In this document: piece by piece, positions 1 to 32,692 of the stretch
Layout: every line of letters begins with the position of its first letter
Position numbering within the stretch: the first letter of the stretch is position 1
Assembly: GCA_009668945.1 (NCBI GenBank)
Contig: SBEH01000014.1
Location: 1-32,692 of the forward strand
Reading direction: 5' to 3'
DNA length: 32,692 nucleotides
Source: Actinomycetota bacterium
Lineage (GTDB): Bacteria > Actinomycetota > Coriobacteriia > Anaerosomatales > Anaerosomataceae
Position numbers and translations under genes: made by a program
The notes under the pieces: model-generated
The model's input: only the letters and a program-made list of their open reading frames with translations
The model's database searches: none
Told to the model about the DNA's origin: nothing

Positions 1-99
1 CCCACGGCACCCGAGCCCGCGCCCACACCCGAGCCCGCACCGGCACCGGCGCCCGCGCCCGAACCCGAGCCCGCACCGGCGCCCGCGCCCGCGCCCTCG
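1..99 (+). repeat. Degenerate hexamer repeat coding for Pro-Ala/Pro-Glu
   Basis: Nearly all of this stretch is built from 6-base units of the type GCGCCC, GAGCCC and GCACCG, which translate to alternating Pro with Ala or Glu. The units are imperfect and in frame with the gene that contains them. Such repeats can expand or contract by slippage without breaking the frame. Confidence 0.75.
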
Positions 100-549
100 C
101 TGCCCGGCTACTCGCTTGCAGACGAGCTAGAACGACTGATGCTCGCAGCCGAGCACTCGGCGCCGCTCCTCACGCCAGAGGAGCACGAAGCTGTCGTTGC
201 GCCGTCCGCACCGCCAGTTGCGGATGAGCCCTTGTTCGGTGCGGCGGCGGATCCGATGTTCCCGCCGCCGTCGGTCGGGCAGGTGCTTTCGGCAGCACCG
301 GCTCAGTTGCCGCTGACGCCGGCAGTAGCCTCGGAACCGGTGGTCGAGCCCGCACCCGAGCCCGCACCGATCCCGGCGCGCGCGCGTCCGGCTGACGTTC
401 CTGAGTACAGACTCGTGGCGCCTGTGGAGCTGCACTTCACGGTTGGGGAGGGGCGCATCGGCGTGAAGGCGGGTACCCGCAGCTTCGCCGAATTCCAGCG
501 GCTTGCCGGCATTCTTCTGCAGGATCTGCGGTCCGTCCGCGGCCTCTAA
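1..549 (+). CDS. C-terminal part of a Pro/Ala/Glu-rich protein of unknown function, cut by window start
   Basis: The reading frame is open from base 1 and ends with TAA at 547-549, so only the last 182 residues are visible and the true start lies upstream. The first ~33 residues are almost pure Pro-Ala-Glu repeats (PEPAP-like), a rigid extended linker of the kind found in cell-wall-spanning or TonB-like proteins. The rest is a low-complexity Pro/Ala/Val/Glu region, then a ~45-residue segment with alternating hydrophobic residues that may fold (VELHFTVGEGRIGV, then a helix-like LAGILLQDL end). I see no membrane segment and no known catalytic motif. It lies 103 bases upstream of pilB on the same strand, so a role in the pilus system is possible, but that rests only on position. 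I do not recognise the family. Confidence 0.6.
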   Translation, partial: PTAPEPAPTPEPAPAPAPAPEPEPAPAPAPAPSLPGYSLADELERLMLAAEHSAPLLTPEEHEAVVAPSAPPVADEPLFGAAADPMFPPPSVGQVLSAAPAQLPLTPAVASEPVVEPAPEPAPIPARARPADVPEYRLVAPVELHFTVGEGRIGVKAGTRSFAEFQRLAGILLQDLRSVRGL

Positions 550-561
550 GACGCCCGACAC

Positions 562-589
562 TTCTGTCGCTTCCCTCGCATTCTGTCGT
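562..589 (+). repeat. Direct repeat TTCTGTCG, two copies 19 bp apart, upstream of pilB
   Basis: The 8-base word TTCTGTCG occurs at 562-569 and again at 581-588 in the 103-base gap between the Pro-rich gene and pilB. A TACTAT hexamer (589-594) follows directly and could be a promoter -10 element, but I see no good -35 at normal spacing. The near two-turn repeat spacing would suit a dimeric regulator; this is inference. Confidence 0.35.
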
Positions 590-652
590 ACTATCGTTGG
601 CGTGGGGCTCGACTCCGCGCATGGTCGATGACTCGGACGGAGTGATGCCGCT

Positions 653-2323
653 GTGGCGGAGGCTGGTCAGCGGCTAGGCGTGCTTCTCATGCGCGCCGGG
701 ATCATAACCGAGCGGCAACTCACAGACGCCCTCGAGGTGCACAAGGCCACGGGCAGTCCGCTCGGCCGCGTCCTCGTCGACCTTGGCTATGCGACGCAGG
801 GCGGCATCCTGTCGGTGATGGCCAAGCAGATCGGGATCCCGTACATCGACTTCTCCACTCAGCGCCCCGATGCCAACGCGGTAGCAGCCGTGCCGAAGGA
901 CCTGGCGGTCCGGTACACACTGATGCCTGTCACGATCGAGGACGACCAGTTGGTCGTCGCGATGGCAGACCCCCAGAACGTTCTCGCACTCGATGACTTG
1001 CGCATCATCACGGGCTACGAGATCAAGCCCGCGATCTCCACCAAGGACGACATCGTCGCCGCGGTCGAGGAATTCTACAAGGTCGCAACTACGCTCAGCG
1101 ATCAGGACATGGGGGGTGTCGAGGACCTCGAGGTGATGTCGCTCGAAGACCTGACCGAGGTCACCGACGAGGCGCCGATCGTCAAGTTGGTGAACTACAT
1201 CATCAACAAGGCGGTTGCGGACAGATCGAGCGACATCCACGTCGAGCCTCAGGAGAAGGACCTCCGCGTACGGTACCGGATCGACGGCGTTCTCCACGAG
1301 ATGATGCGCAGTCCGAAGAACACGCAGCAGGCGATCATCTCGCGCTTCAAGATCATGGCCGACATGGACATCGCTGAGACCCGCAAGCCGCAGGACGGGC
1401 ACTCGGCGCTCACCATCGGCGGCCACAAGATGGACTTCCGCGTCTCGACGCTACCCACGGTCTATGGCGAGCGCGTCGTGCTGCGTATCCTGCGCAAAGA
1501 CAACATCATGCTCAGGCTCGAGGACCTGGGCTTCCTGCCTACGGCACTCGAGCGTTTCGAGTCAGCGTTCCGCAAGCCGTACGGGGCAATCCTGGTCACC
1601 GGCCCGACCGGTTCGGGGAAGTCCACGTCTCTATACGCGGCCATCAACGTGTTGAACGAGCCGGGCAAGCACATCCTCACGGCCGAAGACCCGGTCGAAT
1701 ACCGGCTGCCAGGCGTGAATCAGATTCAGACGAACGTGAAGGCCGGACTCACGTTCGCACGCGCTCTGCGGTCATTCCTGCGCTGCTCGCCGGACATCAT
1801 CCTCGTGGGCGAGATTCGTGACCAGGAGACAGCGAAGATCGCAATCGAGTCTGCGCTCACCGGCCACCTCGTCCTTTCGACCCTGCACACGAACGATGCC
1901 GCGGGCGCCATCACCCGTCTCACCGAGATGGGTGTCGAGCCGTTCCTGGTCGCGTCATCGGTGGACTGCGTTCTTGCACAACGCCTGGCTCGGAGGCTTT
2001 GCCCGGACTGCAAGGAGGAGTACAAGCCCTCGAAGCAGGTCTTGCTCGATGCCGGGTTCCCCGAGGACAACCTCCCCGAGACCCTCTGGCGCACCAAGGG
2101 GTGCAAGAAGTGCGGTAACACCGGCTACCGGGGCCGACTCGGCGTGCACGAAGTGATGCTCGTCTCCGAGGAGATCGGCGAGCTGTGCGTTCGGGAGGCT
2201 ACCGCTGAGGCAATCAAAGACGTGGCAGTTGAGCAAGGTATGCTGACACTCAAGATGGACGGTCTAGAGAAGGTTCGGTTGGGTCGGACATCACTCGAGG
2301 AGATCGTTCGAGTCATCGTGTAG
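653..2323 (+). CDS. pilB: Type IV pilus assembly ATPase PilB (GspE family)
   Basis: Cytoplasmic hexameric ATPase that powers pilin polymerisation through the platform protein PilC. The 556-residue length is normal for PilB. Residues ~1-150 form the N-terminal GspE/MshEN-type domain (RLGVLLMRAGIITERQL start). The core carries Walker A GPTGSGKST at ~317, an Asp/His box (LVLSTLHTNDA) and Walker B-like DIILVGEIRD at ~381. A zinc-binding four-cysteine motif, CPDC at ~450 and CKKC at ~484, is typical of GspE/PilB and absent from the retraction ATPase PilT. Start is GTG with a GGAG sequence about 10 bases upstream. pilC follows after 76 bases. The paralogous comGA/gspE assignment is less likely because PilM, N and O homologues lie in the same locus. 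Confidence 0.95.
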   Translation: MAEAGQRLGVLLMRAGIITERQLTDALEVHKATGSPLGRVLVDLGYATQGGILSVMAKQIGIPYIDFSTQRPDANAVAAVPKDLAVRYTLMPVTIEDDQLVVAMADPQNVLALDDLRIITGYEIKPAISTKDDIVAAVEEFYKVATTLSDQDMGGVEDLEVMSLEDLTEVTDEAPIVKLVNYIINKAVADRSSDIHVEPQEKDLRVRYRIDGVLHEMMRSPKNTQQAIISRFKIMADMDIAETRKPQDGHSALTIGGHKMDFRVSTLPTVYGERVVLRILRKDNIMLRLEDLGFLPTALERFESAFRKPYGAILVTGPTGSGKSTSLYAAINVLNEPGKHILTAEDPVEYRLPGVNQIQTNVKAGLTFARALRSFLRCSPDIILVGEIRDQETAKIAIESALTGHLVLSTLHTNDAAGAITRLTEMGVEPFLVASSVDCVLAQRLARRLCPDCKEEYKPSKQVLLDAGFPEDNLPETLWRTKGCKKCGNTGYRGRLGVHEVMLVSEEIGELCVREATAEAIKDVAVEQGMLTLKMDGLEKVRLGRTSLEEIVRVIV

Positions 2324-2346
2324 CCCGGCCGGTCATCTGCCGATAC
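2319..2346 (+). promoter_or_regulatory. Candidate sigma-28-type promoter upstream of pilC
   Basis: A GCCGATAC box (2339-2346) matches the -10 of sigma-28/SigD/WhiG promoters at seven of eight positions. At the 16-base spacing seen in the two sister sites, the -35 position reads TGTA at 2319-2322, overlapping the pilB stop codon, which is a weak match to TAAA. The box lies 53 bases before the pilC start. This is the weakest of the three sites on its own. Confidence 0.4.
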
Positions 2347-2399
2347 TGCCGGTGTGATATCGTCAGGCTGTCAGTGACCACGCGAGAGGGGCATGCGCG

Positions 2400-3614
2400 A
2401 TGGCGACCGTCACTTTCAAGTACAACGTACGCGACAAGACCGGCAAGGTCATCAGCGGCAAGCTCGAAGGCGAGAACCGCGAGGCGGTAGCCAAGAAGCT
2501 CGCCCAGATGGGCTACATTGTTCTCGACCTCAACGAAGACCGGCTCGCAGCGCTGAGCAAGATCCAGTTCGGCACGACGGTCAAGATCAAGGACGTCACC
2601 ATCTTCGCTCGGCAGTTTGCGACCATGATCAACGCCGGTCTCTCGCTGACCAAGTGCCTGAGCATTCTCGGCAGCCAGTCGGAGAGCAAGGAGCTGCGGG
2701 AGGTCATCAACCAGCTCGCCAAGGACGTGGAAGCGGGGCAGTCCCTCTCGGAGGCGATGATCAAGCACCCGAGGATCTTCCCGCCGATCTTCTACAACAT
2801 GGTTCGCGCGGGCGAGACCGGTGGTGTGCTCGATGAGGTCTTGCTCCGAGTCGCCGACCTTTTTGAGGCGGATGCTGCACTCAAGGGCCGGATCAAGTCG
2901 GCGATGACGTACCCGATCGCAATGCTCGCGCTGGTCCTCATTATCCTCGTCGCGATGATGATCTTCGTCGTGCCCACGTTCCAGAAGATGTTCTCGGACA
3001 TGGGAGGCACGCTGCCGCTTCCCACGCGGATCCTCGTGAGCATCTCCGAGGGCGCGACCAGCTGGCCGGGTCTGGTAGTGGTCGGCGTGGGAATCGCCCT
3101 GACGATCGCCTTCCGCGCGTGGCATGCTACGGAATCAGGGAGGTACATCTGGGACGGCATACTGCTCCGTGCGCCGATAATCGGGCCGCTGCAGCGCAAG
3201 ACCGCTATCGCTCGCTTCACCAGGACGTTCAGCACGCTCGTCGCCGCCGGCGTTCCCATACTGTCGGCTATGGACATCGTTGCGGACACGGCAGGCAATG
3301 AAGTCGTCGCTCGTGCGTTGAAGAGCACCCGTGCTGCCGTCAAGGAAGGCGAGACGATCGCCAAACCGTTGGGGGAGTCGCCGGTATTCCCCTCGATGGT
3401 GGTGCAGATGGTCGCTGTGGGCGAGGAGACCGGTGCGCTCGATCAGATGCTCTCCAAGATCGCGGACTTCTACGATGAAGAGGTCAAGCAAGCGGTCGAC
3501 GCCCTCACGTCGGTGATCGAGCCAGTGATGATGGCGACACTCGGCGTGGTCGTTGGTGGCATGGTCATCGCGCTCTATATGCCGATGTTCCAGTCCATCA
3601 CGCTCATCAAGTAG
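2400..3614 (+). CDS. pilC: Type IV pilus inner-membrane platform protein PilC (GspF family)
   Basis: Polytopic membrane protein on which PilB acts during pilus assembly. The 404-residue length is standard. Two tandem GspF domains are visible: residues ~65-190 (starting near TIFARQFATMINAGLSL) and ~265-395 (RFTRTFSTLVAAGVPIL). Both contain the family's 'G-ETG-LD' signature (RAGETGGVLDE and GEETGALDQML). Three hydrophobic membrane helices appear: YPIAMLALVLIILVAMMIF, the WPGLVVVGVGIALTIAF region, and a C-terminal PVMMATLGVVVGGMVIALYM. Start ATG is preceded by AGAGGGG about 10 bases upstream. The pilin gene follows. Confidence 0.94.
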   Translation: MATVTFKYNVRDKTGKVISGKLEGENREAVAKKLAQMGYIVLDLNEDRLAALSKIQFGTTVKIKDVTIFARQFATMINAGLSLTKCLSILGSQSESKELREVINQLAKDVEAGQSLSEAMIKHPRIFPPIFYNMVRAGETGGVLDEVLLRVADLFEADAALKGRIKSAMTYPIAMLALVLIILVAMMIFVVPTFQKMFSDMGGTLPLPTRILVSISEGATSWPGLVVVGVGIALTIAFRAWHATESGRYIWDGILLRAPIIGPLQRKTAIARFTRTFSTLVAAGVPILSAMDIVADTAGNEVVARALKSTRAAVKEGETIAKPLGESPVFPSMVVQMVAVGEETGALDQMLSKIADFYDEEVKQAVDALTSVIEPVMMATLGVVVGGMVIALYMPMFQSITLIK

Positions 3615-3637
3615 TCCAGGCCATCCCCGGATTCCGC

Positions 3638-3665
3638 TAAAGTCGGACACTCCGACGGCCGATAC
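3638..3665 (+). promoter_or_regulatory. Candidate sigma-28-type promoter for the pilin gene, with an inverted repeat in its spacer
   Basis: TAAA (3638-3641, extended TAAAGT) and GCCGATAC (3658-3665) are separated by 16 bases, a close fit to the sigma-28/SigD pattern TAAA-N15/16-GCCGATA. The spacer contains a perfect inverted repeat, GTCGGA-CAC-TCCGAC (3642-3656), which could be an operator. A housekeeping reading (GATACT as -10) would have no acceptable -35. The pilin start is 55 bases beyond the box. Confidence 0.6.
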
Positions 3666-3720
3666 TTCCCACTGTGAGCACATGCTTACACACCCGCACA
3701 TGAAAGGGAGGTGAACATCG

Positions 3721-4071
3721 ATGCGGATGTTCAAGAAGAGTGAGGGCTTCACCCTCGTCGAACTCATGGTCGTCGTTCTGATTATCGGTATCCTCGTTGC
3801 AATCGCTATCCCGGTCTTCAACGCTGCACAGGCTTCTGCTCGCAAGAGCGCGTGCCAGAACAACCTCCGTGTTCTCGACGGTGCGACCCAGCAGTTCCTC
3901 GCGGCTGACCCTGACAACACCACTGCCATGGTTGACGCCAACCCGTCCCTCCGTCTCGGAGCCTACGTCAAGCAGTGGGATCCCAACTGCCCGCAGACCC
4001 CGAACACGGCCTACACCGTTGCTTCTGGTGACTTCACCTGCGTAGTGCAGGCCAACCACAACTACGAGTAG
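3721..4071 (+). CDS. Type IV pilin, probable major pilin
   Basis: Structural subunit of the pilus fibre. The 116-residue precursor has a short basic leader (MRMFKKSEG) and the prepilin peptidase site G|FTLVE, so the mature protein starts at Phe10 and keeps Glu at mature position 5. The hydrophobic stalk is ~20 residues long (ELMVVVLIIGILVAIAIPVF). The globular part is small and has three cysteines (C45, C90, C107); the SACQNNLR and DPNCPQTP patterns resemble short pilins and ComGC-type pilins of Gram-positive bacteria. Start choice is firm: GGAGGTGA (3707-3714) sits 6 bases before ATG. It has its own promoter candidate and a strong hairpin after it, consistent with a highly expressed single-gene unit. 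Whether it is the major pilin is inferred from size, signals and position. Confidence 0.93.
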   Translation: MRMFKKSEGFTLVELMVVVLIIGILVAIAIPVFNAAQASARKSACQNNLRVLDGATQQFLAADPDNTTAMVDANPSLRLGAYVKQWDPNCPQTPNTAYTVASGDFTCVVQANHNYE

Positions 4072-4112
4072 TCCTCACTGTGCCGGACTCGATTCGGCGA
4101 GCGTGAAACGAG

Positions 4113-4138
4113 AGGGCCGACGGGCAACCGTCGGCCCT
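4113..4138 (+). terminator. Strong hairpin after the pilin gene
   Basis: A perfect 11-bp stem (AGGGCCGACGG with CCGTCGGCCCT) closes a GCAA tetraloop (4124-4127). Only two T's follow the stem, so it is an intrinsic-terminator-like or mRNA-stabilising hairpin rather than a textbook terminator. It separates the pilin transcript from pilD. Confidence 0.7.
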
Positions 4139-4202
4139 TCGCTATGCACCGGTGTGGGTTATCCTTGTCGGAGGCAGTAGCCGGTACGAAGCGAGGGCAT
4201 CT

Positions 4203-5042
4203 GTGTCCGCCATCCCTGATTGGTGCTGGATAGTGTGCTTGGGTCTGCTTGGCCTCCTCGTGGGGAGTTTCGCGAACGTCGTCATCTGGCGGGTGCCGCG
4301 AGGAGAGTCGATCGTGAGTCCGGGCTCTCACTGTCCCCGCTGTGAGAAGCCGATCGTGTGGTACGACAACATCCCGGTCGTCTCTTGGCTGGCCCTGCGC
4401 GGACGGTGCCGGATTTGCGGCGCGCCGATCGCAATCCGATACCCGTTCGTGGAGGCTACGTCGGGTGGGTTGTTCGTCGCGGCGGGGCTGCTCTTCGATC
4501 TGCCCGTGCAGGCGCTCTTCGGTGCGGCCTTCTTCTGGCTCCTTCTCGTGCTGTCCGTCATCGACACGGATACGATGCGACTGCCCAATCCGCTTGTGGG
4601 CGTGCTGGCGGCGGTCGGTCTCGCGGGCGCGATCGTGGGTCAGGCGAGTGCTGCGCGGCTGACACCCCTCGTGGGTGTGGCCGCCTCCGGGTGGCTCTCC
4701 AGTCCGCTCGTATCGGGCTTCTTCGGCTGTGCTCTCGGTGCCGGATTGTCGGGAGGTATCGCCGCAGCTTACGGAGCTGTGCGAGGCAAGGCCGGCCTCG
4801 GGATGGGTGACGTCAAGCTGCTCGGCGCCATGGGGTTCTTCCTCGGGCCGTACGTGCTGCTCAGCCTCTTCTTCGGGAGCCTCATCGGCATCGTCGCCGG
4901 TACTGTCGGACAGCGCGGCAAGAGGGGATTGGCCGATCGCAAGATCCCGTTCGGGCCCTGGCTGGCCGCGGGAGGGGTGTTGGCTGCGACGATAGGTCCC
5001 CCGCTCGCTGAGTGGTACTTCCGTGTGATCGGTATCGCATGA
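4203..5042 (+). CDS. pilD: Prepilin leader peptidase / N-methyltransferase PilD
   Basis: Membrane aspartic protease (family A24) that cuts prepilins at G|F and usually N-methylates the new N-terminus. The 279-residue protein has the N-terminal methyltransferase-type domain with two zinc cysteine pairs (CPRC near 44 and CRIC near 70). A catalytic Asp pair region lies at 121/123 (VIDTDTMRLPNPL), and the second catalytic Asp is in GMGDVKLLG at ~203. About eight hydrophobic segments are evident. I chose GTG at 4203 because GAGGG lies 5 bases upstream. An in-frame GTG at 4152 exists but follows the hairpin by only 13 bases and adds a non-conserved, non-hydrophobic extension. Its substrates are the pilin and the three pseudopilins of this locus. 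Confidence 0.92.
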   Translation: MSAIPDWCWIVCLGLLGLLVGSFANVVIWRVPRGESIVSPGSHCPRCEKPIVWYDNIPVVSWLALRGRCRICGAPIAIRYPFVEATSGGLFVAAGLLFDLPVQALFGAAFFWLLLVLSVIDTDTMRLPNPLVGVLAAVGLAGAIVGQASAARLTPLVGVAASGWLSSPLVSGFFGCALGAGLSGGIAAAYGAVRGKAGLGMGDVKLLGAMGFFLGPYVLLSLFFGSLIGIVAGTVGQRGKRGLADRKIPFGPWLAAGGVLAATIGPPLAEWYFRVIGIA

Positions 5043-5071
5043 CGGGGGGCGGGCCGTTCGTCACAAGCTCT

Positions 5072-5099
5072 TCAAGCGCTCGGCATACGCTGCCGATAT
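5072..5099 (+). promoter_or_regulatory. Candidate sigma-28-type promoter for the pseudopilin operon
   Basis: TCAA (5072-5075, extended TCAAG) and GCCGATAT (5092-5099) are 16 bases apart, the same spacing as at the pilin promoter. An overlapping TATACT (5097-5102) could be a housekeeping -10, but the -35 at 17 bases is poor. The start codon of the first pseudopilin is 65 bases downstream. Confidence 0.55.
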
Positions 5100-5163
5100 A
5101 CTCACCGGAGGCGCGAGTGCGTCTTGTCATGGTGTGCGTCGTACGTGATCGGAAGGGGTCGTG

Positions 5164-6696
5164 ATGAAGGGCATATCCAGGCGCTTCACACGAGATGAAG
5201 GAATGTCGCTGCTAGAGGTGGTTATCGCGGCAGCGATCCTGTTCATCATCATGACCGGCGTTCTCGGCCTGATCGGCAGGACGCTCTCGATGGGCGCGCA
5301 GGCCAAGGAGATCAACGTCAGCAACAACGCGGTGAACAGCTACGTCGAGTGGGTTCGTTCGCTGCCGTTCGACAGCATCACTACGACTTCAACACCCCCA
5401 TCGATTGAGACCACGGTTGTGGTGGCAGACGAGTACACGATCACCATCGTTCCACAGATCGCGCCCGGGTCCAATGATGCCCTGAAGGAGATGACGCTCA
5501 CTGTCACTGTGAATCGCGCCGACGGGTTCACAGAGACCTTCTCGACTATGGTTGTGGTCCGGGACCGCGATCAGAATCTGACCGAAGCGACTCGCAATCC
5601 GTCCACCGACCCAAGAATCAAGTACGTGTCGCCGAGCCCGCCGGACGGTACGGTGGTGTGGTACGAAGGCGGACAGTCGTGGTGGAAGGACGCCACTGGA
5701 ACCCTGCAGCCCCTGCAGTTCAAGGTCGAGGTGAAACCGTCGTCCGGTCGCACGATCCAGATCGTTCGCCTTGAGGGCGAGAACAGCTGGGTGCTGATGG
5801 ACGTGTTCAACAACCAGGCATCTTGGTCGCAGCCGACGTGGACGGTGTCCCCGCTCTTCGCATGGGACCTTGCACAGATGGCGTCGCTCACCGAGCCGCA
5901 GGTGAAGGAGGGCCGGCGGGACGTCTGGGCGCTCACGACGGACAACGCGAGCGCACAAGGTTCCGACATGCGGGTCTATCTGGTGGACAACCTAGCACCC
6001 TCGAATCTGCCTGCCGCCCCGACGTTCACCCCAAGCACCACATCTTGGGGTGGCAAGCTCGATTGGGCGGTCGTGAATGACGGCAACACGTTCGCGGATC
6101 ACTACTACCTGCGAGTTCTTCGGCACGACGTGTATGGCACCTGGACATCTCCCGGCTGGCCTGCGGTATTCAATGGCGCCGTCCCGTCCAACACCTGGAC
6201 GGTTCCGTCGAGCGAGCAGCCGTTCTGCCGGTACGTTGCGGAGGCCGCGGCGGAGAGCCCGCGTGGCTTGCGCAGCGCTACGACGGCGTGGACGACCTTC
6301 ATCACACGGCCAAAGGTCACAGGCACGTATACCCTGTCAGGCAATAACAAGAAGTGGGACGTCACGACCGTGTCGCTGAGTTGCGGCGCACCTCGATTTC
6401 CGACCACTGGCACGATCACGTATCAATGGTACACAGTGGACGGGACGACCGAGACGCTGTTCGCTACTGTCACACAGTCAAGCCCTTCGCCCCCTCCGGG
6501 TCCGGCGGTCACCGCATCGCGCACCAAGGATTCGGTTGCAGACTATCCGACGACACCGCTTCTGGGTTATCGCTGCAAGGTGACCTTCACCCCGTGCGGG
6601 ATGTACGCGCCAACAACGATGACCCTGACCTCGAACACTGTCTACGCAGAGATGCCCGCCGGCACCAGCAAGGCCTTCACCGAGGGGGCGTGGTAG
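5164..6696 (+). CDS. Large prepilin-like protein with extended C-terminal ectodomain
   Basis: Minor pseudopilin, likely inserted at the pilus tip or initiating assembly. The 510-residue length is several times that of a normal pilin. The class III leader is visible (cut at DEG|MSLLEVVIAA, Glu at mature +5), followed by a hydrophobic helix (VIAAAILFIIMTGVLGLIG). The rest is an extracellular region rich in Thr, Ser, Pro, Val and Trp; the last ~100 residues look immunoglobulin-like (TITYQWYTVDG, then a cysteine-containing strand YRCKVTF). I chose ATG 5164 over GTG 5161 because GGAAGGGG (5151-5158) then has a 5-base spacing. It resembles PilV/PilW-type minor pilins in position; the ectodomain's ligand is unknown. 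It is followed after 3 bases by the next pseudopilin. Confidence 0.8.
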   Translation: MKGISRRFTRDEGMSLLEVVIAAAILFIIMTGVLGLIGRTLSMGAQAKEINVSNNAVNSYVEWVRSLPFDSITTTSTPPSIETTVVVADEYTITIVPQIAPGSNDALKEMTLTVTVNRADGFTETFSTMVVVRDRDQNLTEATRNPSTDPRIKYVSPSPPDGTVVWYEGGQSWWKDATGTLQPLQFKVEVKPSSGRTIQIVRLEGENSWVLMDVFNNQASWSQPTWTVSPLFAWDLAQMASLTEPQVKEGRRDVWALTTDNASAQGSDMRVYLVDNLAPSNLPAAPTFTPSTTSWGGKLDWAVVNDGNTFADHYYLRVLRHDVYGTWTSPGWPAVFNGAVPSNTWTVPSSEQPFCRYVAEAAAESPRGLRSATTAWTTFITRPKVTGTYTLSGNNKKWDVTTVSLSCGAPRFPTTGTITYQWYTVDGTTETLFATVTQSSPSPPPGPAVTASRTKDSVADYPTTPLLGYRCKVTFTPCGMYAPTTMTLTSNTVYAEMPAGTSKAFTEGAW

Positions 6697-6699
6697 GTC

Positions 6700-7260
6700 G
6701 TGGCTGGCCATCTCAGGCGCGACATGGGTTACACGTTGACCGAGATGCTGGTCGTCATCGGCCTACTCGGCTTCGTCGTTGGCGGCGCGTACGCGCTGTT
6801 CCACTTGGCACGAACCGGCACGGACATGAGCGACAAGCAGGCCTGGACGAGCCGAGAGATCGGACAGCCTCTCGAGCACATGGAGCGTCTGCTGTCACAG
6901 CAGGTTCCGCCGCTGATCACCGGTGACGCATACGTCTGCGAAATCAAGACGGACCAGGACCGTGACAATCACTACGAATACCACAGGTTCGAGGCCACCG
7001 CGGACGGCCGGCTCGTCGAGCGCGTGTACGAGCTGGTCGACAACCCAACGCCGCGCACGGTGGTGTGGTCTCAGAACAACACCAACCGGGCAACCGGCAG
7101 GCGCATATTCACCTACTACGACATTGCCGGCAACAACTTGCAGGGGCAGCAGCCTCTGTATGTCCAGCAGTACGCCGCGAGCGTCGTCATCGAGGTGGTC
7201 ACTGACCGCGACGGAGATGTGTACTCCGATTCCCGCCAGGTGTTCTTCCGCAACCGCTAG
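6700..7260 (+). CDS. Prepilin-like minor pseudopilin (PilW/PulJ-like)
   Basis: A 186-residue pseudopilin with a leader cut at DMG|YTLTEMLVVIG, Glu at +5, and a ~20-residue stalk (MLVVIGLLGFVVGGAYALF). After the stalk comes a mixed alpha/beta ectodomain with several charged residues and the strand-like end ASVVIEVVTDRDGDVYSDSR, typical of the GspJ/PilW group. GTG start is 3 bases after the previous stop, with GAGGGGG about 12 bases upstream, so translation is coupled. It is the middle gene of a three-gene pseudopilin operon. Confidence 0.8.
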   Translation: MAGHLRRDMGYTLTEMLVVIGLLGFVVGGAYALFHLARTGTDMSDKQAWTSREIGQPLEHMERLLSQQVPPLITGDAYVCEIKTDQDRDNHYEYHRFEATADGRLVERVYELVDNPTPRTVVWSQNNTNRATGRRIFTYYDIAGNNLQGQQPLYVQQYAASVVIEVVTDRDGDVYSDSRQVFFRNR

Positions 7261-7291
7261 CCGCGTACGCGACGATTGGGGTGCTAGGGAC

Positions 7292-8860
7292 ATGACGAAG
7301 CGACACGCAGCGCACTCGGCGATGTGGGCCGATGACGGCGTCGCCCTGATCACGGTGATCGGCGTGATGCTGGTGATCACCATCCTGGCGATCGGGTCTT
7401 TCAGTCTGGCGAGCCAGACGCTATTCGACGCTCAGCGCGCCGAGGATGAGACGCGTGCGTTTCGCGCGGCGAGTGCCGGAATCGACACCGTGATCTCCGC
7501 GTTCGGGCCGAGCACGCTCGCGTCATACCAGGGGATGCAGGTCACCACGCCCGACGGGACGGCCACGCTCACCGTGAGTCAGACCGGCGGAGACGCCGGC
7601 GAGTATGAGATCGTCTCGCGGGGCCAGGGCCTCGATGGAAGCACCGAGACACTTGTACAGCGGTTCTTCTACATAAATCTGTGGGAGATGAACTTCGCCG
7701 GCACCGGCTCTCAGTCCCTGATGAGCGGCTCGAGCGGTATGAACGGTTCCTCCAACATCTACGGCCCGTTCTACATCAAGGGGAACCTGGCTGTGGAAGC
7801 GAACATGTCTGTGATGGAGGGCCCGCTATTCGTGAAGGGCGGCAAACTCTCCACCAAGTCCGGGGCCTCACAGATCGGCGCGTCCACCCGCCCGGTCAAG
7901 GTGTACTGTGACGGCGGCACCGATCTCGCCAAGGGCAGCGTCTTCGTCGCCGGTCCGTTCTTGTCGGTCCCGGAGATCACGCTCCCCGGCATCACCTACG
8001 ACGACATGCGTGCCTACTCGATACGCGCGCAGTCGGAGTCGATCGATGGCCTGATGAGCAAGCAGTACATCGCGGCACCCCTCGCCAACATGGAGCTGAC
8101 CAGCCGCGGCGGGGCGATGTACAAGTACTTCGGAGACACCACCGCCACTATCGATCCGCTCGGTGCCGGCGACACCGTGCTGGCACTCGGTGGGGCAGCC
8201 AGTAGTGTCACGATCACCGGCTACGGCACTTACCCGTGCAGGGGCACATTCGGCTCGTGGGGCGCGGTCGATACTACTGGCGCCGTTGTTCCCGCCGGTG
8301 GCTCGGCGCCTTACGACGCAGCGCACAGGAACACGTTTGATGACTTCGCCTACTGGGACGAGTTCACTGGCGAGTGGGACCTCATCTACATCAGTGGCAC
8401 TGTCTTTGTAGACGGCCCGCTGGTCATCAATGACGATTGCCTGTACATCGGCAACGGCACGATCGTTGCCAACGGTCCGGTGATCCTGAACGGGCGTCTC
8501 CGTCCGTACAGCTACTCGACGGCCGACGTAGTCGTGAACAAAGTGGGTGAGGACAAGAAGTGGGCGATGGGGATCGTCACGCCGAAGTCCATCACGCTGA
8601 AGGGGCGCGGATCCAACGACGGCACGACGCCCATCCGCGACAACGCATTCGACTACGCTGGCGCGTTCTATACCGACGACACGATCTTCGTGCCTCAGCC
8701 ACTAACATCTCTTCGTGGTTCCATCCTCTCGAACAAGATGGAGTTCTCTTCTCCTAACACCGACCTGGTCACCAACCCGCTTCTGCCGACCTATCTGCCG
8801 GACTCGCTGCCCGGTGGCGGCGAGGGCATCATCACGCCCGGGTTGTGGAGTCGTATGTAA
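7292..8860 (+). CDS. PilX-like large minor pilus protein with repetitive beta-rich ectodomain
   Basis: A 522-residue protein with an N-terminal PilX/GspK-like hydrophobic segment (VALITVIGVMLVITILAIGSF). It has the VALITVI pattern in place of the FTLxE consensus, so it may be a non-cleaved or atypically processed subunit. Residues ~140-520 are rich in Gly, Ser, Asn and short beta repeats (YGPFYIKGNLAVEAN; VFVDGPLVINDDC; GTIVANGPVILNGRL) that suggest a right-handed beta-helix like those of bactofilin/polymer-forming domains. ATG 7292 follows the previous gene by 31 bases. The open frame extends far upstream, but there it lies inside the preceding pseudopilin and carries no pilus signature. A surface or tip function is inferred. 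Confidence 0.78.
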   Translation: MTKRHAAHSAMWADDGVALITVIGVMLVITILAIGSFSLASQTLFDAQRAEDETRAFRAASAGIDTVISAFGPSTLASYQGMQVTTPDGTATLTVSQTGGDAGEYEIVSRGQGLDGSTETLVQRFFYINLWEMNFAGTGSQSLMSGSSGMNGSSNIYGPFYIKGNLAVEANMSVMEGPLFVKGGKLSTKSGASQIGASTRPVKVYCDGGTDLAKGSVFVAGPFLSVPEITLPGITYDDMRAYSIRAQSESIDGLMSKQYIAAPLANMELTSRGGAMYKYFGDTTATIDPLGAGDTVLALGGAASSVTITGYGTYPCRGTFGSWGAVDTTGAVVPAGGSAPYDAAHRNTFDDFAYWDEFTGEWDLIYISGTVFVDGPLVINDDCLYIGNGTIVANGPVILNGRLRPYSYSTADVVVNKVGEDKKWAMGIVTPKSITLKGRGSNDGTTPIRDNAFDYAGAFYTDDTIFVPQPLTSLRGSILSNKMEFSSPNTDLVTNPLLPTYLPDSLPGGGEGIITPGLWSRM

Positions 8861-8892
8861 CGCTGGAGGCGTGTTCGGCGGCTGCTCTACAC

Positions 8893-8922
8893 TTGACAAC
8901 CCGGTTGTGCGTGCTGTTGGAT
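8893..8922 (+). promoter_or_regulatory. Candidate housekeeping promoter for the pilMNOP operon
   Basis: A perfect TTGACA -35 (8893-8898) is followed after 18 bases by a weak -10, TTGGAT (8917-8922). Start of transcription would be near 8929, giving a leader of about 120 bases before the pilM TTG. None of the GCCGATA boxes of the other pilus genes is present here. Confidence 0.5.
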
Positions 8923-8991
8923 AGTCACAGGTGTGTCCCTGTATGAGCGAGTCTGAACTTACGGGAACGTGCATCATCTGCCCGGGGGAAC

Positions 8992-9028
8992 GTCGCAGTA
9001 GCACCAGAAGTCGCAGTTTTGTCGCACT
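8992..9028 (+). repeat. Three GTCGCA(G/C)T repeats in the pilM leader
   Basis: The words GTCGCAGT (8992-8999), GTCGCAGT (9010-9017) and GTCGCACT (9021-9028) stand in the leader just before the pilM SD. They may be protein-binding or RNA-structure elements. I do not recognise a known riboswitch here. Confidence 0.4.
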
Positions 9029-9049
9029 AGCAGTTGAAGGAGGACACCG

Positions 9050-10171
9050 TTGGGTTCCCTCTCCTTCGGTTCGAGCCAGAGTGCTATCGGTCTCGACATC
9101 GGAACCGAGCACGTAAGGGTCGCTCAGGTCAAGCCGTCCGGCGCTGGCTTCACGCTGACCGCGTACGGGCATGTCGATGTCCCCATGGGCGCGGTCGCCG
9201 ACGGGGAGATCATCGACGCGGCTGCCGTCTCCTCGGCAATCAAGGAACTCTGGCGCCGAAGCAACGTCCGGGGCAAGGAAGTGAGCACGGGCGTATCGAA
9301 CCAGCGGGTCATCGTGCGGCTGATCGACCTGCCGTTCATGGAGCGCGGCGAACTGCAGAGCGCTATCCAGTATCAGGCTCAGGACTACATCCCGATGGCG
9401 GTGGAGGACTCTATTCTCGACTTCCAGATCATCGGTGATTACATGACCTCAAACGACGAGCACATGATGGAGGTTCTGCTTGTCGCTGCCCACCGCGAGA
9501 TGATCGGCAACACGGTAACCGCGATCGAAGGCGCCGGACTCAAGCTCGGGCAGATCGACGTATCCTCCTTCGCCATCGTTCGCGCACTGATGGGCGAGGG
9601 ACCCGGCGTGCTCCCGGACGATGAGGGGCAGGCAACCGCGATCATCCACATCTCCGCGGGTATCACCAACATCGCGGTAGTGGAGCGCGGCATCCCTCGC
9701 TTCAACCGCATCTCGTCGCTCGCCGGCAGCACGTTCTCGCAGGCGATCGCGAACGCTCTCAACGTGAGCTTCGAAGAGGCGGAGCAACTCAAGATCGTCG
9801 TGGGCCTCCCGGATGTCGAGACCGGCGAAGGAGAGCAGACGCCCGGAGTGAGTCCGGAGCAGACGCAGATGGTCCACCAGTCACTCGAGCGTGAGGTGAA
9901 CAAGTTCATCGCCGAGGTGCGGCGTTCACTTGACTACTACCTCACGCAGACATCGCAGGTCAGGAACATCCAGCGCATCCTGCTGACCGGCAGCGGCGCG
10001 CAACTCCGCAACTTGTCTGCCTACCTATCCAAGGGTCTGCAGGCCCAGGTGCTCATCGGCGACCCGCTAGAGCGGATGCAAGTCGCCAGCTCCGCGCAGG
10101 CTGCGGTGAACGCGGACAGGATGGGCAGCGTGACCGCCATCGGGCTCGCGCTGGGAGGGCTGCAGAAATGA
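9050..10171 (+). CDS. pilM: Type IV pilus actin-like assembly protein PilM
   Basis: Cytoplasmic actin-fold protein that binds the N-terminal tail of PilN and links the PilNO(P) complex to the assembly machinery. The 373-residue length fits the family. The N-terminal phosphate-1 loop AIGLDIGTEHVRVAQV and an internal second actin-like motif (TAIIHISAGITNIAVVERG) are visible; the C-terminal LLTGSGAQLRNLSAYL is the adenosine-binding region. The start is an uncommon TTG, supported by GAAGGAGGA (9036-9044) at 5-base spacing. The stop overlaps the pilN start (ATGA), indicating translational coupling. Confidence 0.93.
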   Translation: MGSLSFGSSQSAIGLDIGTEHVRVAQVKPSGAGFTLTAYGHVDVPMGAVADGEIIDAAAVSSAIKELWRRSNVRGKEVSTGVSNQRVIVRLIDLPFMERGELQSAIQYQAQDYIPMAVEDSILDFQIIGDYMTSNDEHMMEVLLVAAHREMIGNTVTAIEGAGLKLGQIDVSSFAIVRALMGEGPGVLPDDEGQATAIIHISAGITNIAVVERGIPRFNRISSLAGSTFSQAIANALNVSFEEAEQLKIVVGLPDVETGEGEQTPGVSPEQTQMVHQSLEREVNKFIAEVRRSLDYYLTQTSQVRNIQRILLTGSGAQLRNLSAYLSKGLQAQVLIGDPLERMQVASSAQAAVNADRMGSVTAIGLALGGLQK

Positions 10172-10755
10172 TGCGCATCAACCTGCTCCCGCCCGAGATA
10201 CTCGACCGCCGCAAGGCTGAGAAGCGCATAGGTTGGGTGGTGTTGGCTGCTATCGGCGTGGCCGTCATCCTCGTGGGTGTCTGGGCGTTCGCGTTCCTCA
10301 ACCTAAGAGGTCAGGAGGACGAGCTTGCAGCGATCCAGCAGCAGGTGCAGACCACGAACGCGCAGGCCGCACAACTTGCGATCTTCGAGGAGCGAGCCGC
10401 GGAACTCGAGTCTCGCCGGGTGACGGCGGCCCAGGCCCTCGACGGGCGGCGGAGCTGGGCGAAGCTCTTCAACGAGCTGTCGCTGGTTCTGCCTTCCGAT
10501 GTATGGATCCAGACTCTTTCCGCCGACCAGGCGACGGGACTGCAGATCGCGGGCTACGCGGTCGATGTGGCAAACGACTCGCCCGACGCGGGACACAAGG
10601 CGATAGCGAAAATGCTGGTTCGGCTAGCGGATCTAGATCAGCTCAGGAATGTCTGGCTGTCCAGCTCCACCAAGTCGGACTTTGAGGAGCAGCCGGCGAT
10701 CCAGTTCGCAGTCTCCGCCGAAGTCGTCGACCCCACGACGGGAGCGACGCAATGA
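10168..10755 (+). CDS. pilN: Type IV pilus assembly protein PilN
   Basis: Bitopic inner-membrane protein of 195 residues. The extreme N-terminus MMRINLLPPEILDRRK carries the conserved INLLP motif that docks into PilM. One membrane helix follows (WVVLAAIGVAVILVGVWAFAFL), then a coiled coil (~50-90) and a ferredoxin-like outer domain (WIQTLSAD...LQIAGYA). It forms a heterodimer with PilO. The start overlaps the pilM stop by 4 bases. Confidence 0.9.
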   Translation: MMRINLLPPEILDRRKAEKRIGWVVLAAIGVAVILVGVWAFAFLNLRGQEDELAAIQQQVQTTNAQAAQLAIFEERAAELESRRVTAAQALDGRRSWAKLFNELSLVLPSDVWIQTLSADQATGLQIAGYAVDVANDSPDAGHKAIAKMLVRLADLDQLRNVWLSSSTKSDFEEQPAIQFAVSAEVVDPTTGATQ

Positions 10756-10841
10756 TGACGGTCCTGACACGCATCCATCCGCGACGGGCGAGCCTGCCCC
10801 GCCGTGTACGCTCGATCCGACGCGGAGGATGTGAATCATGA
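10752..10841 (+). CDS. Possible 29-residue Arg-rich ORF bridging pilN and pilO
   Basis: A small frame starts with ATGATG inside the pilN stop (AATGA overlap) and ends with TGA inside the pilO start (ATGA overlap). It would encode 29 residues with about nine arginines and no recognisable domain. Reading it would carry ribosomes from pilN to pilO across the 82-base gap. Whether the peptide is made or matters is unknown. pilO has its own SD (GGAGGAT), so the ORF is not needed to explain pilO expression. Confidence 0.25.
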   Translation: MMTVLTRIHPRRASLPRRVRSIRRGGCES

Positions 10842-11437
10842 GGCAGCTCTCGGCGCAGGTGCAGATGTACATCGCGATAGGCGTCATCGTGGTGGTCACG
10901 CTCGCCGTGGCGTTCCTTGTGATCCTCCCGCTGTTCCAGGAGGCGTCGGCGATCAAGGGTGAGATCGCCACCGAGCAGCAGAATCTGGCGACTGCCCAGG
11001 CGTTGCTGGCCAGGCGTCAGAGCGCCAAGGCGCAGTCTGCCGCGAACGAGGTCGAACTGATGCGTATCGCGAACGCGATTCCGGATGCGCCGCAGCTGCC
11101 GTCGGTGATAATCGAATTGCAGGACATCGCGAACGCGTCAGGCGTCGAGTTCATCTCGCTGTCGCCGTCCGATCTCACTCTCGCGGCGGCTCTCCCGGAC
11201 GGGACCGTTCCTGCATTCAGCAGCGTTCCGATGAGCTTGACCCTGAGTGGCAGCTGGTCCGAGCTGATCGACTACATGAATCGAGTGCACGCGCTCGATC
11301 GCGGCGTGCGCGTGACGACCTCCTCCTTCACCTACGTACCGGCAACGGAAGAGGAGCCGGCATTCATCAATGCTTCGGTGACTCTGGAGGTCTACGTCAT
11401 GGCCGCAAGCACGACCACCGGCGCGAGTGCGCCCTAG
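10838..11437 (+). CDS. pilO: Type IV pilus assembly protein PilO
   Basis: Bitopic inner-membrane protein of 199 residues that pairs with PilN. A short cytoplasmic N-terminus is followed by one helix (MYIAIGVIVVVTLAVAFLVILPLF), a coiled coil rich in Gln/Ala (~45-85) and a ferredoxin-like domain (~90-185) including LSGSWSELIDYMNRVHALDR, a PilO signature-like segment. GGAGGAT lies 8 bases upstream of ATG. The order pilM-N-O is the canonical alignment-complex order. Confidence 0.9.
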   Translation: MRQLSAQVQMYIAIGVIVVVTLAVAFLVILPLFQEASAIKGEIATEQQNLATAQALLARRQSAKAQSAANEVELMRIANAIPDAPQLPSVIIELQDIANASGVEFISLSPSDLTLAAALPDGTVPAFSSVPMSLTLSGSWSELIDYMNRVHALDRGVRVTTSSFTYVPATEEEPAFINASVTLEVYVMAASTTTGASAP

Positions 11438-11461
11438 CAGTCCGAGAAGGAGGTGACGACC

Positions 11462-12067
11462 GTGTCCGATGAACTCACCAGCGCGCCCGTACCGCCGAGC
11501 GCATCTGCGGACAAGAAGTCTGGATTCCTAGCTACGTCGACGGGCAAGATCGTCGCGATCGTCGTCGGGCTCGGCGTGCTGGGCATCATAGCCGGGGTGG
11601 CCGTAGCGATCGTCCTCTACGTATTCGGCAGCCAGGCCGTGGACCAATTGGAGGAGCTGGCGCAGCAGCCTGCGACCAGTACGAGCGGTGAGGCCACGAG
11701 CACTGCGGGTGCCGATGTTCCGGCTCCGGCGGCCGAGCTCCCCAACTCGGAGATCTTCACGTTCCGGGACATCTTCGTTCCGCTGCTAAAGCCGCTGACG
11801 GCTGCGACGACGACAGGTACGAGCACGGGGACGACCGACACCGTGACGCCTACCAGCAGCAACACGCTGTACCTCGATGGCGTCGTCACGGAGAACGGTG
11901 TTCTGATGGCCCAGCTTCGCTGGAACGGCACGTCGTACTCGTTGGCTGCTGGCGGGACGATTCCGAACTCACCGTGGCAGGTCCTGCGGGTGTCATCGAC
12001 GAGCGTGACGATGCTCTACGGCGACACGCAGGTGACGCTGTCGGTGGGCCAGGGCATCACGAAGTAG
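11462..12067 (+). CDS. PilP/GspC-like protein closing the pilMNO operon
   Basis: A 201-residue single-pass membrane protein: cytoplasmic N-terminus, helix IVAIVVGLGVLGIIAGVAVAI, a Thr/Ser/Ala-rich linker, then a small beta domain near the C-terminus (YLDGVVTENGVLMAQLRW...WQVLRVSSTSVTMLYG). That domain has the strand order and Gly pattern of PilP/GspC homology regions; TFRDIFVPLL stands where PilP has its 'DPF' motif. A monoderm has no secretin, so its partner would differ from that of Proteobacterial PilP. The GTG at 11462 is the start because AAGGAGGTGA (11447-11456), a perfect anti-SD match, lies 5 bases before it; the earlier in-frame GTG is inside that SD. Confidence 0.7.
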   Translation: MSDELTSAPVPPSASADKKSGFLATSTGKIVAIVVGLGVLGIIAGVAVAIVLYVFGSQAVDQLEELAQQPATSTSGEATSTAGADVPAPAAELPNSEIFTFRDIFVPLLKPLTAATTTGTSTGTTDTVTPTSSNTLYLDGVVTENGVLMAQLRWNGTSYSLAAGGTIPNSPWQVLRVSSTSVTMLYGDTQVTLSVGQGITK

Positions 12068-12090
12068 CGCTTCCGAGCCATGGGACATCG

Positions 12091-12114
12091 CGGGCGTCGC
12101 AGGTGCGGCGCCCG
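12091..12114 (+). terminator. Hairpin after the pil operon
   Basis: CGGGCGTCGC and GCGGCGCCCG form a 10-bp stem with one G-T wobble around an AGGT loop (12101-12104), followed by TTGCGTCTTC. The T-run is broken, so it is a moderate terminator candidate between the pilus operon and aroC. Confidence 0.5.
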
Positions 12115-12142
12115 TTGCGTCTTCGGGAATCGTCGCGTGCGG

Positions 12143-12148
12143 TAGAAT
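12143..12148 (+). promoter_or_regulatory. Possible -10 element for the aro operon
   Basis: TAGAAT lies 31 bases before the aroC start, downstream of the hairpin. I find no convincing -35 at 16-18 bases, so this is a tentative promoter. Confidence 0.3.
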
Positions 12149-12178
12149 CGGCGGATAGGCGGTGCGGAGGGAGGGGCC

Positions 12179-13327
12179 GTGCGCTACACCACGGCAGGAG
12201 AGTCCCACGGGCGGGCGCTGCTCGCCATTGTATCCGGTGTTCCAGCCGGTGTGCCCGTGTCGCAGGACGCTATCGACGTACAGCTGGCGAGACGCCAATC
12301 CGGCTACGGGCGTGGCGGACGCATGGGCATCGAGACCGACACAGCGCGGGTCTTGTCCGGAGTGCGGTTCTCACACACGATCGGAAGTCCCGTAGCGCTG
12401 CTAATCGAGAATCTCGACGCGCAGAATTGGCTTGAGGCGATGGATGTGTGGGGTCACGGCGCCGACGTGGAACCGGTGACCGCGCCCCGTCCCGGTCATG
12501 CGGACCTGCCGGGACTGCAGCGCACCGGGGCGGCCGACGTGCGAGACGTCCTAGAGCGGGCGAGCGCACGGGAGACAGCCGCGCGCGTAGCCGCGGGGGC
12601 GATTGCCCGAGCGTTCCTCGCAGAGGTGGGCGTCCTGGTCCGCTCGTGGGTGGAGGCGATCGGCGGGGTCGGCACGGGAGCGCTTGTCCCGTCCGCGGTG
12701 GATCAGGCCGCGGTCGCCGCCAGCGATGTGAGCTGTCCGGACCCGGAGACTGCAGCGCGCATGCGCACGGCGATCGATGCGGCGCATGAGCAGGGGGAGA
12801 GCGTCGGCGGCACCTTCACCGTGTGCGCGGAGGGGCTCGTTCCGGGCCTCGGCACGTATGCCGAGGCCGCGGAGCGTCTCGATGCGCGTCTTGCGGCCGC
12901 GGTGATGTCGATTCCGGCGATCAAGGGCATCGAGTTTGGTGACGGCTTCGCCTGCGCCGCGCGGCCCGGGTCCGCGGTCCACGATGAGATCGTGCTAGAA
13001 GCGCCTGGGCGCCTTCGGCGGGCCAGCAACAGGGCCGGCGGCGTGGAGGGCGGCATGTCTAACGGAGAGCCGCTGGTGCTGCGTGCGGCTATGAAGCCGA
13101 TTCCGACGCTCATGCGGCCGCTGAAGACGATAGACATCGCGACCGGTGAGGTAGCCGACGCAGCGAAAGAGCGCTCTGATGTCTGCGCTGTTCCGGCCGC
13201 GGCGGTCGTTGCCGAGGCCGAGGTGGCGATGGTGCTCGCCGACGCGTACCAGGATCTCTTCGGGCACGGCCCGTTGGCAGACGTGCAGCGCGCACTGGGG
13301 GACTATCGGGCAAGGATTTCGTGGTGA
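12179..13327 (+). CDS. aroC: Chorismate synthase
   Basis: Catalyses the last shikimate step, 5-enolpyruvylshikimate-3-phosphate to chorismate, using reduced FMN. The 382-residue length is typical. Family signatures are visible: the N-terminal GESHGRALLAIVSGVPAG; RRQSGYGRGGRMGIE with the phosphate-binding Arg residues; RPGHADLPG; ASARETAARVAAGAIAR; and the C-terminal SNRAGGVEGGMSNG followed by MKPIPT. GTG start has GGAGGGAGGGG closely upstream. Its stop overlaps the start of aroKB, so the aro genes are translationally coupled. Confidence 0.97.
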   Translation: MRYTTAGESHGRALLAIVSGVPAGVPVSQDAIDVQLARRQSGYGRGGRMGIETDTARVLSGVRFSHTIGSPVALLIENLDAQNWLEAMDVWGHGADVEPVTAPRPGHADLPGLQRTGAADVRDVLERASARETAARVAAGAIARAFLAEVGVLVRSWVEAIGGVGTGALVPSAVDQAAVAASDVSCPDPETAARMRTAIDAAHEQGESVGGTFTVCAEGLVPGLGTYAEAAERLDARLAAAVMSIPAIKGIEFGDGFACAARPGSAVHDEIVLEAPGRLRRASNRAGGVEGGMSNGEPLVLRAAMKPIPTLMRPLKTIDIATGEVADAAKERSDVCAVPAAAVVAEAEVAMVLADAYQDLFGHGPLADVQRALGDYRARISW

Positions 13328-14973
13328 GCCACCTGTTTCTGACAGGCTTCATGGGAGCCGGCAAGTCGACCGTGGGGCGGATCGTCGCCGAGAAGCTTGA
13401 CCGGCCATTCATCGATCTCGACGCTGAGATCGAGCGCCAGGAGGGAGTCAGTATCGAGGCGCTCTTCGAGGCGCGCGGGGAGGCCGCCTTCAGGGACGCC
13501 GAACACGCAGCGCTTGAGTCGCTTGTGGGAGCTCAGCCGTCCGTGGTGGCGACCGGAGGCGGTCTGGTGCTCCGTGAGGACAATCAGGGGCTGCTCCGAG
13601 CGCACGGTGTGGTGGTCTACCTGGCAGTGACACCCGAGGAGGCCATGGCGCGGTTGGGGGGTGCAGCAGGTCGTCCGCTGCTGTCCGGCGGGGGCCTCGC
13701 GGCCGCGCGGGACATCCTGTCGGCGCGACTCTCAGTCTACTCGGCCACCGCTGACCACGTTGTGGACACGGACGGACTGACACCGCAGCAGGTTGCGGAG
13801 ACCGTTCTGGAGGCCATCGGGGCGACGGGGTCGGTCCGCGTGGTGCGGGTAGGCGGCGAGCAGGGATACTGCGCCTACGAGATCATCCTGGGAGACGGGC
13901 TTGTCGGACGGCTCGGCGAGCGCGTTGCACCTGTGTGCCATTCCCGATCCGTGGCCCTGGTCACGGACGTGAACGTGGATGCTCTCTATGGCAGCGCGGC
14001 TGCGGCGTCGCTGGAGAACGCCGGGCTTTGCGTGAGCCGTCACGTACTGCCCGCGGGGGAGGAGTCCAAGTCCTGGACGGTCGCGGGTGGCTTGCTCGAG
14101 GAGTTCGCCGCCCGTGGCGTGGATCGCAGCTCGGCCGTGGTGGCGCTGGGTGGCGGGGTGGTCGGAGATGTAGCGGGGTTCTGTGCCGCTTCGTACATGC
14201 GAGGCGTCGACCTGGTCCACGTGCCTACCACCTTGCTTGCCCAGGTGGACAGCTCGATCGGCGGGAAGACGGGCGTCGACCTGGCGGCGGGCAAGAACCT
14301 TGCGGGCGCCTTCTGGCCGCCGGCCCTCGTGATCACGGACTCCGCGGTCTTGCAGTCACTTCCTGCGTCCGAGTGGACGAACGGGCTTGTCGAGACGGTC
14401 AAGGCGGCGCTTCTCGCAGGCGAGGCGTCACTGGCGAGGGTCGAACGGGACCTCGAGCGGCTCATGGACCGGGAAGGCGAAGCAGTGCGGGCCACGGTGG
14501 CCGATGCAGTCATGTTCAAGGCGCGAATCGTCACCGAAGACCTGCGCGAAGCCGGTCTGCGGGAGTGCCTCAACCTCGGCCATACGCTTGGCCATGCACT
14601 CGAGCTCCTGAGCGGATACGGAAGCCTCTCGCACGGTCTTGCCGTGGCGGAGGGGATGCGGTTCGCGTGCTCGCTGGCGACCAAGGTCGTGAATCCGGAT
14701 CCAGGACTGGCGGCGCGTGTTGGCACGATTCTCGACGGGATCGGCGCAGGTCGCGAACCCGTCCTGCATGCGCTCGTGCCGCACCTGAAGGCGATCACGC
14801 CGCAGTCCGTGCTCGCGGCGATGAAGGGGGACAAGAAGGCGCGGGGCGGGGTCGTGCGCTTCGTCCTGCTTCGGGCCCCGGGTACCTGGCGAGTCGAGGA
14901 GATTGATGAGAGTCTTCTTCTCGAGGAGCTGACGGCGTGGGCATCCGATCTCGCGGAGGGGGGAGTGCGGTAG
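13324..14973 (+). CDS. aroKB: Bifunctional shikimate kinase / 3-dehydroquinate synthase
   Basis: A 549-residue fusion of two shikimate enzymes. Residues ~1-170 are AroK: P-loop GFMGAGKST at 8-16, DLDAEIE substrate region, ATGGGLVL, and a lid Arg region (GGAAGRPLL). Residues ~175-545 are AroB, the NAD- and metal-dependent cyclase: ALGGGVVGDVAGF at ~273, VPTTLLAQVDSSIGGKTGV (Lys near 313-315), and metal ligand region LNLGHTLGHALE at ~417. Both halves look complete. GTG 13324 overlaps the aroC stop (GTGA) and has AAGGA 7 bases upstream; GTG 13321 is the alternative. The TAG stop shares one base with the aroQ GTG. Confidence 0.95.
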   Translation: MSHLFLTGFMGAGKSTVGRIVAEKLDRPFIDLDAEIERQEGVSIEALFEARGEAAFRDAEHAALESLVGAQPSVVATGGGLVLREDNQGLLRAHGVVVYLAVTPEEAMARLGGAAGRPLLSGGGLAAARDILSARLSVYSATADHVVDTDGLTPQQVAETVLEAIGATGSVRVVRVGGEQGYCAYEIILGDGLVGRLGERVAPVCHSRSVALVTDVNVDALYGSAAAASLENAGLCVSRHVLPAGEESKSWTVAGGLLEEFAARGVDRSSAVVALGGGVVGDVAGFCAASYMRGVDLVHVPTTLLAQVDSSIGGKTGVDLAAGKNLAGAFWPPALVITDSAVLQSLPASEWTNGLVETVKAALLAGEASLARVERDLERLMDREGEAVRATVADAVMFKARIVTEDLREAGLRECLNLGHTLGHALELLSGYGSLSHGLAVAEGMRFACSLATKVVNPDPGLAARVGTILDGIGAGREPVLHALVPHLKAITPQSVLAAMKGDKKARGGVVRFVLLRAPGTWRVEEIDESLLLEELTAWASDLAEGGVR

Positions 14974-15416
14974 TGCTGCGCATTCTGGTCGTCAACGGAC
15001 CGAATCTGAACCTGCTCGGCAGGCGCGAGCCGGATGTATACGGCACGGCGACGCTCGACGAGATAGAGGCGATGGTCGCGACCCGCGCCGCGGAGCTCGG
15101 TGTGGACGTGTACTTCTTCCAATCGAACCACGAGGGCGCCATCATCGACCGGCTCCACGAAGCGATCGATGTCTGCGACGGCGTCGTGATCAACCCGGGT
15201 GCCTACACGCACTACTCCTACGCCATCCGTGACGCGATCGCCGCAATCGGAATGCCTTCGGTGGAGGTGCACTTGAGCGACATCAGCGCGCGCGAGGACT
15301 TCCGCGCGGTGAGCGTGACCGCCCCGGTCTGCATTGACCAGGTGTCGGGTCTGGGGGCAGCATCGTATCTTGAGGGCCTGGAACTGCTGGTGTCCCGGTT
15401 GCGCGAGGAGGACTGA
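14973..15416 (+). CDS. aroQ: Type II 3-dehydroquinate dehydratase
   Basis: Dehydrates 3-dehydroquinate to 3-dehydroshikimate. The 147-residue length is that of the dodecameric type II enzyme. NGPNLNLLGRREPDVYG includes the catalytic Tyr23; QSNHEGAIIDRLHEA, INPGAYTHYSYAIRDAI and the catalytic-His segment VEVHLSDISAREDFR follow in family order. GTG at 14973 overlaps the aroKB stop by one base and has GGAGGGGGGAG 8 bases upstream; an earlier in-frame GTG lies inside aroKB. The usual S/N after VEVHLS is Asp here, a minor change. The stop overlaps the next start (TGATG). Confidence 0.95.
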   Translation: MLRILVVNGPNLNLLGRREPDVYGTATLDEIEAMVATRAAELGVDVYFFQSNHEGAIIDRLHEAIDVCDGVVINPGAYTHYSYAIRDAIAAIGMPSVEVHLSDISAREDFRAVSVTAPVCIDQVSGLGAASYLEGLELLVSRLREED

Positions 15417-16504
15417 TGGACGTAGCGGCTCGGATAGAAGGGGTTCGCAGACGGCTGGCCGACGACATGACTCCCGCGGCGGTCGTGTCGGTCACCTCCA
15501 ACCTGAAGTACGTCACCGGGTTCAGAGATGTCATCGATCGCGGCATCAACGCGGCGTGTCTCGTCACAGAAGACGAAACCCTGTTCTACACGGACGGCAG
15601 ATACTTCGAGGCGGCGCGCAGTGCGGCCGAGGGCGGGCCCTGGGAGGTGCGCCTGCAGAAGGAGAACCTCTACGTGGAGCTCTGCGAGGAGCTCCATGCG
15701 CGGGGTGTCACCTCGCTGATGCTCGAGGCGGGGGTGCCGTACGGCCGCTTCAAGTTCGTTTCTGAGCAGTTCAGGGGAGCGGTGCGTGTCGTGGACCGGC
15801 TCGTCGAGGAGATGCGGCAGATCAAGGAGAACGAGGAGAGAGATCTGATCGCTCAGGCCAGCGCGATCGCCGATCGCGGATTCGAGCACATCCTCGGCGT
15901 GCTGGCTCCGGGCGTGACGGAGGCAGAGATCGCTCTCGAACTCGAGTACTTCATGCGCAGGAACGGATCCGAGGAGATGCCGTTCTCGCCGATCGTCGCC
16001 TCAGGCCCCAACAGCGCACGACCTCATGCCATCCCGGGTGCCCGTGCGCTCGCCAAAGGCGACCTCGTCGTGATGGACTTCGGAGCCCGGGTCGGTGGCT
16101 ATTGCTCAGACATGACGCGGACGATCGGCGTCGGCGCGGTGTCCGATGAGCTTCGCCGGATGTACGAGTCGGTGCTCGCGGCGAATGCTGCGGGAATCGA
16201 GGCCGTGAGAGGCGGGCGTCCGTGTGCTGACGTGGACGCAGCGGCGCGCGAGGTGTTGCGGAAGACCGGTCTGGATGACTGCTTCACGCACGGTCTCGGA
16301 CACGGGGTGGGCCTCGACGTCCACGAGACGCCGACGGTTGGCCCCAAGAGCACCGAATCATTGCGCGTCGGGCAGATCGTGACCATCGAGCCCGGCGTAT
16401 ACGTAGGGGGCACGGCGGGTGCTAGAATCGAAGACCTCGTGGCGGTGGAGGAGTCGGGATGCCGGCTCTTGAGCCATGCGCCCAAGGAGTTCATCACAGT
16501 CTAG
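15416..16504 (+). CDS. M24B metallopeptidase, Xaa-Pro aminopeptidase-like
   Basis: Cytoplasmic pita-bread peptidase that removes N-terminal residues before proline or cleaves Xaa-Pro dipeptides. The 362-residue protein has a creatinase-like N-domain (~1-135, SNLKYVTGF...LFYTDGRYFEAA) and a catalytic domain with all five dimetal ligands: Asp221 (VMDFGA), Asp232 (SDMTRT), His296 (GLGHGVGLDVHE), Glu325 (TIEPGVY) and Glu339 (RIEDLV). It starts inside the aroQ stop codon. The aroQ-peptidase-efp order equals yqhS-yqhT-efp of Bacillus, so it is the YqhT orthologue by context. Confidence 0.93.
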   Translation: MDVAARIEGVRRRLADDMTPAAVVSVTSNLKYVTGFRDVIDRGINAACLVTEDETLFYTDGRYFEAARSAAEGGPWEVRLQKENLYVELCEELHARGVTSLMLEAGVPYGRFKFVSEQFRGAVRVVDRLVEEMRQIKENEERDLIAQASAIADRGFEHILGVLAPGVTEAEIALELEYFMRRNGSEEMPFSPIVASGPNSARPHAIPGARALAKGDLVVMDFGARVGGYCSDMTRTIGVGAVSDELRRMYESVLAANAAGIEAVRGGRPCADVDAAAREVLRKTGLDDCFTHGLGHGVGLDVHETPTVGPKSTESLRVGQIVTIEPGVYVGGTAGARIEDLVAVEESGCRLLSHAPKEFITV

Positions 16505-16519
16505 GAAGGCCGAAGAACC

Positions 16520-17080
16520 ATGCCCGTGTCCACGAACCAGTTCAAGACCGGTATGTGCATCAGCTACAACGACAAGATGTGGATCATCGTCGATTTCCAG
16601 CACGTGAAGCCCGGCAAAGGTGGCGCTTTCGTGCGCACCAAGCTGAAGGAGCTGAAGACCGGCCGGGTCGTGGACGTGACGTTCAGGGCAGGCGAGAAGG
16701 TCGACGATGTACGAGTGGAGAACAAGCGCCTGCAGTACCTCTACAGCGACGGCGCATCATTCCACTTCATGGACACGAACACCTACGAGCAGTACGAGAT
16801 CGCTGCCGACTTCGTCGGTGACTCGGCCAAGTGGCTGAAGGAGAACGACGAGGTCCAGGTCATGTACGCCGGCGGGGAGATGATCGGCGTCGAGCCGCCC
16901 ATGTTCGTCGAGCTAGAAGTGGTCGAGACGGATCCCGGCTTCAAGGGGGACACCGTCCAGGGCGGGACGAAGCCGGCGACGCTTGAGACCGGCGCCGTAG
17001 TCCAGGTGCCGATGTTCGTCGAGGTCGGCGAGACGCTCAAGATCGACACGCGCGACGGCTCCTATATCACGCGCGTCTAA
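16520..17080 (+). CDS. efp: Elongation factor P
   Basis: Relieves ribosome stalling at polyproline. The 186-residue protein has the three beta domains of EF-P: KOW-like N-domain with the modification loop VKPGKGGAF (Lys33, the position modified in many bacteria), then two OB domains, ending with TLKIDTRDGSYITRV. The loop has a Lys, unlike the Arg form of EarP organisms; no modification gene is in the window. ATG with GAAGGCCGAAGAA upstream, 15 bases after the peptidase stop. The Pro-rich protein at the window start is the sort of product that would need it. Confidence 0.97.
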   Translation: MPVSTNQFKTGMCISYNDKMWIIVDFQHVKPGKGGAFVRTKLKELKTGRVVDVTFRAGEKVDDVRVENKRLQYLYSDGASFHFMDTNTYEQYEIAADFVGDSAKWLKENDEVQVMYAGGEMIGVEPPMFVELEVVETDPGFKGDTVQGGTKPATLETGAVVQVPMFVEVGETLKIDTRDGSYITRV

Positions 17081-17107
17081 TCGTCGGCTATACTTACTCG
17101 ATTGACG

Positions 17108-17128
17108 CCGCGGGCATTGCTCCCGCGG
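17108..17128 (+). terminator. Hairpin in the efp-oadA gap
   Basis: CCGCGGG and CCCGCGG form a perfect 7-bp stem with a CATTGCT loop. No T-run follows, so it may be a weak terminator, attenuator or 5'-leader structure. A TATACT hexamer (17089-17094) just upstream could be a -10 for the biotin-enzyme operon, which would put the hairpin at the mRNA 5' end. Confidence 0.35.
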
Positions 17129-17160
17129 AGGTTGTAGGCTACCCGCCAAAGGACGGTTCG

Positions 17161-19038
17161 ATGCGGCCGATCAGCATCATGGATACGACGCTCCGCGACG
17201 CACATCAGTCGCTCTGGGCGACGCGCATGGAGCTCGGAGACATGCTGCCGATCCTGCCGAAGATGGACTCGGTGGGGTACTGGTCGCTCGAGGTCTGGGG
17301 AGGCGCGACGTTCGACGCCGCGCTCCGCTTCCTCGACGAGAACCCGTGGGATCGGCTGCGGATCATCAAGCAGCACTGCCCCAAGACCCCGCTACAGATG
17401 CTGCTCCGCGGGCAGAACCTTGTGGGGTACCGGCACTACAGCGACGAGATCGTCGAGCGGTTCGTCAAGGCGTCCCACCGCAACGGCATCGACATCTTCC
17501 GCGTATTCGACGCGCTGAACGACATCCGCAACGTCGAACCGGCCGCGCGGGCGATCAAGGAGTCGGGTGCGCACTTCGAGGGCGCCATCAGCTATACGGT
17601 GAGCCCGGTCCACACACTCGACAGCTATCTGACCTACGCTCAGCAGCTCAAGGATCTCGGCGCGGACACCATCTGCATCAAGGACATGGCCGGCATGCTC
17701 ACGCCGTTCCGTACAGAGAAGATGGTGCGCGCGCTCAAGGAGGAGATCGGTCTTCCTCTGCACGTCCACTGCCACTACATCGGTGGCATGGCGCCGATGA
17801 ACTACCTCAAGGCCGCGGAGGCCGGTGCCGACATCATCGACACCGCTGTGGTCGCTCTCGCGTTCGGCAACAGCCAGCCCGCAGTCGAGATGATCGTCGC
17901 GGCGCTCAAGGAGAGCGAGTACGACAGCGGCCTGGATCTCGACACGCTCTTCCAGATCGCCGAGTACTGGGAGAAGGTGCGCCAGGACAAGCAGTTGAAG
18001 CGTGGTGTCACCTCCCTGCTGCACATGGAGGTCTTCAGTCACCAGGTGCCCGGCGGCATGATGAGCAACCTGATCAGCCAGCTCGAGTTGCAGCATGCGA
18101 GCGCGCGCCTGCCGGACGTGCTGACCGAGATCCCCAAGGTCCGCGCGGAGGTCGGGTACCCGCCCCTTGTGACGCCCATGTCGCAGATCGTCGGCACCCA
18201 GGCGGTCATCAACGTACTCACGGGCAAGCGCTGGTCGGTCGTGCCGCAGGAGATGAAGGACTACCTGCGCGGCATGTACGGCAAGGCGCCCGGTCCGATG
18301 GATGAACGCATAGTGGAGCGAGTACTGGGCGACACTCCGCCTCTCGCGCCGGATGTACGCCCGGGTTCGCTCGTGACATCCACCTACGACGAGATGGCCG
18401 CGGAAATCGGTGACCTGGCGCGCACCGAAGAGGACGTGCTGATGTACGCCCTGTTCCCGAACGAGGCCCGCGAGTTCCTGCAGCGACACCAGTCCGGAGC
18501 CGAGGGTGCGGTGTTCATGCACTCGCGGGACATCGATAGCGCAAGAGAGGACGACGCCGTGAACTTGAACCAGATCCGCGAGCTGGTGAAGCTCGTCGAG
18601 GAATCCGACGTGACCGAGATCGTGGTCGAAGAGGGCGATGCCCGAATCGTGGTTCGGCGCGGCGGTGCGTCGGACGAGCCGGTTGTGGCCGCGACGAATG
18701 CTCCGTCGTCGGGCTCCGGCGAAGCGATGCCCGCGTCTCCCGAGTCTCCGCAGGTGACCGATGCCCCGGGAGCGGTGGGCGAGAACCCCAGCACCTGGAA
18801 ACCGGTCGTGGCGCCGATGGTGGGCACGTTCTACTCGGCTCCGAACCCGGGCGCTCCACCCTATGTGTCGGTCGGTGACACCGTCGCCGAGGGGCAGACA
18901 CTGTGCATCCTTGAGGCGATGAAGCTCATGAACGAGATCACCGCCGAGGAGCCCGGGGTCATCCGTGAGGTCGCGGTCATGAATGCGAGTCCTGTCGAGT
19001 ACGGCACCGTGCTGTTCTACTACGAGCCGGAAGCCTAG
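17161..19038 (+). CDS. oadA: OadA/PycB-type carboxyltransferase fused to an AccB-type biotin carrier
   Basis: A 625-residue protein. Residues ~1-465 are the TIM-barrel pyruvate/oxaloacetate carboxyltransferase: MDTTLRDAHQSLWATRM (metal Asp and substrate residues), CIKDMAGML with the catalytic Lys, the HVHCH metal ligands, and GGMMSNL of the PYC/OadA core. Residues ~467-625 are a complete acetyl-CoA-carboxylase-type carrier: LNQIRELVKLVEESDVTEI N-module, acidic Pro/Ser linker, then PMVGTFYSAPNPGAPP with the 'thumb' typical of AccB, and biotin Lys588 in EAMKLMNE. Normal OadA/PycB carriers lack that N-module and thumb. accC follows at a TAGTG overlap, so a two-subunit pyruvate carboxylase is the best guess; no OadB/G sodium pump genes are nearby. 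ATG has AAAGGA 7 bases upstream. Confidence 0.92.
   Translation: MRPISIMDTTLRDAHQSLWATRMELGDMLPILPKMDSVGYWSLEVWGGATFDAALRFLDENPWDRLRIIKQHCPKTPLQMLLRGQNLVGYRHYSDEIVERFVKASHRNGIDIFRVFDALNDIRNVEPAARAIKESGAHFEGAISYTVSPVHTLDSYLTYAQQLKDLGADTICIKDMAGMLTPFRTEKMVRALKEEIGLPLHVHCHYIGGMAPMNYLKAAEAGADIIDTAVVALAFGNSQPAVEMIVAALKESEYDSGLDLDTLFQIAEYWEKVRQDKQLKRGVTSLLHMEVFSHQVPGGMMSNLISQLELQHASARLPDVLTEIPKVRAEVGYPPLVTPMSQIVGTQAVINVLTGKRWSVVPQEMKDYLRGMYGKAPGPMDERIVERVLGDTPPLAPDVRPGSLVTSTYDEMAAEIGDLARTEEDVLMYALFPNEAREFLQRHQSGAEGAVFMHSRDIDSAREDDAVNLNQIRELVKLVEESDVTEIVVEEGDARIVVRRGGASDEPVVAATNAPSSGSGEAMPASPESPQVTDAPGAVGENPSTWKPVVAPMVGTFYSAPNPGAPPYVSVGDTVAEGQTLCILEAMKLMNEITAEEPGVIREVAVMNASPVEYGTVLFYYEPEA
18544..18561 (+). 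promoter_or_regulatory. accB: Internal SD and GTG start for a nested accB (18559-19038)
   Basis: Inside the fusion gene, AGAGAGG (18544-18550) stands 8 bases before an in-frame GTG (18559). The product would be 159 residues beginning MNLNQIRELVKLVEES, with its biotin lysine at position 122. Length, N-terminus and lysine position match stand-alone AccB. Whether it is used is not shown by sequence alone. Confidence 0.45.
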
Positions 19039-20441
19039 TGGCGCGGTTCAGCAAGATACTGATCGCAAATCGCGGTGAGGTTGCGCTTCGCATAGTCCGT
19101 GCGTGCAAGGAGATGGGTATCCGCTCGGTGGCGGTCTACTCCGAGGCGGACACGGATTCGATGCACGCGCGCATGGCCGACGAGTCGGTGTGCATCGGAC
19201 CGGCGCAGTCGGCAGCGAGCTACCTTAACATGGCGAACGTCATCTCTGCGGCACTCGTGCGCGGCGCCGATGCGGTCCATCCGGGCTACGGGTTCCTGGC
19301 CGAGAATGCGGCATTCGCACGCGCCTGCGTGGACTCCGGACTGGTCTTCATCGGTCCTTCGGCTGACGCGATCGAGCGAATGGGCGACAAGGCCGCCGCT
19401 CGGAGCACGATGATCGCGGCCGGGGTCCCCTGCGTACCGGGCAGCGACGGGCCGATCGAATCCGAGGCCGAGGCGGCGGCATTCGCACGCGACGTCGGCT
19501 TCCCCGTGCTCATCAAGGCGGCCGCAGGGGGTGGTGGGCGTGGGATGCGCGTCGCAGCCGATGAGAGCGAGCTTGGCGGGAATCTCGCCGCGGCGCGCGC
19601 CGAGGCGGCGGCGGCATTCGGAAACGACACCGTGTACCTGGAGAAGTACCTGACCCGGCCGCGTCATGTCGAGATACAGGTGCTCGCGGACTCACACGGC
19701 AACGCGGTCTACCTGTTCGAGCGTGACTGCTCCGTGCAGCGCCGCCACCAGAAACTGATCGAGGAGGCTCCGAGCCCCGCGCTGACGCCGGGGCTTCGGG
19801 CGGAGATGGGTGAGGCCGCGCTGAAGGCGGTGCGAGCCGTGGGCTACGAGAACGCCGGTACCGTCGAGTTCCTTCTGGACGAGGACGGCAGCTTCTACTT
19901 CATGGAGATGAACACCAGGGTCCAGGTGGAACATCCGGTCACCGAGCAGATCACCGGCGTGGACATCATCAAGGAGCAGATCCGTATCGCCTCCGGCGAT
20001 GTCATGAAGCACGCCGAGCAGCAGTCGGTCGTACTGCGCGGGCATGCGATCGAGTTCCGAATCAACGCCGAAGACCCGCTCCACGGTTTCCGCCCGCACC
20101 CCGGTGTGGTGGAGTGCTTCAATCCGCCCGGCGGATTCGGCGTACGTGTGGACAGCCACCTGTATGCGGGCTACAGGGTACCGCCGAACTACGACTCGTT
20201 GCTGGCGAAGCTGATCGTGTGGGGTGAGACACGCGACGAGGCGATAGCGAGGGCGCGGCGGGCTCTCGACGAGTTCATCATCGTGGGCATTCCGACCACC
20301 ATCCCGTTCCACCAGTTCGTGGTCGAGGAGAAGCACTTCGTCTCCGGCGAGGTCTATACTGACTACGTCGACAAGCACGTCGATCCGGACGTCCTTGCGG
20401 CGTTTGCGGCGGGCGGCCCGAAGGAGGGACGCGATGTCTGA
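19038..20441 (+). CDS. accC: Biotin carboxylase AccC
   Basis: ATP-dependent carboxylation of carrier-bound biotin with bicarbonate. The 467-residue length is close to AccC. Motifs in order: N-terminal KILIANRGEVALRIVRA, HPGYGFLAENA, ATP-grasp glycine loop KAAAGGGGRGM, the EIQVLADSHGN and RDCSVQRRHQKLIEE segments, MEMNTRVQVEHPVTE with metal and bicarbonate residues, and HAIEFRINAEDP. GTG shares one base with the preceding stop. It most likely serves both the carboxyltransferase fused to the carrier and, if free AccB is made, acetyl-CoA carboxylase. The gene ends 8 bases into the next gene. Confidence 0.96.
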   Translation: MARFSKILIANRGEVALRIVRACKEMGIRSVAVYSEADTDSMHARMADESVCIGPAQSAASYLNMANVISAALVRGADAVHPGYGFLAENAAFARACVDSGLVFIGPSADAIERMGDKAAARSTMIAAGVPCVPGSDGPIESEAEAAAFARDVGFPVLIKAAAGGGGRGMRVAADESELGGNLAAARAEAAAAFGNDTVYLEKYLTRPRHVEIQVLADSHGNAVYLFERDCSVQRRHQKLIEEAPSPALTPGLRAEMGEAALKAVRAVGYENAGTVEFLLDEDGSFYFMEMNTRVQVEHPVTEQITGVDIIKEQIRIASGDVMKHAEQQSVVLRGHAIEFRINAEDPLHGFRPHPGVVECFNPPGGFGVRVDSHLYAGYRVPPNYDSLLAKLIVWGETRDEAIARARRALDEFIIVGIPTTIPFHQFVVEEKHFVSGEVYTDYVDKHVDPDVLAAFAAGGPKEGRDV

Positions 20442-20781
20442 GGAGATAGCACTGGACGGCATCGGTGTCGCCCCCGGCGTTCTCGAGACGATCGCCCAGG
20501 TTGCCGCCGAGGGCGTGGACGGCGTCGCCGGCGTTCTCGGCGCGTCCGGCGGCCTGGCTGGCCTCGTGCAGAAGGGAACCGCTCGGGGCGTGTGCGTGCA
20601 GGTCGCGGAGGACCAGGCGCTCGTCGCGTCGGTGCGGATCAGCGCGAACTACGGTCGCCCGCTGCGGGAGATCGCCGGTGATGTGCAGCGTGCGGTCACG
20701 GACGCCCTGCTGACGCACACGGGACAGACTGTGGCTTCAGTGGACGTCTTCGTAGACGGCGTGCTCTTTCCCGAGCCGTAG
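20434..20781 (+). CDS. Asp23/Gls24 family envelope-stress protein
   Basis: A 115-residue member of the Asp23/Gls24 (YqhY/YloU) family. The pattern IGVAPGVLETIAQVAAEGVDGVAGV and the C-terminal VQRAVTDALLTHTGQTVASVDVFVDGV are characteristic. In Bacillus the orthologue yqhY lies between accC and nusB exactly as here, and it has been linked to fatty acid synthesis control. The ATG at 20434 has AAGGAGG at 6-base spacing and overlaps the end of accC by 8 bases; the in-frame upstream extension lies inside accC. Confidence 0.9.
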   Translation: MSEEIALDGIGVAPGVLETIAQVAAEGVDGVAGVLGASGGLAGLVQKGTARGVCVQVAEDQALVASVRISANYGRPLREIAGDVQRAVTDALLTHTGQTVASVDVFVDGVLFPEP

Positions 20782-20810
20782 TCCTGCGGGCGACGGCGGG
20801 TCTGACTACC

Positions 20811-21302
20811 ATGCTGGAACGAACCCGCGCACGCCGCCAGGCACTGCAGATTCTCTACCAGCGCGAGATCACGGAGCAGACGGTCTCGGCGATTCTCGAG
20901 GAACACTCATACAGCGAGGAAGACGGCGAACTCTCCGAGTACGGCCGCGATCTGGCCCTGGGCACGGAGGCGAACGGCGAAGCCATCGACGCGGAGATCG
21001 AGGCGACGTCGCAGCACTGGAGCCTCATGCGCATGCCGTACGTGGATCGCAATATCCTCCGGTTGGCGGTGTACGAGATACTGTTCGAGTCAGGGGTGCC
21101 TGACTCGGTGGCCATCAACGAAGCCGTCGAGATGGCGAAGGCGTACGGGACCGATGACTCTCCGAAGTTCGTGAACGGAGTGCTCGGGCGGATCGCCGAG
21201 CTGCACGGGGTGGCGCGACCGGAGACGGCGAACGGGGACGAATCGGATCGATGTGCGAACGCTGAGCCTGGCGGCGAGCATTCGGACTCAGAAGGGACCT
21301 GA
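20811..21302 (+). CDS. nusB: Transcription antitermination factor NusB
   Basis: Binds boxA RNA with NusE (S10) to promote rRNA antitermination. The 163-residue protein has the helical NusB fold: RTRARRQALQILYQREIT at the N-terminus, MPYVDRNILRLAVYEILF and SVAINEAVEMAKAYGTDDSPKF-type C-terminal helix with KFVNGVLGRI. It carries an extra ~28-residue acidic tail (Glu, Asp, Ser, Gly-rich) after the family core. SD is weak (GGCGGG). The xseB start follows its stop by 7 bases. Confidence 0.94.
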   Translation: MLERTRARRQALQILYQREITEQTVSAILEEHSYSEEDGELSEYGRDLALGTEANGEAIDAEIEATSQHWSLMRMPYVDRNILRLAVYEILFESGVPDSVAINEAVEMAKAYGTDDSPKFVNGVLGRIAELHGVARPETANGDESDRCANAEPGGEHSDSEGT

Positions 21303-21309
21303 AGGACCG

Positions 21310-21594
21310 ATGGCGGACGAGAAGTACACATTCGAGCAGGCCAGGATCAGGCTGGAGGAGATCGCGGCTGAGGTTCGGAAGAAGGACACCTCGCTAGAGA
21401 AGAGCCTCGACCTCCTCGAGGAAGGTGTGCGTCTTGCAAACGTCTGTACCGAGCTCGTCGATCACACCGACGCCGCCGCAAGCGCCGCAGTCCGCGCGCC
21501 GGACTCCGGCGAGGGGGCCGGTGACGTCAGCGAAGGCTTCGACGATGCCGACGATCAGGTCGGCGAGTCCGACGATCCGTCCAGCGACGAGTGA
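21310..21594 (+). CDS. xseB: Exodeoxyribonuclease VII small subunit
   Basis: Small subunit of the ssDNA exonuclease VII. Residues ~1-60 match the XseB helical hairpin: YTFEQARIRLEEIAAEVR, then LEKSLDLLEEGVRLANVC. The family is ~70-80 residues; here 94, because a ~35-residue acidic Asp/Glu/Ser/Gly tail follows. ATG 21310 is preceded by GAAGGA; the earlier in-frame start is within nusB. The catalytic subunit gene xseA, usually next to it, is absent from the window. Confidence 0.88.
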   Translation: MADEKYTFEQARIRLEEIAAEVRKKDTSLEKSLDLLEEGVRLANVCTELVDHTDAAASAAVRAPDSGEGAGDVSEGFDDADDQVGESDDPSSDE

Positions 21595-21644
21595 CGCGTC
21601 CCCTTACAGGTGCGTTACCGCGCGCAACCGCACACGCGCCAGGG

Positions 21645-21653
21645 TGATACGAT
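21645..21653 (+). promoter_or_regulatory. Candidate extended -10 promoter for dxs
   Basis: TGATACGAT (TGN followed by TACGAT) fits an extended -10 element. No good -35 is needed or seen. Transcription from about 21660 would support a dxs start at 21679 or 21712 rather than further upstream. Confidence 0.35.
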
Positions 21654-21711
21654 TCAGACTCCAGGGCCGTGCATACGCATGGCCGGACAGCTCCGGGAGC
21701 GGGCCTCGAAC

Positions 21712-23646
21712 GTGAGCACAACGCCGATCCTCGATTCCATAACAGAGCCGGCCGACTTGAAGGCGCTCGATCAGTCCGCGCTGAGGCAGCTTGCCGCGGA
21801 GATCCGCGAAGTCCTCGTCGAGACGGTCGCCTCGACGGGCGGGCACCTCGCTCCCAACCTCGGCGTAGTCGAACTGACGCTCGGCATTCACCGCGCACTG
21901 GACTGCCCGAAGGACCGGATCGTTTGGGACGTGGGACACCAGGCGTACGTTCACAAGCTCGTCACCGGGCGTCGCGCGCGCTTCGACACCCTGCGCACGT
22001 ACGGGGGCGTGTGCGGCTTCCCGAAGCGCACGGAGAGCGAGCACGACGTCCACGACACCGGGCACGCCAGCAACTCGATCTCGGTTGCACTCGGCCTGGC
22101 TACGGCAAGGGACCTGCGCGGCAGCGACGAGACGGTAGTCGCTGTGATTGGTGACGGATCTCTGACGGGCGGCATGGCGTTCGAGGCGCTCAACCATGCC
22201 GGGCACCTGGGCTCGCGGCTGATCATCGTTCTGAACGACAACGAGATGTCCATCGCGCCCAACGTAGGCGCGATGTCGAGTTACCTCGCGCGAGTCCGTC
22301 TCGACCGACGGTACAGGAGGCTGCGCGACGACGTTGAATCTGCGCTCGGCCGGACGAAGCTGGGCGCTGCGATGGTCGCCGCCGGCGAGGCTGCGAAGGA
22401 GTCGGTCAAGCAGCTGCTGGTGCCGGGGATGATCTTCGAGGAACTCGGCATCAAGTACGTCGGCCCCATCGACGGGCATGACATCGCGCAGGTGCAGAAC
22501 GCGGTCACCTGGGCCAAGACAGCCGACGGGCCGGTGCTCATACACGCGGTCACTCGCAAGGGCATGGGATACGCCCACGCTGAGGACCGTCCCGACACGT
22601 TCCATGGGATCAGCCCATTCTCCGTGGAAACGGGGAAGGTGAACGGCTCGGGGGGTGGGCCCCTGAGCTACACCGACACGTTCGGCCTCGCGCTGGTGGC
22701 GGAGGCGGCAGCCGACGAGCGCATTGTCGCAATCACCGCCGCGATGCCCGCCGGCACGGGGCTGACGCACTTCGCGGAACGGTTCCCGGACCGCTTCTTC
22801 GACGTCGGCATCGCCGAGCAGCACGCGGTGGGGCTCGCGGCCGGCCTCGCGCACGGCGGTGAGGTACCGGTCGTCGCCATCTACTCCACCTTCCTTCAGC
22901 GTGCCTACGACCAGGTGATCATGGACGCGGCGCTGCAGGACCTGCACATCATCTTCGCGATCGATCGGGCCGGTCTGGTGGGTGAGGACGGTCCTACGCA
23001 TCACGGTGTCTTCGATCTCACCTACCTGCGCGCGGTTCCGAACCTCATGCTGATGGCGCCCGCAGACGAGGCCGAACTCGTGAACATGCTTCATACCGCG
23101 CTTCAGGCCGAGGGTCCGGTGGCGATCCGCTATCCGCGGGGCATCGGCCGGGGCGTCGCGCTGCCGGCCGAGCCTGAGGTGCTCGAGGCCGGTCGTGCTG
23201 AGGTCCGCCGCGAGGGCTCGGACGTTGCGCTCCTGGCTATAGGTCGGATGGTCGATGTGGCTGAGCAGTCGGCCGCACTCCTCGCTTCGGATGGCGTGGA
23301 CTGTCGCGTGGTGAACATGCGCTGGGTGAAGCCGATGGACCTGGAAGCCATCACCGCCGCCGCGACGACGAGCCTGGTAGTGACCATGGAAGAGAACACC
23401 GGTCTCGGAGGGTTTGGGGCGGGGGTTCTGGAGGCCCTTGCCGACCTCGGAAGCGATACGCCGGTCTTGCGGCTCGCCATCTCGGACTGCTTCGTCACGC
23501 ACGGGGCGACAAGCCGGCTTCTGGCGGATGTCGGGCTGACGCCGGATTCGGTGCGGACCGCGGTACTCGGCAGGATGCGAGATGTTCGAGGCACGGAGAC
23601 GGAGAGCGGCAGTGGCACGGCGCAGGCTCGACGTCGAACTCGTTAG
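21712..23646 (+). CDS. dxs: 1-deoxy-D-xylulose-5-phosphate synthase
   Basis: Thiamine-diphosphate enzyme condensing pyruvate and glyceraldehyde-3-phosphate, the first step of the MEP isoprenoid pathway. The 644-residue protein has GGHLAPNLGVVELT (catalytic His region), DVGHQAYVHKLVTGR, the ThDP motif GDGSLTGGMAFEALNHAG from ~147, the Asn-containing LNDNEMSIAPNVG, IAEQHAVG with the catalytic Glu near 367, and the C-terminal transketolase domain. I chose GTG 21712, which starts the conserved TPILDSI region and has GGGAGCGGG upstream; ATG 21679 is an alternative. Its last 35 bases overlap tlyA. Usual neighbour ispA is absent. Confidence 0.95.
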   Translation: MSTTPILDSITEPADLKALDQSALRQLAAEIREVLVETVASTGGHLAPNLGVVELTLGIHRALDCPKDRIVWDVGHQAYVHKLVTGRRARFDTLRTYGGVCGFPKRTESEHDVHDTGHASNSISVALGLATARDLRGSDETVVAVIGDGSLTGGMAFEALNHAGHLGSRLIIVLNDNEMSIAPNVGAMSSYLARVRLDRRYRRLRDDVESALGRTKLGAAMVAAGEAAKESVKQLLVPGMIFEELGIKYVGPIDGHDIAQVQNAVTWAKTADGPVLIHAVTRKGMGYAHAEDRPDTFHGISPFSVETGKVNGSGGGPLSYTDTFGLALVAEAAADERIVAITAAMPAGTGLTHFAERFPDRFFDVGIAEQHAVGLAAGLAHGGEVPVVAIYSTFLQRAYDQVIMDAALQDLHIIFAIDRAGLVGEDGPTHHGVFDLTYLRAVPNLMLMAPADEAELVNMLHTALQAEGPVAIRYPRGIGRGVALPAEPEVLEAGRAEVRREGSDVALLAIGRMVDVAEQSAALLASDGVDCRVVNMRWVKPMDLEAITAAATTSLVVTMEENTGLGGFGAGVLEALADLGSDTPVLRLAISDCFVTHGATSRLLADVGLTPDSVRTAVLGRMRDVRGTETESGSGTAQARRRTR

Positions 23647-24406
23647 CCGCAGTCTGAGCGTCTCGCGGGAGCAGGCACGCGCTGCGATTCTCGCCGGGCA
23701 GGTGACAGTAGACGGTGCTGTCGCGGCCAAGGCCGGCGCCCAGGTGACCGAGGACTCCTCGATCGAGATCGCCGGACCCAGGGAGTTCGTCTCACGCGGA
23801 GGCATCAAGCTCGCGGGCGCACTCGATTCGTTCGGCATCGACGTAGAGGGCGTGCGTGCGCTGGACGTAGGCGCTTCAACGGGCGGGTTCACCGACTGCC
23901 TGCTGCAACGCGGCGCGGCAAGCGTCACGGCGGTGGACGTCGGGTACGGACAGTTGGCGTGGTCTCTAAGAAGCGACCCGCGCGTGCGCGTACTCGAGCG
24001 CACGAACATCCGAACTGCGGACGAGGCGTTGCTGGGCGGAGACTACGACCTCGTCGTGGTGGACGTCTCTTTCGTGGGGCTGGGCAAGGTGCTTCCGGCG
24101 ATACTGCCTCTGGTGGCGGAGGCGGGCTCCGTTTTGGGTCTGGTTAAGCCCCAGTTCGAAGCGGGCAAAGGCCGAGTCGGTAAGAACGGGGTTGTGCGCG
24201 ATCCCGTGATCCACCAAGAGGTGCTCGAGCGCACCGTCGAGTCGATTGAATCGGCGGGCTGGGTGGTGCGACGTCTCGGCTGGTCGCCCATCACCGGCCC
24301 CAAAGGTAATATTGAATTCTGGGTATGGCTCGGCCGCGCGGGCTCGCGTGCTGAGGATGTGCCCGCGGAGATCGTGTCTGCCGCGCATGCGGCGCTTGGA
24401 GGCTAG
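23612..24406 (+). CDS. tlyA: 16S/23S rRNA 2'-O-methyltransferase TlyA
   Basis: Methylates the ribose of specific cytidines in 16S and 23S rRNA. The 264-residue protein has an N-terminal S4 RNA-binding domain (ARRRLDVELVSRSLSVSREQ, ~1-62) and an FtsJ-like methyltransferase domain: SAM motif DVGASTGGFTDCLLQ at ~85 and the K-D-K-E catalytic set (KLAGAL ~66, VVVDVSF ~150, LVKPQFE ~179, NIEFWVW ~235). GTG 23612 begins the typical ARRRLD start and has GGAG 8 bases upstream; an ATG 30 bases earlier is less conserved. It overlaps dxs by 35 bases, as in many Firmicutes and Actinobacteria. Confidence 0.94.
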   Translation: MARRRLDVELVSRSLSVSREQARAAILAGQVTVDGAVAAKAGAQVTEDSSIEIAGPREFVSRGGIKLAGALDSFGIDVEGVRALDVGASTGGFTDCLLQRGAASVTAVDVGYGQLAWSLRSDPRVRVLERTNIRTADEALLGGDYDLVVVDVSFVGLGKVLPAILPLVAEAGSVLGLVKPQFEAGKGRVGKNGVVRDPVIHQEVLERTVESIESAGWVVRRLGWSPITGPKGNIEFWVWLGRAGSRAEDVPAEIVSAAHAALGG

Positions 24407-24407
24407 A

Positions 24408-25256
24408 GTGCGCGTACTGCTGGTACCGAATCCGGTGAATCCCAGGTCGGTTGAGGCCACCGCTGTGGTGGCCCAGCATCTCCAAGACCTGAAGTACGAG
24501 CCCGTGCTCGTCGACGAAGACGCCAAGCGGTGCGGGCTTGCGGCTCTAGGCGTCGCACGTGCGGGGATAGGAGTGCCGGAACTCGCGATCGCCCTCGGGG
24601 GCGACGGCACCATCCTGAAGGCCGTCCACCTGCTCGGTGTCTCGGAAACGCCCGTGCTCGGCGTGAACCTCGGCCGGCTCGGCTTCTTGTCCGGTGCCGA
24701 CGGCGCGCGGTTGCTCGAGGCGGTCGACTCGGCGCTCGCGGGCGAGGCGAGCGTGGAGCGTCGTCAGACGATCGAGGCCGCAGTCACCGCGGGCGGCAGG
24801 GATGCGGGCAGCTACCGGGCGCTCAATGAGATCTTCGTGGGTCGCAGCGGACTTGCGCGGGGCGTCGAGCTCGAGCTGAGCGTGAACGGCCAGTCCCTAT
24901 ATCGGTTCGTATGCGACGGGGCTGTGGTTGCGACCCCCACGGGCTCCACGGCCTACGCGCTGTCCGCCGGAGGGCCGATCGTCTCGCCCGAGGTTCGTGG
25001 AATGCTCTTCGTACCGGTCGCACCACACTCGTTGGCGGCGCGTCCGGTCGTACTCGCGCCGCAGGACCGCATCACTCTGTCATGCCCGAACCCCGTGCGC
25101 GCTGACGCGTGCGTGATGGCCGACGGGGATCCGGTCCCTTGCCGGACGGCGCTCGACCGCGTCGAGATCACTGTCGGCGACCGTGACGTCCACCTCCTCA
25201 AGCTCGATGGGCGCGGCTTCTACGAGACGGTGTCAGACTCATTCCTCGGAGGATGA
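24408..25256 (+). CDS. nadK: NAD kinase
   Basis: Phosphorylates NAD to NADP. The 282-residue protein has the GGDGTIL motif with catalytic Asp (ALGGDGTILKAVHLL), GVNLGRLGFLSG, the NEIFVGR segment, and the second conserved region DGAVVATPTGSTAYALSAGGPIVSP. GTG 24408 begins 1 base after the tlyA stop and has GGAGG at 5-base spacing; the open frame upstream lies in tlyA. In Mycobacterium the order tlyA-nadK-recN is identical. Confidence 0.95.
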   Translation: MRVLLVPNPVNPRSVEATAVVAQHLQDLKYEPVLVDEDAKRCGLAALGVARAGIGVPELAIALGGDGTILKAVHLLGVSETPVLGVNLGRLGFLSGADGARLLEAVDSALAGEASVERRQTIEAAVTAGGRDAGSYRALNEIFVGRSGLARGVELELSVNGQSLYRFVCDGAVVATPTGSTAYALSAGGPIVSPEVRGMLFVPVAPHSLAARPVVLAPQDRITLSCPNPVRADACVMADGDPVPCRTALDRVEITVGDRDVHLLKLDGRGFYETVSDSFLGG

Positions 25257-25257
25257 C

Positions 25258-26889
25258 GTGCTGACGGAGCTTCACGTACAAGATCTGGCTCTCGTCGAGG
25301 ATGTCCGTCTCGAGTTCGGTGGCGGTCTGACGGTGCTGACCGGCGAGACTGGCGCCGGGAAGACGGTCCTGGTCTCGGCGCTCAAGCTACTCCTGGGCGA
25401 GCGAGCGGAAGTCACGATGGTGCGCGAAGGCGCGCAGGAGGCGCTGGTAGAGGGCCGTTTCGTCATCGGCGGTGCCGAGCGGGTCGCGTGTCGTCGCGTG
25501 TCCGCCGAAGGCCGCTCGAAGTGCACCATCGACGGCGAGATGGCCACGGTGACCATGCTAGCCGACCTTCTGGGCGCCCACATGGACCTCCACGGGCAGC
25601 ACGAGCACCAGGCCCTGCTCACGCCGTCGAGGCACGCGGGCTACTTGGACCGGTACGTCGGCCCGGCCGCGGAGCAAGCAGCGGCCGCCTATGCCGCGGC
25701 GTGGCGCGGCGCCGCGGAAGCGCGGAGCGCCCTTGCCGGCATCGAGGCGGCGCTCGCCGATCGGGACCGCAAGGTCGACTACCTTCGTTTCCAGGTATCG
25801 GACATCGATGCGGTGGCGCCTCGCGAGGGCGAGGTCGAGGACCTTCAGTCGCTCCTGCCGAGGCTGCGCCATGCCGAGAGACTGACCGGCGCTGTCAGCG
25901 GAGCCTGGGGCGTACTCAGGGATGAGGAGGGGGCTTCGGACAGGATCTCGGCGGCCCTCTCGGTGCTCTCACCGGTGCACGGGCTCGATCCCGCGCTGGA
26001 CGAGCTTGCCGACGAAGTAGCGCGGCTCGACGTGGAGCTTGCGGAGGTCTCGTCGGCGCTCCGCACCTACCTGGGAAGCATCGAGCACGATCCGGGAGCA
26101 CTCGACCAGGTGGAATCGCGCCTTCAGCAGCTGAGCGATCTCACGCGGAAGTACGGTCCGACGATGCACGACGTGCTGCAGACGCGTGCGTCCGCCGAGT
26201 CCGAGCTGGCGGTTCTTGACGCGGGCGAGGCAGGGCTCGGACGCGCGCGCGAAGAGCTCGAGCAGGCTCAGACGCGGCTCCGTGACGCGGGAACGGCGCT
26301 CATGCAGACCCGGAGCGACGGCATCGGTCCTTTCACGGAGAGCCTGGCGTCAGCCGTCGCCGACCTGGCGCTCCCGAAAGCGACGTTTCAGGTGCGTCGC
26401 GATCCGCTCGCATTCGAGGAGTGGACTGCCGAGGGACCTGAGAGGATCGAGTTCCTGTTTGCTTCGGGTCCGGGCGAGACGCCCCGGCCGCTCGCGAAGG
26501 TCGCCTCGGGCGGCGAGGTCTCGCGGGTCATGCTCGCCATCAAGAGCGTGCTAGGCGCGAGCGATGCGGTCCCCGTGCTCGTGTTCGATGAGGTCGACGC
26601 AGGCATCGGCGGGGCCACAGCGCTCGCGGTCGGTCGTCGGCTTGCATCGCTTGGAGCGGCGCATCAGGTGCTCGTGGTGACGCACTTGCCCCAGGTGGCG
26701 GCGTACGCGAACGCACACGTCGTGGTGGAGAGGGGGCGCTCCGGTTCCCGTACGGTCACGACGGCGCGTCCTGTCGAGGGCGACGACCTCGTCGGCGAGA
26801 TCGCGCGTATGCTGTCGGGCAGTGCATCGTCCACGGGGCTCACGCACGCACGCGAACTGCTGGCGACCGCCGGTGTGAGAAGGGGATAG
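25258..26889 (+). CDS. recN: DNA repair ATPase RecN
   Basis: SMC-like ATPase acting early in double-strand-break repair. The 543-residue length is typical. Walker A GETGAGKT begins at ~29 and is preceded by the conserved LHVQDLALVEDVRLEF start. A glutamine-loop region (DLHGQHEHQALLTP) follows, then a long coiled coil (~150-340) rich in Ala, Glu and Arg, the ABC signature ASGGEVSRVMLAIKSVL near 417, and Walker B VLVFDEVDAGIGG near 442. GTG 25258 starts one base after the nadK stop with GGAGG just upstream. Confidence 0.96.
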   Translation: MLTELHVQDLALVEDVRLEFGGGLTVLTGETGAGKTVLVSALKLLLGERAEVTMVREGAQEALVEGRFVIGGAERVACRRVSAEGRSKCTIDGEMATVTMLADLLGAHMDLHGQHEHQALLTPSRHAGYLDRYVGPAAEQAAAAYAAAWRGAAEARSALAGIEAALADRDRKVDYLRFQVSDIDAVAPREGEVEDLQSLLPRLRHAERLTGAVSGAWGVLRDEEGASDRISAALSVLSPVHGLDPALDELADEVARLDVELAEVSSALRTYLGSIEHDPGALDQVESRLQQLSDLTRKYGPTMHDVLQTRASAESELAVLDAGEAGLGRAREELEQAQTRLRDAGTALMQTRSDGIGPFTESLASAVADLALPKATFQVRRDPLAFEEWTAEGPERIEFLFASGPGETPRPLAKVASGGEVSRVMLAIKSVLGASDAVPVLVFDEVDAGIGGATALAVGRRLASLGAAHQVLVVTHLPQVAAYANAHVVVERGRSGSRTVTTARPVEGDDLVGEIARMLSGSASSTGLTHARELLATAGVRRG

Positions 26890-26892
26890 CCC

Positions 26893-28014
26893 GTGCTGCT
26901 CACAGGCACCGCACGGCTCGACAAGCGAACGAAGGACCTGGCCAAGCGCCTCGGTGCTGGCGATATCGCAATCATCGATCACAAGGACATGGATCGGCTC
27001 AGTGCGGAATCGCTTCTCGAGACCGGTGTCGACGTCGTCATCAACGCGGCGCCCTCGATCTCCGGGACGTACCCCAATCTCGGGCCGCTGCTCCTCGTGA
27101 GGGGAGGCGTCGAGATCATCGACGCCGTGGGCCAGGCGGTCTTCGAGCGCATCTCCGAGGGCGACAGGATCGACGTGGCCGACGGGAATGTGCTGCTGGG
27201 CGGCGAGCTTGTAGCGACCGGCACGCGGCTCACGGTCGACGCGATCGAAGCGTCCATGGAGGACGCGAAGTCGCGTCTGGACCAGCAGCTGGACGCATTC
27301 GTCCGCAACACGATGGAGTTCGTGGACAAGGAGCGCGCGCTGCTCACTGGGGAAGTGGCCGTGCCGCATCTCCGGACTGCAGTCGATGGACGGCACGCCC
27401 TGGTGGTCGTGCGCGGATACGACTACAAGGCCGACCTGCGCACCCTCGTACCGTACATCCGCGAGATGAGGCCGGTGCTGATCGGCGTCGACGGGGGCGC
27501 CGACGCGCTCATGGAGCACGGCTTCAAGCCCGACATCGTAGTCGGCGACATGGACTCGGTGTCGGACGAAGCTCTCACCAGCGGCGCGGAGCTCATCGTT
27601 CACGCATACACGGACGGCCGCTGTCCCGGACGCGAGCGCCTGGAGGCGCTGGGACTCACCGGCACCGAGTGGCGGAGTCCGGGCATGAGCGAGGACCTCG
27701 CCCTGATGCTCGCCAACGAATCGGGCGCCGATCTCATCGTGGCGGTGGGTACGCACTGGAACCTGCTCGAGCAGTTGGACAAGGGCCGCAAGGGTATGGC
27801 TTCCACCTTCCTGATCCGACTGCGGATAGGCCCGCGGCTGGTTGATGCCAAAGGGGTCAGCAAGCTCTACCGTGCTTCGGTACAGCCAAGCCAACTCGTG
27901 ATGCTGGTGGCCGCGGGGCTGACCGTCATCAGCGTGATCATCGTCATTTCGCCAGCGGTGAGGACCTTCCTCGCCCTGCTCATACTCAGACTGCGAACCG
28001 CATTCGGACTCTAG
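26893..28014 (+). CDS. steA: Putative cytokinetic ring protein SteA
   Basis: A 373-residue actinobacterial-type membrane-associated protein. SteA and SteB of Corynebacterium take part in septum formation and peptidoglycan remodelling (family knowledge). An N-terminal RNA/DNA-like domain (~1-170, TARLDKRTKDLAKRL start) is followed by a thiamine-pyrophosphokinase-like domain: GVDGGADALMEHGFKPDIVVGDMDSVSD (~197-224) closely resembles the catalytic Asp-rich loop of that enzyme. One C-terminal membrane helix (QLVMLVAAGLTVISVIIVIS) anchors it. GTG start 3 bases after recN. The recN-steA-steB order equals Rv1696-Rv1697-Rv1698 of M. tuberculosis. Confidence 0.88.
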   Translation: MLLTGTARLDKRTKDLAKRLGAGDIAIIDHKDMDRLSAESLLETGVDVVINAAPSISGTYPNLGPLLLVRGGVEIIDAVGQAVFERISEGDRIDVADGNVLLGGELVATGTRLTVDAIEASMEDAKSRLDQQLDAFVRNTMEFVDKERALLTGEVAVPHLRTAVDGRHALVVVRGYDYKADLRTLVPYIREMRPVLIGVDGGADALMEHGFKPDIVVGDMDSVSDEALTSGAELIVHAYTDGRCPGRERLEALGLTGTEWRSPGMSEDLALMLANESGADLIVAVGTHWNLLEQLDKGRKGMASTFLIRLRIGPRLVDAKGVSKLYRASVQPSQLVMLVAAGLTVISVIIVISPAVRTFLALLILRLRTAFGL

Positions 28015-28026
28015 GAGACGCCTGTC

Positions 28027-28887
28027 ATGTACAACCTCCGCTATCACCTCGCCTCGCTGGTCGCTGTATTCCTAGCCCTAGCGGTGGGCCTGCTTCTCGG
28101 AACGCTCGTGGCGGAGCGGGGCATGATATCGGAGCAGACGGGAGCACTCGTCGCGGACCTGCAAAGCCGTTTCGATGAGATCACCGTCAAGAACGCGGAA
28201 CTGCAGACCGGTCTGGAGCGCGATCGTGCGTTTGCCGAGTCGGCCGTGGCTCCGCTTGTCGCAGGGCAACTTGCCGGCAACAACGTAGCGATCCTCGTCG
28301 GCACGGGCAGGATCGACGGCGTCAGCACGGTGGCGGATGCGGTTGCCTCTGCTGGCGGCACGTCGCTCACCATCACGCTCGAGAAGACGGCGCTCGGCAT
28401 GCTCGAGGAGGAGCCGGCGGGCCTTGCGGGGTACCTGCAGTTGCGGGGTGTCGAGATGGCTCCGCCGGGCGACGACTTGGTGCAGCAGGTATCGGAGGCG
28501 CTCATCGCCGAGTGGCGGACGGGCCCTGAACAGCCGCTGACCAGTCTGCTCGTGGCGGACGGACTGCTGAGTATCGAGAGTTCCAGCGGCACGTCGACGG
28601 TGGACGCTGTCGTCGTCATGGACACGGGCGAGGCCGGCAGTGATCCGTTCGCCCTTGCCGTCGCGCAGGCGATGACGGTCGCGGGGGGCACCACCGTTGG
28701 AGTGGAATCCGCTCCGACGGCCGACGGGGTGGCAGCGGCCTTCGTGTCCGAGGGACTGTCCGCCGTAGACCACGTCGCGACGCCGCAGGGCCGTCTGTCG
28801 CTCGTGTGGATTCTCGCCGGACGCGTGAGGGGGTACTTCGGCTCGGGCGAGAAGGCCGACGCCTACTACCCGCCGCTAGCACCCTAG
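28027..28887 (+). CDS. steB: SteB/MctB family membrane-anchored protein (often labelled copper transporter)
   Basis: A 286-residue protein with an N-terminal membrane helix (LASLVAVFLALAVGLLLGTLV) preceded by the family's MYNLRYHLAS start, a short coiled coil (~40-75: LQSRFDEITVKNAELQTGLERD) and an extracytoplasmic alpha/beta domain. The family's mycobacterial member was named a copper-transport protein, the corynebacterial one SteB, partner of SteA in division; the neighbour here is steA, so I favour the division role. ATG lies 12 bases after steA. The TAG stop lies in one arm of a palindrome shared with the convergent gene's stop. Confidence 0.88.
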   Translation: MYNLRYHLASLVAVFLALAVGLLLGTLVAERGMISEQTGALVADLQSRFDEITVKNAELQTGLERDRAFAESAVAPLVAGQLAGNNVAILVGTGRIDGVSTVADAVASAGGTSLTITLEKTALGMLEEEPAGLAGYLQLRGVEMAPPGDDLVQQVSEALIAEWRTGPEQPLTSLLVADGLLSIESSSGTSTVDAVVVMDTGEAGSDPFALAVAQAMTVAGGTTVGVESAPTADGVAAAFVSEGLSAVDHVATPQGRLSLVWILAGRVRGYFGSGEKADAYYPPLAP

Positions 28888-28903
28888 GCGACGCCGCGCC
28901 TAG
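28884..28903. terminator. Bidirectional hairpin between convergent steB and glycosyltransferase
   Basis: CTAGGCG (28884-28890) and CGCCTAG (28897-28903) pair around ACGCCG. The TAG of steB and the TAG of the opposite gene are both in the stem arms, only 12 bases apart. There is no T-run on either side, so strength is uncertain. Confidence 0.5.
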
Positions 28904-29580
28904 AGGCGCCGACCCAGCGCGAGGCGCGCGAGTGCTACGGCGACCTGCACGAACTGTCGACCGCGATGAATGAAGCCCGCGAGGTCGCGACCGGTGGCAG
29001 CGTGTGCCATCGCGGTCGGCACCTCGAGAATGCGCATGCCTGCGCGCGCCGCGCGGACGGTGAGCGCAACTTCCACGCCGTACCCGGTCGCGAAAGGCGT
29101 CGCAGCGTTCCATGCTGCTCTGGACAGCGCCCGCTGACCGGACAGTGGCGCGACGGACTCATAGCCCGACAGCCTTCGGATGCCCCACCGTGCGAGTCCC
29201 TTGACCAGCCCGAAGCCGCCGGATGCGGGCGGCCTGGGGAGTGAGGCGATCGTCATGTCGGCCTCGCCTGCCAGCACTGGGGCCACCAGCGCAGCCGCCT
29301 GGGCCGCGGTCTCGCCGAGATCGCCGTCGAGCAGCACCAAGACGTCTGCGACCCCGGCCATCGCATCGAGGCCGGCCTGCAAGGCGCCGCCCTTGCCGAG
29401 ATTCCGATGAAGCTCCACGACCTCCGCGCCGGCTGTCCGGGCAAGATCCGCCGTGCCGTCGGCGGATGCGTCGTCGATCACGAGTACCCGGTCGATGGAC
29501 GCGACGCCGAGAGTCGCGCACACCGTTGCATTGATGCGCGCGGCCTCGTTGTGCGCCGGTATCAGCGCGACCACGCTCAC
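28900..29580 (-). CDS. Family 2 glycosyltransferase
   Basis: A 226-residue GT-A transferase, most like small dolichyl/undecaprenyl-phosphate sugar synthases or GpgS-type enzymes. Nucleotide-sugar site ALIPAHNEAARI, VLVIDDASADGT, NLGKGGALQAGL, and the DXD-like metal site VLLDGDLGE are visible. A C-terminal TGRDLAGFIHRGRQF replaces the membrane helices of GtrB types, so it is probably cytosolic or peripheral. GTG start overlaps the murJ stop by four bases, so the two are translationally coupled. The donor and acceptor cannot be read from sequence; a cell-envelope role is inferred from murJ. Confidence 0.85.
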   Translation of the reverse strand: MSVVALIPAHNEAARINATVCATLGVASIDRVLVIDDASADGTADLARTAGAEVVELHRNLGKGGALQAGLDAMAGVADVLVLLDGDLGETAAQAAALVAPVLAGEADMTIASLPRPPASGGFGLVKGLARWGIRRLSGYESVAPLSGQRALSRAAWNAATPFATGYGVEVALTVRAARAGMRILEVPTAMAHAATGRDLAGFIHRGRQFVQVAVALARLALGRRL

Positions 29581-31160
29581 GTGCCGGCCACCCTGCGGGC
29601 GAGCCGGTCCCGCATCCGTCTTGTGAAGGAGGCGAGCTCAGGGACCTTGAGCGCGGCCATGAGTCCGTATGTGACCGCCAGTCCCGTGACTCCCGCCACG
29701 AGCAGCTGCACTAGGAAGCCCGCCCCGGCCTCGCCGATTCCAGCGGTCGCCTGGACCGCCATCCGGGCGACAAGCCCTCCGGCGACGGCAGCGGCAGCCA
29801 CTTTGGCGAACGTGATGGCGATGGAGCGGCCGTCGAGTCCGCCTATGCGACGGCGCAGAATGAGCGTGAGCGCAAGCAGGTGTCCGAAGAAGAAGATGCC
29901 GTCCGCGATGGGTATGCCCACAATCCCCAGCCCAGACCACGTGCCCAGGCCTCTCGCAAGGACCGCATAGAGAACTACATGCACTGCTGTCGCCGCGATG
30001 TTGGTGTACATCGGCGTCTTGGTGTCCTGAAGCGAGTAGAAGGACTTGAGCACGAACATGTAGCCGGCATAGAACGTGAGTCCAAGGGCCCACCACGTGA
30101 GCACTCCCGCGACGATCGGCACGTCTTCGGCGGTGAAGCGCCCGGCGCGGTACAGCGTGATCACCGGAGTTGACAGGGCGGCAAGCAAGGCGGCCAGCGG
30201 GACGATCAACACCATCGTGGCGCGAAGGCCGCGGGCGAACATCTGCTTGAATCCCGTCATGTCATTCGCGTTCGCACGTTCGGCCAGTTCGGGGAAGATC
30301 GCCGTCGCAAGCGCTACAGCGAAGATGCCGTAGGGGAGCTGGTAGAACTGCCATGCGTACCGCAGCGCCGCCTGCCCGCCCGCCCCGGTCGCCACGGCGA
30401 AGTTCGTCCGGAAGGTGAGCGCGACAAGGTTGGTGACGACGTAGACCAGGATCGGAACCATCTTGAGGCCGATCGTCCGTATACCGGGATGGCTCCAGTC
30501 GATACGTGCGGTGTACCGCCCGCCGAGCTTCAGCAGGCTGGGCACCTGGACCGCTGCCATGGTGATCACACCGAGCGTCGTTCCGACCGCCAGTCCGGTG
30601 AGCGCGAGCCGGGGATTCGATTCCCGGAACGGGACGTAGAAGCCCAGGAGTGTGACGGTCACGACGATGTTGTTGAAGATCGGCGCAACGGCCGGAGCCA
30701 GGAAGCGCCGGTACGAGTTCAAGATGCCGGTGAAGACGAGACCCATTCCGTAGAAGACGATCTGTACGGCGAAGAAGCGGAAGAGCCAGATCGCGGTCTC
30801 GGCCCGCTCTGCGGATACGGTCAGGGTCTGAGAGCGCACGAACGGGTCTGGCCAGACCGTCGCCAGCAGGGCGATCGTGCCGAGAACCACGACGATGATG
30901 TTCAACACGTAGCTGGCGAAGCGCCAGGCGTCCTCTTCGCCATCACGCTTCATCCGCTCCATGAACAAGGGGATGAATACGCTCGACAGCACTCCTCCGG
31001 CGAGCAGCTCGAAGAGCATGTTCGGGAGATTGTTGGCGATGTCGTAGCTGTCGGCCAGCACGGTAAGGCCGAGCGCGTAGCCCATCGCCCACGTCCGCAG
31101 GAAGCCGGTCAACCGTGACACGAACGTCGACGCGGACATCGCGGCGGTCGAGCGTGCCAC
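29577..31160 (-). CDS. murJ: Lipid II flippase MurJ (MviN family)
   Basis: Exports lipid-linked peptidoglycan precursor. The 527-residue protein has about 14 hydrophobic segments and MOP-superfamily hallmarks: the N-terminal SRLTGFLRTWAMGYALG, ADSYDIANNLPNMLFELLAGGVLSS with its conserved polar residues, GILNSYRRFLAPAVAPIFNN and the RYAWQFYQLPYGIFAVALAT helix. The GTG at 31158-31160 is the first standard start in frame but has no SD close by; AAGGAG is 21 bases upstream. At 6 bases from that AAGGAG stands an in-frame ATA, five codons earlier. No stop codon separates them. Either the start is unusual or the SD is fortuitous. Confidence 0.95.
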   Translation of the reverse strand: MARSTAAMSASTFVSRLTGFLRTWAMGYALGLTVLADSYDIANNLPNMLFELLAGGVLSSVFIPLFMERMKRDGEEDAWRFASYVLNIIVVVLGTIALLATVWPDPFVRSQTLTVSAERAETAIWLFRFFAVQIVFYGMGLVFTGILNSYRRFLAPAVAPIFNNIVVTVTLLGFYVPFRESNPRLALTGLAVGTTLGVITMAAVQVPSLLKLGGRYTARIDWSHPGIRTIGLKMVPILVYVVTNLVALTFRTNFAVATGAGGQAALRYAWQFYQLPYGIFAVALATAIFPELAERANANDMTGFKQMFARGLRATMVLIVPLAALLAALSTPVITLYRAGRFTAEDVPIVAGVLTWWALGLTFYAGYMFVLKSFYSLQDTKTPMYTNIAATAVHVVLYAVLARGLGTWSGLGIVGIPIADGIFFFGHLLALTLILRRRIGGLDGRSIAITFAKVAAAAVAGGLVARMAVQATAGIGEAGAGFLVQLLVAGVTGLAVTYGLMAALKVPELASFTRRMRDRLARRVAGT

Positions 31161-31232
31161 TGACGGGGTAACTATGGCTGGCTCCTTACGGGTCGGGATG
31201 TCAGCGATGTAAGTGTATCCGAGCGCAGGCTG

Positions 31233-31263
31233 TTACCGTACGTGCGTCACGTTTCGGTATACT
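31233..31263 (+). promoter_or_regulatory. Candidate promoter in the murJ divergent region
   Basis: TATACT (31258-31263) is a good -10; the best -35 is TTACCG (31233-31238) at a longish 19 bases. It would start transcription of the rightward gene near 31270. On the other strand TACACT (31217-31212) is a weaker -10 candidate for murJ. Confidence 0.4.
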
Positions 31264-31266
31264 ACA

Positions 31267-31289
31267 GACCGGGCACCCCGGGCCCGGTC
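31267..31289 (+). other. Hairpin at the probable 5' end of the rightward transcript
   Basis: GACCGGGC and GCCCGGTC form a perfect 8-bp stem around ACCCCGG. It sits right at the predicted transcription start, so it could stabilise the mRNA or be an operator. It is 88 bases before the ATG. Confidence 0.35.
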
Positions 31290-31376
31290 TAGCCAGGCCG
31301 GTTCCACAGTTCGCTCGAGTCCCCCGATGTCGATTGCGTGTCGACCTATGTGCGCGATTGCGTGCGAGGAGAGGCG

Positions 31377-32692
31377 ATGAGACGGTCCGGTCGCTGGTGT
31401 GTGCTCGCGCTCCTCGCGGTCACGCTTCTCGCGGTGTTGCCGGCGTCGGCGGCCGAGAGTACCCCGTCCGGCACGGTTGTCGTCGTACTGGCGCCGTACG
31501 TCACCTGGATGGACGTCATGGGTGGTTCCATGCCGGCCACCCGCTCCCTGGCGGAGTCCTCCGCCGTCGGCAATCTCAACGTGCGGAGCAGTATGCGCTT
31601 TGCGTCCGACCCGACGCAGTCCCACGTCGCGGTCACGATGTCAGCAGGTTCTCCTTCGGCATTCGATCCGAAGGCGCCTGCGGCGTACGAGACGGACCAG
31701 AGGTTCGAGAGCGGCACCGCCGGGGATGCCTACATGCGCGCCACCGGAAACGATCCAGGCAGCGCCTCGATCGTGTATCTGGGCCTCGCCAGGACGGTCA
31801 AGGCTGCCAAGGAAGGCACCTTCGAGACCACGCCGGGCGCGTTGGGCGAAGCCGTGGTCGATGCCGGGGGGTCCACTGCGGCCGTCGGCAACTCAGACGG
31901 CGGCTATCGCTCGGGCGAGGAGTACCTGAGCCGTCCGGCGGCGATCCTGGCCATGGACGCATCCGGGCTCGTACAGTACGGGGACGTATCGACCGCGTTG
32001 CTTGTCGAGCATACGGACGCGCCCTATGGCGTGGCAACGGACACGTCCGCCCTGCGCGCTGCGTACGGCGCGGCCATTCGCGACACGGCGGCCCACGGAG
32101 GGCCCGCGGTCATCGTCCTCGATGCCGGGGATCCCGAGCGGGCGTTCAATTCCGCGCAAGACTCGTCACCCGACGCCGCGGAGGCGCATCGGATCGCCGC
32201 GGCACAGACGGTCGACCGTGTCGTGGAGCTCGCACTCGAGGGTCTTCCCGCCGACGGGATCCTCATGGTCGTCTCGACCGGCCAGGTCAAGCCCGTGTTC
32301 GGCCCGAGCGGCTTCGGCCCGATCGTCATCCACGGCCCGGGGTTCCAGGTGGGCACGCTCTCCTCCGCGTCGACGCACCGTGCGGGTCTGATGACGGACC
32401 TGGACGTGTCGGCGACGATTCTTGAGGTTCTCGGCATCGGGCGGCCGGTCGAGATCCTGGGGAATCCAGCCTCGGCATCTCCCTCAGTCACGTCGCTCGA
32501 GGCGCGGATCGGTCAGCTGACGGAGCTCCGCGCGACGGCGGTAGCAGTCGATACGGTACGGCCGTTCGTACAGAACTCCTACATCACGATCACCGTCCTC
32601 GTCCTGCTGGCCTGCGCCGCTCTGCTGGCGCCCATGCAGCGGGGATTCAGCGGGTGGGGCTCGCGTGTGGCGGGGCTGTTCGGTCGAGTGAT
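31377..32692 (+). CDS. Secreted/membrane-anchored alkaline-phosphatase-superfamily-like protein, cut by window end
   Basis: The frame is open from ATG 31377 to the window end (at least 438 residues). A signal peptide is clear: basic MRRSGRW, hydrophobic core LALLAVTLLAVL, cleavage near ASA|AES. Residues ~30-370 resemble the core of the alkaline phosphatase/sulfatase superfamily: STHRAGLMTDLDVSATILEVLGI is the family's late strand-helix, with VIVLDAGD and GILMVVSTGQ as central strands. I cannot place a full metal site. A hydrophobic helix (ITITVLVLLACAALLAP, ~401-417) follows, and probably further helices beyond the window. GAGGAGAGG lies about 5 bases before ATG. It is divergent from murJ, which suggests an envelope role. 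Function is not known. Confidence 0.65.
   Translation, partial: MRRSGRWCVLALLAVTLLAVLPASAAESTPSGTVVVVLAPYVTWMDVMGGSMPATRSLAESSAVGNLNVRSSMRFASDPTQSHVAVTMSAGSPSAFDPKAPAAYETDQRFESGTAGDAYMRATGNDPGSASIVYLGLARTVKAAKEGTFETTPGALGEAVVDAGGSTAAVGNSDGGYRSGEEYLSRPAAILAMDASGLVQYGDVSTALLVEHTDAPYGVATDTSALRAAYGAAIRDTAAHGGPAVIVLDAGDPERAFNSAQDSSPDAAEAHRIAAAQTVDRVVELALEGLPADGILMVVSTGQVKPVFGPSGFGPIVIHGPGFQVGTLSSASTHRAGLMTDLDVSATILEVLGIGRPVEILGNPASASPSVTSLEARIGQLTELRATAVAVDTVRPFVQNSYITITVLVLLACAALLAPMQRGFSGWGSRVAGLFGRV

Follow-up and report, generated by a model that had tools for sequence, protein, structure and literature searches.

A relative of Thermus ComZ and a predicted modular Ig/FN3 pilin encoded by a type IV pilus operon in a Coriobacteriia genome

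A type IV pilus operon in a Coriobacteriia genome encodes a 116-aa pilin beside three minor pilins, here called V (510 aa), W (186 aa) and X (522 aa). X is a relative of Thermus thermophilus ComZ, as revealed by its predicted fold and by a phylum-wide sequence profile. V, judging from its structural model and its FN3/Ig matches, is a modular pilin in which an N-terminal pilin module is joined to a non-pilin module. We consider it probable that V, W and X form a tip complex that is capped by X and presents two large binding modules. Such a tip would clearly add a further case to a known design and would not be a new kind of machine. The stretch of DNA analysed (the window, 32,692 nucleotides) contains the following features.

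653–2323, + strand: PilB, the extension ATPase, carrying an MshE-type c-di-GMP motif at its N-terminus (NCBIfam TIGR02538, 652.9 bits, slightly below the cut-off of 675.65; NF053729, 55.3 bits, above the cut-off of 38)
2400–3614, + strand: PilC/GspF platform protein (NCBIfam PilC models 415 bits, GspF 364 bits, both under cut-offs)
3721–4071, + strand: major pilin, 116 aa, with Glu5 (Pfam N_methyl 33.2 bits, above cut-off)
4152–5042, + strand: PilD prepilin peptidase (Pfam A24_N_bact 120.1 bits, Peptidase_A24 50.2 bits)
5164–6696, + strand: V, putative modular minor pilin of 510 aa in the I-subunit (GspI/PilV/ComGE) position; ATG start at 5164, in-frame GTG at 5161
5200–5574, + strand: V pilin module, residues 13–137, with a predicted helix (16–66) and four strands (84–133) in the AlphaFold model
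5596–6693, + strand: V ectodomain, three predicted Ig/FN3-type domains (~145–276, 279–384 and 386–510), the middle one FN3 (model and fold comparison)
6700–7260, + strand: W, minor pilin of ordinary size (186 aa) resembling GspJ/GspH (gspJ, E 7e-4 for the window protein)
7292–8860, + strand: X, putative capping minor pilin, 522 aa, ComZ/GspK-like, without Glu5; ATG start at 7292
7337–7681, + strand: X pilin module, first part, residues 16–130, with a predicted helix (11–70) and strands (82–129) in the AlphaFold model
7682–8806, + strand: X predicted beta-solenoid, residues ~131–505 (model; ice-binding DUF3494 solenoids match over 128–496, Z 12–13.6)
8807–8857, + strand: X last strand (model strand 512–521) with conserved GLWSR, presumed to return to the pilin sheet (structural alignments run through residue 522)
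9050–12067, + strand: PilM, PilN, PilO and a PilP-like protein, the inner-membrane platform (Pfam PilM_2 191.9, PilN 34.6 and PilO 34.9 bits, above cut-offs)
11453–12067, + strand: the PilP-like protein (NCBIfam pilP_fam, E 0.0014, under cut-off)

Family-model searches found all the parts of a type IVa pilus: PilB, PilC, PilD, PilMNO and a retraction ATPase, with two PilT-family ATPases above cut-off encoded elsewhere in the same genome, outside this operon. The PilY1 model (PF05567) had no match at E≤1 in this genome; the same model matched just 1 of 14 control genomes, and none of the 14 over its cut-off. The original prediction drew attention to two oversized pseudopilins, out of three, beside a very small main pilin. 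The pilin is indeed 116 residues long, but this size is ordinary for the group, as 42 of the 43 pilins in the fetched loci have 111–137 aa (the 43rd is cut by a contig end). The oversized subunits hold up: both genes are real, and their homologues adjoin each other in relatives and are likewise about 500 aa long.

The order V-W-X is kept in 41 of 47 fetched loci, lying between pilD and pilM in 38. Comparisons drew on alignments of 22 of 42 X loci (A1), 22 of 46 V loci (A2) and 20 of 30 W loci (A6), and on two that left out truncated sequences (A3, 29 of 31 loci; A4, 27 of 28). The phylum-wide X profile (A5) has 21 rows, including 11 order-level and Actinomycetota sequences and those of 9 of 26 phylum loci with a cleanly found frame; one more such fragment was omitted. 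Among the open-access papers searched, we found none that treats the class's type IV pili together with minor pilins, and none that links a minor pilin and fibronectin type III to such pili.

The AlphaFold model of X (mean pLDDT 83.3) and fold comparison confirmed the beta-helix that had been anticipated from the sequence, and placed ComZ (PDB 6QVI) as its nearest relative. Foldseek returned ComZ first (E 5.2e-12), with the second match at E 0.17, and fold comparison gave ComZ a Z of 25.8 over 362 residues against 13.6 for the runner-up. Bactofilin, a fold suggested for checking, matched weakly (Z 5.5 over 88 residues); together with haemolysin-type helices (Z 5–6) it falls far under ComZ, and we read these matches as generic beta-helix resemblance. 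ComZ was missed in PDB sequence searches both by the window's X alone and by an order-level X profile, whose sole match was a designed protein (E 1.1); either the fold or the phylum-wide profile is required to see the link. The phylum-wide profile found ComZ at E 2.8e-5 in four collinear stretches, as its sole significant match among 177,635 PDB sequences.

As in ComZ, the solenoid of X seems, from the model, to be inserted between the penultimate and last strands of the pilin fold. ComZ aligns with residues 47–522 of X, and the S. sanguinis PilA and FimA pilins (7o5y, 3sok) also align through residue 522. Trp519 and Arg521 are kept in at least 90% of 30 sequences. The window's X matches neither PilX_N nor DUF7305 and stays below the GspK cut-off (NCBIfam NF037980; 11.3 bits, cut-off 130). 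Of 30 X homologues, 17 match the GspK model weakly, at E≤0.01. PilX_N and DUF7305 each match 4 of the 21 phylum-wide relatives. A DUF7305 search gave matches in 3 of 61 genomes, none above cut-off, and in none of 14 controls. Pfam yielded no genuine domain for X; Glu_syn_central reached 18.0 bits on one sequence only, below its cut-off, and was taken as chance.

The mature form of X would begin behind Gly16 as VALITVI, its fifth residue being Thr instead of the Glu of pilins. This N-terminus had been flagged as atypical; far from being an anomaly, it is how a capping minor pilin is recognized, and PMC10191384 describes both the Glu5 rule and the tip complex. All 30 aligned X sequences lack Glu5, which every one of the 28 V and 21 W sequences retains. 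A regular-expression recount gave Glu in V in 41 of 46 and 25 of 28 sequences; for X, Glu was missing from all 42 sequences and from 30 of 31, the exception being truncated. Truncation explains two of the misses for V, and L106 is an X-type start that carried the V label; the others we judged from the sequence starts to be pattern slips.

X shares with ComZ a large beta-solenoid (predicted in X) ahead of the last pilin-fold strand, a start without Glu5, a length of about 500 residues and small minor pilins encoded alongside; the ComZ structure and the argument for its tip location are given in PMC6561018. The two differ in that identity is only 16–19% in fold alignments, the host of X is monoderm, and X is acidic and appears not to keep Lys98. 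According to the same paper, the ComZ partner PilA2 is a pilin fold with just a small subdomain, whereas the neighbour of X bears a predicted Ig/FN3 rod. GspK/PulK of type II secretion is likewise a cap without Glu5 that ends an I-J-K gene series, but PMC6561018 places its insert, which is alpha-helical, between strands 3 and 4, whereas X has a predicted beta-solenoid near the C-terminus. With these comparisons the ComZ architecture, so far that of a diderm thermophile, reaches monoderm actinobacteria, in which full-length relatives are present within the order and, beyond the class, in eight more families. They also provide an easy search rule (no Glu5 plus a solenoid) for pilus tips missed by Pfam and NCBIfam.

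V was predicted to end in an Ig-like region. The AlphaFold model (mean pLDDT 82.8) and fold comparison uphold this for the C-terminal part but correct the number, as three Ig/FN3-type domains are predicted instead of one; the pTM is 0.60, and the arrangement of the domains is therefore uncertain. A V profile matches the FN3 domain of PDB 1uem (E 2.6e-7, profile positions 280–364), and Pfam fn3 was detected in 3 of 23 V homologues; a PDB sequence search with the window's V alone gave no significant match. We take the likeness of V to receptor FN3 rods as fold resemblance only. Pfam gave no von Willebrand family, another suggested domain, for V or X. Among 28 members of the V family, matches at E≤0.01 were to NCBIfam ComGE (11), HpsB (9), PilV (4) and GspI (1), all below cut-off for the window's own V (ComGE 16.2 versus 49 bits; PilV 15.9 versus 52.2 bits). 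Of 21 W homologues at the same threshold, 13 matched GspH and one GspJ. Matches of V and W to the I, J and H models are weak and under cut-off. Relative to the nearest relative, the distal domains of V (0.34 and 0.34) change faster than its pilin part (0.62), while the solenoid (0.70) and pilin part (0.71) of X change alike.

We propose that V, W and X serve to prime a type IVa-like pilus and to cap it. X would be the ComZ/GspK-type cap, its large beta-solenoid lying ahead of the last pilin strand, and its lack of Glu5 would follow from having no subunit above. W and V would come next below as J/H-like and I-like subunits, with V bearing the three-domain Ig/FN3 rod. If filament growth begins at this complex, each fibre end would carry a single solenoid and, probably, a single Ig rod, which may bind a surface, a polymer or another ligand before PilT-driven retraction pulls. 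The computed evidence covers gene order, folds, the kinship with ComZ, the missing Glu5 and broad conservation; tip assembly, stoichiometry, binding and retraction by PilT are inferences from it. The earlier suggestion that such large subunits sit at the tip or are rare in the fibre is strongly supported, as regards the tip, for X (a ComZ relative without Glu5), and we infer the same place for V, which retains Glu5 and so might instead be a shaft subunit. V and X may act as adhesins or surface sensors, and asking what the pilus holds now means studying two ectodomains that are defined and can be expressed. Pilins of a monoderm pilus tip that bear bulky modules are also described for Streptococcus sanguinis, namely PilB and PilC (PMC10191384); those modules are vWA and lectin, whereas here they would be a solenoid and an Ig/FN3 rod, and the I-like subunit is itself modular.

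More tentatively, the ComZ-type solenoid cap and the Ig-FN3-Ig pilin at the I position could be one two-armed receptor for insoluble minerals or polymers, with a diversifying rod and a conserved cap. If so, the ComZ design would be a general tip architecture across phyla and no speciality of Thermus competence. A rival reading, possible but on the doubtful side, is that the tip is a mineral- or surface-adhesion device tied to the way these subsurface bacteria live. Anaerosomatales isolates are non-motile with pili-like appendages, and in one isolate these appear when the iron is insoluble ferrihydrite but not when it is soluble Fe(III) citrate (PMC9686372). FN3/Ig-type modules and quick distal divergence would also suit an adhesin. 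However, the appendages (0.8–0.9 nm reported) are not demonstrated to be type IV pili in that paper, and the same X family also occurs in other actinobacterial families.

The kinship with ComZ raises the possibility that this tip, like the one proposed for ComZ and PilA2, serves as a DNA receptor, in which X binds DNA, the pilus retracts and DNA is handed to ComEC. We regard this as unlikely and do not favour it. ComEC is found in this genome and in 54 of the 61 genomes searched, and PilT-family ATPases are present, but X and ComEC are both nearly universal and the count therefore cannot discriminate; X was matched in 5 of 7 genomes without a ComEC match, these being fragmented (230–520 contigs). 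The X ectodomain is acidic (pI 4.50; 4.1–6.5 across 30 relatives). One of the two DNA-binding lysines of ComZ appears to be lost: in weak local alignments, read with a numbering offset of 2 for both places, the Lys98 place has no Lys, with Glu at 96 in 15 of 30 sequences and Asp at 97 in 10 of 30, whereas the Lys233 place is Lys or Arg in 19 of 30, including Lys203 of the window. Finally, it is very improbable that V and X are distributed over the length of the fibre, or that the filament is a short secretion pseudopilus, since, even though V could pack in the shaft and the GspI/J/K-like names derive from type II secretion, X lacks Glu5 and carries a predicted inserted solenoid of 375 residues, and PilB, PilMNO and the two PilT-family ATPases favour a retractable pilus.

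The genome that contains the window comprises 1.92 Mb in 32 contigs, the window being contig 1. The first 12 kb of the window form a single pilus operon on the + strand, ordered pilB, pilC, major pilin, pilD, the minor pilins V, W and X, pilM, pilN, pilO and a PilP-like gene, followed by a gene that we take, from its sequence and neighbours, to be aroC. The minor pilins are encoded as follows.

5164-6696, + strand, V, modular minor pilin, 510 aa
6700-7260, + strand, W, minor pilin, 186 aa
7292-8860, + strand, X, minor pilin related to ComZ, 522 aa

The AlphaFold model of X, built from 30 sequences (pLDDT 83.3, pTM 0.78), has a helix at residues 11-70 and strands at 82-129; a beta-solenoid follows, and the final strand spans 512-521. 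When this model was compared with 350,542 PDB chains by Foldseek, the only match with E below 0.1 was the Thermus thermophilus tip pilin ComZ (6qvi; E 5.2e-12). A second aligner placed model residues 47-522 on ComZ 10-522 (Z 25.8, rmsd 7.0, 362 residues), followed by ice-binding solenoids over model residues 128-502 (Z 11.8-13.6) and then by the S. sanguinis pilins PilA and FimA, aligned through residue 522 (Z 7.0). Taken together, these alignments assign the N-terminal sheet to the pilin part along with the last strand, and the modelled solenoid would thus be inserted between the two; a section of PMC6561018 describes the solenoid of ComZ as likewise situated within its pilin part. By sequence, ComZ was not found with an order-level profile of X; a 21-sequence profile drawn from order and phylum did recover it (E 2.8e-5, in four collinear stretches, each weak alone), the next match lying at 0.75.

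The original prediction had called the N-terminus of X atypical, and this feature now reads as the mark of a capping subunit: position 5 of the mature pilin is Thr, Ala, Leu, Val or Ile in all 30 aligned X sequences, and Glu in V (28/28) and W (21/21). According to parts of a review (PMC10191384), minor-pilin complexes at the tip have a subunit without Glu5 as their cap, and pilus filaments grow from tip to base. We propose that X, W and V would enter the membrane, be cleaved by PilD and form a priming complex, beneath which PilB would add the small pilin; the mature fibre would then carry X at its end with V beside it, and could be retracted by the genome's two PilT-family ATPases (scores of 491.9 and 446.9 bits, both above the cut-off of 319.1).

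In the AlphaFold model of V (pLDDT 82.8, pTM 0.60), the pilin module ends near residue 137 and three beta-sandwich domains follow. Pfam fn3 is matched by 3 of 23 V homologues; the V profile matches the FN3 domain of PDB 1uem (E 2.6e-7), and residues 278-384, superposed singly on FN3, give an rmsd of 2.3 over 97 residues. The accession for FN3 is IPR003961. A section of PMC8179133 counts IPR003961 among the 15 most frequent architectures of modular pilins. Identity of V to its nearest relative, read outwards from the pilin part, is 0.62, 0.46, 0.34 and 0.34, and that of X is 0.71 (pilin) and 0.70 (solenoid); over 28 loci the values are 0.41, 0.32, 0.31 and 0.29 for V, and 0.46 and 0.44 for X. 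This sequence divergence fits an exposed, diversifying V rod on a conserved X cap, but the same pattern would arise if linker-like domains were under relaxed constraint.

PilY1 has no match in the window's genome, so the minor pilins themselves may bind the ligand. DNA, the proposed ligand of ComZ, is one candidate, supported by the relation of X to ComZ and by the presence of ComEC in the genome; however, the pI of X is 4.50, the place of ComZ Lys98, as set by a weak local alignment, is not basic, and X occurs in 5 of the 7 genomes without a ComEC match, these being fragmented. The tip could alternatively bind surfaces, since pili-like appendages form on isolates of the order in the presence of ferrihydrite and not with soluble iron, although in the relevant part of that report (PMC9686372) the appendages are not established as type IV pili.

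Searches with the window's own V and X covered 61 genomes (own genome, genus, family and order) and gave matches to X in 48 of them and to V in 49. Among the 47 loci fetched, each with a match to a query, 41 keep the order V-W-X, and the three genes lie between pilD and pilM in 38; in the 6 loci without the full order, the gene set or the locus itself is incomplete. With a broader profile of X, matches were obtained in 61 of the class's 246 genomes: by our own count of rows 59 of 69 within the order, and 2 of the remaining 177, a division in which 165 unlisted genomes are placed by inference from the sorting. The 59 include 48 matches covering pilin and solenoid, 3 contig-end fragments and 8 matches to the N-terminal part only. 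Across the phylum 104 of 396 genomes were matched; outside the class, 22 genomes in eight families match in both halves (our own count), and in most other rows the match is confined to 60-120 N-terminal positions and lies in a long open frame.

Precedents exist for the individual parts: ComZ in the case of X, modular pilins in the case of V, and S. sanguinis for two bulky tip pilins together. Their combination, seen here in monoderm actinobacteria with conservation across an order, was not described in the literature searched and appears to be new.

Several features of the surrounding genes were also observed. Residues 7-59 of the pilB product (window 653-2323) match an MshE-type c-di-GMP motif with a score over its cut-off, so pilus extension may be c-di-GMP-controlled. 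The pilB-pilC gap of many relatives (L063-L100) holds a second ATPase of ~360-420 aa, probably PilT; there is none in the window (2323-2400) or its nearest relative (L061). In some relatives (L073-L077, L082) the operon includes two genes for major pilins. Shikimate genes (aroC, a fused aroK-aroB of 550 aa, and aroQ) continue from the operon at window 12179-15416, and the order from pilus genes to aroC recurs in nearly all long fetched loci of relatives; proteobacterial pilMNOPQ-aroKB is similarly arranged.

Elsewhere in the genome, a 586-residue open frame (G000:C11:155202-155696; L152:490-2247, - strand) matches receiver domains at 32-165 and PilT-family ATPase at 235-577, a possible response-regulator receiver-PilT fusion. 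Contig C32 (L147:10462-17102) encodes a second PilB-like ATPase (53% identical), followed by a gene whose sequence reads as Roadblock/MglB-like, a gene for a 637-aa protein and, at the contig end in a Pro-Ala-Glu repeat, a gene whose sequence reads as that of a small GTPase-like protein. In relatives the second PilB lies ~6 kb upstream, and C32 may therefore adjoin the window. A fourth N_methyl pilin, a short GspG-like protein, lies outside the operon at G000:C7:54919-54981 (L149).
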